Positions 1 through 64,000 of a stretch of 64,000 nt of DNA are shown piece by piece. How positions within the stretch are numbered: position 1 is the stretch's first letter; each line of letters opens with the position of its first letter. The DNA lies in assembly GCA_964035015.1 (NCBI GenBank), contig OZ036013.1, positions 11,562,676-11,626,675 of the forward strand, given 5' to 3'. Source of the DNA: Corallium rubrum. Taxonomy: Eukaryota; Cnidaria; Anthozoa; Scleralcyonacea; Coralliidae. Under the pieces are notes generated by a model, which saw only the letters and a list, made by a program, of their open reading frames with translations, did no database searches and had not been told where the DNA came from. Made by a program: the position numbers and the translations under genes.

Positions 1-2930
1 CATACATCGCTCTTTATAAAAACCTTGTCAGATAAAAAATATGACACCAATATATAATGTTGCTTTCAATCATTAAATTGTTAAGCCATCTCTCAAACCT
101 CATCAGATAAAAACACACATAAACATATTTCTTTCAATCATTGAGTTGTGACATTGCTTTTTAAAAACCCGATTACATAAAAAAATTCACACAGATATAT
201 GTTCATGCTTTCAATCGTTAAATTGTTATCTTTGCCTTTTAAAAACCCCCTGTAACACACATAAAAATATCACACAAACATATATGTTTCATTCAATCAT
301 TAAATTGTTAGCCATCTCTCAAACCCCTTCAGATAAAAACACACATAAACATGTTTCTTTCAATCATTGAGTTGTGATATTCCTTTTTAAAAACCCAATT
401 ACATAAAAAAACTCACACAGGTATATGTTCATCCTTTCAATCATTAAATTGTTATCCTTTGCCTTTTAAAAAACCCCTGTATCATTCAATCATTATACAG
501 TAAATTGCTACCTTGACTATTTTAAAAACCTGTCACACATAAAAAATCATTAAAATAACTGTTATCATTCACTCTAAATATATATATGTTTCTTTCAATC
601 ATTAAAATTCTTATCCTTTGCTCTTTAAAAACCATGTCATGTAAAAATATTGCATATATGTTTCTTTCAATCATTAATTAATTATCCTTCCCTCTTTAAA
701 AACCAGGTCACGTAAAAAATATTGCACAAATATATAATATGTTTCTTTCAATCATTAAATTATCCTTCCCTTTTTAAAAAGCATATCACATAAAAATATT
801 GCACAAATACATATGTTTCTTTCAATCATTAAATTATCCTTCCCTCTTTAAAAACCATGTCACATAAAAATATTGCACAAATACATATGTTTCTTTCAAT
901 CATTAAATTATCCTTCCCTCTTTAAAAACCATGTCACATAAAAAATATTGCACAAATATATACAATATGTTTCTTTCAATCATTAAATTATCCTTCCCTC
1001 TTTAAAAACCATGTCACATAAAAATATTGCACAAATATATACAGTAATATGTTTCTTTCAATCATTAAATTATCCTTCCCTCTTTAAAAACCATGTCACA
1101 TAAAAATATTGCACAAATACATATGTTTCTTTCAATCAGTAAATTATCCTTCCCTCTTTAAAAGCCATATCACATAAAAATATTGCACAAATATATAATA
1201 CGTTTCTTTCAATCATTAAATTATCCTTCCCTCTTTAAAAACCATGTCACATAAAAATATTGCACAAATATATACAGTAATATGTTTCTTTCAATCATTA
1301 AATTATCCTTCCCTCTTTAAAAACCATGTCACATAAAAATATTGCACAAATACATATGTTTCTTTCAATCAGTAAATTATCCTTCCCTCTTTAAAAGCCA
1401 TATCACATAAAAATATTGCACAAATATATAATACGTTTCTTTCAATCATTAAATTATCCTTCCCTCTTTAAAAACCATATCACATAAAAATATTGCACAA
1501 ATATATAATACGTTTCTTTCAATCATTAAATTATCCTTCCCTCTTTAAAAACCATGTCACATAAAAATATTGCACAAATACACATGTTTCTTTGAATCAT
1601 TAAATTATCCTTCCCTCTTTAAAAACCATATCACATAAAAATATTGCACAAATATATAATACGTTTCTTTCAATCATTAAATTATCCTTCCCTCTTTAAA
1701 AACCACATCACATAAAAATATTGCCCAAATATATACAATATGTTTCTTTCAATCATTAAATTATCCTTCCCTCTTTAAAAACCATGTCACATAAAAATAT
1801 TGCGCAAATACATATGTTTCTTTCAATCATTAAATTATCCTTCCTTCTTTAAAAACCATGTCACATACAAATATTGCACAAATATATACAGTAATATGTT
1901 TCTTTCAATCATTAAATTATCCTTCCCTCTTTAAAAACCATGTCACATAAAAATATTGCGCAAATACATATGTTTCTTTCAATCATTAAATTATCCTTCC
2001 CTCTTTAAAAACCATATCACATAAAAATATTGCACAAATATATAATATGTTTCTTTCAATCATTAAATTATCCTTCCCTCTTTAAAAACCATATCACATA
2101 AAAAATATTGCACAAATATATAATAGGTTTCTTTCAATCATTAAATTATCCTTCCCTCTTTAAAAACCATATCACATAAAAATATTGCACAAATATATAA
2201 TACGTTTCTTTCAATCATTAAATTATCCTTCCCTCTTTAAAAACCATGTCACATAAAAATATTCCACAAATACATAATACGTTTCTTTCAATCATTAAAT
2301 TATCCTTCCCTCTTTAAAAACCATGTCACATAAAAATATTGCACAAATATATATGTTTCTTTCAATCATTAAATTATCCTTCCCTCTTTAAAAACCATAT
2401 CACATAAAAAATATTGCACAAATATATAATATGTTTCTTTCAATCATTAAATTATCCTTCCCTCTTTAAAAACCATATCACATAAAAATATTGCACAAAT
2501 ATATAATACGTTTCTTTCAATCATTAAATTATCCTTCCCTCTTTAAAAACCATGTCACATAAAAATATTCCACAAATACATAATACGTTTCTTTCAATCA
2601 TTAAATTATCCTTCCCTCTTTAAAAACCATGTCACATAAAAATATTGCACAAATATATAATATGTTTCTTTCAATCATTAAATTATCCTTCCTTCTTTAA
2701 GAACCATGTCACATAAAAATATTGCACAAATATATACATTATGTTTCTTTCAATCATTAAATTATCCTTCCCTCTTTAAAAACCATGTCACATAAAAATA
2801 TTGCACAAATATATACATTATGTTTCTTTCAATCATTAAATTATCCTTCCCTCTTTAAAAACCATGTCACATAAAAATATTGCACAAATCTATAATTCAA
2901 TCACGCATTAAGTTATCATACATCATTCTT
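1..2930. repeat. AT-rich ~75 bp tandem satellite
   Basis: About 38 head-to-tail copies of a 70-80 bp unit. Each unit has a TTTCTTTCAATCATTAAATT block, a CCTTCCCTCTTTAAAAACCA block and a CACATAAAAATATTGCACAA block. Copies from about 600 to 2880 are nearly identical; the first 500 bases hold older, more diverged units. Unit length varies mainly at a short TATATAATATG-like linker. The array begins before the window. There is no long open frame, so this is a noncoding satellite. CRISPR was considered and dismissed, because the whole unit is conserved and there are no unique spacers. Confidence 0.95.
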
Positions 2931-3615
2931 TAAAAACCCTGTGACTGCCACATAAAAAGACATAGTAAATATACATGTATATCAAAATATGGTAAGTATA
3001 TTATTATATTAAATACAGTAATATAATAATAAATATCGTATGTACTGCCGTTAAAAAATTATATGGAACATAGAAGTCTAACATTTCAAGCAAGTCCATA
3101 TAACTAGTGGTATTCCTTTGAACCCAATTTCTTTGTCACCTGTTTTGCCCCAAAATGCAGTCCATAATTGGACATTTGGACCCATAACTTTCAAATGTTC
3201 TACTATATTTTAGCTCAGCAACCACCATGAACAATATAGAAAGCTAGCTACCAGTATTTGTAGTGGTGATTTTTTTCAATACAGAGGTGAAAATAGAGAT
3301 AGTAAAGAAAATAAGTCAGTGGCATGTGCCGCTAGTGATTAGCTTTGACTCATTCCCATACAGAAAGTACAGATCTTCATGCATTTTGCCCCAGCAGCCA
3401 CTGACAGAACACCACACCATCTATGTTTCTACCACAGGTGTCATCTTTTCTTTGCAGCGATTGGAGTAGAGATAGCAGATACAAGACCTCAGGTAGGAAG
3501 TTGTGTTGCTTTCTACAGAAGACATGAGATAAGCACCTGGGGTACCAGGTAATTTATAGGTAGTGGGTAATAAGGAACATGGTTCATTGCCCTCAAGAGA
3601 ACAATGATTACAGCT
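2931..3615. other. AT-rich unassigned DNA with an inverted fragment
   Basis: No convincing gene. Bases 3375-3480 carry, in reverse orientation, two stretches found again at 3715-3805: the CAGTGGCTGCTGGGG block and the CTGCAAAGAAAAGAACATG block. The small open frames here lack splice signals or recognisable domains. Confidence 0.5.
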
Positions 3616-3619
3616 AGGA

Positions 3620-3895
3620 CTAAGGATCAGTAAGGACAGGAAAAGGAACAGCAAACCCCAACTCTACTATAGAATGCAATTCAACTTAATATCCAAGATC
3701 TTTTTTCTACTATCTCAACTCCCATCACTGCAAAGAAAAGAACATGCCTGCAGTACAGAGATAGCCTTAATGTTCTGTCAGTGGCTGCTGGGGAAAAATG
3801 CAGAGTCAAACGTAACCAATTAGCCACACATCCTACCCAATGTGGTGACTTCATGGTCTCTTATCAAACACTACAATTCTTAACCACTTAGGCCC
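3620..3895 (+). repeat. Duplicated block, unoccupied copy of transposon target
   Basis: This block is closely repeated at 4046-4191 plus 6294-6440. Here the sequence runs uninterrupted through GTACAGAGATAGCCTTAATG. In the second copy the same site is split by the 2.1 kb element at 4192-6293. It therefore acts as a built-in empty site that fixes the transposon ends. The function of the block itself is not recognised. Confidence 0.85.
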
Positions 3896-4191
3896 AGGAA
3901 TCCCACAGGCAACATATGTTGCAGAAAAAACTATACTGTACTGGCAACAAGGCCGAACCACAAGTTGCATAATGCAAGGGGCCCATGACTAGTATATTAA
4001 TTACCTTTGAGCACAATTTTTCATCACCAGATTCTGGACCACCTGACCTAAGGATCAGTAAGGACAAGTAAAGGAATCACAAACCCCAATTCTACTATAG
4101 AAAGCAATTCAACTTAATATCCAAGATCTTTTTTCTACTATCTCAACTCCCATCGCTGCAAAGAAAAGAACATGCCTGCAGTACAGAGATA

Positions 4192-6293
4192 CAGTACTGT
4201 GCAGAAATAACCTAACAAAATCCGCACCCGATTTGCGATCATGTTTGCGGATCGCATACGGGCGATTCGCGCCTGCGGTTGCATACGCTTGGCGGTTGCG
4301 GCTGCGGGCGTTTGGCGGTTCGGCTGCGAGCGTCCTTGCGGTCAGCCAAACACTGCGGCAACCAAGACGCAGGCGTTGTAACACGATCGGTGCCGATCGT
4401 GAGCATACGTTTCTCGAACTTTAATATAAGCGTCATCTGAGAGTCTGATCGAGGTCGCGTTCAAACGTAGAGCGTGTTGCAATCAATTGATATGGGAAAA
4501 CTTTCAGAATTTGCAACGAATTGTTACGCTCAAGTCGTCCAACATTTCTATTGTCAATATATAAAGAGAATTTTAGAAGAAGGAGTAAAAACTTCCAGAT
4601 CGGCAATAAGTTTGTTTCTCTCTCGATATCGAAGAACTGGAAGACTTGCCGATGCTCAACGCAGTGGGAGAAGACCTCTTTTAGGTGCCGATGGAAGAAG
4701 ATTCATCAATGATGAAATGAACAAGAACGACGAATTGATCGGCCGAATTAAACTTGGAATATTTATTTTTCAAGGCGGTTTGAGAATAAAACGTCTTTAT
4801 GGATTCGAACACAAAATATTACTGTCAACTTGTGAATGATGATTGTTAATTGACTCGGGCAAATAGCCAATGAAAATTGCAATGTTGTTCGTGAATATTG
4901 CAATATTGCGGGCAAGAGAACATCCGGTTTGACTGTAAAAATCACATGTAGTTCAAAGATTAATAAAATAATACGGATTCGAAAAAATAGTAGTTTCAAA
5001 GCAAATATGTCGGAAATGGGAAAGGGCTAATCATCGAGTTTCAGAGTTTATATGTAAAGTTCGAATATACTGTATACTGCTAATATAAACGTGTTTATTA
5101 CAAATCATACACAGAATCGTAAACTTGGCAAAGAAAAGTTATTTATACGTCTCTATAGATTAATTTTCTCGAATTGGGTTCGTAGCGACTCAACAAACAG
5201 AGTTTAGGAATTTGGTCCCGACAACAGTTACGCCGAAAAAGTATTTTCTTAAACACAAAATGCATGCAACGTGGGGTCCTAAACCGCTACGAAGTCTTTA
5301 TACAAATGAGCGCCTTGGGAATTAGCCTGCGTCACAGACGCTTGTCGAAATTGCATAAATTGTTAGAAATTAATAGTTTCACCCTCACCACTGAAATCTT
5401 CAAACAAACGTTCGGCAAATTTTAAGAGTGTTCTTATAGTAAAACTTTAATTTACAAAACTGTTTTTCGGAAACTCCGCTTCGGAATGAAATTTTCAATC
5501 AAGCAATCTGCAGGCCCTAGAATCATAATGTTGTTTCAAAACCCACTGACTCTTCTTATAAAATTACTTTAAAATCATTTAATACTGCCAAGGTAAGTTT
5601 TTAATACATGCATTTTGATCAAGTAGTTCACTTTGACCGATTTAACTTTTTCGGAAGGCGAACTTTTGACGTAAAATCAATTTTCCACGCGGCACGGTTC
5701 GGAAGTTCGGATATTGACTTCAAAGTTTCGAAGTTTGAATGTTTGACACTTTGATTCCAAGTTCGTCTTTATGGAAAATCTCTTGTCAATCGCTGTCGCG
5801 CTTAGATAGACTAAATTATATATCTCATCAACTCGTTCAGGCAATCTTTATAATTATGTAGCTGTCGTTAGATGTACTGAATTCAGAATCTCCGCGACTC
5901 GTTCGTCGGTGATTTAGATTAGATCACGAGATTCTATATGTCAGCGACTCTTTCGTTGGCAGTCTTTATACCAGTCTTTATACGCTCAGATAGACTAAAT
6001 TCTCGACTCAGCGACTTCTTCTTTGGCGGTTTTTGTACCTGTATCTGTTGCTCCACACAGTTTAATAGTTTAGATAGACTGAATTCTGTAACACCCGGGT
6101 GTTCCGACGTTTGACAATCATCAACTGTGGTTCCTGCGTCTGCAGAACTGCAGCCGCAAGGCGGACGTGAAACCGCACGCAGACAATCTCCCAAGCGGGC
6201 GCAGCCTCAGACGCACAGCGACCTTGTGGCAGCCGCACAACCGCACGCAGAGCGCCCGCAGACGCAGTGTTAGGTTATTTCTGCACAGTACTG
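4192..6293 (+). mobile_element. Tc1/mariner-type transposon relic, TA target duplication
   Basis: The ends are perfect 26 bp inverted repeats (4192-4217 and 6268-6293) beginning CAGTACTGTGCAGAAATAAC. A TA dinucleotide lies on each side (4190-4191 and 6294-6295), and the paralogous empty site near 3758 contains a single TA. Inside the ends are GC-rich subterminal stretches rich in GCGG/CCGC words. The only transposase trace is an N-terminal helix-turn-helix region at 4474-4839. Bases 4840-6100 hold no DDE/D domain that I can read, only AT-rich sequence with loosely repeated TTAGATAGACTAAAT words, so this copy is nonautonomous. TA duplication and the transposase fragment place it in the Tc1/mariner superfamily. 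Confidence 0.9.
4474..4839 (+). pseudogene. Tc1-like transposase, N-terminal DNA-binding fragment
   Basis: A 121-codon frame whose middle reads like the bipartite helix-turn-helix of Tc1-family transposases. It opens with MGKLSEF, then shows TSRSAISLFLSRYRRTGRLA with the RSGRRP hook, and RRFINDEMNKNDEL. In complete family members the second helix-turn-helix and a DD34-36E catalytic domain follow. Here the frame leaves homology after about residue 95 and stops at 121. It lies inside the element at 4192-6293. It might still bind the element's ends, but it cannot catalyse transposition. Confidence 0.75.
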
Positions 6294-6660
6294 TAGCCTT
6301 AATGTTCTGTCAGTGGCTGCTGGGGCAAAATGCAGGGAGATGTATACTTTTAGTAATGAAATGCAGAGTCAAAGGTAACTAATTAGCCACACACCCCACC
6401 CAATGTGGTTACTTCATGGTCTCTCATTGAAAACTATAATTATTAATTCAAACCCTGTATAATATTTAAAAATATGCTGTTACTTACATATCACATCACA
6501 CATAATCCTCTACATAAAAATCCACTTTGTCTTTCCAACGTAATATTCATCAGTTTTTAAAACAATCCACCCTTAGTCAAACAAAAAAATCCAACTAACT
6601 TTAGTTTAATACAGCTGACAAAAACTGACCAAGAATAATATATACAGAAATATACAATTG
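6294..6660 (+). repeat. Right half of split target block, then AT-rich DNA
   Basis: Bases 6294-6440 continue the duplicated block interrupted at 4191 and match 3759-3890 with small indels, including a 28 bp insertion after the CAAAATGCAG word. Bases 6440-6660 are AT-rich and hold nothing I recognise. Confidence 0.7.
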
Positions 6661-8710
6661 ACAAAACTTCAACAAAATGTACAAACCTTAAAACCATGAT
6701 GCGTGAATCGCAAGAATCCTTGCTTTTTAGAGTTCCATAGCTTTCCTAAAGATAGAATTAATATTTTTTCCTTTTCGTCTTGTAAAAGCATAATGCACTT
6801 GTCAATCTCTTCCCTTCGGGGAGGGAGGGCGGGGAATTTGACATTTTCGGTTACTCTCCTGTCAAATGGCCCTTCCAAAATCACACATTTGTGCTGGACA
6901 AAAATTGTCAAATCTCCCCACCCAGGGTTCAAAGGGATTGTGGTATCCCTTGAGGATACCAGCATCTCTGAACTTGGTATCCCAAATAAAAATTTGGTAT
7001 CCAAACTTTTGATACCAGAAAATACATGGTGCTTCCTAATAACCAGATGTTATAAATGAAGAATTTTACAATTAAATTTTTCTTCATCAGATTAATGAAT
7101 GTCAAGGTATGCTACAGTTTTTATTTTAAAATGATAGATTAAATTTAAAAAGCAATTGAGTGTTAGTGTACAGTATGGAGTACATACACAATTAATTTTA
7201 AACTTATACTTAACGGATACGTTTCAATTCATTTCGCTTTTCTATTTCGGCGCTGCCACTTGTTGCACTGATTCCATTGCTTCCACCACTTCCACCGTCA
7301 TTTCACTCGGTTTAACCAGGACGCACTACTTCAACATCTGTAAGTGTTTCTTTGTTCTTTCTATTCTTTGTTTAATGTGTTTCTTTGTTTAATTTTAATT
7401 CATGATTAATTAAAAAAACTGTAATGAATATTAAATATTCTAGTGAACTTCCAACTTGAATTAATTATATCCCGGATGTCAAATAGTTACCTCACATGCA
7501 AATGCTGGGTATGCACCCCCCCCCCCCCACCACCACCACCACCACCACAGGGAACACATATTTGACAAGTGCATTTAAAAGAAGCCTACCATTTTGAACC
7601 ATTAAGATAAGTTAAAAAATAAGCAAAATTTTGTACATTATTCTCGTACTTTTAGCTTACATTTTTTGCTTCTTGTTAACGTTTAACAACAGCTATAGCG
7701 AAACAAGTAACTCACAAAACGTTCAACACCCAGACTGAGAAGTTTTCTTGTTGCAGGGAATTAATTCCCCGCACAAAATTCTCCACATTTTCAAAAATCC
7801 GCGCATTTGGGGTAAATTTTTCCGCATCCGTGCAAAAGTTGCTAGATTGCACAAGAAGTTACCAATATTCGTGCACCGCGCAGCCAACCGGTTGTTTTTC
7901 TTATCATTTTACTATTTATTCTTCGTATTATGTCAAAAAATGCATGAGCATGGCCCACTAACTATATGTGACCTGAGGGTATACGGTGGAGTATACGGTG
8001 GTAGTCATAAGTCATAACAAGATTAACAACGTTTATTGACTTCCGGAAGGAAATTTCCGCATATTTATTGCAAGTTTCCCGCGCACTTTTTCGCGAAAAA
8101 AATACCTTCCCCGCGCAAAAAAACCCACTTTACACAACTTTACAAACCTGAAATCTGAAAACCAGGAGGCCAGAATCCATCAAAAAAATCAACCATCTTC
8201 ATTTCTGCAGTGACAATCCTTGCTTTTTAGAGTTCAACAGCTTTCCTAAAGAGATAAGAATTAATATTTTTTACTTTTCTTCTTGCAAAAGCAGAAAGAT
8301 GGCTACCATTTCTAGCATTTTTGAACCATTAATATAAGTTAAAATATTTTTGTACATTATTCTCGTCCTTTTAACTTAGAGTTTGTAGTGTCTTGTTAAC
8401 CGTTTAACAACAGGTCGTCAGAAAATAAAGAACTCACAAACATTCAACAAAATGTACAAACCTGAACTACTAAAACCACGAGCTGGGAGCATCTACAAAA
8501 TCACCCATCTTTCGTTTCTGAAGCCGATATCTTGCCGTCTAAGAGTTTTAATAAGTACTCGACCTGCTCTAGATTCATATTTTCGAACTCTAAACGATTC
8601 AAAACGGTAAAAAAATGCCAAAAATCAGGACCTTCCCACTTCTTCGCGCCATCTTGAAAATGTAATCCTCGCCCCAGTCTCCTTGAGATCACCATGAGAG
8701 AAGCGCGCAT
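6660..8710 (-). other. Tandemly duplicated blocks resembling minus-strand exons
   Basis: Related sequence occurs three times when read on the minus strand: 6660-6800, 8140-8300 and 8440-8600. Shared elements are a pyrimidine-CTTTAG then GAAAGCT acceptor-like junction (first two blocks), an AAAAGCAAGGAT body, and a closing GTTTGTA(CATTTTG) donor-like site. An adjoining block is also doubled (7590-7735 and 8318-8445). The second copy set is split by a 380 bp insertion (about 7756-8135) with CCCCGCGCAAAA at its edges. A C-run with CAC repeats sits at 7508-7548. No protein family is recognised and the frames contain stops, so these may be a duplicated 5' exon or a noncoding repeat. Confidence 0.35.
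8501..8710 (-). CDS. Possible small exon or ORF, unrecognised
   Basis: A 69-codon minus-strand frame ending KLLDGKISASETKDG. Its 3' portion belongs to the duplicated block family at 6660-8600. A second frame offers a start, MGDFVDAPSSWF, in a position that is also conserved in the diverged copy at about 8190. No domain is recognised. It is listed because the region looks more gene-like than the surrounding repeats. Confidence 0.2.
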   Translation of the reverse strand: MRASLMVISRRLGRGLHFQDGAKKWEGPDFWHFFTVLNRLEFENMNLEQVEYLLKLLDGKISASETKDG

Positions 8711-8796
8711 GCATACACCCCCCCCCCCCTTTCCTCAGCATGGGTCCCACTGTAGGGCCCCTGGGGACGAGGCAGGTTGAGCCAAATTATAGAGCA

Positions 8797-9258
8797 GGGG
8801 TGGTAACGTGACGTTACATATACGGGCACGTTACATATACGGGCATGTTACATATACGGGCATGTTACATATACGGGCATGTTACATATACGGGCAGTTA
8901 GAAGGGTGGTGTCCTAATGTTACATATACAGGCACCAGGGGTGTGGTAACCTAATGCTACATCCAGGGGGGTGGTAACCTAATGTTACATATACGGGCAC
9001 CAGGAGGTATATGTAACATTAGAACACTAACCCCCCTGGTGCCTGTATATGTAACATTAGGTTACCACCCCCCTGGTGCCCGTATATGTAACATTAGGTT
9101 ACCACCCCCTGGTGCCCGTATATGTAACATTAAGTTACCACCCCCCTGGTGCCCATATAGTAACGTGCCCGTATATGTAACGTGCCCGTATATGTACCGT
9201 ATATGTAACATGCCCGTATATGTAACGTGCCCGTATATGTAACGTCACGTCACCACCT
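8797..9258. repeat. 460 bp palindrome built from 17 bp satellite units
   Basis: The left arm is a run of GTTACATATACGGGCAT units followed by longer units with CACCAGGGGGGTGGTAACC. The right arm is the reverse complement (CCCGTATATGTAACGTG units). The outer edges GGTGGTAACGTGACGTTAC and GTAACGTCACGTCACC mirror one another. The centre is near 9008. Both arms contain the same higher-order mixture, so the structure arose by inversion of a small tandem array or is a foldback. It should form a strong cruciform or hairpin. Confidence 0.85.
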
Positions 9259-10136
9259 CATATGAAATTATAAGCTGTCTCTTATTTTTAATCTAAATTT
9301 AATAACTTATATCCAACGTCGAAGAAAGGCAAATAAATGAATAATTCCCAAGGTTTTAAGCCATACCCTTCCTGTGTTAAATCTTTATCTTCGTTCAACC
9401 CGTGGTTCAACGTGCCATCAACGTAAATATTTGAAATCTATATTCATGTATGAGTTTTCTTACCTTCTAAATGAATCTTATCGTCCTTGAAAAGGTCTTT
9501 GGAGTCTCGAAATGCTTGCTTTGATTTTTGTTGACGTACTATAGTATTCAGTTCACATTCGCTAAAGCGCGATTCGGCTTACGTTCGTGAGCGTTCGTAC
9601 AACGTTCGTACATACAAATAAGGGGGTATGCCCCCCTGGAAATTTTGGAAATTTAGAGTCTCGGAAATGCCATTTCCTGCATTCTGAGCGGTAATTTTTA
9701 AGAACACTGAAGGTCATGAAATGTCATAAAAACTAGTTAAAATACAATACATTTCAACAATTTTTCGATGTTGTGTTTACTGGGTTGTCTTATGTGTACA
9801 TGGGTGCTTTTGGCTGACAGGAATGAGGCTGTAACAGCTACTTTAGCCTAACGAGTAACCTGTAATTTGTGAATGGTGATTGATGAGTCAGTTGCTGCAG
9901 AATTTCTGGTGGGGCTGAGCCGCCCCATTGAGATTTCTCGGGGAGCTAGAGCCCCTCAGCCCCCCCACCCCATGCTCTACGCCTATGACAACCAGTATCC
10001 GCAAAAGGCAACATAAATTCTATATCTGAAAAACGTTACGGCTAACTAACTCAGTTATATTTGAAAAACACCCAGTAGTCTTTTTTTGTATATTCTTCAA
10101 TTCATTTCAAAATTAACATAAGAAACGTTATCACAA
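9259..10136. other. Unassigned intergenic DNA with a dispersed repeat fragment
   Basis: Bases 9625-9700 (GGGGGTATGCCCCCCTGG, GGAAATGCCATTTCCTGCATTCTG) belong to a dispersed family seen again at 38330-38430 and 43955-44095. Bases 9890-9990 carry GC-rich GGGGCTGAGCCGCCCC and AGCCCCTCAGCCCCCC words. No gene is visible. Confidence 0.5.
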
Positions 10137-10315
10137 TTTCTTCTGCCAGTACTACTAAAATGATTGTAGTGTTTGTATTGTCAATGTTTATTGTTAAGGG
10201 AAGTTCTCATCTTTTGGTGAGTTGACGTCATCCTGAAGACGTGAAAATGCTCTAAATGCGTTGTATAAAGAACGAGGACGGTGTTGGGATTACTCTTGGG
10301 ATTACAAATTATTCA
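10137..10315 (+). repeat. Dispersed repeat, partner of 39540-39715
   Basis: The sequence reading GAAGACGTGAAAATGCTCTA and GGTGTTGGGATTACTC recurs in reverse complement at about 39540-39715, where it lies inside a hAT element with an 8 bp target duplication. This copy may be a remnant of the same element or a shared module. Confidence 0.7.
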
Positions 10316-10336
10316 TTCACTTTGTAATACAACCAG

Positions 10337-10701
10337 AAGTCCAACTCAAGTGAAAACTTGTCCGCATTTCTTCAATGCGCTGACGCGATATTTTACGCCA
10401 TCCAACGCTCCTACGCCATCGTGGCAAGTTCCCCCGGCAGTTTTAACCTTCTTTTGAACGTCCAAACTGCGGTTATAAATCCATGTCCTATATTCACGAA
10501 TTTATTGGTTAGGATTAGGGTGAGTGTTGGGGACAGGCTTTCATGAAGTACCTCGGTTATTTAGGACATGGAATTATTACCCGAACTGCCGCGGGAACTT
10601 GCCAGGATGGCGTAGGATGGCGTAGGATAGCGAGGAATCAAGATGCGCGAGGCGACATGCGCGAGGTATAAACTTCAAAGGTTCCGACGCGAGTTGGACT
10701 T
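10337..10701. mobile_element. MITE-like inverted-repeat element
   Basis: The ends are AAGTCCAACTC and GAGTTGGACTT. Subterminal arms pair imperfectly over about 100 bp: GCCATCCAACGCTCCTACGC and GGCAAGTTCCCCCGGCAG on the left, CTGCCGCGGGAACTTGCC and GGCGTAGGATGG on the right. There is no obvious target duplication and no coding capacity. Confidence 0.65.
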
Positions 10702-11357
10702 ATTTTATTTATTTTATTTTATATTATTTTAATAACTTTGCCATAAACGTTACAAACATAAATACAGACATTAAGACAACAGGCCGGGTAACCGCAACAG
10801 CTAGTGCCAATTACTGCGGCCCCAAAACAAGTACGATTTAACTGTTACTTAAAAAATACATAACGATATACAACATACATACGATATCTACTAAAAGCAA
10901 CACAATGGTGGGTTCATAAGGCTTCGAGCTGTGTTGCATTTTAAACATATGCTTTTCCATGTTCGTGGGTCGCCTACGTCATTATGTGTTGTTAAGTGTG
11001 TTAATGTAGTAACTGAATAGTAACTTCTGGTTGTAACAAAACAGAGTATCTTTATTTCATAAAATTAACTGGACATGCAGTTTTACATTTTGAGGTCAAA
11101 AACAACGATAACGGTAAATTACTGTCGGATCAGGAAGTACCAATGACGACGAATTGTTTTCTTGAGCTTTGGATGCCTTATACAAAACAAAATTTTATTT
11201 ACGGAAAAGAGTGGCTTCGAGAATATAAAAGGATGTTTTTCACACTTCTGCATGCATACACGCAAAATGGTTTGAACATATTTTTTTCGCGACGAAGTTT
11301 ATAATTACTGTTCCAAGTTCGGTTTCATCTTCAATCTCTGTTACTTATTTCTTCGTC
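10702..11357 (-). other. Possible 3' UTR and LINE-like 3' sequence
   Basis: Bases 10702-10870 start with a TATTTTATT-rich tract and a GGCCGGGTAACCGCAACAGC stretch that resembles a retroelement 3' end. Read on the minus strand, AATAAA occurs at about 11048, some 310 bp downstream of the stop of the candidate terminal exon at 11358-11518, a reasonable place for a poly(A) signal. Confidence 0.3.
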
Positions 11358-11518
11358 ATTGGTAATTTCTCTTCTTTCTCTTCCCTCTCGTTATTGTTTC
11401 CTTCGGTTTCGTTTTTTTGTCGTTTCGTATCTGGACCGGTCGACTCTTCACTCTTCAATTCCGTTTGCGTTGCAGCCTCCTTTTTCCCCTCCAGTTCTTT
11501 CTTCAAAGCTGAAAGGGA
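11358..11518 (-). CDS. Candidate terminal exon, charged C-terminal tail
   Basis: On the minus strand a pyrimidine-rich CATTTGTCCCTTTCAG acceptor is followed by an open frame of about 53 codons. It begins LKKELEGKKEAATQTEL, is strongly Lys/Glu-rich, and ends KLPMTKK then TAA. Composition is unlike the surrounding AT-rich DNA. A basic and acidic low-complexity tail is common at the C-terminus of nuclear proteins, but no family can be named. Upstream exons were not identified with confidence; a transposon complex occupies 12.6-14.7 kb upstream. Confidence 0.35.
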
Positions 11519-12606
11519 CAAATGCTTTAATACATTGTGGATTTTTTAATATTATAATAAATATTTGTTAACCCTTAAAACAGGGAAACGTACGTTTTTG
11601 TCGCCACATATATTTTACTCTGTCTATTAACGCCAAGCGATTTTATCATCAAGTGAGAACCTTTTTTTTACGCCGTGGTTATAGGCCCGCCGTTATAGTT
11701 TTCAACTGCCTGTCGATCTTTTCAATAACCAGTACAAGTATTCTGTCTTAATCGAATTTCAAACGCTGAAAGCTGATAGGGATCCGATATCAAAAGTCAC
11801 AGAGAAAAAGATTACGAGTGTAAACTACGCCGTTACTGCGATCGAATTTAAATTTCTCTCGGAAATTTATGTTTTCTACTTCGAACTGGTTTTAGTTTAG
11901 GTTCCTTGAATGAACGAGTATCTATGTTTCTTTTGAACCGTAAACACTAAATACTAAATAAGGAGAAAGTCTGACGGACGAGAAACGTCGGATAAAATAC
12001 AATATTCTGTGCGACGAAGCCGATCGCCGTGCCACACGAGTTCAATTTTATTGGTAAATATCTATGTGGTCTGTTCCACGCATCTTTCAAGCCAAAGACC
12101 AAACAATGCAGAACCTTGTACTAGTTAGTCTGTTGTTGAAAAGACCCGACAGGCAAAGTCGAAATAAACTGTATTGCGCACGCGTTCATAACCACGGCGG
12201 GTTTTTTTATACGGTCTATAAAACGCCAGACGATTAGAAACTTCCCGATCAAAGGGTTTACTAAGGTTGTTTACCTGGCACGTATGGCAAGTATTTATAA
12301 GCTAAATAAAAAATATAATTCAATGTAGTTCAAAATTCTTGGATTGTTCGTCTTCCCACAGTGGTTTCCCGAAGAGGATTGTTTGTCTCTTGAAGACGGT
12401 CCTTGATTCGATATAAAATCGCCCAACGAGTTAAAAAACTTTTGTCAACTTTTCAATGATTCCGTATAACGCACAAAAACTGTGGTAGATCACACTTGAA
12501 AATAGTTACCAGTTAATCGTTATTATCAGCAATATTGTCTTTCGATGCAATTGAGGCACCAGGCGGAAATCGAAGTCTGGTTAAAAAGATTATTGCCCAG
12601 CAAATT
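11519..12606. other. Unassigned DNA, probably intron or intergenic
   Basis: No domain-bearing frame. Bases 12470-12540 (ACTGTGGTAGATC, TATCAGCAATAT) recur at 63505-63590, so at least this part is a dispersed repeat. Confidence 0.5.
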
Positions 12607-12674
12607 ATTCTTAAGAGGCATTGTTGAATTCAAACAAGAAACCAATGATGAAACATATTAAATTTTATTGAACT

Positions 12675-12706
12675 GACGTTTCGTTACTGTCCAGTAACAT
12701 CTTCAG
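12675..12706 (-). ncRNA. Hammerhead-ribozyme-like core, left arm
   Basis: The minus strand reads CTGAAGA, then the stem GTTACTG-GA-CAGTAAC, then GAAACGTC. This matches the invariant CUGANGA and GAAA boxes around a perfect 7 bp stem II. Stems I and III and the cleavage site are not convincing by eye, so activity is unproved. Penelope-like elements are known to carry hammerhead motifs. Confidence 0.5.
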
Positions 12707-12814
12707 AGTGAAGGGAATAATTTGCAGCGGTTGATTATAAAGAACTTAACTGATACATAACCAGGTGGTGAAAGATGTGACAGAAAACTGTCACATGTTA
12801 TGATGTATCAGTTA

Positions 12815-14588
12815 CGGTCCTACTAAACACCGTCCGGGACCGTCCGGGACCGTCCGGGACCGTCCGGGACCGTCCGGGACCGTCCGGGACCGTCCGGGAC
12901 CGCCCGTGACCGTCCGGGATGTCATTATGACCGTCCGTGATAAATATTAGTTAGTTTTATGTATTAAGCGATGTTAAATCAGCTTTTTAAATACTCTTCA
13001 ACAATATTAAATGTTCTATTCACTATTCTCAATGCACGATCTATTCACTATTCTCCGATTCACAATTAATGTTCGATCGATGCCGCAATGCTGCCGAAAG
13101 AGTGAATTTCGTTTCAGACCTGACAAATGAGTCGTCGTCTCAAAGAAAATTAAAAAATTTGGATGAGTTTATTTTGGCGAGAGAACATTCGGCAAATTGT
13201 CCCTACTTAACGATGTGCATGATCATCCATTCATCCAAGAGATTATCCAAACAAAAGGGAAACCCCCAGCTGTTATTCTGTACTTAAAGGAACAAATGGA
13301 TGAGATTAAGATGTTTTGTTCATCAGAAGCAACTCATCCTAGTGTATTGGGGGTGGATAGGACATTCAACCTCGGTCCATGTTATGTTACTATTCTTGTT
13401 TATCACCAAAATAATCTAATCCGAAAAGGCACACAGAACCATCCAATCATGCTAGGACCAGTATTTTTACATTGGGATGGACTATATCCTACATACCATG
13501 GCTTCTTTTCGCATTTAAGAAGCCAAATGGATGACTGCATTAACGGCATTCAGGTTAGTGGTCGTAATCTACTAATTGGATCTGACGAGGAAAAAGCTCT
13601 CACAAAAGCAATGAAACAATCATTTCCATCGTCACATCACATTCTCTGTCGTCATCACATAGAAGAGAATGTGAAACGTCATCTTCGTGGAAAGGTTGGA
13701 GCAAACGATAGACAGACTAAAGAAGTAATCAATGATATTTTTGGAGACAATGGACTCTTAGCTGTTGATGATGAATATGAGTATGCATTGGAAAGTTTCG
13801 AGCTACAAGAGAAGTACTGTAGCAGTATGCCAAATTTCCTTCCGTACTTCAATAAACTACTAACAACGTTGTTAGAATTTGTGTTCCTTCCAAGCCAGAA
13901 AAATAAATCCATTCCCATTAACTGGAAAAACAATTCATGTGAAAGCATGAATCACATCTTGAAATTTTCGTGTGACTGGAAAGTCCACAAAATTCCGGAT
14001 TTAGTGGAAAAAATTTGCAAGATCGTACAACTTCAGTACGCAGATGTTAGGCGTTCTCTTTATGGGATGGGAAATTATGTTGTCGCTCCTTGGATGGCAA
14101 AGTTTAAACTTAGCCAAGCTAACTGGGCTGCCAAATCACAAGAAGAAAAAGAAACTTTGTTTCAGAAGTTTTTGAAAGGTGCGCCCAAAGCGGAGAAAAC
14201 TGTCAAGTCAGCAGATGGAAGGCTAACCATACCAAAAACTCAAAAAACAGCAAGAAAACCTGGTCAGCGAAAGAGAGTGAAATGTGCTAGAACTCAAAAA
14301 CGTTAGGGCATTAATCAGTCTAATCAATTAAGGACAATAAATATGTTACAAAAGAAACGGGAGTTGTATATTTTTTTAACATTTCATTTCTCGAGTTTTT
14401 TTTAAATTGAAAAACCAATTGACGAATGTAATCAAGGTAAGTTATAAGTACATTAATGATTCTCTTGATCATAGAGGATTAAATTAATGGCACGGACCAG
14501 TCCCGGACGGTTCACGGACGGTCCCGGACGGTTCACGGACGGTTCCGGACGGGTCCCGGACGGTCCCGGACGGTGTTTAGTAGGACCC
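12815..14588 (+). mobile_element. Mutator-like (MULE) DNA transposon
   Basis: Terminal inverted repeats of at least 36 bp: GGTCCTACTAAACACCGTCC at the left, its complement at the right, each continuing into tandem CGTCCGGGAC decamers. An 8 bp duplication ATCAGTTA flanks it (12807-12814 and 14589-14596). Inside is a transposase frame (13197-14306) preceded by a short out-of-phase frame. MULEs usually give 8-11 bp duplications, so size and protein agree. The decamer array in both ends could serve as repeated transposase binding sites. Confidence 0.85.
13069..14306 (+). CDS. MULE-type transposase, probably frameshifted
   Basis: Main open frame 13197-14306 (369 residues from a TTG codon; the frame is open from 13167). 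It shows a MULE-style catalytic layout: D54 in VLGVDRTFNLGPCYVT, D130 in LIGSDEEKAL followed by the LCRHHIEENVKRHL Cys/His motif, and E249 in NNSCESMNHILK. The C-terminus is very basic (PGQRKRVKCARTQKR), suggesting nuclear targeting or DNA contact. The frame 13069-13190, containing NLDEFILAREHSANC, appears to be the N-terminal continuation in another phase, so a frameshift near 13195 separates them. Unlike most frames here, the catalytic part has no stop. N-terminal zinc-binding domains common in MULEs are absent, so it may be truncated. Confidence 0.8.
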
Positions 14589-14636
14589 ATCAGTTAAGTT
14601 CTTTATAATCAACCGCTGTAAATTATTCCCTTCACT

Positions 14637-14668
14637 CTGAAGATGTTACTGGACAGTAACGAAACGTC
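14637..14668 (+). ncRNA. Hammerhead-ribozyme-like core, right arm
   Basis: The plus-strand copy of the motif at 12675-12706: CTGAAGA, stem GTTACTG/CAGTAAC, GAAACGTC. It is identical to the left arm through the core. Confidence 0.5.
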
Positions 14669-14889
14669 AGTTCAATAAAATTTAATATGTTTCATTATTG
14701 GTTTCTTGTTTGAATTCAACAATGCCTCTTTTAAGAATATTGTCTTTCTTCGAAAATAATGTGTTGGTCTTCGACTAGCTTCGCATGAAATATTATTAAC
14801 ACGATCGGACTAAAAATACTTGTTTCCATCGTTGAAACTGACAGTCGTTTAGCTCGTACGGGATGCCAAAAAATTATGAGCTTTTATTG

Positions 14890-15225
14890 TCAAGATCATT
14901 AATCTTGGCTGGAGCTTCTTTCTAAGAGAAAAACCTTGGATCTTGGAAGAGAATTTAGACATTTTCTGCCGTTTTGCTTCTTCGGTAAACGAGCCCATAT
15001 TCGCATATTCTTGAAATCATCAAACGGTGCTTGAGTGAATTCAAGACTGTTCTTCACGTCTCGAACAGTAAAAATAAGTTGATCTATTCGTTTGTGTGTT
15101 GTCCATGCAGACAGACAAAAAACTCTTTATAGTATGCGGGTCAATGAAATTAGATGTATTATTAGGATTCTGATTCTTGTCGGAGCTAGATTTTGAACGT
15201 GTGCTCGCCATGATTATGCAAAGTG
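14890..15225 (-). pseudogene. LINE ORF1-like fragment with coiled-coil region
   Basis: The minus strand starts MASTRSKSSSDKNQN and runs to FIDPHTIKSFLSV. After a shift of frame it continues KRIDQLIFTVRDVKNSLEFT then QAPFDDFKNM and RIWARLPKK. The pattern of a Ser-rich start, then ID-x-L and LK-x-SLEFTQ heptads, resembles the N-terminal coiled-coil part of ORF1 proteins from non-LTR retrotransposons. At least one frameshift and a stop make it nonfunctional. The upstream GAGGCGGGGCTTGTCGAGCC stretch (about 15310-15335) would then be its 5' UTR. Confidence 0.5.
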
Positions 15226-15339
15226 TATAAATTCGGCAATTTATAGCGAAAATACAGTTTAAAGATTATTATTACATGCATCTTTTCAATACATGGGTTC
15301 TCGCGCCTTCGGTGGCTCGACAAGCCCCGCCTCGCTAAC

Positions 15340-15512
15340 CTGAAACATCTTCCTACGGCTCTGATCTTCTTCAAAGACAAGGCTGCAAAGTCACCACATT
15401 CCGAGCACCACAACTGGTACTGTAAAATACGTTTGATATTATTTGCTTCATCGTATCAAAGCCTTTCTACCTCGTTGCAGCCAGGAAACAATTCTTCAAT
15501 AGTTTCATCAAT
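15340..15512 (-). other. Splice-like signals, two possible tiny exons
   Basis: On the minus strand 15471-15512 is open (IDETIEELFPGCNE) between a CTTCTCCAG acceptor and a GAG-GTAGAAAG donor. Then 15340-15419 is open (YQLWCSECGDFAALSLKK) between TTTTACAG and TTTCAG-GTTAGC. The phases agree (0, then 2), but the intron would be only 51 bp and the next block is LINE-like. This could be a relic of a host gene or chance sequence upstream of the LINE fragment. Confidence 0.25.
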
Positions 15513-15639
15513 CTGGAGAAGTTGTGGTGTAAAAGATATGAAGCGTCTGGATCGCCTTTTTAAGAAATTTGAGATTAATTTTAAATAATGGCTTATCTAC
15601 ATCTGAAGATATGTACAGCGAATTGCGATGGTTTCATTA

Positions 15640-16322
15640 TCATATCGTTACAAATTAAAGTCTTAATGCCTTGGCTCCAAGCTATATTAGTAGCTTGTTG
15701 AACCACTATGAGCCCAAAACTTGCATGTCTCTACGTTCAGTGGAAGCAAAACATTTAGAAGTTCCTTTACTGGGGCCCCGTTTACACTATTACGGTACGG
15801 TTGTGGTTCGGATTGGGGCGAGCGTTCCGTAACAAAAAACTCGTCTGTTTACACTATGACTGTACGGTAAATTTACCATAGTGTAGTGATTTGCAGCCGG
15901 AGTGCTAAGCGTAGTGACTACGCTACGGAAAACCACTCCAGAATAGTGTAAACACAACAAAGAAACGTAGTGATTTTTAAACGGAAGACTGACCGTACCG
16001 TAATAGTGTAAACGGGGCCCTAGACCTAGTATACACAAACGTGCTTTTAGTATTAATGGTCCTAAGTTATTCAATGAACTTCCTCTATACATTCGTGAGT
16101 CTAAATCTTTAGCATCTTTTAAATCAGCTTCCTATAGTCATTTTTGTCAGATTTAGCTTAGTACGATTTCATAATTATTTATTTATTTATACTTATTTAA
16201 TTGATTGATTGTATATATGTATTGTCCTCGACCCTCACGTAAAGAGGATTTGTTAAAAAACCTACTGAGGCTATCGAGCATAAATAAAGTTCATTATTAT
16301 TATTTATTATTATTATTATTAT
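15640..16322 (+). mobile_element. CR1/L2-like LINE, 3' end, split by a MITE
   Basis: Before the MITE the frame reads ALAPSYISSLLNHYEPK and LRSVEAKHLEVPL. After it comes HKRAFSINGPKLFNELPLYI, then RESKSLASFKSASYSHFCQI and a stop. This is the typical C-terminal FS-x-x-GPKLWN-x-LP tail of non-LTR retrotransposons. It is followed by AATAAAGTTCATT and an ATT-repeat tail ending near 16322. The 5' part is missing, as is usual for truncated LINE insertions. Confidence 0.85.
15773..16020. mobile_element. 248 bp MITE inside the LINE tail
   Basis: Perfect inverted ends, GGGCCCCGTTTACACTATTA continuing to CGGTACGG, at 15773 and 16020. It interrupts the LINE C-terminal frame between the LEVPL and HKRAFS segments. 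No clean target duplication is visible. It has no coding capacity. Confidence 0.85.
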
Positions 16323-16354
16323 TATATTACCACAAAGTCAGTAACCTGTAATAC

Positions 16355-16418
16355 CTTTGGTATATCGATTGCCGTGAAAACGGCGCTTCTTCCTTCTGAT
16401 GGAAGCAAATTTCGGCAT
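16355..16418 (-). CDS. Candidate first coding exon
   Basis: The minus strand ATG at 16418 opens MPKFASIRRKKRRFHGNRYT and reaches a donor AAAG-GTATTA after 64 bases (phase 1). The peptide is very basic. The stretch upstream on that strand (16430-16640) has two inverted CCAAT boxes (GACCAATGAAA), compatible with a promoter. No downstream exon in matching phase was found; the intron side is immediately occupied by the LINE at 15640-16322. Confidence 0.35.
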
Positions 16419-16429
16419 CCTTCTTCGAA

Positions 16430-17060
16430 TGGGTGAGGAACACGCCGTGAGGAATTGAACGCTTGCAGACAGAGATTTTAAAAACCGCCCACGCTTGACC
16501 GCTTCATATTTGTCAAATGCCGACCAATGAAAGCAAAGCGTGAAACAGAGAAGGCCGGACAAGTGTCATGTGATTGTCACGTGACATTGTTGACCAATGA
16601 AATTGCACTATTTTCTTATCGTTGCTCGGCTGAAATTTTGCATTGGACTTGGAATACCGAATATTACGCTATTGTTATTCATTTTTTTTCTTTAAAAAAG
16701 CAGCGATATCGTTTGATATATTGTTGGACTATCCAAGCCGGGATGGCCGAGGCGACTGGGGAGAGACAAACTCTGCCTACGTCATGAAGCGAATTTAGTT
16801 CCCAGTCCCATAGGCCACAGCTCAGCCAACGGAAAAGCCTGTCTGGCTGGTATTTTTCTACTTTGTTTTGATCGTTCATGTAGGTCGTGTCGCGCTAAGC
16901 GAAGACCCCACTTCCGGTTTGTCAACAATATTCAAAGCAAAAAATCTCGAATTCCCATGGTTCGAATTCTCTAATTTTTGAAGAAATGTCTAATCTTGGA
17001 TTCTATCCGGACGCCGCACCCCCCCCCCCCCCCCCCTCGCAACCGTTTTCGAGATATTCG
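16430..17060. promoter_or_regulatory. Possible bidirectional promoter region
   Basis: This stretch has more CpG than its surroundings and two GACCAATGAAA boxes (about 16509 and 16594). It lies between a minus-strand candidate first exon (16355-16418) and a plus-strand ATG at 17071 (MAPNKFKRAF). A C-run at 17021-17036 follows. Evidence is compositional only. Confidence 0.25.
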
Positions 17061-17939
17061 CCGTTGAAAGATGGCGCCCAATAAGTTTAAGAGAGCCTTT
17101 CGGCTTTCGCCACTGAAGTTTGTTTTTTTCTCAAGAATTTTGGAAGTTTCCTAATATTTAGAGCTTTATTCTTTTGAGTATAAAATGTAGAATGAGTGGT
17201 GGACTATTATTAAAGAGTAAAATTTGGTATTTGTCTGTTTTTATGGTCCAAAACGCTTGTCCTCGCTGTATAAAAACACCATCATTCTGGAAAAATTGTA
17301 TACATATCAGGCCTGCATACATTTGTAATTATTACAGAATGTACTGAACTTTCTTAAAGATCTGCTATATCTGTATACAGAACTGATACGTATAGATATT
17401 TTTCATTTATTAAATAGCATTGTGTTCCATGACAGCAGTATTATTAAAATTGATGTGTGGATTATTTGTAGTTTATTGTTGGTCATTGTGATTGTGAAGA
17501 TAAATATATTGTAGTTGTAGTATTTTCTGCTTAGCCTGCTAATTTGTTATAATTCGTTGTTCGTAAAAAACTTCAGTATACAAATAATTATATGTTATTC
17601 CTTTTGCCAGTGGTCCATTTCGATCAACTGAGTCGATCAGTGATGTAGACAGCAAGCTGATGGGGTGGGGGAAGGGTACACTTTCAATACCTTGTTTCGG
17701 GGCAGAGCTTGAAACGACTGGAGGCACATGTCTTCTGATGAAGAGCTTTCTTGTTGCAAAAGGGGGATCCTAACCAAGTGGGGGTGGGGTGGGGTTTGGG
17801 GTGGTGGCATGTGCCCCTGTGTCCACCCATTGGTTTGTACACCCATGAAGTGAATACAATAGTTAGGCATTGGCTGTACAGTTGACTCTTAAGACATGAA
17901 AGGGTTAATAATTCCATCTTACATCCTATTTTTTTACAG
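17061..17939. other. Unassigned, possible intron
   Basis: Apart from the short MAPNKFKRAF frame at 17071, nothing gene-like is visible. A G-rich GGGGGTGGGGTGGGGTTTGGGG tract lies near 17782-17802. Confidence 0.4.
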
Positions 17940-18026
17940 GAAGTGAAGATATACAGTACAGATGTCAGTGTTGGAATAACTTACTTTGGTGGTGTTCAGA
18001 GTGCCCAGGCACGAGCACCAATCTGA
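17940..18026 (+). CDS. Candidate terminal exon
   Basis: A strong acceptor (CCTATTTTTTTACAG) precedes 28 open codons beginning EVKIYSTDVSVGITYFGGVQ and ending SAQARAPI then TGA. AATAAA occurs about 175 bp downstream (near 18202) as a plausible poly(A) signal. The peptide is not recognised, and upstream exons in matching phase were not found. Confidence 0.4.
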   Translation, partial: EVKIYSTDVSVGITYFGGVQSAQARAPI

Positions 18027-18275
18027 ACAGGATTTTTACAATGATAAATTGATGGGTTCTCTTTTACTAAATAACATTCAAATAATATGTATAGTTTGAA
18101 GTTTTGCATGTTGTCAAGTCGTCTTCAGTTCATCAACTAGTCTAAATGTTTAATATTTTAACTATTACATTTCAGAATATAAGATCTTTTATCGGGTTGA
18201 ATAAACAGGAATAATCATTGTCAATTCAGAAAGTACTCATTCTATTCACACACAGTGTATTACTTGACTGCAGCA

Positions 18276-18309
18276 GGGCGTCTAGAAGATATCTTATAGA
18301 CGCCCTGAC
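18276..18309. repeat. 34 bp near-perfect palindrome
   Basis: AGGGCGTCTAGAAGATATCT and its mirror AGATATCTTATAGACGCCCT overlap at the centre, with only one mismatched pair of bases each side. Confidence 0.8.
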
Positions 18310-18932
18310 TGCAGCCAAGGAAGCTTTGGCCACTGAATGTTAAATTCATCTTAAATATTTCACTCTAAAGCTCCGTCATCACTTGCACGCCACTGCAGTT
18401 AAAACTGTTAATCGTTCATCACAGTTTTCAAAATAGCATTTTTCATCAGCTTGGACAGTCATTGTTGGTCTCGTCTCGGTATCTTGTCTGGCGACTTCAC
18501 CAACTTTATCATTGTAAGATAATTGTTGATCACAATCGTTGATCTCCTGGTCTGGCTGGTTAATAGCAACACAGTAGTTTGCATTAAAAAAATCCCCCCA
18601 CATTTCAAAGAGTCATAGTCCTATTCTAGAACAAAAAAATGCTTCTATGAACATCAAGGTACCGTCTACATTTGTGACATGTAAATCTTTTTTCTACTCT
18701 GCGTTCGACGTTATTAAGTAGTTTATTATATGGCACTTTCTATTTCAAAATCAATCATGTATTTCCAGGTCTCCGTTTCTTTCGACTCTGTCAAAACACC
18801 AGACTAGCGTAAGCCTGGTTTCCATATAGTTGTAATTGTTGTAATTCAGTCGACGACTGTCGCCGATCAAGTCTTACAACAATTACAACTTACTCTAAAC
18901 TTCAAGTAAACGACAAACTTTTTTAATGTAAA

Positions 18933-18962
18933 CATGTTTCGGCAAACTTATGCCATCTTCAG
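18933..18962 (-). ncRNA. Hammerhead-like core at Penelope 3' side
   Basis: The minus strand reads CTGAAGA, then TGGCATAAGTTTGCC (stem GGC/GCC with imperfect pairing), then GAAACATG. It fits CUGANGA and GAAA. Cleavage competence cannot be judged by eye. Confidence 0.45.
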
Positions 18963-19164
18963 TACAAGATGTGAAAGAATAATTATTTTTACAGGCGGTA
19001 TATTTATATATAAATACGATATGTTAATTGAATAACAAGGATATGACGCATCTAATAGAATTATATTACAGTGGTGTGAATAGTCTTATGTTGAGATATC
19101 GAGCTAATGATTAATTACCGACAGAAAATAGATAGAGAAAGGAAGTATTAGGGCGTGTGACTAG

Positions 19165-19908
19165 TTATAAGCTAAAAATTGTGTTAACATGATGAACTTG
19201 GATATTAAGATCAGGCTTATATTTATTAATGTATAAGGCTTCTTTATGTCTAAGTGAAAACAAAGATTTAGCGGAGTCTAAAATTTTGAAACATGATTGA
19301 GAGTATTTGTTCTTACAGGAGGATGATTTCTGTAGGTGCTTAAGGATGTGTGAGTTTTTATCTGTCGAAGTGTGTTCTTTTATCCTTGTAGTAAGGTGAC
19401 GAGTAGTTTCGCCAATATAACGGGAGTTACATCCCGCACAAGTAAATTGGTAAACTACAAAGGACTTGAGATCACTAGGAATAGGATCCTTAAAACAGAA
19501 AAGGTTTTTTATTTTGTATGATGAGAAGACAAGTTTGATTTGTATGTCTGTGCAGAACCGTTTGATAAGACCTTTTAATTTTTGTTCCGTAATTTTTGAA
19601 TAGAAACCAATATAGGGAAGTTTGAAATAGCGAGTATTTTGTTTATCTGCTGGCGGATCTGAAACCGTAGTAGAAATAGGTGCGTTTGAGTTGGTGTCAT
19701 AGTATTTGTTGATGGTTTGATTAATTATGTGAAGTGGGAAAGAATTGCGTTGAAGTGTAAAAGCGAGTTCATTTAAATCATTTTGAAAACCTATAGCGGT
19801 ATTGTTGATTTTTCGAGCCCTGTCAATGAGAGTTCTTATTAAACCGGTTTTATAAGAAAGAGGAGAAAAACTGAGGAAACTCGTGAGTAGGCCTGTGTAA
19901 GATGGCAT
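19165..19908 (-). CDS. GIY-YIG endonuclease end of a Penelope-like polyprotein
   Basis: A 247-codon frame without internal stops. Residues 1-75 look like the region after the reverse transcriptase (TGLIRTLIDRARKINN). The GIY-YIG nuclease spans about 151-180: VVYQFTCAGC, then SRYIGETTRHLTTRIKEH, with the catalytic-type Tyr, Arg and His context of the family. A Cys pair before the YIG strand (CAGC) is typical of Penelope-like endonucleases. Such nucleases nick DNA to prime reverse transcription. The first Met lies inside the inverted arm, so the true N-terminus is lost. Confidence 0.9.
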   Translation of the reverse strand: MPSYTGLLTSFLSFSPLSYKTGLIRTLIDRARKINNTAIGFQNDLNELAFTLQRNSFPLHIINQTINKYYDTNSNAPISTTVSDPPADKQNTRYFKLPYIGFYSKITEQKLKGLIKRFCTDIQIKLVFSSYKIKNLFCFKDPIPSDLKSFVVYQFTCAGCNSRYIGETTRHLTTRIKEHTSTDKNSHILKHLQKSSSCKNKYSQSCFKILDSAKSLFSLRHKEALYINKYKPDLNIQVHHVNTIFSL

Positions 19909-19925
19909 AAGTTTGCCGAAACATG
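19893..19925 (+). ncRNA. Degenerate hammerhead-like motif, opposite arm
   Basis: The plus strand repeats the GATGGCATAAGTTTGCCGAA segment of 18933-18962 in inverted position. The CUGANGA box is altered (CTGTGTAAGA), so it is probably inactive. Confidence 0.35.
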
Positions 19926-20498
19926 TTTACATTAAAAAAGTTTGTCGTTTACTTGAAGTTTATAGTAACTTTAGTGCTATTAAGAACATATGGAATTACA
20001 ACTTAATGGAAACGCTTGTTGTAATCCAATCGGCGACAGTCGGCGACTGTTGTAGAAGTTGAATCAGGTTCAACTTCTACAACAATTACAACAGTCGCCG
20101 ATGCGACAACAGTTAATGGAAACATCAATACTCGACAGTCGGCGACTTTTTGCTAGATGTTTGCAACGTAAAACACAAAATTATTTACAAAAACCGGCCA
20201 AATCCTTTCAAAAAACCCTCGATTTTGTTAAAGAAGTCTACTAAATTAATGACTATAGTTCGAAGACTTAAATGCCGCACGCCAGCTCAAATGTTTGCAA
20301 CTGTCGTCAAACCTTCACGAAACATGAGATTTAAGCGGCGAAGTTACTGAACTTGTAAATAATGTAATATAAACTGTGAAAATGATCACAAACAAAGTTT
20401 TAGTCACATTCAATTTGTTTTTGAATATCAAACTTAGCTCATCTGAGCGAATCGGCGATTTGAATTACAACAATTACAACTATATGGAAACCTGGCTT

Positions 20499-21050
20499 TA
20501 TTTTCTGCAGGTTCTTTTTCGGGGGGCTATTATAGGGGGTCGGCCTTTCCGCAATCCGCCGCATTTTTTTCTCGTTCACCGGTAACTGCTTCCCGTTTTC
20601 TTCGTAAAACCGTAACCGCCATTTTTTCATATAAAACCGTAACGGCCGTTTTTCTATAACGGATATTTTTCTTGTAGCCTCTCCTAAGCAGTTCAAACAT
20701 TCATAACGTGACCACGGCGACCACAATAATTCTTTCTCTCGAGTCTTGATCTCCAGATCTTTAAGCCCTCTTTAGAAGACCTCCTTCCAGGGGATTTGAC
20801 TCTGGGGACGAGATTGGCTGCAGACCGAAATCGTGAGAGGCCTGGAATAAAATGTTTTGCTTGGCGGCTTCACCAAACGGCCATTTGGTGGAAAACCAAG
20901 GCAGATACCACTCACGTCAGTCTGCACAATTCTTTATAACATCATATAGCAAGGTTGGTCTACTGCCGAAACGTTAAAATAGCATATTTTGATTTGTATA
21001 AATGTGTTTCAACACGATCACTTCCTACGCCGAACACTACTTTATAAAAC
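20499..21050. other. Unassigned repeat-like DNA
   Basis: Contains doubled AAAACCGTAACGGCC words (20610-20660) and GGGGACGAGATTGG (about 20796), a terminal motif that recurs near 53110 and 61931. No gene is seen. Confidence 0.4.
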
Positions 21051-21347
21051 CATAGTCAATCGAGATATGGTCGGGAAACTCGGCAAACTTCAAAGCGCTT
21101 ATAATGAGCTGTGATTTTATGTTGAACCGTACCTTACACCGTGCACATCCTTTGTTTTAGGTTTATCAATATTTAAATAGCACGGTTGAGTGATTGGACT
21201 GAGACATTGCTATTGGATAATTCGTTCATTATACTAAAATATAATGTGTTCAGTGACCGTAGTACACCGTGCACAAAAATGCATAAAGGAAAACAAAAAG
21301 ACCAAAGACTTTAGCTGAGTTTCCAGACCATATCTCGATTGACTATG
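21051..21347. mobile_element. 297 bp MITE, family A, 7 bp target duplication
   Basis: The ends are CATAGTCAATCGAGATATGG and its complement. They are flanked by perfect ATAAAAC duplications (21044-21050 and 21348-21354). A second copy with its own 7 bp duplication lies at 37868-38153. The inner arms contain GTGCACAAAAATGCATAAAG and CACCGTGCACATCCTTTG. Noncoding. Confidence 0.9.
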
Positions 21348-21984
21348 ATAAAACAAGGTCTGGTGTCGGACCTATAACCAAATAAAATACTCACAGCAAC
21401 AAAGCTTCTGCATCATTCACACATGCATTATGGTTAACCACTCGAACACATCTAACTGCATTTCTACCAAGTACCGCGTCAAATGATTGTATACGCCTGT
21501 AGAAAAATAAAACAATATTGATAATTGATTAGTATAATAATAGGCGAGTTCCAGGGTAACGCAACTGGTTAAATATTATAGCTAGAGAATAGATATATAG
21601 TTAACAGACCTATGCGAGAGTAAAAGAAAGAAATCATCGAATGTCATTTACTCTAATGAAGGGCTTTGGTTCGAAGCGTCTGTAATTTACCTCTTGTGTG
21701 TCGTATGCCACAATTCTGCACCTTCACAGTGAACCCAACAGTGCATCACGTCCTCCATCCAGTTTCATTTCTAGCTCTTGCCAAAGAAACTGACGCATGC
21801 CCGCATCAATCAGATGCCCTTCTTAATAAAAGTCAGTGAGGTATTCAATGTGAACAGCTGCCATTTCATCTCCATCCCCAATAGGCTGGATGGCCAGGCG
21901 GGCTCCAAGGCGCAATTTGTAACTAAGAGGGAAAGGATAAAAATAATTATAATGATAATATATTAACGGAATATATTTACTGAT

Positions 21985-22338
21985 ATTTAGGAATAATTAG
22001 TGATATTTAGGGATAAATATGGATATTTAGGGATAAATATGGATATTTAGGGACAAATATGGATATTTAGGGATAATTAGGGACATTTAGGGATAAATAA
22101 GGATATTTAGGGATAAATATGGATATTTGGGATAAATATGGATATTTAGGGATAATTAGGGATTTTAAATACCCTAAATATTTAAATATTTTATCCCAAA
22201 CTATATAATTATCCCAAACTAAACCTAACCCTAATTATCCCTAAATATTCCCCCAATTATCCCGAAATATCCACATTTATCACTAAATATCCCCCAATTG
22301 TCCTTAATTGTCCCTAAATATCCCTAATTATCCCTAAT
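21985..22338. repeat. TTAGGGATA-type tandem array with inverted half
   Basis: About nine units of GGATATTTAGGGATAAATAT face a complementary half (ATTATCCCTAAATATCC) with a pivot near 22175. The spacing is 18-20 bp, so it is not a telomeric hexamer array. It lies in the intron between segments C and D of the decayed gene. Confidence 0.8.
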
Positions 22339-22685
22339 GGGTGTATATACCTGAACATTTCCACTTGCACCATTCGGAAAGGGCGCGGGAGTGCCTGTTC
22401 AGTTTGTACGACTTCATCCAACGCCCGTACCACGTTCCGCACAACTTCCTTTGCCTTCGTATTGCTGACTTTTAAATATCTGAAACGAATAGATTTTAAA
22501 AAATACAAATATAAATGTTGTGCTGTACACGACTGCTTATTGTACAAAAACGTTTGTACTTACCTCAGACACGGATAGCGGAAAACGTTCCAGAGTATGG
22601 TGATATCTCTGGCCATCGTATCGCACATACCCTGCCACGGCTTGGTCTTCTGGTCGCTCCTACGATACAATACAACACAATAGAA

Positions 22686-22921
22686 TAGAGTAGAGTAGAG
22701 TAGAGTAGAGTAGAGTAGAGTAGAGTAGAGTAGAGTAGAGTAGAGTAGAGTAGAGTAGAGTAGAGTAGAGTAGAGTAGAGTAGAGTAGAGTAGAGTAGAG
22801 TAGAGTAGAGTAGAGTAGAGTAGAGTAGAGTAGAGTAGAGTAGAGTAGAGTAGAGTAGAGTAGAGTAGAGTAGAGTAGAGTAGAGTAGAGTAGAGTAGAG
22901 TAGAGTAGAGTAGAGTAGAGT
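22686..22921. repeat. TAGAG pentanucleotide microsatellite
   Basis: About 47 nearly uninterrupted TAGAG units. On the minus strand this is a pyrimidine-rich CTCTA tract inside an intron. Long open frames across it (LLYST repeats) are artefacts. Confidence 0.97.
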
Positions 22922-23325
22922 ACATAGTACGTTCTATAAGCACCTGTTTTTTCGCCGCCACCCAGCTAGAAACGTGTTGTCGCTCCAAATTAGCGATGTG
23001 GTGACATTGTTGGGCAATGTGTAGATGCGACAGAAAACCAAGCGAGGTGCCATAGTGTTTGCTGCGTGCAAACATTGTTTCCAGCTTTTGAAACATTTGG
23101 TCCACGTTTGCCGTATTTTGAGAGACCAGCGTGGGTTGTTGGAAAACCATTTGCAGTTGGCTTCTACGGTCACGAAATGTCATGTCTGTAAAAAGAATTA
23201 GTGATAAATTAATTGAAGTCCTTTACTCATACTCACGTGGGATCATTCTGATTGAATGATTTGCTCATGAATAGTGTTAACTATGAATTACCAAGCTAAT
23301 ATTGTGAGTACTTTATTCCTTGCAG

Positions 23326-23450
23326 AGTGAAATGTACCAAGAAAAACGAAAGCACTTCATTCGTATTCACGTACGTACTTGGTGGAAAAATTGCCATACA
23401 TGGTTAATTGGTTATGCCGTTGCTCTTGGCATGTCTGATGGCACTAGAAA
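23326..23450 (+). CDS. Candidate internal exon, unknown protein
   Basis: Between the acceptor TTTATTCCTTGCAG and the consensus donor GAAA-GTAAGTAC lie 125 open bases reading SEMYQEKRKHFIRIHVRTWW, then HTWLIGYAVALGMSDGTRK. A Trp-rich and then hydrophobic stretch suggests a membrane-proximal segment. A second possible exon at 23662-23739 (acceptor TTGTCAACAG, donor CAAA-GTAAGC) is open but not in matching phase. Not recognised. Confidence 0.4.
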
Positions 23451-24061
23451 GTAAGTACAATCAAAATATATTATTGAATGTTAACAGAAACTAATATGAT
23501 TGAGTTTAGAGCCATGCAAGTGCAGTGTTCAACTGAAAATGAAATATCATCCATCTGAAATATTTACTAAAAAAATAACAAAAAAACAAAAAAAAGTCTT
23601 TAAATTATGATGTCGGCTAATGTGGTTGTTGTCTTTTACATGTATTAATATTTTGTCAACAGGTGAAATTCAGGGTATTGCGCGCGCATCGTTTTACAAA
23701 GGAATTGGCGGTCTCTTGGCGGGCTCCCCACAAAGTAAGCAATGCCAAACAGACTTGCTAGCGACGTGTTTGCCGCAGGACTTGTAAGATTGTATAAACA
23801 AAGTAAATATAAACCATTGCACTAACCTGTAGCGCAGAAGAAGTGATCGTTAACAATCAGTTTCCATAATGGTTCATATATTTCAGCTCAACAATTAACG
23901 TTGGAATTCACACAAACAATATCATTAGCTGCTTGACACAGACACATTCTCTCTTGTTTGAAGATTCATCTGCAATTTAAAAATAATTAAATTTGAATGT
24001 ATTAAGACGTCAAGTTACGGACCAAGATTTCCCCACTGATCTAGAATTACAGTATCTTTAA
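23451..24061. other. Unassigned, possible intron and exon
   Basis: Contains the possible exon at 23662-23739 noted above; otherwise AT-rich with nothing recognised. Confidence 0.35.
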
Positions 24062-24283
24062 GGCCTGGCCAAACGCTTTCAACATTTCATTCAACATCGT
24101 TCAACATTGTTGAACGCGTGTTGAAAGAAAATTTGAACATGTTCAAATTTCGTTCAACATCATTAAACAACGTTCAACATCATTCAACAGACGTGGCCAA
24201 ACGCTTTCAACATGTTGAATCACGGTTGAATTCAACAATGTTGAACAATGTTGAATGAAATGTTGAAAGCGTTTGCCCAGGCC
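24062..24283. mobile_element. 222 bp palindromic MITE, family B
   Basis: The ends are GGCCTGGCCAAACGCTTTCA and GAAAGCGTTTGCCCAGGCC. The interior is a string of GTTCAACAT and ATGTTGAAC words in both orientations. It is flanked by TTTAA on each side (24057-24061 and 24284-24288), compatible with a TTAA-type target. A second copy at 36650-37568 is split by a LINE. Confidence 0.85.
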
Positions 24284-24307
24284 TTTAACAGGAGTAAATT
24301 GGACTCC

Positions 24308-24400
24308 TTTAATAAAATACTTACAGCAACAAATTAAGCTTCTGCATCATTCACACACACATCATGGTTAACCATTCGAGCACAGCTAACTCAATGGCCT
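24308..24400 (-). pseudogene. Duplicate of exon E from the 21.4-23.2 kb gene
   Basis: The minus strand reads GGTTAACCATGATGTGTGTG, AATGATGCAGAAGCTT and TTGTTGCT followed by donor GTAAGTAT. It parallels exon E (21395-21496), which ends in the same TTGTTGCT with donor GTGAGTAT. It carries small indels that change the frame. Homology ends near 24400. Confidence 0.7.
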
Positions 24401-24479
24401 GGCACGTAGTACATGTCCCATGTTTAAGACATCTTCGACAAATCCATTTTATCGGTTAGAACGGTCAGCATCCATCTTC

Positions 24480-24720
24480 GTTCTTCTTATATTTTTATTC
24501 CCCCATTTTTAAGTTTTTCCTATTTTTTTTATTTTTTTGGTTTTCTTCCAATTTTTTTTTAAATTTTCTGGTTTTTTTGGATTTTTTTTCTTTTGTTCTT
24601 TTTTTTGTTTTTTTTCCCAATTTTTTTAAATTTTCTGTTGTATATTTTTTTCTTTTTTTTTCTTTTGTTATTTTTTTTGTTTATTTTTTATTTCCCCCAA
24701 ACATTAGTCTTTGTGCTTAT
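24480..24720. repeat. T-rich low-complexity tract
   Basis: Long runs of T with interspersed C and G on the plus strand. It is probably a decayed poly(T) or intron pyrimidine tract; the phenylalanine-rich frame is an artefact. Confidence 0.9.
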
Positions 24721-24778
24721 CCTGATACATTTTCCTATTCATTTACAACATGAAGACATTAGTCACATGCATTACACG

Positions 24779-25304
24779 TAGGGATAAGCCGATCAAGAAA
24801 AATCAAATTTACCGATCCGATAAATTCCGATACGATTTATGATCTGATCGGCCGATTTATCGGCGGTTACCGATATTTGTCAACAGGAATTCCTGACACT
24901 TGATTTGCGGCAAAACAATAGCAAAACATGACGTATATTGTTTGGCAAATATAATGTGATCATTAACCATCAGTCATCGGCAAGACGGAGTTTAAGTTGA
25001 AATCTGAAAAATGAAATACCATTGACGAAAGTCGAAAACAAAAAATGTTTCACCAAACAAGAAATATGACGTGTTAAACATGATGCACCTTATCAAATTA
25101 ATTAAATTTTATAGTCTCTTTGTGGAATCACAATAACTTAGCCTTTTTCTTAAAAAAGAAAATGAAATTCACAAGTATAAAATTCAGAATAGTATTCATC
25201 GGACCGCCGATATATGTCCATGTAATCGGCCGATAACCGATCAGCCTGAAAGTTGCCGATTATCGGCTTCTACCGATTAATTTCCGATTATCGGCTCATC
25301 CCTA
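24779..25304. mobile_element. 526 bp hAT-type nonautonomous element
   Basis: The ends are TAGGGATAAGCCGAT and ATCGGCTCATCCCTA. They are flanked by perfect 8 bp ATTACACG duplications (24771-24778 and 25305-25312). Subterminal CCGATTTATCGGC and CCGATTATCGG words recur in both orientations, a usual layout for transposase binding sites. It has no transposase. Confidence 0.92.
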
Positions 25305-25312
25305 ATTACACG

Positions 25313-25912
25313 AACCCTTATTCCACACAACACCAGAAAGTGTTCTATTCCAGTTATGTGGAGTACAAAAAGCAACCAGGTTTGATTTTCACAGTAAACT
25401 AAAAATAATTCTGTTTGGAATAAACCAAGATTGTTACAACGTAATTTTATGTAACATTTCACAAACACAACTGGACGGTTATTTGCCTCTGGAAATGCCG
25501 GAAAGAAAATATATAATTTACAATTAATTAAAACAACTTCCATTTATAGCACAATTAACTGGATAGAACTTCATTTGGTGTCGTGTGACATTAGTAGTGG
25601 CTTTTTTACATGCATTTCTCTCGCACGTGCAATACAATATTTTTTTTAATATTGACGTTTATTGCGTGCGAGAAACTGGCAAGATCAACTAGCTATTTTT
25701 TTTAACTGTTTTTCTAACTGTCGCCTGCGACACTATTCTTAACTTAGAACTTTGGCATTTCACTAGCTTAACGGAATATTGTCAACCTAATGGATTATTA
25801 AAGAGTTGAAAGACAAAACCTTTTTGGTTTGGTTCCGTTTAAAACGTTTTTATGTTTGCCTCACATGTTTGAGTGTAAAACCAGGAAACATTTGAAACTT
25901 CCTTTTGGCAAT
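25313..25912. other. Unassigned DNA with one small inverted repeat
   Basis: Bases 25616-25672 pair CTCGCACGTGCAATACAATATT with AATATTGACGTTTATTGCGTGCGAG imperfectly. Nothing else is recognised. Confidence 0.45.
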
Positions 25913-27904
25913 TTCAGTGGCTCAATGGTTAGAGCATGTTACTGGATGATGAGAAGATTACAGATCGTTTAATGTGTAACCTTCACTTACCAACCGACTT
26001 TCAGTAGCTCAATGGTTAGAGCATCTTACTGGATGATGAGAAGATTACAGATTGTTTAATGTGTAACCTTCACTTACCAACCGACTTTCAGTAGCTCAAT
26101 GGTTAGAGCATGTTACTGGATGATGAGAAGATTACAGATTGTTTAATGTGTAACCTTCACTTACCAACCGACTTTCTGTAGCTCAATGGTTAGAGCATGT
26201 TACTGGATGGTGAGAAGATTACAGATTGTTTAATCTGTAACCTTCACTTACCAACCGACTTTCAGTGGCTCAATGGTTAGAGCATCTTACTGGATAATGG
26301 TAATGAGAAGATTACAGATTGTTTAATCTGTAACCTTCACTTACCAACCGACTTTCAGTAGCTCAATGGTTAGAGCATGTTACTGGATGGTGAGAAGATT
26401 ACAGATTGTTTAATGCGTAACCTTCACTTACCAACCGACTTTCAGTGGTTCAATGGTTAGAGCATGTTACTGGATAATGAGAAGATTATAGATTGTTTAA
26501 TCTGTAACCTTCGCTTACCAAACGACTTTCAGTAGCTCAATGGTTAGAGCATCTTACTAGATGGTGACAAGATTACAGATTGTTTAATGTGTAACCTTCA
26601 CTTACCAACCGACTTTGTGTCTCAATGGTTAGAGCATGTTACTGGATGGTGAGAAGATTACAGATTGTTTAATGTGTAACCTTCGCTTACCAACCGACTT
26701 TCAGTGGCCCAATGGTTAGAGCATGTTACTGGATAATGGTAATGAGAAGATTACAGATCGTTTAATCTGTAACCTTCACTTACCAACCGACTTTCAGTAG
26801 CTCAATGGTTAGAGCATGTTACTGGATGGTGAGAAGATTACAGATTGTTTAATGTGTAACCTTCACTTACCAACCGACTTTCAGTGGCTCAATGGTTAGA
26901 GCATGTTACTGGATGGTGAGAAGATTACAGATTGTTTAATGTGTAACCTTCACTTACCAACCGACTTTCAGTGGCCCAATGGTTAGAGCATCTTACTGGA
27001 TAATGGTAATGGTAATGAGAAGATTATAGATTGTTTAATCTGTAATCTTCACTTACCAACCGACTTTCAGTGGCTCAATGGTTAGAGCATCTTACTGGAT
27101 GGTGAGAAGATTACAGATTGTTTAATGTGTAACCTTCACTTACCAACCGACTTTCAGTGGCCCAATGGTTAGAGCATGTTACTGGATAATGGTAATGAGA
27201 AGATTATAGATTGTTTAATCTGTAACCTTCGCTTACCAAACGACTTTCAGTAGCTCATTGGTTAGAGCATCTTACTGGATAATGGTAATGAATGAATGAA
27301 AAGATACAGATTGTTTAATCTGTAACCTTCGCTTACCAACCGACTTTCAGTGGCTCAATGGTTAGAGCATGTTACTGGATAATGGTAATGAGAAGATTAT
27401 AGATTGTTTAATCTGTAACCTTCGCTTACCAAACGACTTTCAGTAGCTCATTGGTTAGAGCATCTTACTGGATAATGGTAATGAATGAATGAAAAGATAC
27501 AGATTGTTTAATCTGTAACCTTCGCTTACCAACCGACTTTCAGTGGCTCAATGGTTAGAGCATGTTACTGGATAATGGTAATGAGAAGATTACAGATCGT
27601 TTAATCTGTAACCTTCACTTACCAACCGACTTTCAGTAGCTCAATGGTTAGAGCATGTTACTGGATGGTGAGAAGATTACAGATTGTTTAATGTGTAACC
27701 TTCACTTACCAACCGACTTTCAATGGCCCAATGGTTAGAGCATCTTACTGGATAATGGTAATGAGAAGATTATAGATTGTTTAATCTGTAACCTTCGCTT
27801 ACCAACCGACTTTCAGTGGCTCAATGGTTAGAGCATCTTACTGGATAATGGTAATGAGAAGATTACAGATCGTTTAATCTGTAACCTTCGCTTACCAACC
27901 GACT

Positions 27905-27905
<1 letters not shown>
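25913..27905 (+). repeat. ~87 bp satellite with tRNA D-arm/A-box-like core
   Basis: About 22 units. Each contains TAGCTCAATGGTTAGAGCA or a close variant (TGGCTCAATGG, TGGCCCAATGG), then TTACTGGAT, a purine-rich AGAAGATTACAGATTGTTTA and GTAACCTTCACTTACCAACC. The first block fits the tRNA D-arm (GCTC stem, AATGGTTA loop, GAGC stem) and the Pol III A box. No B box (GGTTCGANTCC) follows, so these are not tRNA genes. Length variants differ by TAATGG and AATGAATG insertions, and a higher-order pattern of unit types is visible. Confidence 0.93.
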
Positions 27906-27941
<36 letters not shown>

Positions 27942-29265
27942 ACAACAGCACATTATCATCACTGTCATCATTACCACCACCAGCACCACCATCAACATCA
28001 TTATTAACAGCACATTATCATCATTGTCATTATTATTATCACCACCACCACCACCATCACCAGCACATTATCATCGTCATTACCACCATCACCACCATCA
28101 TCATCATCATTATTAACAGCACATTATCATCATCGTTATTATTACCAACACCACCACCATCATCATCATCATTATTAACAGCACATTATCATCATCGTCA
28201 TTATTACCAACACCACCATCATCATCATTATTAATAGCACATTATCATCATCGTCATTATTACCAACACCACCACCACCATCATCATCATTATTAACAGC
28301 ACATTATCATCATCGTTATTATCACCACCACCACCACCACCACCACCACCACCATCACCAGCACATTATCATCGTCATTACCACCATCACCACCATCATC
28401 ATCATCATTATTAACAGCACATTATCATCATCGTCATTATTACCACCATCACCACCATCATCATCATCATTATTAACAGCACATTATCATCATCGTCATT
28501 ATTACCAACACCACCACCATCATCATCATCATTATTAACAGCACATTATCATCATCGTCATTATTACCAACACCACCACCACCATCATCATCATTATTAA
28601 CAGCACATTATCATCATCGTCATTATTACCAACACCACCACCACCATCATCATCATTATTAACAGCACATTATCATCATCGTCATTATTACCAACACCAC
28701 CACCACCATCATCATCATTATTAACAGCACATTATCATCATCGTTATTATTACCAACACCACCACCACCGTCATCATCATTATTAACAGCACATTATCAT
28801 CATCGTCATTATCACCACCACCACCACCACCACCACCATCACCAGCACATTATCATCGTCATTACCAACACCACCACCATCATCATCATCATTATTAACA
28901 GCACATTATCATCATCGTTATTATTACCAACACCACCACCACCATCATCATTATTAACAGCACATTATCATCATCGTCATTATTACCAACACCACCACCA
29001 CTATCATCATCATTATTAACAGCACATTATCATCATCGTTATTATTACCAACACCACCACCACCATCATCATCATTATTAACAGCACATTATCATCATCA
29101 TCATTATTACCAACACCACCACCATCATCATCACTGTCACCATCACCACCACCACCACCACCATCATCACCAACAGCACATTATCATCATCATCGTCATT
29201 ATTATCACCATCATTATCATCATCGTTATTAACAGCACATTATCATCATCATTACCACCACCACC

Positions 29266-29299
<34 letters not shown>

Positions 29300-29570
29300 T
29301 CATCAACAGCACATTATCATCTGCATCATTATTATCACCATCATTATCATCATCATCATCATCATTAACAGCACATTATCATCATCATCATTATTACCAC
29401 CACCACCACCACCATCATCATCACCCATCATCAACAGCACATTATCATCTGCATCATCATTATTACCACCACACAAGCATCATCATCATCACCATCACCA
29501 TCATCACATTATCATCATCATCATTATCACCATCATTATCATCATCATTAACAGCACATTATCGTCATCA
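27906..29570. repeat. CAT/CAC trinucleotide array with ~60 bp higher-order unit
   Basis: CAT and CAC runs are organised into repeats that share TTATTAACAGCACATTATCA and CATCGTCATTATTACC. The fixed AACAGCACATTATCATC word recurs about every 55-65 bases. It abuts the preceding satellite directly at the TTTCATCATC junction. Confidence 0.95.
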
Positions 29571-29646
29571 TGGTGTGTTGCATGAAATATATTATTTTTT
29601 GTTTTAAATATCATGTCTACATCATTTTTCTTTGTCCACTCTTTAG

Positions 29647-30547
29647 GAGTCGTGTACAGGAATGGAGTGTACTTTGCAAGAGATGCCTCGTATTCTTTAG
29701 GATATTTACGCCGGAGGCAATGGCTCCCGTTACATGTATGTGGCCCAAGGATCATTTTAACGTGCAGTGATAACCAATTGTGCAGTGATAAATGAGATTT
29801 GTGCAGTGATAAGCGCAATTTTGTGCAGTGATAAATTTTGCTTTAATATTTAAGAATGGGTGTTATTCCTGAAAGGATTGCATCAGTTCAAAGGCACAGT
29901 ACATACTACATTCCAATATATACTATTTGATATCAATATTTCAATTAGCAAATACACAAATAAGATAATAAGTTAAAGGACCATGGTCCACTATCTTCTG
30001 ATAACGTTAAGCGTACCGTAAACTAACAGACTTATGCCCTTAATTCAACTTTCAAGATACATGGGTATAGCTACTATAGCAGGCCCTACCGCCCTAATAA
30101 ACAAAACGCTAGCACACAACATGCTTGAGGCTTCTCTCAGGTCGATGCGTCTGTGCCCGTGTGCTACTGTTTGACGATTGTTATTTTGAAAATGCGAATG
30201 TATACTGTGCAAAAGGGAATAAATCATTAAAAATTGGGAAAAGGAGGGCCGCTTATGTATACTATGACAGTATGACTAGTTGATTACTGACGAGCTACCG
30301 ACCTACTCAGTGCTCCATCGCTGTTTAACGTTCTACTGAAGTTAGATTTTATGCCTTTTTCAGCTCTTTGTGCAGTAATATAATAATCCCTGATGTGACC
30401 AGCGTCCTTGTGGGAAAGTTTACTACAGGTAGCCAAGGAATGAAGGCACCTCCTCCAAAAAATGATCCAAATAATCCTGGATTATATTATTGGACTCTTT
30501 GGTGGATAACCCTAGTAATCCATCCATCTTTGTTGTATGGGTGCATG
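29647..30547 (+). pseudogene. PARP (ADP-ribosyltransferase) catalytic domain fragment
   Basis: After the acceptor CCACTCTTTAG at 29636-29646 the frame reads GVVYRNGVYFARDASYS, the beta-strand and catalytic-Tyr region of PARP-family enzymes. A frameshift then leads to GSRYMYVAQGSF. After an inserted 440 bp repeat the match resumes at 30395 with VTSVLVGKFTTGSQGMKAPP, then PKNDPNNPGLYY, and after a second shift DSLVDNPSNPSIFVVW. The GSxGMKAPPPKN-type segment is characteristic of PARP10/14/15-like mono-ADP-ribosyltransferases. The upstream donor-site His motif and the downstream Glu-bearing segment are missing. Two frameshifts plus insertion make it a pseudogene. Confidence 0.85.
29757..30200 (+). 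repeat. ~450-510 bp dispersed element, copy 1
   Basis: It starts with three to four GTGCAGTGATAA words, then GGACCATGGTCCACTATCTT and CTTCTCTCAGGTCGATGCGT, and ends near TTGAAAATGC. Copy 2 at 35461-35981 is in the same orientation. This copy lies within the PARP pseudogene, copy 2 within a LINE, so the unit is mobile. No ends or target duplication could be fixed. Confidence 0.8.
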
Positions 30548-30552
30548 GTGTG

Positions 30553-30845
30553 TGCTGTTAGGGCACTGCCTCTCACCGCTGTAGTTAAGCCCAGTTCGAC
30601 AGGGTTAGTGCTTCGATGGGTGACCGTCTGGGAATAATCCCGTTCTCGAACTTGAATTTCACGTGAGTAGAGTTTAGTTGGTCTCTCCTGTGCTTCGAGG
30701 GTTTTTCGCAGGGTTCTGCGGTTTTCCTCCCTCCGTAAAATCAACACTTAGGTCTTAGCTTATGTCGTGCACTTTAACATGAGCCTCTGGCTCGGATGAT
30801 TGGGCGACCACATCCTGTGTTTAACGACGTTAAATAAATCATTAC
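30553..30845 (+). mobile_element. 5S-rRNA-headed SINE (SINE3 type)
   Basis: The head 30555-30640 parallels the 3' two thirds of 5S rRNA: CACCGCTGTAGTTAAGCCC, AGGGTTAGTGCTTCGATGGG, TGACCGTCTGGGAAT. This includes the A-box and C-box regions of the internal Pol III promoter. A conserved-looking body (CTCCTGTGCTTCGAGGG, GGTTTTCCTCCCTCCGTAAA) and a tail TTAACGACGTTAAATAAATC follow. A diverged copy of the body occurs at 57290-57445. A transcription start from the internal promoter is an expectation, not seen. Confidence 0.85.
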
Positions 30846-31131
30846 TCTTGACCATCAATGTTATCCTGAGTATCTTATCACGTTTACGTAGGATTTGCCG
30901 AGCAAGATTCTGAATAATGCTCAATGAATTAACTTAAAACCATACCCCGCCGACAATTTAAGATAATGAATAAAATATAATTCGAAACTGGTCATTTTAA
31001 GACAATTGAGAGGTACTATTTCGACTCTATTTCAAAGTCATTATCAAACCAATGATTTGATATGTTTTTTTGACTTGAATATCACTATCAAGTCACAAGA
31101 TGACAATTTTCAGTGGCTTATGTTTTAAAAT
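30846..31131. other. Unassigned AT-rich DNA
   Basis: No feature recognised; it may be the upstream part of the RTE-like LINE that becomes readable at 31132. Confidence 0.4.
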
Positions 31132-34100
31132 AAGAACATTAATCTATCTCTGAGGAAAAGACTAGTGAAAACATTGGTATGGTACGGAGGCTTGTAGGTA
31201 TCATGACATTTTTTTTTACTTTAGCGACTTTTTTTTTTGGGATTAGCGACTTTTTTTTTGGATTAGCGACTTTTTTTTTTTGGATTAGCGACATTTTTTT
31301 TTGGGATTAGCGACTTTTTTTTTTGGATTAGCGACTTTTTTTTTTTGGATTAGCAACTTTTTTTTGGATTCGAAAGTTTCATTGAAATTGCACCAAGTAT
31401 TCGAATTCACGTAATTCAATCGATCATTCATGATCAGGCGATAGTGGATGAAAACCACTATATCTCCAAGCACTCGGCTTCCAGCTAAACCCGCGGGGAA
31501 AGGAGGGACACGCTCGCAGTCTATAGCGCTCCGAGCTCTCACTCCAAGCTTTCGCTCCAAGCTCTCGCCTTCGAACTCTAACCTTCCGAGCGCCTGGCTT
31601 ATGGCTCAGAGTCGACAGCAAGTCGCGGAGGGCTCGTAGCCGAGAACTTGGGAGCCAAGAACTTGGAGGCGACAGGTCGTTGGCGAGAGCTACATACATA
31701 GGGAACAACATCATGGAGGAAAGAGCGCGTAGCTGGGAGCAGGGAGCTGAGAGAACGGAGGTGGGAGATCGGAGCCGAGCTCTCGCTTCTCGCCTCCGAG
31801 TTCCCGATTGGCTCGAAGCTCTCTGCTCCAACTTCTCGACGCCCAGCTCTCGCCTCCCAGTTCTCAGCTCCGAACCCTCTGCTAAGTGCTCTCAACTGCC
31901 AGCCATGGACCGAAAGTGAGGGCTTAGCGGGTAGAGCTCGGAGGCGAGAGCAAAGAGCTCGGAGCATCGAAGGGGAGAACTCAACCTCTCGCCTCCGTGC
32001 TTCCGGCTCCGAGTTCTGTCCTCCGGGTTCTCGTCTTCCAAGCTCTCATCTTATGGCGTCAGAGTCGACAGGAAGTCGCGGGCAAAAATTTTTTTGGGAT
32101 CACTTCCCGTGGGACTTCCGGGTTGGGTTGGGGGGGAGTTTTACGGGGAAGCCTATGATCAGTATTTTTGTGGGGGTCTGGTACAAAGTGATCCTAAAAT
32201 AAATCTCTGCAGTCGCAGAGGGCCGAGAGCCGCGTTGATCGTAGAGAGTTCGGAAACAACACCATTGTGGCGAGAACGCGGAGCTGGGAGCACAGAGCCG
32301 AGAGAACGGAGGCGAGAGTTAGAGCCGAGCTCTCGGATCCGGGCTCTTCGCTCTCGCTTCCAAGCTATCCCCACCAAGCTCCCGCATCCGTGCTCTAGCC
32401 TCTCAGCCCATGGCTAGGATTCGAGAGCACGCAGCGGCGAGCTTGGAGCCAAGAACTTATGAGGGGTCGTTGGCGAGAACTAAGTAGGAAGCAACACCAC
32501 GGCAGGAGAGTGGGCGGAGCTGAGAGCTCGGAGCCGAGTGCTCGGAGCAGAGAGCCCGGAGTCGAGAGCGCGGAGCCGAGAGCACGGACCAGAACTTGCC
32601 TCCGAACTCTCCCCTCAAAGTTCTCGCCTCCGTGCTTTCGGCCCGTGGCTCGCAATCGAGAACGTAGCGGAGGGCTGGAAGCCGAGAACGGGGATGCAAG
32701 AGCTCGGAGGCGAGAGCTGGGGCCCGAGAACTTCGAGCCGAGAAATCCGAGCCGAGTAGTCGGAGGCAAGAAGCAAGAGCTCGGCTTCGCGCTCTCGACT
32801 AGGGGAGAAGCGAGAGCTCGGCTTCATTTGTGCTTTCGGCTGCGCGCTCTCTGCTCCGAACTCTCGCCATCTGAGCTCTCGGCTCATGGCTCTGGGTCGA
32901 CAGCAAGTGGCGGAGGACTCGGAACGGAAGACGTGGAGCCAAGAACTTGCAGGAGAGGGGTTGTTGGCGAGAGCTGGGAAACAACACCATGGAGGACAGA
33001 GCGCGGAGCTGATAGCTCGTAGCCGAGAGCACGGAGGTGAGAGGTCGGAGTTAAGCTCGCACTTTTCGCCTCTGAGTTCTCTGCTGGAAGCTCTCCGCTT
33101 CCCAGTTATCGACTCTGAGCCCGCCGCTGCGTGCTCTCGAATCCTAGTCATGGGCAGAGGCTAGAGCACGGAGGCGGGAGCTTGGCGGGGATAGCTTGGA
33201 AGCGAGAGCGAAGAGCCCGGATCCGAGAGCTCGGCTTCTAACTCTCGCCTCCGTTCTCTCGGCTCTGTGCTCCCAGCTCCGCGTTCTCGCCACAATGGTG
33301 TTGTGGACTGGGTCGACAGCAAGTGGCGGAGGACTCGGAACGGCTCCCGGCCCTCTGCGACTGCAGAGATTTATTTTAGGATCACTTTGTACCAGACCCG
33401 ACAAAAATACTGATCATAGGCTTCCCCGTAAAATTTCCCCCAACCCAACCCGGAAGTCCCACGGGAAGTGATCCCCAAAAAATTTTTGCCGCGACTTCCT
33501 GTCGACTCTGACGCCATAAGACGAGAGCTTGGAAGACGAGAACCCGGAAGGCAGAACTCGGAGCCGGAAGCACGGATGCGAGAGGTTGAGTTCTCCCCTT
33601 CGATGCCCCGAGCTCTTTGCTCTCGCCTCCGAGCTCTACCCGCTAAGCCCTCACTTTCGGTCCATGGCTGGCAGTTGAGAGCACTTAGCAGAGGGTTCGG
33701 AGCTGAGAACTGGGAGGCGAGAGCTGGGCGTCGAGAAGTTGGAGCAGAGAGCTTCGAGCCAATCGGGAACTCGGAGGCGAGAAGCGAGAGCTCGGCTCCG
33801 ATCTCTCACCTCCGTTCTCTCAGCTCCCTGCTCCCAGCTACGCGCTCTTTCCTCCATGATGTTGTTCCCTATGTATGTAGCTCTCGCCAACGACCTGTCG
33901 CCTCCAAGTTCTTGGCTCCCAAGTTCTCGGCTCCGAGCCCTCCGCGACTTGCTGTCGACTCTGAGCCATAAGCCAGGCGCTCGGAAGGCGAGAGTTCGAA
34001 GGCGAGAGCTTGGAGCGAAAGCTTGGAGTGAGAGCTCGGAGCGCTATAGACTGCGAGCGTGTCCCCCCTTTCCCCGCGGGTTTAGCTGGAAGCCGAGTGC

Positions 34101-34640
34101 TTGGAGATATAGTGGTTTTCATCCACTATCGCCTGATCATGAATGATCGATTGAATTACGTGAATTCGAATACTTGGTGCAATTTCAATGAAACTTTCGA
34201 ATCCAAAAAAAAGTCGCTAATCCAAAAAAAAAGTCGCTAATCCAAAAAAAAAAGTCGCTAATCCAAAAAAAAAGTCGCTAAAGTAAAAAAAAATGTCATG
34301 ATACCTACAAGCCTCCGTAGTATGGAGCGTGACTTTACCTCCGCTATGCCTACAATTAAGTCCCTCTGTCATCCATCTTATTGATTGATTTTGTATTTTA
34401 GGTTCTTATATATTACTTTTATATTTAAATCATTTATTAGTTTGTTTTTTTCCTCCTTTTTCTTTGTTTTGATATATATCATATGAACTATATTATAATA
34501 TATAATTTTAGTTATGTACCTGTAAACCTCCTAGTATAGTGTAATAACACTGATTTAGGAGTATTTCATTAAAGCATTAAGGCAGTGAAACATGGACCTT
34601 GAGAAAAGATGAATCACGCAGATTGGAAGCCTTTGAATGT
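31132..34640 (+). pseudogene. RTE-like LINE reverse-transcriptase tail, split in three
   Basis: The frame reads KNINLSLRKRLVKTLVW up to 31182, is broken by the foldback element 31183-34319, and resumes at 34320 with VWSVTL (V-W repeated in the 6 bp duplication). It is broken again by a 244 bp LINE-3'-end-like insert (34337-34580) and continues GSETWTLRKDESRRLEAFE at 34581-34637. Put in order these match the LRKRLVKTLVWSVxLYGxETWTLRK region of RTE/BovB-type reverse transcriptases. Confidence 0.75.
31183..34319. mobile_element. 3.1 kb foldback element, 6 bp target duplication
   Basis: Arms of more than 1.1 kb are nearly identical inverted copies (31183-32420 against 33125-34319). They begin TACGGAGGCTTGTAGGTATC and contain a terminal array of TTTTTTTTTGGATTAGCGAC units (about eight on the left, four on the right). 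The interior is dominated by short GAGCTCGGAGCCGAGAGC-type words in both orientations. GTATGG flanks both ends (31177-31182 and 34320-34325). Mirror-image open frames (31599-31967 minus, 33468-33971 plus) come from the repeat words and are not genes. No transposase is present. Confidence 0.9.
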
Positions 34641-34857
34641 GTTCAACCGACTGAGGAAACTATACCTCGTTACCCCATATGAATCAGCATGGATACGCAT
34701 TGATACTCAACATTGAGAAGTTCTGTGGAACAACGAAGGGAGGTCTAATTTTACACCCAAGAAAAGGAACCGAAATCGACTTCGAAAATCTAGAGGAATT
34801 ATGGCGTAAAACTAAAACTGTCTGGCAAACCAAAATTATTCTTGTGTGTTTGAGCTG
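34641..34857 (+). pseudogene. Caspase p20 N-terminal fragment
   Basis: The open frame reads TEETIPRYPMNQHGYALILN, IEKFCGTTKGG and HPRKGTEIDFENLEELWRK before losing homology. This is the start of the caspase large subunit (YPM..GyalIIN..F, then R-x-G...D.enLeeLw). The His and Cys of the catalytic dyad lie further on and are absent. The frame ends at a TGA just before the LINE reverse transcriptase at 34858. It is related to the longer fragment at 38718-39098. Confidence 0.8.
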
Positions 34858-35048
34858 AAATGGGGAGTTCCACAGGGATCATGCCTTGGTCCCCCCTACT
34901 GTTTACCATTTATGCAAGCAAATTGTTCGAAATAATTGAGTGCCATTCACCTTCCTATAATGTTCATGTATATGCTGATGACACTCGATTGTATATTTCG
35001 TTTAATCCTAACAACAGCACTGACCAGGAAGCAGCTATTACGGCAATT

Positions 35049-35257
35049 AAAAGCTTCTAGGACAGCGTCGGCCACGGTTGAAATCCAAATATTACCAGGG
35101 TTAAGTCACGTTGGCCTGAAAAACAGAGAAAAATCTTCTCGACGTTTCGACCGAAGGCCCACTAATTTCTCCTGACCAAGGGCCTTCGCTCGAAACGTCG
35201 AGAAGATTTTTCTCTGTTTTTCAGGCCAACGTGACTTAACCCTGGTAATATTTATAT
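35049..35257. mobile_element. 209 bp palindromic insertion, 13 bp target duplication
   Basis: Inverted arms run from AAATATTACCAGGGTTAAGT to CGTTTCGACCGAAGGCCC and back. The plus-strand right arm reads CTGACCAAGGGCCTTCGCTC then GAAACGTCGAG, like a decayed hammerhead core. TATTACGGCAATT flanks both sides (35036-35048 and 35258-35270) and splits the LINE frame. A 13 bp duplication suggests target-primed or Penelope-type insertion rather than a cut-and-paste transposon. Confidence 0.85.
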
Positions 35258-35460
35258 TATTACGGCAATTGTACGGTGTATTGATGAGTTACGATCATGG
35301 ATGACTTGTGACAAGCTGATGTTTAATGATGGGAAGATTGAAATTGCTTTGTTTGGCACATCTCAGCAGTTGCAAAAGGTTACTATTGATAAAATCAAAG
35401 TTGGTTGATGCATATATTCATCCAGTTGATGTAGTCAAGGATCTTGGTGCAGGGATTTTT

Positions 35461-35981
35461 TTAATGTGCAGTGATAACCAATTATGCAGTGATAACCAAT
35501 TATGCAGTGATAAATGAGATTTGTGCAGTGACAAGCGCGATTTTGTGCAGTGATAAATTTTTCTTTAATATTTACGAATCAATGGGTGTTATTCGGGAAA
35601 GGATTGCATCAGAAATTATGTTCAAAGGCACAGTACATACTACATTCCAACATATACTATTTAATATCAATATTTAATTAGCAAATACACAAATAAGACG
35701 ATAAGTTGAAGGACCCTGGTCCACTATCTTCTGATAACGTTAAGCGTACCGTAAACTAACAGCCTTATGCCCTTAATTTCAACTTTCAAGATACATGAGT
35801 ATAGCTACTATAGCAGGCCCTACCGCCCTAATAAACAAAACGCTAGTGTTCTTACTATTTAGCCAGACTATACCCAACGATTCCAACCAGCCAACCCCAA
35901 ATAACATGCTTGAGGCTTCTCTCAGGTCGATGCGTCTGTGCCCGTGTGCTACTGCTGGACCATTATTATTTTGAAAATGCT
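35461..35981 (+). repeat. Dispersed element, copy 2
   Basis: Parallels 29757-30200 from the GTGCAGTGATAA words to the TATTATTTTGAAAATGC end. It has about 60 extra bases around 35847-35905 (TTCTTACTATTTAGCCAGAC). It interrupts the LINE between its VVKDLGAG and SKFKSKLKTS segments. Confidence 0.8.
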
Positions 35982-36429
35982 GGCTACCTGTTAGATCGAG
36001 GATTACCTTCAAAATATTGCTCATCACATTTAATAGATGATCTTTCTAAGTTTAAATCAAAACTTAAGACTTCCCTTTATACTATGGCTTTTAGTTGACT
36101 CTAACTTAAGTCCAATTATTCATTTTACAGTATATACATTTTATATTCTCTATATCATACATTTATATTTTTATAACTTTACTTGAAGTGTTAAAAAGAA
36201 TTAATCACTAAACTAGATTGGAATTGATCCGTTGTTTTTGTTCAAAATGTAACATGAGTCACCATGGAATTGGCCATCTGTTATTACTAGTAAATCGTGA
36301 GGAAAATATCCAGTATCCATATGTATTTATTATTTCTTAATTTTGGGTACAGTATTTTTAATTATCTTTCATTTTATTTATTTATTCAGTGTATTTTAAT
36401 TCCTTTTTTATTTACGACATTTTAATGTT

Positions 36430-36600
36430 TGTGATTGATAGGATTTAATTAATATTGTTGGATAATTTTTATTGTCCACACACACTCGGTGTGTTGCAAC
36501 TTTTGAATAATTCAAAATTATGTTTTTCTTCTACTGTAGGATGGTTATGTTTCAATGTTAAAATGGAAAGGATAAATGGAGCCATGAGCCATGCGGGATA
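36430..36600 (+). repeat. Dispersed repeat, inverted partner of 56440-56600
   Basis: Shares TTTTTATTGTCCACACACAC, AACTTTTGAATAATTCAAA and AAAATGGAAAGGATAAATGG with the reverse complement of 56440-56600. Probably a LINE or MITE remnant; boundaries are not defined. Confidence 0.75.
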
Positions 36601-36722
36601 TTGTCGATTCCAGCTTTTGTGGTAGCCCGCGTTCAATTAATTGTCATTCATGAATGTTGAACGATGTTGAATTCATTTGGCCACTCGTGCTTTCAACATT
36701 ATTCAACATCGTTGAACGACGT

Positions 36723-36724
<2 letters not shown>

Positions 36725-36813
<89 letters not shown>

Positions 36814-36889
36814 TAACAATAATAATAACAATAATAACAATAATAACAATAATAACAATAACAACAATAACAATAACAATAACAATAAC

Positions 36890-36933
<44 letters not shown>

Positions 36934-36953
36934 TAACAATAACAATAACAATA

Positions 36954-36984
<31 letters not shown>

Positions 36985-36985
36985 T
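36725..36985. repeat. AAT/AAC microsatellite, LINE tail expansion
   Basis: About 87 triplets, mostly AAT with clustered AAC variants. On the minus strand it directly follows the TTGATTGAATAAAGACATT end of the LINE, so it is the expanded (ATT)n tail of that insertion. Confidence 0.95.
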
Positions 36986-37150
36986 GTCTTTATTCAATCA
37001 ATAAAAATACATATCGAACGTTACAGTGTATATAAGTTAATATATAAATTACAAGGCTAAATTGCTAAATTATATCTAAAAACTAACCTATTTATAAAAC
37101 TATCTTTAAAACGCTCAGTATTAATTTTTGGCATCAAACAACTTTTACTT

Positions 37151-37535
37151 CTAAGTCTCTGACGAGTTTTTTACTGTTGGTAATAGTCCATAAAGTGGAT
37201 GGGAAGGACTACTTCTTATCTTGTTAAAAAGTGTTCTATCGACTTTTTCTAAAAGTTCATGGATATCTAGTAATTCCGAGATGTATTTTCTCTTATAGCA
37301 TCTTCTCAAAAAACATTGCACATTGGTTAGGTCTGCTCCACTAGCTCCATATACTGGTAGACCATAAGTTATTTTTGGAAGTACAATAGCTTTAAAAAGA
37401 TGATCTATCTCAATCTGTGAGCAGCCCTCTTTTCTAAGACTTCTTATCACGTAAAGACATTTGTTAGCTCATGGAGCTTTCCTTTGATATGAGTACTAAA
37501 TTTGCAATCAGACTGCAGCGTAACTCCAAGCACTG
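37151..37535 (-). pseudogene. CR1/L2-like LINE, C-terminal fragment
   Basis: The minus strand reads VTVLGVTLQSDCKFSTHIKG, then, after a frame slip near 37450, VIRSLRKEGCSQIEIDHLFK, AIVLPKITYGLPVYGASGAD and LEKVDRTLFNKIRSSPSHPL. This is the usual thumb-to-C-terminal stretch (LGVtL...h...K...rsLR..G.s......f.siv.pkitYglpvYga). It is 5' truncated at the MITE junction and followed by an AATAAA signal and triplet tail. Confidence 0.9.
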
Positions 37536-37702
37536 TTACATGCGATGTTGAAAGCGTTTGGCCAGGCCTTAAGTCCTGTTCGTTAGTTCTTATACCTACC
37601 ATTGTATGAGTCTTTAAATCAGGCGCGTCAATCCTGGGGGTGGGGTGGGGAGGGGGGGACACATCCTCCCACTTTTTGGACAGGGGGATGCCTATATAAT
37701 TA

Positions 37703-37705
<3 letters not shown>

Positions 37706-37757
<52 letters not shown>
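37706..37757. repeat. CA dinucleotide microsatellite
   Basis: About 26 CA units, preceded by a G-rich GGGGTGGGGTGGGGAGGGGG stretch at 37638-37657. Confidence 0.97.
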
Positions 37758-37758
<1 letters not shown>

Positions 37759-37867
37759 TTCGCTTCGAAAAATTGAAATTAAAATGGCTAAATAATAATC
37801 TTTGATTCTTTTCCAGTATTTCTAAAGAGAAATACGTTAATATCGTAAAGATTATATAATTATTAAC

Positions 37868-38153
37868 CATAGTCAATCGAGATATGGTCTGGAAACTCAG
37901 CTAAAGTCTTTGGTCTATCTTTTTGTTCGCCTTTATGCATTTTTGTGCACGGTGCACGGTCACTGAACACATTGTATTTTAGTATAATGAACGAATTGTC
38001 CAATAGCAACGTTTCAGTTCAATCACTCAACCGTGCTGTTTAAATATTAATAAACCTAAAACAAAGGATGTGCACGGTTCAACATAAAATCACAGCTCAT
38101 TATAGGCGCTTTGAAGTTTGCTGAGTTTCCAGACCATATCCCGATTGACTATG
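37868..38153. mobile_element. 286 bp MITE, family A, second copy
   Basis: Same ends as 21051-21347 (CATAGTCAATCGAGATATGG), in the opposite internal orientation. Flanked by perfect TATTAAC duplications (37861-37867 and 38154-38160). Confidence 0.92.
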
Positions 38154-38160
38154 TATTAAC

Positions 38161-38717
38161 GCAACACTTAGCCATGTGGTCTTAGCGCAGAAATACCGAA
38201 CTCCGAAGTACACGACATTTTCAGTTCACACGCCCACGTAACGAACTGTCAAAAGTCAAAATTGATGGTGCGATACACTGCTAAAATTGTGATTTAAGAC
38301 CCTTATATTTTGCTCAATAGTGCCCTCAAAATGTGGAAAATGCCGTTTCAGAGACCCAAAATTCAAAAATTTTCCGGGGGACCCCCCTAGAATACTCGGG
38401 CTTCGCTCTCGTCCCCCCCCCCAACTTCCAGCATTGTCGCCCTTGGTACTAGATCTAATATTTGGATAAAATGTCGCTCCGATAAAAGGCATGATATGCC
38501 AGATATTTAACTTACTGGTACTGTATTGTGGACCTTCAAAACATACAGGACCATTTTGTTAAAATTTCTCTTTTTTTGTAAATTATTTGTTAACGGATTT
38601 GGATTTCTTTTTCTGAACCGGAACAAGCCTGTAATCCTCAGCAAGTGACAGCGCTGACGAAGCCCGGAACTTCGAGCACTCCCATAGAATCGTTCCCTTG
38701 CTACCCAATGAAGCAGC
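38161..38717. other. Unassigned DNA with a dispersed repeat fragment
   Basis: Bases 38330-38430 (TGCCGTTTCAGAGACCCAAA, TTTTCCGGGGGACCCCCCTA) belong to the family of 9625-9700 and 43955-44095. A TACCCAATGAAGCAG stretch just before 38718 resembles the YPM lead-in of caspases in another frame. Confidence 0.5.
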
Positions 38718-39098
38718 TTGCTTGGATACGCCGTAATTGTTAATATACAAAACTTTTCCGGAAAAACGCAGGAAGGTCGGGTTTTAAAACCGAGAAATGG
38801 AAAAGTGGATTCAGAAAATCTGGAGGAATTGTGGCGAAAGTTAGGTTTTGTTGTTCAAACTCATAATTCAGACTTGAAAGCACACCAGCTTTTGACAGTT
38901 CTACAAACTATCGCCGAAAAAATTGACAACAATACCAGTTGTTTTGTCTGTTGCGTCCTATCCCATGGACGATTTGGAGAAATTTATTGTGGAGACTCCA
39001 AGACTGTTCAAATTAGTAGAATAACCTCCTTTTTCAAGGAAGACAGCTGCAGGACGTTGGGTGGAAACCCAAGCTTTTTTCAACCTTTAACAACTTAA
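38718..39098 (+). pseudogene. Truncated caspase p20 domain without catalytic cysteine
   Basis: A 126-codon frame: GYAVIVNIQNFSGKTQEGR, DSENLEELWRKLGFVVQTHN, then SCFVCCVLSHGRFGEIYCGD with the catalytic His at residue 83 (SHG). It ends FKEDSCRTLGGNPSFFQ. Family members continue into a QACRG-type box with the nucleophilic Cys; here the frame departs after NPSFFQ and stops (PLTT). The p10 subunit is absent. The start ATG is only the first Met of the track; upstream caspase-like codons are out of frame. No stop interrupts the p20 part, so a catalytically dead fragment could in principle be expressed, but no promoter or exon context supports that. Confidence 0.85.
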
Positions 39099-39221
39099 AA
39101 TGAAAATTGAACTGCCTGTAAATATGACAAAGCCACCATACGATAAAATTCCCATTTATTCTGACTCATTTTACTGAATGAGTGAGCAAAATTAAATTAT
39201 ATTTTATTTTAAGGCTAACAC

Positions 39222-39822
39222 AGGGGTTTCATTAGAAGCCGGCAACCGGCGAACTCCGGCGGTTACTTTCCAAATCATCGCCGGCTACTTTCATAATCAT
39301 TGGGTTAAATTTTAATTGAAAATACCGTATACGTGTTCACTTTGAGCCGTTCCATTTTCTCTTGAAAACGCAAATGAACTTGAATGTGAAGTAAGATGGT
39401 TTCTGTGGAAATTTGTAATTTCTTGCTTGATAATTTTCTGTATTAAATCTGTATTAGGGACCTTAAGATCTAGGACGGCAACCTCAACGACGACGTCATT
39501 TAAACAAAATAATTATATTTGCAAAACAACGAGAATGAATAATTTTTACTCCCTAGAGTAATCCCAACACCGTCCCCGCTCTTTATACAACGCCACTTAG
39601 AGCATTTTCACGTCTTCAGGACGACGTCAACGGCTAAAAGATGAGAACTGTTGCTTAAGATTGACTTCAAATCTTCAATACAGACACTACAATAATTTTA
39701 GTAAACTTCAAAAATTTCCCGGGTGCGCCACCCCAACAAATGCGGTCCTAAATTGCTACCTCCATGTTCAGCCGCCTACTTTCTAAAATGAGCCTGCTAC
39801 TTTCAAAATTAATGAAACCCCT
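39222..39822. mobile_element. 601 bp hAT-type nonautonomous element
   Basis: The ends are AGGGGTTTCATTA and TAATGAAACCCCT, with perfect 8 bp GCTAACAC duplications (39214-39221 and 39823-39830). Inside are GCCGGCTACTTTC words near both ends and, at 39540-39715, a module found again at 10137-10315. No transposase. Confidence 0.9.
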
Positions 39823-40394
39823 GCTAACACCATGGTTTGTAATACCATTTATCTCCACTGAGTACTAGATCATTTGAAAGGTGATCCTTCACAGTTGCTC
39901 CTTTGTTAGGGCATCACCATTACAATAATCTCCTACAGACATTGTGTTGATACAAGGTTAAAAACATTCTCTATCACGATTTTACATGCCAGAAGCGCGA
40001 CCGAATCCCGTCGACATTCCGCAGGAGTTGCTTGTTCGTCTGACCTTGAATCTTTATTTGCCGAGATGCACGATCTTTATTTGAGATGCACGACAGTTAG
40101 TTTGATGCACCAAGGCAAAGCCAGTTCTACTAAGCGAACATACTCGACAGCTCAGCGCAGATTTGAGACCTTTGTTACTGGAGTCGATGCATGAATGAAA
40201 GTGGGTCACCCCTAGCAGCAAGCGAGTGGGCGTTTTTTGCAGCACATCTATCAACAACGTTGAAACCACAATCAATAAAAGTATACTTAGGCTCATTACA
40301 TTCAGAACACCGCATGTTTACATTATCCTCCCAGCGCCCGGGAAAATGCCAGAGGCTACCTTCACAGGGTTGGTAAGCATTTACAGAACTTTAA

Positions 40395-40919
40395 AGGGAT
40401 ATGGCAATAAAAATTATTTTTGTCTAATTTGTAAGAACATCAAGAATAGTTATGAAGTGCGTTTACAAATTTTCGTTAGATTTTTTATTTTTTAAGAAAT
40501 TCGGCATTATTTGCGTACGAATACGCTCGCCATCCGCCATTTTGGATATGCATATCTATCGTCAGATATGCATGACGTCACAAGCAGGGTAAAATTTGTC
40601 TAAACATTTCTTAATTTCCTAGGTATTTTAATGCAAAATCTTAAGTATTTTGATCTGATATATTTCAAATTGAAACTCTAACAATGTAAAATAATTTTAG
40701 CTGACATTTCGCTACTGACTGCAATTTTTACAATGTTTACCCTGCTTGTGACGTCACTTAATTAGATCTAATTGTGAAACAAGATGGCGGACGGCTTGTG
40801 TTTTTGTTCGCAAATATCTGAAAAAGTAAGCCAGCTAATGAAAATCTGTAAACGTACTTTCTAACTTTTCTACATATTCTTACAAATTGGACAAAAATAA
40901 TTTTTATTGCCATATCCCT
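40395..40919. mobile_element. 525 bp MITE with TTAA target, nested palindrome
   Basis: About 48 bp inverted ends start AGGGATATGGCAATAAAAAT. TTAA flanks both (40391-40394 and 40920-40923). Inner arms pair CCGCCATTTTG and GACGTCACAAGCAGGGTAAA with their complements. TTAA targeting suggests a Kolobok- or piggyBac-like source. Confidence 0.9.
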
Positions 40920-41159
40920 TTAAATCTAAACAATTACGATGACGCCTTTTTTTTTTCTTTTTTTTTTCTTTTTTCCTTTTTTTTTTGGGTGGCATGCTGC
41001 GTTGCATTTTCGGTTTCTTCCTCCGTTTAGGAGTGCTTTGTACTTGCTTTGCGTACTTGCTTGGCCTACTTGCTTCGCGTGCGTTGCCTCTTGCTACAGC
41101 CAGGGGGAAGCAGGCCCAGCGATTGCCGATTGACTTGCCTACAGAAAGGGGGGCACTCC

Positions 41160-41525
41160 AAGTGATTGACAGTTACTATAGCCGGGGGTACAGTCCCAGT
41201 AGTTGACATTGCTACAACTTGGGTGCATTCCCAATGATCGACATCTGCTACAGCCTGCGTGCAGTCCCAGTGATTGACATTGCTACGACTTTGGGTGCAG
41301 TCTCAGTGATCGACAGTTGCTACAGTCTGGGTGCAATCCCAGTAATCGACATCAGTGACAGCCTGCCCAGTAATTGACATCTGCTACAGCCTGGGTGCAC
41401 TCCCAGTAATTGACACTTGCTACAGCCAGGGTGCAGTCCCAGTAAGTGAAATCAGCTACAGCCTGGGTACAGTCCCAGTAATGGACATTTGATACAGCCT
41501 GGATGCAGTCCAGTAATGGACATCT
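41160..41525 (+). repeat. ~40 bp minisatellite
   Basis: About nine units share CCCAGTAATTGACATCTGCT and ACAGCCTGGGTGCAGT with many substitutions. It sits between the two halves of the tyrosine recombinase relic and ends at its C-terminal part. Confidence 0.85.
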
Positions 41526-41739
41526 GGCTCAAAACTTGGCTCTTCGTGCAGGTTTTGAAGGAAATTTCTCTGGTCACAGCTTTCGAATCAGTGTTGCATC
41601 TACGGCAGCCACCGTTGGCATTCCAGATCATTTGATAAAAACCCTCGGATGGTGGCTAGGCAATGTATATCAGTTGTACAAAAGAACACCCCAGGAAATT
41701 TTAGATTCGGTTGCTGCACACAGGGCGCATACATAATCT

Positions 41740-43425
41740 AGTCTTAATATGTTGAAAAGAGGAAGAAAAAACCCAAAAACAACAAAAAACAAAAACAAAA
41801 AATCTATCTGTAGTGAATGGGGGGAGGCAGGCAATCCCAACTTACGCACCAGGGGGCGGATTTAGGGTACGTCAAACACGTCACGCGACGTAGACAAAAA
41901 TCCCAGACTAATTTATTCATGAATTAATTAGTTGGAAACATTTGAAATTTGAAAATTTCAAATTTTAAAAATATTCAAATTTTTAAAAATTTTATATGAA
42001 TTTATGAATTTTTGAAATATTCAAAAATTTCATTTTTGTACGTATTTAGCGCTGCTATATCGAGGAAAAAATTAATAATTCTCTGACCCATGTGGAGGCA
42101 CTTAGTCCTGTGGAGGACACTTAGTCTACTTCATATAGCCTGAACGAAACTGTTCATACGGTAGGGATAGAGAGGGATGCCATTTACAAATGTGGATAAT
42201 TAAACTACGGCAAAATGGCCGTCTACGTCAAGATAACTAGCCTGCGCCGCAGACGACTATAACAGTGTTATATAACACTGTTATAGTCGTCTGCGGCGCA
42301 GGCTACAAGATAACGAGCACTGATTGGACAAAGACAATAGAGATACGGCGGAAGTAGTGGGACTACGTCGGAAGTAAAATATTTTGACGTTCTTGGCTTT
42401 TGATTGGCTAGCAAAGGATATTTCGACGTACACCGACTACGGCAAGAGTGCAGTCAATCTTCTGCTTGAGTTCGATTATGGCATTCTAAGAGACACAGAA
42501 TGAAAACGATGAATTGTCGAAGACGATCTGTTGCGATTTGACAAAGAAACTCCAATCGTGTGGATTCCTCGTGGGTCAAGAGTTTTCGGCGCAGATTGGC
42601 AAGCCATTTATACATCGGGTGATCGGGATATCGACGCAGGCATATATTCCTCAGTATGCTAAAGCTGTTTCTTGAAAGAAAGTTAAGAAACGTTGTATTG
42701 CTTTAAGGTGAGTGGGTACTATCTTATCTTTAGTTCCTCAGACTTGTGCAACCATAAAAAGCGTAAATTGTTTAAATTAGATGGGATATGTATAGAGCTC
42801 CCAAGTATATTTATGAATAATTCATCATATAATTATTAAGATAATGAGATGTGTTACAAATATAAGTAATCCATCACTGAATATTATAATTAAATAATCT
42901 TAGCTACTGTAGCCGAAAGTTTGGAACAATTTTAGATCAATAGCAACAGAATGTAAATTTAAAAAAATGTAAACATTAATTTATTAAAAAAAGGCAGAAA
43001 TTAGGTTTATATACTATTTCATCATCATTATTATATACAATATATGTGAAGTAGCAATTTTCTAGGCTATACCAACAATGTTATATTATTAAGTTACTTA
43101 ATGTAAGTAAATACCTTCTTGGGCTGATTATGCAACATCGATAACTTAGATGTTGTGTAGTTCTATTTTCAATAAAAGGGATCTACACCAAACAAGCAAA
43201 TTTTGCCTTCTTGTAGATTACCCATCACTGTAAATTATTATTTTCTTCTTTCATATCTATTTGTACTATCTATATTATCTTGTGATGAAATAAAGTATAT
43301 ATATATATACAGTATGTATATATTTCAGGGGGGAGGGGGGGGGGGGAAGAGAAAAAAAATACTTGGTAGTTACTAGTTAGTATGAGTATGACTTGGGATG
43401 ATGTAGAGAGATGAACTTCTCTATG
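41740..43425. other. Unassigned DNA, AT-rich with short palindromes
   Basis: Bases 41940-42030 are stacked AAATTTGAAAATTTCAAATT-like palindromes. Bases 42239-42304 form a perfect 66 bp palindrome. A TATA run and G-run occur near 43296-43350. No gene is recognised; bases 42400-42620 have mixed composition but no domain. Confidence 0.5.
42239..42304. repeat. Perfect 66 bp palindrome
   Basis: Reads AGCCTGCGCCGCAGACGACT, then ATAACAGTGTTA, and mirrors exactly about 42271/42272 with no spacer. Likely a cruciform-forming site or two abutting TIR ends; the AGCCTGCGCCGCAGACG end resembles GCCTGCGTCACAGACGCTTG at about 5324. Confidence 0.95.
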
Positions 43426-43705
43426 TCCATGAAATGTCCCATGTGGTCTATTGATACTGAAACTTCTTCTAATCAGACAGTGTTTGGCTGGATAGAGGTA
43501 TTAAGGCGAGTATCTGGTGCCTCAAAAGCAGACAACTCAGAGTAAATAAGGGGTAAATATTAGGTAGTTAAGAATTAAGATGACTAGGATGCCCATGAAA
43601 TGTTGCATATGGTCTATTCATATTGCTTCTTCTAATCAGACAGTGACTGGCTGGATAGAGGTATGTGTTAAGGCGAGTATCTGGTGCCTCAAAACCAGAC
43701 AGCTT
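43426..43705 (+). repeat. Tandem duplication, ~165 bp period
   Basis: Two copies share TCCATGAAATGTCCCATGTG (or CCCATGAAATGTTGCATATG), TCTTCTAATCAGACAGTG, TGGCTGGATAGAGGTAT and AAGGCGAGTATCTGGTGCCT. No coding signal. Confidence 0.8.
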
Positions 43706-43954
43706 GGCAGCTAAGGGATTGCAGCAAGTGGCTGCGATTGACCTTACAAAATATTTTGGAGCCTTGGCTGTCCATGTCGAATTCACTGTACAACAGTGAT
43801 TCGTAGGCATGCTGATGATGAGCTCTGATATGAAGCAAAACAGTCCTAAAAAGTTGTCTCCAATAATGATAAAAAAAATGCAAAAGCCAAGTCCTTAAAA
43901 AATCATAAAACGTTGTATAAAAAACACAAGTTAAAACTGTAAGATTTTTCTAAA

Positions 43955-44095
43955 TAGTCTTGTCAGAATGCAGGAAATGCCATTTCAGGGAACCAAATTT
44001 TAAAAAATTTCCGGGGGGGCATGCCCCCGGACCCCCCTGGAAATAATATTTCCGGGTTTGACGTACTCTGAAAAATTCCTGGATCTGCCCGTTAC
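43955..44095. repeat. Dispersed repeat with GC-rich palindrome
   Basis: GCAGGAAATGCCATTTCAGG, then TCCGGGGGGGCATGCCCCCG and GACCCCCCTGGAAA. Related fragments lie at 9625-9700 and 38330-38430. Confidence 0.8.
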
Positions 44096-44179
44096 GCACC
44101 AATGCAAGTCTATCTACATAGGCAACATCTACAGTATAACAACAGCAAACCAGAATTGGTTTACAGGTTTTTGCAATCT

Positions 44180-44510
44180 CACAGACTACTGTACAGCAGA
44201 TGGGCATAACTCGGGTACACAGCACTTGCAACAGAACAGACTGGGTACACAGCATTGGCAATATAAAAGACAACAGCATATTGAGCGTGACGGTGCAGCT
44301 TTGCAATTTAACAGACTACAGCATACGGGGCGTGGCCCTGGTATACAGCATTTGCAATATAACAGACTACAGCATACTGGGTATATAGTATTTGCAATAT
44401 AACAGACTACAGCATACTGGGTGTGACCCTGTTATACAGCACTTGCAATATAACAGACTACAGTATACTGGGTGTGACCCTGGTATACAGCATTTGCAAC
44501 TTTACGGCGA
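44180..44510 (+). repeat. ~52 bp minisatellite
   Basis: Units share AATATAACAGACTACAGCAT, ACTGGGTGTGACCCTG and GTATACAGCATTTGC. It merges into the next satellite through GCATTTGCAACT. Confidence 0.85.
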
Positions 44511-44559
44511 AAATATCGCAACTCTAGCCTGGAATTATTATCACCAGCCATTTACTGGT

Positions 44560-46640
44560 ATTGTAGCTCAGTATGAGCTTGATTTCAATTATTATTGCTG
44601 GCAGTTTATAACTCTAACTCGGCATGGTAGCTCAGCGGGAGCTGTGTTTCAAATTTAGTAGTGCCGGCCAATTACAAATCCAGCCTGGTATGGTAGCCCA
44701 GTTTGAGTTTTTGCTCAAATTATTATCACCTGCCATCTACAGCTCTAGCTGGTATGGTAGCCTGCCATTTACAACTCTAGCCTGGGATGGTAGCCCAGTA
44801 TGAGTTTTTGTTCAATTATTATCATTCGCCATTTACAACTCTAGCCTGGTATGGTAGCCCAGTATGAGTTTTTGTTCAAATTATTATCGCGTCAGCCATT
44901 TGCAACTCTAGCCTGGTATGGTAGCCCAGTATGAGTTTTTGTTCAAATTATTATCGCGTGCCATTTACAATTCTAGCCTGGTATGGTAGCCCAGTATGAG
45001 TTTTGGTTCAAATTATTATCGCGTGCCATTTACAACTCTAGCCTGGTATGGTAGCCCAGTTTGAGTTTTGGCTCAAATTATTATCGCGTGCCATTTGCAA
45101 CTCTAGCCTGGTATGGTAGCCCAGTATGAGATTTTGTTCAAATTATTATCGCGTGCCATTTGCAACTCTAGCCTGGTATGGTAGCCCAGTATGAGTTTTT
45201 GTTCAAATTATCATCGCGTGCATTTGCAACTCTAGCCTGGTATGGTAGCCCAGTATGAGTTTTTGTTCAAATTATCATCGCGTGCATTTGCAACTCTAGC
45301 CTGGTATGGTAGCCCAGTATGAGTTTTTTGACCAAATTATTACCGTGTGCCATTTGCAACTCTAGCCTGGTATGGTAGCCCGGTATGAGTTTTTGTTCAA
45401 ATTATCATCGCGTGCCATTTGCAACTCTAGCCTGGTATGGTAGCCCAGTATGAGTTTTGGTTCAAATTATTACCGCGTGCCATTTACAACTCTAGCCTGG
45501 TATGGTAGCCCAGTATGAGTTTTTGTTCAAATTATTATTGCTTGCCATTTACAACTCTAACCTGGTATGGTGGCCCAGTATGAGTTTTTGTTCAAATTGT
45601 TATTGCTTGCCATTTACAACTCTAGCCTGGTATGGTAACCCAGTATGAGTTTTGGTTCAAATTATTACCGCGTGCCATTTACAACTCTAGCCTGGTATGG
45701 TAGCCCAGTATGAGTTTTTTATCAAATTATTACCGCGTGCCATTTACAATTCTAGCCTGGTATGGTAGCCCAGTATGAGTTTTTTATCAAATTATTACCG
45801 CGTGCCATTTACAACTCTAGCCTGGTATGGTAGCCCAGTATGAGTTTTTGTTCAAATTATTATCGCGTCAGCCATTTGCAACTCTAGCCTGGTATGGTAG
45901 CCCAGTATGAGTTTTTGTTCAAATTATTATCGCGTCAGCCATTTGCAACTCTAGCCTGGTATGGTAGCCCAGTATGAGTTTTTGTTCAAATTATTATCGC
46001 GTCAGCCATTTGCAACTCTAGCCTGCTACGCCGTAGCCCAGTATGAGTTTTTGTTCAAATTATTATCGCTCACCATTCATAACTCGAGCCTGGTAGGGTA
46101 ACCCAGTATGAGCTTTTGTTCAAATTATTATCGCTTTCCATTTGCAACTCTAGCCTGGGATGGTAGCCCAGTAGGAGTTTTTGTTCAATGAGTATCGCTT
46201 GCCATTTACAACTCTAGCCTGGGATGGTAGCCCAGTATGAGTTTTTGTTCAAATTATTATCGCTCACAATTTGCAACCTAGCCTGGTATGGTAGCCCAGT
46301 ATGAGTTTTTTGTTCAATTATTATCGCTTGCCATTTACAACTCTAGCCTGGTATGGTAGCCCAGTATGAGTTTTTGTTCAAATTATTATCGCTTGCCATT
46401 TGCAACTCTAGCCTGGTTTGGTAGCCCAGTATGAGTTTTTGATCAAATTATTATCGCTCACCATTTATAACTCGAACCTGGTACGGTAGCCCAGTATGAG
46501 TTTTTGTTCAAATTGTTATCGCTCGCCATTTATTTATGCTGTGTATGGCGTCATCTCAATGACGAGTTTTGGTTCAAATTATTATCACTCGCCATTCAGA
46601 ACTGTAGCCTGGTAGGTAGCTCAGTATGAGCTGGGTTGCA
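44560..46640 (+). repeat. ~65 bp satellite with tRNA D-arm-like core
   Basis: About 31 units share CAACTCTAGCCTGGTATGGT, AGCCCAGTATGAGTTTTTGT and TCAAATTATTATCGCGTGCC. The first units preserve a stronger D-arm/A-box look (GGTAGCTCAGCGGGAGC at about 44627 and TAGCTCAGTATGAGC at about 44564); later ones have TAGCCCAGTATGAG. No B box was found. Unrelated in sequence to the 25.9-27.9 kb satellite outside this core. Confidence 0.92.
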
Positions 46641-46714
46641 AAATCCGTATTGCCTGCTACGTACAACTCCAGCTGGAACTGTACCACAGTAATACAGTAT
46701 GAGTTCTGTCTCCT

Positions 46715-46899
46715 GTGGTAGCAACGTTGGGTGCAGGTAATGAGTTAGTACAGTGCTTGGAGGCTGAGAACCAGGGCTCTCAGCTTGGTGGTCGGATCAG
46801 GAACAACGCTAGCCATTTCCCTGATCCTGCTCCAAGCACGGATGACTCAACGCTAAACAGAATCCAATATTCACACCTGCTACCCAACCATCCATACGG
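46715..46899 (+). CDS. Candidate exon, duplicated at 52930-53028
   Basis: The open frame ends GGRIRNNASHFPDPAPSTDD, STLNRIQYSHLLPNHPYG at a consensus donor (ACGG-GTAAGTAT, GT at 46900). The copy at 52930-53028 keeps the frame, with a 6 base in-frame deletion and the same donor, which suggests past coding selection. The protein is not recognised. Confidence 0.4.
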
Positions 46900-46985
46900 G
46901 TAAGTATATATTGTAACGAGACTGGTCGTTCCCGGAGACTAATACGGAGTGTGTTGGAAACAATCGACGTAGGTTTTAAATGAGG
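46785..46985 (+). repeat. 200 bp direct repeat, left copy
   Basis: Nearly identical to 52917-53115, from GGTGGTCGGATCAGGAACAA to CAATCGACGTAGGTTTTAA. The two copies bracket 5.9 kb containing the Ginger element, a hAT element and a MITE. Confidence 0.92.
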
Positions 46986-47117
46986 TTATGAAATAACCAA
47001 GGTTAAAACACAGGAGAGCGCAAGGTTAAGTGTTGGCAGCTAATTGGTCTAATTATACACAGCTTATATGGACACTGTTGACGAGTTGCTAGAAAGAATG
47101 CGCATTACGTTACTTAA

Positions 47118-47266
47118 GCCAGTTTTCCACTAGGCGACTTCTTTCGCGCGAAGCGACTTTTTCTTTTGTCTCATGAGCTCTGAGCTGGGACTAATCAGAA
47201 ATCTATTGAATTCGAACAAAAGAAAGTCGCTTCGCGCGAAAAAAATCGCCTAGTGGAAAACCGGCT
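47118..47266. mobile_element. 149 bp MITE beside the Ginger element
   Basis: The ends pair GCCAGTTTTCCACTAGGCGA with its complement, and inner arms GCGCGAAGCGACTTT with AAAGTCGCTTCGCGC. TTAA lies on each side (47114-47117 and 47267-47270). Noncoding. Confidence 0.85.
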
Positions 47267-47479
47267 TTAATCCTTTATTACTTGTGCTAGTGTCATGGTC
47301 TCAATACTCCCCTGGTCTCAACGTTCCCCTATTAGTATGCGCATGCGCGCGGAAGCGGTGTTGCATGTCAACAAATCTCGTGGTCTCAGTTCTCCCCTCG
47401 CTTCTGTCGCTGTTCGAACAATTTTCTTCACTTGCAAACACACTCGATACTATTTCAATTTTACTCAAAAGTCTTCAGT

Positions 47480-47753
47480 ATGGCGACACAACAAGAGCCT
47501 AGCGCAGAACCTGCTGTCGTAGCTGAATCTGAGCGTAAAACGAGAAGCGATCGCATGGCTCAACACAACGAAAAATGCGAGCGTATCGTGCATTATTTAC
47601 GCCATGGTAAACATCTAGATGGTTTGACCAAAAATCAACAGCGAACTGTTCGTGGCCAAGCTAAGAATTATATTCTGGATGAGACAAGTAATTTCCCGGC
47701 ATTTCCCCTCTGTCTCTGGTATATTTCTCATGGTTTCACATACATATAAATAA

Positions 47754-47808
<55 letters not shown>

Positions 47809-50008
47809 CATGTTCATAACAATTTATCATGATTTTTAGATAACGAGTTGTATTATACGAGTGGAAAGGAGATCGTCCGAAAAAAGGTTGTCCTTACTGT
47901 TCAAGAAACCAAGGAAATTTTGCATCACCATCACAGCGACGCAATGGGAGGACACAGTGGTGTCAATAACACATTGTTCAAAGTTTCCAGTTTCTATCAT
48001 TGGAATGGAATGAAAGAAGACATTCAGGAATATGTGAGTTGATTATTACAATAAAATACTTTATTCAAATGTCTTGTTATACCTTGCGGTTACCATAATT
48101 TCAGTTTATTCTGTGCGTTAAAAACATTTGTTGTTGGCTAGGGACATGCCTGTAGAAAGTAGGAAGCCATGGAGCGACGCTACCTCCAAAGTCTAAGGCT
48201 ACATGCCAACAAGTATGTGTTTTGCTTTTAATAGGCCAACCAAACAATCTGAATTCAAAACAACTTTCTGGTTTAATTTAATTAATTTTACTATATATCT
48301 TGCTTTAGGTTCTTAAGAACATAGACATCGCCCAGCAGAAACAGAAAAAACAATATGAAAAAAGAAAGGCAAAGGGTGTGAAAACATTTGTTATAAAGGT
48401 TGGGGATACTGTTTTCAAAAAACAAATGAAAAATGAGTCAAGAAAGGGTGGAAAGATGGAGCCTACTTGGATAGGACCATACAGGTACATAATTTGGCAA
48501 CTGTGCCATTGTAAAGAGTTACTTAACGTCGAAGACTCTGTGTTGGACAGGGTGAATACTAAAGTAGTGTGCATGGGGGCACATTGCACATAAAGAGTTA
48601 GCAGGACACAGTCACACTGTTAACTCATTAACATCAAAGACTCCTCCCATTGCAATATGCCCCCAGTTTATTGTTTCAGTGGGTTAGGATTTTTATCTTG
48701 TGGTTTTAATATATCCTTAATTATATAATACTGGTTATGTTATTACCTCATTCTTTTAGAGTGACAGAAATTGACAAAATGCAAAGGGCAACCCTTATTT
48801 CCTTGAAGGATGGTGCTGTGCCATTGAAAAAAAAAGTCCCTTATGACCAACTGCGACCCTATACAAGCGAACTGCATGACAGCATCTCATCACCAGCAGA
48901 TGACAGCACCTCACCACCAGCCAATGACAGCACCTCACCACCACCCAGTGATAGCACCTCACCACCAGCCAATGACAGCACCTCACCACCACCCAGTGAT
49001 AGCACCTCACCACCAGCCAATGACAGCACCTCACCACCACCCAGTGATAGCACCTCACCACCAGCCAATGACAGCAACTCACCACCACCAAGTGATAGCA
49101 CCTCACCACCACCCAGTGACAGCACCTCACCAGCACCCAGTGATAGCACCTCACCACCAGCCAATGACAACACCTCACCACCACCTGATGAAAACACTCT
49201 GCCACCACCATCCAACAAAATCACCAAAAACACACAAAAAAGAAGACCCAAACAAGTTTTGCGTTCGTGTCCAAATCCGAAGACTGGCAAATTGGTGTCA
49301 ACAACTCTGCAAGCAGACTACTTGCTGACAGATGAACACATCGATCATGGCCAGTGGTTGACCTCAAAAAAGTTTCCAGGTGCAACAGGTTTGCACTCCG
49401 TGTTAGCCTTTGAAAGCAAAACGCCAAAGGTAGAGAAGAAAGAAGACTTTGTGCAAGTTATTAACATGGGTGGAAATCACTGGGTGACAGTTACCAACAT
49501 TGGTTGTGAAAGCAACAGAATTAAAGTTTATGACTCTCTTAACTATCTCTGTGCCAAACTCCCAGAGAGTGATAGACAGAAGTTCCACACCTCATTAGCA
49601 GCATTGCTCAACACAAGCTTGGCAGCCATGGTGATCGAGTGGCCATCAATGGTACAGCAAAAAGGCTGTTCTGATTGTGAACTTTTTTCCCTAGCAGTTA
49701 TTGTCAGCCTTTGTAATGGTGATGACCCTGGGCTTCAAGTATATGACCAAAGTGTCATGAGAATACATTTATCTCTTTGTATTCAGTGTGAAGAGATTAC
49801 TACATTTCCAGTTACGTCATCAAGATGTGTTGTGGGACTTGGTGATGAAGAAACTGTAGACCTATTCTGCCATTGCAGAATGCCATATAGTGATGGTGTT
49901 TTTATGATTGAGTGCTCAAAATGTTTCAGTTGGTTCCATCGATCGTGTGAGAAGGTTCCAAGAACTGTCACAAGCAAAACAAATTTTTATTGTAAAAATT
50001 GTAAATAA
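47480..50008 (+). CDS. Core-less Ginger transposase with Ulp1 protease and PHD finger
   Basis: Exons 47480-47687, 47840-48033, 48309-48484 and 48760-50008 have GT-AG borders and join in phase (1, 0, 2) to 609 codons including the stop. In order: an N-terminal region (MATQQEPSAEPAVVAESERK); an integrase H2C2-like part (ILHHHHSDAMGGHSGVNNTL, FYHWNGMKEDIQEY); then directly the integrase tail (IDIAQQKQKKQYEKRKAKG, GGKMEPTWIGPYRVTEI, a GPY motif); a Pro/Ser/Thr repeat; a Ulp1/SENP-like protease with His (GGNHWVTVTNIG, codon 49478), Asp (KVYDSL, 49532) and Cys (QQKGCSDCELFSLA, 49676); and a C-terminal PHD finger (CHCRMP...CSKCFSWFHRSC...CKNC). The rve/DDE core that should sit between exons 2 and 3 has only 275 bp of intron to occupy and is absent. 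A possible extra exon at 48105 (LCVKNICCW) ends in a stop. Spliced as predicted, the protein could bind and process but not transpose. Confidence 0.75.
48885..49190 (+). repeat. Coding VNTR in the Ginger gene
   Basis: About twelve 24 bp units alternate between PANDSTSP and PPSDSTSP octapeptides. It links the integrase tail to the Ulp1-like domain as a flexible Ser/Thr/Pro linker. Confidence 0.95.
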
Positions 50009-50337
50009 ATATAATTTGTAAATACTTGATGTGCATATTACTGCTTGAACAGGCGAACCGAGGCCACGTATGCTTACAAACTAAATCAGTATTTCCAGTT
50101 AATTTTTCGCTTTTAACAAAAAATGAAAAGATTGACAGATCCTGTACCCTCATCTTAATTTGCTGCAAGTCTAAGAACTGTCAAAGATGATCAGTTAGTA
50201 CGAATTTAGAAATGTATTAACTTTGTGTAAGTGGCCTCGGTTCGCCAGTTTTAGCAGTAAAATGTGTAAACTATAAAATTGTAAATAAAATTAATAGGAA
50301 AATAATCTCAATGCACCTTACTTCATTACTATAACAT
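50009..50337. other. 3' flank of the Ginger gene
   Basis: AT-rich. AATAAA-like ATAAATATAATTTG follows the stop closely, and GTAAATAAAATTAATAGG occurs at about 50280. Two GGCGAACCGAGGCCAC-type words (50053 and, in inverted sense, 50233) are imperfect inverted repeats. Confidence 0.4.
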
Positions 50338-51750
50338 TCAGACCAGTCTTGATACTCTCCAGTCTGAGTTATCTCTTTTAAAAATTATAACAGGAGATAC
50401 CCCAGACTGGGGAGTATTCAGACCAGTCTCAATACTCCCCAGTCTGAGACAGAGTTATCTCATTTAAAAAATTATAACAGGAGATACCCCAGACTGGGGA
50501 GTATTCAGACCAGTCTTGATACTCCCCCAGTCTGAGTTATCTCATTTAAAAAATTATAACAGGAGATACCCCAGACTGGGGAGTATTCAGGCCAGTCTTG
50601 ATACTCTCCAGTCTGAGTTATCTCTTTTAAAAATTATAACAGGAGATACCCCAGACTGGGGAGTATTCAGACCAGTCTCGATACTCCCCAGTCTGAGTTA
50701 TCTCTTTTAAAAAATTATAACAGGAGATACCCCAGCCGGGGAGTATTCAGGCCAGTCTCGATACTCCCGTAGTCCTGAGTTTCTCAAATCTGACGTCAGT
50801 GGACACATGCACACATTGTGTGTCTATTTTTATGTTAAGCAAACGAATGACTATAGCCTTGTAAATAATATAGACCGTCATTTTTTGTAGTTCATGAATC
50901 TCAAACAGTACAAGTATGCAAACTGCATGGTCACCTACGTGGAACCCTTCTGCCCCAAACAAAAGCCACAAAGAAACAAGTTCAGTCTGAGTTATCTCAT
51001 TTAAAAAATTATAACAGGAGATACCCCAGACTGGGGAGTATTCAGACCAGTCTCGATACTCCCCAGTCTGAGACAGAGTTATCTCATTTAAAAAATTATA
51101 ACAGGAGATACCCCAGACTGGGGAGTATTCAGACCAGTCTTGATACTCCCCCAGTCTGAGTTATCTCATTTAAAAAATTATAACAGGAGATACCCCAGAC
51201 TGGGGAGTATTCAGGCCAGTCTCGATACTCCCCAGTCTGAGTTATCTCTTTTAAAAATTATAACAGGAGATACCCCAGACTGGGGAGTATTCAGGCCAGT
51301 CTCGATACTCCCGTAGTCCTGAGTTTCTCAAATCTGACGTCAGTGGACACATGCACACATTGTGTGTCTATTTTTATGTTAAGCAAACGAATGACTATAG
51401 CCTTGTAAATAATATAGACCGTCATTTTTTGTAGTTCATGAATCTCAAACAGTACAAGTATGCAAACTGCATGGTCACCTACGTGGAACCCTTCTGCTCC
51501 AAACAAAAGCCACAAAGAAACAAGTTCAGTCTGAGTTATCTCATTTAAAAAATTATAACAGGAGATACCCCAGCTGGGGAGTATTCAGACCAGTCTTGAT
51601 ACTCCCCAGTCTGAGTTATCTCTTTTAAAAATTATAACAGGAGATACCCCAGCTGGGGAGTATTCAGACCAGTCTCGATACTCTCCAGTCTGAGTTATCC
51701 CTTAAAAATTATAACAGGAGATACCCCAGACTTAGTCTGAGTTATCTCTT
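50338..51750. repeat. Array of TIR-like motifs inside the Ginger element
   Basis: About 11 units of roughly 85 bp share GTATTCAGACCAGTCTCGAT, ACTCCCCAGTCTGAGTTATC, TAAAAAATTATAACAGGAGA and TACCCCAGACTGGGGA. A longer 544 bp period repeats a 250 bp spacer (50740-50990 and 51284-51534), nearly identical. The GTCTCGATACTCCCCAGTCT core resembles the left terminus of the element (GGTCTCAATACTCCCCTGGT) and the right subterminal AACTCAGACTGGGGGA. Confidence 0.9.
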
Positions 51751-52043
51751 TTAAAAAATATACAAAAGTGATCATATTTATAAAGAAACAATACGATATT
51801 TAACGGCCTTACCATATCTAACAATAATGTGCCTTCACAAGAATACTTTTAAAGTCTTTTTTTTTGTAAATAAGCAAAGATAAAAAGCAAAATATAAACG
51901 GGGATAACTCAGACTGGGGGAGCGTTCAGGCCAGCTAGCTACGTGCTCAGTGTTCCGCTGTTTTCGCGCATGCGCAGATAATCAAAAGGGATAACTCAGA
52001 CTGGGGGAATGCTGAGACCGTGACACTAGCACAGACGTTAGAC

Positions 52044-52810
52044 CAGGCCTCGCAAAATCGCCTGCCCGACGTCCCGGGGCAGGCAAAATTTCTGTCGGGC
52101 AACCAAAATCTCTAGTGTGATGTCCCGACGGGCAACCAGAAATTTACTTACAGACCACGATAAGTTACACACTTTTAGTTTTACAATAGTTTTTATTAGT
52201 AAATGTGTTAATCAAGCCGTGTAAAGAGATGGTTTATTGTTTTGATCTTTGATAAGTATATTGAAATTTACAAAATCGATGTGAAAAGGGATTCTCGTGC
52301 ATGAACCGAGTCAAGAATTCCCAAAGAACATGTTTGCATAATGATATTTTGAATGACCTGATGCAACAATCAGCCGATGGGTGTGAAGTGGACGAATACT
52401 CACCTGATAAAGCAGTGGAACATTGGTTTTTCTCGGGGAAAGGCACAAGGCACCTATCTCAAAAAACTCCATAGCGAAAAAGAAAGGAAAGGTCAGTGGA
52501 TGAGGAGATGGATCTCTCAGAAGACTCAGAAGAGGAATCAGAGGATCCCGTGCATGTAGACAATTCTTCAGAAGGAGATTCATCAGAATCAGTTACTGTT
52601 TTGGAATAGCTGTATTGTATTAAACATACTGTAAATAACATTGCGTTTGAACTTTGACATTAATAAATGTTGTGATTTGTTGGTTTGTTGTGATTAATTT
52701 TTGACTTAATAATAATTGAGGTGGGCAAGTTAGAAATGGCTTCGGGCAACCAAATTTCTCGTGGCACCTGCCCAAGGGCAATCATGTATTTTCAAATTTT
52801 GCGAGGCCTG
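52044..52810 (+). mobile_element. 767 bp hAT element, 8 bp target duplication
   Basis: The ends are CAGGCCTCGCAAAAT and ATTTTGCGAGGCCTG, with perfect CGTTAGAC duplications (52036-52043 and 52811-52818). GCCCGACG and GGGCAACCA words recur near both ends. It carries the C-terminal piece of a hAT transposase (52280-52609). It landed 10 bp outside the right end of the Ginger element. Confidence 0.93.
52280..52609 (+). pseudogene. hAT transposase C-terminal (dimerisation) fragment
   Basis: The frame reads CEKGFSCMNRVKNSQRTCLH, NDILNDLMQQSADG and KAVEHWFFSGKGTRHL. It matches the ERgFS-x-xNrIK...L...l...L layout and the following W-containing segment at the C-terminus of ZNF862-like hAT transposases. 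One TAG (52472) separates it from an acidic tail (DEEMDLSEDSEEESEDP) that ends at 52609. The catalytic region is absent. Its persistence in a 767 bp element suggests an internal deletion derivative. Confidence 0.8.
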
Positions 52811-52916
52811 CGTTAGACACACGATATTTACGGCGAGATTTGTTTCCCACCATTCCCCTAATACTCCATCAGTTATCAGAACTGATGTTTGAAGGGTACA
52901 GGTGTGACGGCTGCAT

Positions 52917-53115
52917 GTGGTGGTGGTCGGATCAGGAACAACGCTAGCCATTTCCCTGATCCTGCTCCAAGCACGGATGACTCAAACAGAATCCAATATT
53001 CACACCTGCTACCCAACCATCCATACGGGTAAGTATATATTGTAACGAGACTGGTCGTTCCAGGAGACTAATACGGAGTGTGTTGGAAACAATCGACGTA
53101 GGTTTTAATTGTCAA
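52917..53115 (+). repeat. 200 bp direct repeat, right copy
   Basis: Matches 46785-46985, including the candidate exon end and GTAAGTAT donor (GT at 53029), with a 6 base deletion. Confidence 0.92.
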
Positions 53116-53284
53116 TCTCGTCCCCAGGACCTTTGTGGGGATGGTTGTCAGCTTGCTGACTACCTTGCTACCCGAAGGCCTTCACGGGGTTGTTTGAATA
53201 TTAATTTATAAGTAGTGTTGGGTTTTTTATTAAAATAATTTCGGTGAATATGCTAAAATATCTAATTAAAAAAAACAAAAACTC

Positions 53285-53464
53285 CTGTAGAAGACGTTGT
53301 AGTGAATGTAGTCGATGAAGAGGTAGAAGACATCGTAATCATCAGAGACGAAGAGGTACGTGAACAGCAAACTGATCAACGATTTACAGAAAATGTTCGT
53401 AGATGTAAAGAAAAGCACCAAGCCGATCATAGACGTAAATACAAACTTCAAAAGAAACAGTGAA
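53285..53464 (+). CDS. Possible coding exon, acidic then basic peptide
   Basis: An open run reads DVVVNVVDEEVEDIVIIRDE, REQQTDQRFTENVRRCKEKH and HRRKYKLQKKQ then TGA. An acceptor-like CTCCTGTAG precedes it, but the phase does not fit the donor at 53029. Not recognised; it could also be a retroelement remnant. Confidence 0.3.
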
Positions 53465-54131
53465 GTGCCAGTAAATAATGACAATGTGAACACTGTGACA
53501 TTACATCATCAACATGATGTTGGTGCTTCGAGTTTATTTAATTCAGAGTCTGACTCTGACTCTGAAAGTGACTTTGATGGGTTTTACTGCAGAATAAAAC
53601 TGTTTTGATTAATTAATGTTTTCTTAATATATTTCTTGTGGTGTACAGTCACCTGACAAATAGGTGGGATACTAAAAATTATGGTAACTAGTGGGATACT
53701 AAAACTTTGAACCCTGGTATCCCATGGGATACTGAAAAAAATTTAAATTTCAGACCCTGGGTATTCATTTGGTTGATAAATTTATTTGTGTATATAATTG
53801 TGCAACCTATTACTTTTTTTAATACAATCCATACATGCACTAATTTACCACTCCAAGTTTTTGACATTGTTGTGGCAATTCGTAGCATTAGGTTCAAATT
53901 TGCCACTCACATGCAATCTCACAAAATGCGAGTGAACTTTTGGCTTTGGCAAGTTTTAGCAAGTAAGAAAACATTTCACTAGCAAAGTTTTGTGAGTGTG
54001 ACCCGAATTGGGTAAATTGAAGTTTCAGTAAGTGACTTTTCGAAGCTTGTGATATGTTTGTCTGAGTGTGTCTGACGATCGAAGAAACAAAAGGAGCGAA
54101 GAAAAGGCACCTAGTAGGAGATGGATGTAGC
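53465..54131. other. Unassigned DNA
   Basis: Bases 53660-53760 have GGGATACTAAAA and CTGGTATCCCATGGGATACT words similar to those at 6940-7010. A serine/aspartate repeat frame at 53540-53590 is too short to judge. Confidence 0.4.
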
Positions 54132-55159
54132 CAGGGCTCTCAAGGAAAGGTGCGCTAGCGCCCGCGCGCCTGGAAAACGCACCTCAAAACGGTTGGGGAG
54201 CTCGAAAAATCAAGCGCCTTAAATAGAATATCTTACAAAAAAAACCTACCAAGGTTTTGGTAGTATTGAATATACTGTGGGAACTTGAAGTAAACAACAA
54301 AACACTATAAAGTTTGGATTTTATCAATCAATTTTGCAAACTTTTTCTTTAATCACTGGCAATCTCGTTCCCAAAACGTGCGTGAGAATGAGAATTGCTG
54401 ACATGACAGTTTGTGGCCGAGTATTAGTACTGGAACTAGAATGTTATGCTCTCAAAATCTAAAAATGGCGTCGATTGAAAATTATAAGGAGACATTAAAT
54501 TCAAAAGGGGTCAAAGTTAAACTATCCACCCTCAAGTTGTGGGGGAAAGAAGACATCTCTTAGTCACTATGTCACAATTCACATTGTCACTGACACTGAA
54601 CTACTACTGTACAGTATGTCTATACTCTATGGACATCTCTAACTTTTTCCTGTTTTTTAATATTGATAATTTACTTTTTATCATTTTCATGTTATTTTTG
54701 TTTAGAAATTAAAATGTTTAACATAATTTTATTTACTGTAATAAAACTGTTACTATATTCTTCTATAAAGTATAAACTATCCACTGTGCAAGGACTGCAG
54801 TGCTAAGTCGTTCTCAAATAATGTCAATGTCATTAATGTTAGTAGACCCATCCACTACCCAGTTTCTGTATAATTCCCAGGCTCTAATTAAGGAGCCCCT
54901 TACCACTTTGGTGAGCACTTTTTGTCAGGCTCCTCTTATTTCTTCCCAGAGAGCCCTGGATGTAGCTGATACACACAGCAGCAGTGTCAATAGGAAATAC
55001 ATGCTTGAAGTAGATGCACAAACATGAATACATTCCTCGAGGTCGGTGGAGCGCTCAGGGATTTTAAATTTTGCCAGTGACTTTCAAATATTTGCTAGTG
55101 AAAATAAAACCTACTGGCACATGTTTGCTAGTTGCCTCAAAAGTTAATGTAGAGCCTTG
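54132..55159. mobile_element. Possible hAT-like element
   Basis: The ends CAGGGCTCTCAAGG and its partner GTAGAGCCTTG are loosely inverted, and both borders carry GTAG words. No exact 8 bp duplication is visible. An unrecognised 75-codon frame lies at 54800-55027 (ALIKEPLTTLVSTFCQAPLI). Confidence 0.35.
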
Positions 55160-55349
55160 ATTCGTAGCAGGCAAAAACAAGCACCTTGGCAGTGCTTTTA
55201 AATTATGCAGATGAGTCTTTATACATATCCTAAAGGCTTAATTACACCGCAATTGAATATACCAAAATGTAGTTTATACCAATTGTAGAAAATCCTTAAC
55301 ATGCAAATTTAACTGAATGAAAATCAGCTCTTTCAAACAGAGCATTACC

Positions 55350-55620
55350 GTAGGAAAATGTAAGACCTTTTAAAGACCTTGAAAAAGTCTTGAAAACATC
55401 TAGAAAATTGTCTGGAAAAGGTCTAGAGACCACCTAAAGTAAATGTCTTGCAAATGTCTTGCCCGTGATCCTAATTTGACAAGTCAAAAGACCTTTTCAA
55501 GACATTTCGCTGCTCGAACAAAAAGGTCTTGAAAGGTCTAGAAAGGTCTAGATTATGGTCTAGAAAAGTCTAGAAAGGTCTAGAGAGGTTTCAAAAGGTC
55601 TTGTAATGGCCTAAATAATT
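55350..55620. repeat. GGTCTAGAAA-rich repeat with inverted half
   Basis: AAGACCTTTT and AAAAGGTCT words and tandem GGTCTAGAAA units lie on both strands, meeting near 55480. It resembles the AGATCTTATAAGATTTT structure at 63330-63450 in style, not in sequence. Confidence 0.75.
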
Positions 55621-56697
55621 CATCAAAATTATTTTACTTTTATTTAAATAATTAGCTATATCCTATTATAAATCATTACAGAACACATGAAGTCGTGAAA
55701 CATACGCAATTGAATATCAATGATTTACACTAGAACCACTGTGACCATGGATACATGTAGTTAGGGGGTGTTTGCACTGATCTAAATGGTGTTTGACGTT
55801 TGGTCAGTTGTAGTGGTTTTACTGTTGATCGTTTTCATGAGTCCGGCCTAGCTGAGATTCAGTTTCAGTTCACGCCGGCCTAGTCTCAAACTCAATACGT
55901 TGTGTAAATGAAATTAGTGTCAAATCCACATGAAATAATTATTCTCTGGCGGTCACAAGCTGGAAGACAATTGACATGAATCTTGAAGCGACAGAGGAAC
56001 CAAGTCTATATAATTTCAAGGCCGACCTCATGTAAACAAAAGACAAAATGGAAAACTCGGTAACGAGAATGCAAGTCATCGCAAGTTGGCAGTCACAAAT
56101 TTCTGTGGCAGTCGTTCGGACACCCAGATTAACAAAATAAAGGTTTCATGAGTGTTTTAAACAAGTTTTAACTTTGTTACGGTACATAATATTTTCAGGA
56201 AATCATTGAGAGCGGCTGGCTGCATATAGACAAAAAAAACTTGATCTGATCACTTATTCAATCAGACCACCAATTAGGAAGCTTAAATAATGCAGACTTT
56301 TAACACTAATTAACATATTAACAAAACCATGCAATGTAGAATTTTACCTTCCAGTACAGCTGTTACCTCTGTGATTATATATCCATTTATGCTTGTCCAT
56401 ATATTATATATGCTTGTCCATACATGGTTATAAATAATTTCTCCAAAGCTCCATTTATCCTTTCCATTTTAACATTGAAACATAATCATTCTACAGCACA
56501 AGAAAAAGATGATTTGAATTATTCAAAAGTTACAACACACTGAGTGTGTGTGGACAATAAAAATTATCCAATGATATTAAACCCTATATAGATCAATTAC
56601 AAGCGTTAAAATGTCGTTCTCAAGAAGTCAAAAGTTTCTTGCAAACTTACACCAACAACTAAACGAGAGGTTATTCAACAGACAAAACTTAAATAAT
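55621..56697. other. Unassigned AT-rich DNA, one dispersed repeat
   Basis: Bases 56440-56600 are the inverted partner of 36430-36600. Nothing else is recognised. Confidence 0.5.
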
Positions 56698-56974
56698 GGG
56701 TCGTTCCGGAAAAGATCCATATCCCCCCCCCCCAACTGAAGAAATTTTCGCTGTCTGGAAGGGGGGAGGGGAAAATTTACTTTAGACATCTGAGGGGGGA
56801 GGGAGTAGTTGGAAATAAAGTTCATCCAAACCGTTCAACACCGACTGATGCGACATCACTTCAGAAATATCAAAATATTAAACAGTTAAGTAAAGATAAC
56901 TTTTAATCATATATGATTTAACATTTGACATTTCCTCTGGGGGGGGGGGGGTATGGATCTTTCCTGGAATGACC
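56698..56974. mobile_element. 277 bp MITE with C/G-run shoulders
   Basis: The ends GGGTCGTTCCGGAAAAGATC and GATCTTTCCTGGAATGACC are inverted. Each is followed by CATA and a run of C or G. Target duplication is uncertain. Noncoding. Confidence 0.8.
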
Positions 56975-57783
56975 ATTCATAAATGGCCACCAAATTAATA
57001 TACTTTTACGTGCATATAAATTAGCCTTTCATGCATGTATGAAATTCAAAAGAATTTTTACTTCAAAACGAGTTCATAAGGGCTGATATATATGCACATA
57101 AAAGAATTTTAATTTGACAGCCATTTATAAATAAAGTCTATAGACCGGACAGACCAAGATGTTAGACCCTGGGAAGGTGTACTCATATATAAGGGATAGT
57201 GGTATATATGTGCCACCCTACTGTGCATGGTTATATAGACAGGGTTAAGTACTTATAACCACTTGGGAATGACCCAGTTGTTGAGCTTGTAACTCAGTCA
57301 TGTGAGTAGAGTGTATAGTTCATCTCTCCTGTGCTTCGAGGTTTTTTTGCTGGGTTCTCTGGTTTTCTTCCCTCCATAAAATCAACAATTAGCTAACATC
57401 TTAGCTGTGATCCGTGGTCTGAGTGTTTGGCATATGGCGGCTACCTGGATCACCTTTGATATGCCTCGACACGGCCATGTTGATCTGTGTCCTTCACAAT
57501 TCAGCTATTGGCTGCGAGTAAGGATGATTAGTCCCCCAGTCCTTAGGGAACAGGGTCTGGGACAGGGTATATAAATTGTCTATTTTTGTCTGGAATAGGG
57601 TGCCGATTTTGGTCTGAGATAGGGTATGGATGCCAATGCAACCCAGTGTTGGGATAGGGTATTGCTTTTTTCTAGTTTAGGTCTGCGAAAGGGTCAGGAT
57701 TTGAGGTCACACTCTGCAGCACACCCCTACAAAAATTACCATAGTACACCCCCCACCCCACCCCCAGCATTAGACAGCCCATA
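56975..57783. other. Unassigned DNA with SINE body fragment
   Basis: Bases 57290-57445 match the body of the 30553-30845 SINE (CTCTCCTGTGCTTCGAGG, GGTTTTCTTCCCTCCATAAA). The 5S-type head is not recognisable here. Bases 57540-57680 repeat GATAGGGTAT and GGTCTG words. Confidence 0.55.
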
Positions 57784-58618
57784 CTACACACGTAAAAACG
57801 TGCAAGCTGTTACATACCTGCAAATAAGTTATTACAAGGCTGTTCAATAGGCTGTCACTGTGATGTGTTCGCACTGGCTGTCCCAGTCTGTTAACGTGTC
57901 TGTAACAGGTTGTTGACAACTTGTAACAAGGCTGATGACTCCAACAGACTGATGACAAGTTGTTCCAACAACCTGTTACCGTTCTGCATTCGACAAGTTG
58001 TTAACAGGCTGATGCTAACAATTATGTTGTAGCAGCGTTTTGAATGAACAGCATTGTAACAACCTGTTAACAGCCTTGCTACAAGCCTGTTGCGAACACA
58101 TCCTGTTGACAAGCTGTGAGATTTTTACGCGTGTACACACGTAAAAATCTCGCAAGTTGTTACAGCATTGTTGCCTGATGCAACAATGCTGTAACAACTT
58201 GCAACAATGCTGTAACAACTTGACGTATGTGAACAACATTGATAAATCAACAACATTGTTCATCATTGTTTCAACAAGTTGTTACTGCTTGATGAAACAA
58301 CAACCGTTGTTCACGCATGTTGTAACAACCGAAGAGCGTGTTGATACATCAACCATGTTCACCATTCTTGTAACATTGTTGTTCATCGTTGTTATTTCGT
58401 CATGCTATTACAACATGTTGTATCATGTGCGAACAACGTTGTTGGCTATAAAAAATGTGCTGTTGGAAAAACTTGTTCATGACTGTTGATTTATCCGTGA
58501 ACACGTTGTTCGAACCATAAAGTGAACAACTTGTTGACAACTTGTTCACGGCGAGCAGCACAACATTGTTCACGCCTGTTGACAACCGTGAACAAGTTGT
58601 GCGTTTTTATGCGTGTAG
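57784..58618. mobile_element. Two abutting MITEs rich in CAACTTGTTAC words
   Basis: CTACACACGTAAAAACGTGC starts the first (57784) and TTTTTACGCGTGTA ends it near 58135. TACACACGTAAAAATCTCGC starts the second (about 58134) and GCGTTTTTATGCGTGTAG ends it (58618). The interiors are chains of TGTAACAACTTG and CAAGTTGTTACA in both orientations. Noncoding. Confidence 0.8.
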
Positions 58619-59095
58619 CCCAGACGAACGTCTACAACAGTACAACACAACAAGAGTAAGACAAACAGAGAAAACCACAGATAGACAAACAGAGAGATAG
58701 TGAATAATAAACAAGTTATAAATTACTGTATTTGAAAACAAAATGGTGCCGAGCGCCTGCTACCACACCTGGACACGTGCGCGTGCTTTGAAACTACTTC
58801 AAGTCCCTCTGTCAAGTCCTGAGGAGTACTCGAGTAAAAACTCGTTAAAATGTCGTAAAATCAATTAAAAAAGCTTCAAAATTAAAACATCAACGTGCTT
58901 AATTGCTTTAAGAAGACAAATGAATCGAATTTCAACCATATTTCCTTGTGCTTTCATCTTCACGAGAGTCAGTTCAGTGTTGTACAGAGCGAGTACACTA
59001 CACTACAGAGCGAATACACTTCACTCACTCGAATATTTCCGTTAAATAACTTCATAATGAAGAGTAGGAAGTACAGAAAGCATTATTAGTTCAAC
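58619..59095. other. Unassigned DNA
   Basis: Contains a short GAGCGAGTACACTACACTAC doublet near 58985-59020; otherwise nothing recognised. Confidence 0.4.
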
Positions 59096-59520
59096 TTACC
59101 AAGATACGACGAAGAAAAGGCGTCTTCGTCGTCTTCAAATTCTCCTTCTCGTACCTTGAACAAGAATGCCGACAAAAGAAAACGTACTTAATTCACTGAA
59201 TATTTGTAAAAAAATGTTTAATATAACTTGAGAATGAAGGAAGTAAAGAAAATATTAATTCAACTTACCAAGATACAAAGAAGAAAAGCCATCGTTTCTT
59301 CAAACTCTCCTTCGACCTTGAACAGGAATGGCGAGCAAAGAAAACGTGGTTAATAATTCACTCGGGTACAAAGCAAAGGAAATACTAATTCAACTTACCA
59401 AGACACGAAGAAGAAAGGAATTACGTCGTCCTCTTGCCTTCTTAGCAGTTGAAATAGCACCCTTGCTTCTCTTTCTTCTTCTTCAGTCAGAGAGTTGCTT
59501 CCTTCTCGAACAGACAACAC
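59096..59520 (-). other. Triplicated exon-like block on the minus strand
   Basis: Three donors of form CTTG-GTAAGTTGAA (ends near 59102, 59274 and 59399 on the minus strand) follow related TCTTCTTCGT-rich segments. The upstream-most copy is open as REGSNSLTEEEEREARVLFQ, LLRRQEDDVIPFFFVSW. The 59096 copy is open as FKVREGEFEDDEDAFSSSYL. The middle copy has a stop. The protein is not recognised. This could be a tandemly duplicated exon of a gene or a decayed repeat. Confidence 0.35.
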
Positions 59521-59524
59521 AGAA

Positions 59525-59706
59525 TGGCTTCGTGACTGACCCTCACCCTCCACCTCTCACCCTCGACCTTGCACCCCTCTCACTCCACCTCTCACCCTCT
59601 ATCCCTCCACCTCTCACCCTCCACCTCGCACTCTCCACATCTCACCTTCTACCTCTATATCCCTCCACCTCACTCTCCACCTCACTCCACCTCTCACCCC
59701 CACCTC
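59525..59706 (+). repeat. Pyrimidine-rich CCACCTCTCACCCT array, left
   Basis: Short tandem units of CTCACCCTCCACCT. The same array in the same orientation resumes at 61069 after the foldback, so the foldback inserted into it. Confidence 0.9.
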
Positions 59707-61068
59707 TTATGAAGAGTGGTTTATGTCAAAAATGTCATTCGATCATTCATCGCTTTATCGGGCTATGTTTCATTTCGTCGGGCTATTTTTCATTTCGTCG
59801 GGCTATATATCTTTATTTTATCGGGCTATTTTCCATAGGCTATATATCTTCGTTTTATCGGGCTATGTATATTCATTTTATCGGGCTATTTTTCGTAGGC
59901 TATATATCTTCGTTTTATCGGGCTATTTTTCGTAGGCTATATATCTTCATTTTATCGGGCTATGTATCTTCATTTTATCGGGCCATTTTTCATTGGCTAT
60001 ATCTTCGTTTTATCGGGCTATTTTTCGTAGGCTATATATCTTCGTTTTATCGGGCTATGTATCTTCATTTTATCGGGCCATTTTTCATTGGCTATATCTT
60101 CGTTTTATCGGGCTATTTTTCGTAGGCTATATATCTATGGGGCGCCGTTTGTAAAAAAATTATTTAGCGTTTATTTTGTATATTTTAATGTTATTTAGCT
60201 CCTCATGGCTTGTCATTTATAAATAACATTTGCGATTTATTAAATAACATTGCGATTTAATAAATAACATTGCGATTTATTAAATAACATTGCGATTTAT
60301 TAAATAACATTGCGATTTATTAAATAACATTGCGATTTATTAAATAACATTGCGATTTAATAAATAACATTGCGATTTAATAAATAACATTGCGATTTAT
60401 TAAATAACATTGCGATTTATTAAATAACATTGCGATTTATTAAATAACATTGCGATTTATTAAATAACATTGCGATTTAATAAATAACATTGCGATTTAA
60501 TAAATAACATTGCGATTTATTAAATAACATTGCGATTTATTAAATAACATTGCGATTTATTAAATAACATTGCGATTTAATACATAGCCCGATAAAACGA
60601 AGATTTTTAGCCTATGAAAAATAGCCCGATAAAACGAAGATATATAGCCCGATGAAAAATAGCCCGATAAAACGAAGATATATAGCCTACGAAAAATAGA
60701 CCGATAAAACGAAGCTATATAGCCTATGAAAAATAGCCCGATAAAACGATGATACATAGCCCGACGAAATGAAAAATAGCCCGATAAAACGATGATACAT
60801 AGCCCGACGAAATGAAAAATAACCCGATAAAACGATGATACATAGCCCGACGAAATGAAAAATAGCCCGATAAAACGATGATACATAGCCCGACGAAATG
60901 AAAAATAGCCCGATAAAACGATGATACATAGCCCGATGAAATAAAAAATAGCCCGATAAAATGAAGATACATAGCCCGACGAAATGAAAAATAGCCCGAC
61001 AAAATAAAGATATATAGCCCGACTATGAATGATCGAATGGCATTTTTGACATAAACCACTCTTCATAA
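59707..61068. mobile_element. 1.36 kb foldback element with satellite loop
   Basis: The inverted ends start TTATGAAGAGTGGTTTATGT. The arms (59707-60140 and 60590-61068) are tandem TATCGGGCTATTTTTCGTAG units with TATATCTTCGTTT. The loop (60215-60588) is about 19 copies of a 20 bp unit ATTAAATAACATTGCGATTT. It splits the pyrimidine array; CCTC may be the target duplication, but the repetitive site makes this uncertain. Open frames in the arms are repeat artefacts. Confidence 0.9.
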
Positions 61069-61680
61069 CCTCTCACCCTCTCACTCTCCATCTCTGACCC
61101 TCTCACCGTCCACCTCTCACCCTCCATCTCTGACCCTCTCACTCTCCACCTCACCCTCTAATCTCTCCACCTCTCACCCTCTACCTCTCACCCTCTACCT
61201 CTAATCCCTCCACCTCTCACCCTCTACCTCTCACCCTCTACCTCTCACCCTCCACCTCACCCTCTACCTCTCACCCTTTCCACCTCTCACCCTTTCCACC
61301 TCTCACCCTCTCCACCTCTCACCCTCTACCTCTCACCCTCCACCTCTCACCCTCTCCACCTCACCCTCTACCTCTCACCCTCTACCTCTCACCCTCTACC
61401 TCTCACCATCCACCTCACCCTCTACCTCTCACCCTCCAGCTCTTGCCCTCTACCTCTCACCCTCTCCTCCTCTCACCCTCTACCTCTCACCCTCTCCACC
61501 TCTCACCCTCTACCTCTCACCCTCTCCACCTCTCACCCTCCACCTCTCACCCTCCACCTCTCGCCCTATACCTCTCTCCACCTCACCCCCCACCTCACCC
61601 TCTGCCTCACCCTCTCCACCTCTCACCCTCTCCACCTCTCACCCTCCAACTCTCGCCCTCCACCTCTCACCCTCCACTCG
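61069..61680 (+). repeat. Pyrimidine-rich array, right
   Basis: Continuation of the CTCACCCTCTACCT-type array interrupted at 59706. More than 40 short units of 12-16 bp. Confidence 0.92.
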
Positions 61681-62685
61681 TTTACGAAATATTACTTAAT
61701 TAATTAGGAATAAAATTTTGAATAAAATTTGATTTTGAAAGCGAACACCATGAGACGCTTTGCTATGCTTTCACATGCCTCTGTCAGTCATAATAATTCT
61801 GAAAATCTACGATTGGTTTGAAGCTAGGGTATTTCAAAGACTGTGAGAGCTATAACTAAGCGAGATTGCGGGAGAACGTTACCTGATGTTTACCGCCATT
61901 AATTCACAGGTAGTCCAACCTCACACAGGTCAATCTCGTTCCCGGGAACGAGATTGCTAAAGGTGCAGATATCAAAGAATTCTTACCAAGTTTCTGACCA
62001 ATTATAATCAAGGATTCGAAATATTTATATCATGCTCAATCCCTCACTTACCTCCTCTCGCGCTGCCGGGTTTATTGGAAGGCGAGAACAAATAAAGGCC
62101 TGACATTCAGATTACAAGAAAGCTTAATTTGTGCTAAATATGCATATTTTAGCCTGATTTCAAAAGTTGAAAAATTGGCCAAAATCGGTCAAAAAGTAAA
62201 GGCTAACACCCCTTAACATTTTGACCAATTTGGGCCATTTTTTCAACTTTTAAAATATGAAGATTTAGCACAAATAAAGCCTTCTCGTTGCTACAGAACT
62301 TCAATGAAGGTAGATTGTCATTTTTTTATTGTTTTCAAGACAAGACACAAGACGAATACCAATTAAACTGGTCCAAGAACGTTGTTGTGTTCTATGTTGT
62401 CATTCTCAGAGGGTTACATTCCGTAGGACTGTACAAAATTAATTAAATATTAAAAAGTTAACTTTCTTCTGCCTCATAATCAGGATTTTTCTTCAGTATG
62501 GCAAACCCTTCTAAGATAGGAGTAAGAGAAATATCTAGGGACCTCATTAAGGTGAAAATATTTTCAGAAACAAAATAATTAATCAAGGCCACAACGATAA
62601 CAATAACAATATAACACAATAACAATAACAATGACAATAACAATGACAACAAACCACAACAAACAACAACAGCCAACAACCACAA
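61681..62685. other. Unassigned DNA with two palindromes
   Basis: Bases 61931-61956 are a perfect 26 bp palindrome (CAATCTCGTTCCC and its mirror). Bases 62095-62290 pair CTTAATTTGTGCTAAAT, AGTTGAAAAATTGGCCAAAA and their complements imperfectly, like a MITE. No gene. Confidence 0.55.
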
Positions 62686-63262
62686 ACAAACAAACAAACA
62701 AACAAACAAACAAACAAACAAACAAACAAACAAACAAACAAACAAACAAACAAACAAACAAACAAACAAACAAACAAACAAACAAACAAACAAACAAACA
62801 AACAAACAAACAAACAAACAAACAAACAAACAAACAAACAAACAAACAAACAAACAAACAAACAAACAAACAAACAAACAAACAAACAAACAAACAAACA
62901 AACAAACAAACAAACAAACAAACAAACAAACAAACAAACAAACAAACAAACAAACAAACAAACAAACAAACAACAACAACAGCAACAAACAAACAAACAA
63001 ACAAACAAACAAACAAACAAACAAACAAACAAACAAACAAACAAACAAACAAACAAACAAACAAACAAACAAACAAACAAACAAACAAACAAACAACAAC
63101 AACAGCAACAAACAAACAAACAAACAAACAAACAAACAAACAAACAAACAAACAAACAAACAAACAAACAAACAAACAAACAAACAAACAAACAAACAAA
63201 CAAACAAACAAACAAACAAACAAACAAACAAACAAACAAACAAACAAACAAACAAACAAACA
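62686..63262. repeat. CAAA microsatellite, ~575 bp
   Basis: About 140 CAAA units with two identical ACAACAACAACAGCAA interruptions (near 62970 and 63092), which suggests internal segment duplication. All frames crossing it are artefacts. An ACAATA-rich stretch precedes it (62590-62685). Confidence 0.97.
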
Positions 63263-63329
63263 ACAACCACAAACAAAAGGTCCGCTATGCGTACATGTAT
63301 CTGCGCCATACCCACCACTGTGAGAATCA

Positions 63330-63450
63330 CTTGTCAAGATCTTGTAAGATCTTGTGCGATCTTGGAAAATCTTGTAAGATCTTAAAAAAAATCTTATAAG
63401 ATTTTTACACGTAGATCTTATAAGATTTTATCGAGATCTTATAAGATAAT
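63330..63450. repeat. AGATCTTATAAGATTTT palindromic repeat
   Basis: GATCTTGTAAGATCTTG units turn into AAATCTTATAAGATTTTTAC and TAGATCTTATAAGATTTTA around 63385. It probably belongs to the same broad MITE class as 57784-58618 (shared TTTTTACACGT edge). Confidence 0.75.
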
Positions 63451-64000
63451 TAAAGATCAGCGAAAGTACACGTTCAATTCTCTGACCAAAATAATTTATC
63501 ATGACTCACAAAAAACTGTGGTAGATCGCAGTCAAAAGTTTACTGTAAGTCACGTTAAAAATACTTACCAGTTTTATCAGCAATATCCCTATCTGCGAAA
63601 TGTTTTAGTGCAAAGCTTTGTCGGAAATATAGAATTTAATGGCTAACTGAAGGGCCCAATACAGCTGTTGAGCCGGACACCGCGCGTCTAAAGTATACCC
63701 CTGAATCGCCTGTGGGTTTGTGCCATTTTGGAAACTTATACCGTTAGATAGAGCGTTAATTCTGTACAACAAATGTGAATTTAAAAAAATCGTAGAATAG
63801 CAACGGAGAAAAATCTATTTGAACTGAGATGAGCGCCAAATATCAAATGTCAATTATCGGGTCAAACGCAATCATATTTAAAGTATCCCTGAATCGTCTG
63901 TAGGTTTGTGCCATTCACGAAACTGTCACTCTTCTACAGTTAGATAGAGCGTTAAATACTCTACAACACATGTGAATTTAGTGTTTTAGTCAAAAACTTT
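63451..64000. repeat. Dispersed repeat plus ~200 bp tandem duplication
   Basis: Bases 63505-63590 match 12470-12540. Bases 63680-63790 and 63880-63985 are two copies sharing CCCTGAATCGCCTGTGGGTT (or a close variant), TTTGTGCCATT, GTTAGATAGAGCGTTAA and ACAACACATGTGAATTTA. The second copy runs to the window end. No gene. Confidence 0.7.

Follow-up and report, generated by a model that had tools for sequence, protein, structure and literature searches.

Ginger1 transposons carry an intron-containing gene for an integrase-type protein with an H2C2 zinc finger, a DDE catalytic core and a GPY motif, and the elements end in TGTNR, possess inverted repeats of about 40-270 bp, and duplicate a 4-bp target of CCGG or CCGT/ACGG upon insertion (PMC2836005). 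The C-terminus of the protein bears an OTU or a Ulp1 domain, sometimes together with a PHD finger, and a YPYY motif lies upstream of the zinc finger (PMC2836005); the combination of Ulp1 with PHD is known from Ginger1-9_HM (Bao et al. 2010, PMC2836005). Vertebrate Gin-1 and Gin-2 are derived from Ginger1 (PMC2836005), as is the host gene Imagin, which has lost the DDE triad and, in its amphipod form, the whole core (PMC12863088). Furthermore, KP-like internal-deletion derivatives of the P element may repress transposition (PMC12393704). In the titles and abstract openings of the papers listed, we found no core-less Ginger1 copy described as a repressor.

The window examined here, a stretch of 64,000 nucleotides, holds a gene of this kind from which the catalytic core is missing. 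We consider it very probable that this gene is a recent, non-autonomous internal-deletion derivative of a Ginger1 element of the Ulp1 and PHD type. The reading is carried by the borders of the element, its target duplication, a close copy that bears the core, the position of the breakpoint, the phases of the exons and the domains that have been lost, all of which can be followed in the DNA itself.

The element, its gene and the predicted protein

The element occupies positions 47291..52025 on the forward strand (4,735 bp; termini TGTCAYGGTCTCA) and is bordered by identical CTAG quartets, the left target site duplication lying at 47287..47290 and the right at 52026..52029. Both ends read TGTCA and together form an imperfect inverted repeat of about 60 bp, in an alignment that also includes the 4-bp target duplication. 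Subterminal repeats of about 80-87 bp, akin to the terminal sequence, are found on the 3' side at 50336..51750. The flanks (TGTG-CTAG on the left, CTAG-CACA on the right) make up a palindromic target around CTAG, a quartet that is not among the Ginger1 targets given in PMC2836005. Two direct copies of a 194-bp repeat (96% identity) flank the element at 46786-46979 and 52921-53108, and a foldback with two 50-nt arms (90%) sits just upstream at 47116-47267. Elsewhere in the window we observe a GC-rich inverted repeat at 31338-34232 (756-nt arms, 98% complementary, 1,383 nt apart), a MULE transposase fragment (13167-14303), a GIY-YIG domain (19168-19926) and a caspase domain (38712-39095).

The gene comprises four predicted exons, which like all features of the gene given below lie on the forward strand. 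Exon 1 (47480..47687, donor CAA/GTAATT) covers the part upstream of the zinc finger with the YPYY-like region; exon 2 (47840..48033) encodes the His-His half of the H2C2 finger and ends in phase 0; exon 3 (48309..48484, acceptor CTTTAG/GTT, phase 0) encodes the part after the core, as far as the GPY motif (WIGPY); and exon 4 (48760..50008) supplies the end of the GPY tail, a Pro/Ser repeat, the Ulp1-like domain, the PHD finger and the stop. The structure put forward in the original prediction, that of four GT-AG exons with compatible phases and some 608 residues, is borne out, as GT-AG borders are present at all three introns, the exon ends have phases 1, 0 and 2, and the joined exons give an open 1,827 nt for 608 residues and a stop. 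Two of 32 splice combinations, a set that included the one originally predicted, remain open to the final stop, and in the second of these the exon-3 acceptor lies 9 nt further in (605 residues). Mononucleotide shuffling of the coding sequence, repeated 20,000 times, never gave an open frame, which argues that the gene is a real coding remnant.

Within the predicted protein, the Pfam model Integrase_H2C2 scores 45.2 bits (cut-off 25.5) over model positions 4-47 of 59 only. Only half of the finger is present, the CxxC half having been encoded by the first lost exon; when exon 2 of the window is joined, for the search, to the first core exon of a further copy in this genome, located on contig C28 and described below, the score becomes 67.2 bits over positions 4-56. 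The expectation of an H2C2 region running directly into a GPY-type tail thus holds for the presence of the finger but not for its integrity, since it is cut and the CxxC half is gone. SH3_Tf2-1 is matched with 12.3 bits, under its cut-off of 30, and residues 48-137 resemble the Ty3 polyprotein (7q5b, E 7.2e-05). In the YPYY-like region, compared by eye, the aromatics of NYI and LYY are presumably the counterparts of the motif, with His-Leu in place of the Tyr-Pro pair. No rve domain was found by the Pfam scan of the 608-residue protein, and the 275 bp between exons 2 and 3, where the core had been predicted to be absent, contain stops in each of the three forward frames, such that a core exon concealed in this interval is ruled out and the absence is confirmed.

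A Pro/Ser-rich tandem repeat linker (48876..49215, defined by DNA self matches) is followed by the Ulp1-like (C48) domain at 49235..49810, with the His codon at 49478, the Asp codon at 49532 and the Cys codon at 49676. Peptidase_C48 reaches 13 bits in the whole protein, under its cut-off of 20.7; scanned apart, the Ulp1 domains score 20.8 bits in L049, 15.5 in the window and 15 in L054 (L-numbers denote other loci of the same genome). A family profile matches the Ulp1-like SUMO protease structure 6dg4 (E 0.0096). The catalytic Cys is followed by Glu in the window and by Gly in all six other fetched loci that cover this position (L022, L049, L050, L051, L054 and L055, of which L050 and L051 are one duplicated stretch). 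As such, the protease that had been predicted is visible in its His, Asp and Cys, but it is sub-threshold in Pfam and has a Glu after the Cys. The PHD finger (49817..50005) is confirmed at 25.1 bits against a cut-off of 24 and by PDB entry 3kqi (E 1e-09); its best solved relatives are PHF2 and PHF8, the PHD fingers of which read H3K4me3. A single-sequence structure prediction of the Ulp1-PHD exon gave a mean pLDDT of 34.8, which is too poor for use.

A core-bearing copy on C28 and the probable deletion

A DNA search with window positions 47833-48490 returned 10 matches, the closest among those listed being the copy on C28, which is about 99% identical to the window on either side of a junction at 48196..48197 and keeps the core. 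At this junction the window is without 1,538 bp that contain the CxxC half and the DDE core (oriented positions 2579-4116 of the C28 copy), with the left match ending at 48196 and the right match starting at 48197. On the left the break falls in an intron; on the right it lies within the last core exon, of which the final 16 nt are retained. The missing stretch contains CHQC and the first Asp (GIDLIG), a middle exon, LLSDQG with the second Asp, LDERTNQ with the Glu, and most of a short last exon, for a loss of about 220 residues when summed over the predicted exons. By comparison with the C28 copy, the interval between exons 2 and 3 (48034..48308) is a composite intron, in which the 5' part of the old intron is followed by 16 nt of the last core exon (48197-48212), the donor of that exon (48213 GTATGT) and the old following intron. 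Further aligned pieces of the two copies are 98.8%, 99.0% and 99.2% identical, the value across the Pro/Ser repeat being 96.8% with 23 gap positions, and intron 1 is longer in C28 by about 0.46 kb. The C28 copy has the same termini (TGTCA) and a CCGG duplication on both sides. Its own damage consists of a frame change within the core, a Tyr for the Ulp1 His, and the absence of both the Cys half of Ulp1 and the PHD finger.

The very recent deletion that the original prediction had named as one possibility is therefore supported by a copy of about 99% identity that retains the core and by a breakpoint that can be placed to the base. The search of the genome for related loci with the core, proposed at the same time, yielded both the C28 copy and an rve domain in the joined exon pieces of L054; a situation in which close copies all carry independent stops fits poorly, the only close copy having the core along with defects of other kinds. 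Among the 10 matches, this exact deletion was found in at least one locus, namely the window. A 5-bp microhomology at the breakpoint, suggested by overlapping matches, was reduced on reading to 1 bp plus an imperfect 5-bp match. A genome search with rve as a route to the parent, in which 150 of 2,916 candidates were scored, was uninformative, the best matches lying mostly in long retroelement-like open frames; the parent copy was located by DNA searches with the window exons.

The frame remains open across the deletion without selection because both facing exon ends are in phase 0, exon 2 ending and exon 3 beginning there. The GT donor after exon 2 occurs at the same point in all six other fetched copies that have this exon. 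The exon-3 acceptor AG was followed in five other copies; it is in place in L019, L054 and L055, lost in L049, and one base along from our cut point in L022. A deletion inside such a phase-0 block, with the outer splice sites surviving, leaves a predicted open frame, and an open frame can be a product of gene structure, with no new function required.

On this reading the course of events was as follows. The full gene comprises N-terminal exons, four predicted core exons (one with CxxC and the first Asp, a middle one, one with the second Asp and the Glu, and a short end exon), a GPY exon and a Ulp1-PHD exon. One deletion removed everything from the interior of the intron on the exon-2 side through to the last core exon, sparing only the final 16 nt of the latter, perhaps by faulty gap repair after excision. 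Splicing of phase-0 exon 2 to phase-0 exon 3 across the shortened interval would keep the frame and give a 608-residue protein without the parts for cutting and joining DNA. Given that the termini are intact, the element might be mobilised in trans if a relative were to supply the transposase.

Related copies and short elements

In three of the 11 other fetched loci (L049, L054 and L055) the family pieces are matched in their proper order, exon 2 through PHD, the remaining eight having partial sets (L019, L022, L024, L050, L051, L052, L053 and L056). The joined exon pieces of L054 score 63.9 bits for H2C2 and 53.6 bits for rve, such that the diagnostic Ginger1 domains H2C2 and rve are present at the level of the family, the window having only half the finger and the GPY motif. 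In L049 a stop interrupts exon 2, and the core end piece was not found; L055 has Asn at the second Asp, and its exon 1 was not found. L050 and L051, one stretch duplicated with 99.7% identity over 7.7 kb, have a core exon fused with Ulp1 such that the frame is not kept and, judged by this arrangement, are an independent loss of the core; an inverted pair within them was ruled out as a short element, as it sits inside the larger copy. L024 and L053 are separated by about 28 kb and could be fragments of a single element. An undamaged copy of the exact subfamily of the window was not found among the fetched loci, which counts against the internal-deletion reading. The Ulp1-PHD tail has 57 matches in the genome, for example at C28:6859622, C8:14875329, C13:4313189 and C15:13351448, and four with 34% identity to it, situated in open frames of 857-1005 residues, may belong to other transposon families.

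With regard to the termini, a genome search with the last 266 bases of the element (40 of 197 candidates scored) gave 47 listed matches, all of which stop on the terminal base, and 37 of these share at most the terminal 60 bases. Eighteen of the 37 pair up on opposite strands, giving nine pairs whose outer ends lie about 0.4-2.3 kb from each other, arranged as short elements would be, and 19 are single. Four short elements that we read (L067-L070) are about 510-710 bp in length, foldback-like by eye and equipped with these termini, three of them with CCGG on both sides; the copies that share only the terminal 60 bp look like a mobile population of short elements. A genome search with the leftmost 270 bases found only the window and C28 (two of two candidates). 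Likewise, a terminal pair with equal flanking quartets was seen in two of 12 family sequences scanned, again the window and C28, full borders thus being established for these two. The quartet after the right end, examined at 10 end loci, is CCGG in six (L058, L059, L061, L063, L064 and L066), CTGG in three (L060, L062 and L065) and CTAG in the window. This CTAG duplication, in place of the CCGG or CCGT of Ginger1, also counts against the internal-deletion reading.

Alternative roles and comparison with known systems

The window and C28 copies differ at 12 of 1,963 compared nucleotides (about 0.6%, or 0.31% per lineage), comprising 7 of 951 coding positions (3 silent, 4 not; the count omits a codon bordering the Pro/Ser repeat, and is 9 nucleotides if that codon is included) and 5 of 1,012 noncoding positions, and the coding sequence is thus not more conserved than the noncoding in this comparison. 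Exon 1 has a single silent difference. Of the four replacements, two lie on the C28 side, a Lys in exon 2 where L049, L054, L055 and L056 have Glu, and the Tyr for the Ulp1 His; the other two can be assigned to neither side. Outside repeats, the compared coding exons contain no indels, as opposed to three gap runs in noncoding sequence.

In simulations that scored every indel as fatal and let decay run from the split to the present, the frame survived in 78% of cases with substitutions only, and in 33%, 19% and 2% at 0.15, 0.25 and 0.6 indels per substitution, of which 0.25 is the overall ratio (3 gap runs to 12 substitutions) and 0.6 the noncoding ratio (3 to 5). With the deletion placed at any time since the split, the corresponding values are 89%, 61%, 48% and 27%. 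Survival at the noncoding rate (2%, or 27% with a free deletion date) counts against plain decay; as the values span 78% to 2% depending upon the indel rate, the openness of the frame is weak evidence either way, and with only 12 differences selection since the deletion is unmeasurable in either direction. The comparison of dN/dS between copies, which had been recommended, gave 0.05-0.34 in 17 of 28 segment pairs of the family (10 of 28 were saturated and without a value), but 0.49, from three changes, for the exon-2 pair of window and C28. The retained domains are under purifying selection in older relatives, as is expected of a working transposase, and this is accordingly uninformative on the core-less copy.

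Selection for another role, the second possibility in the original prediction, is not supported by these data, considering that the coding differences are not below the noncoding ones, that a Glu lies beside the catalytic Cys, and that one locus with the deletion was found. A role as a KP-type repressor of transposition appears improbable to us. A protein in which N-terminal region, GPY tail and PHD finger are all retained could join transposase complexes or block sites, and the P-element KP offers a precedent (PMC12393704). The open frame, the good splice sites, the lack of coding indels relative to C28 outside repeats, the purifying selection on the retained domains within the family and a right terminus common to dozens of short elements are all compatible with such a role; the zinc finger is broken, however, the deletion is found at one locus (a lower bound), selection after the deletion is not measurable, and the substitution at the protease Cys would also have to be accommodated. 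Skipping of the core in full copies would give the same core-less Ulp1-PHD protein, and the window copy could on this basis be a hard-wired genomic version of a naturally occurring isoform with a restraining, regulatory effect on the family; we regard this as quite unlikely, and nothing favours it over plain decay. Domestication as a host gene, whether a SUMO-pathway protease or a chromatin reader, is very unlikely: Ulp1 and PHD are uninterrupted and DDE-deficient host genes such as Imagin have arisen from Ginger1 before (PMC12863088), but the inverted termini and target duplication are still in place, divergence since the C28 split is only about 0.3% per lineage, and a substitution has occurred next to the catalytic Cys. 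A two-part system, with the core from copies like C28 and Ulp1-PHD from copies like that of the window, is favoured by the complementary losses in the two closest copies but appears extremely improbable to us, in that the frame shifts within the core of C28, a Tyr replaces the His of its Ulp1, each of the two types was found a single time, and both parts occur in one gene order in L049, L054 and L055.

The internal-deletion reading has a more general implication, namely that an intron-divided transposon gene can lose its catalytic domain and yet resemble an intact gene, and that gene predictors and readers may be misled into regarding these copies as domesticated genes. A simple ground for caution in this respect is the phase-0 block in which the core lies, and this block also suggests a testable idea, that of a natural core-less isoform.

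Relative to described systems, the window copy is like Ginger1-9_HM in its integrase-like gene with introns, its GPY tail and its C-terminal Ulp1 and PHD, and like Ginger1 at large in its TGTNR termini and 4-bp target duplication, its relatives in the same genome having mostly CCGG; it is unlike Ginger1 in being without the CxxC half and the DDE core, and in its duplication of CTAG. With the P-element KP it shares an internal deletion that leaves a shorter protein, potentially interfering with the transposase, although repressors of the KP type keep their DNA-binding domain, whereas the zinc finger of the window copy is broken and repression by it is only hypothetical. Imagin is similar in its derivation from Ginger1 and in the loss of its DDE triad (of the entire core in amphipods); it is, however, a host gene with no inverted repeats and a history of long-term selection, whereas the element in the window is a young copy with its ends in place.
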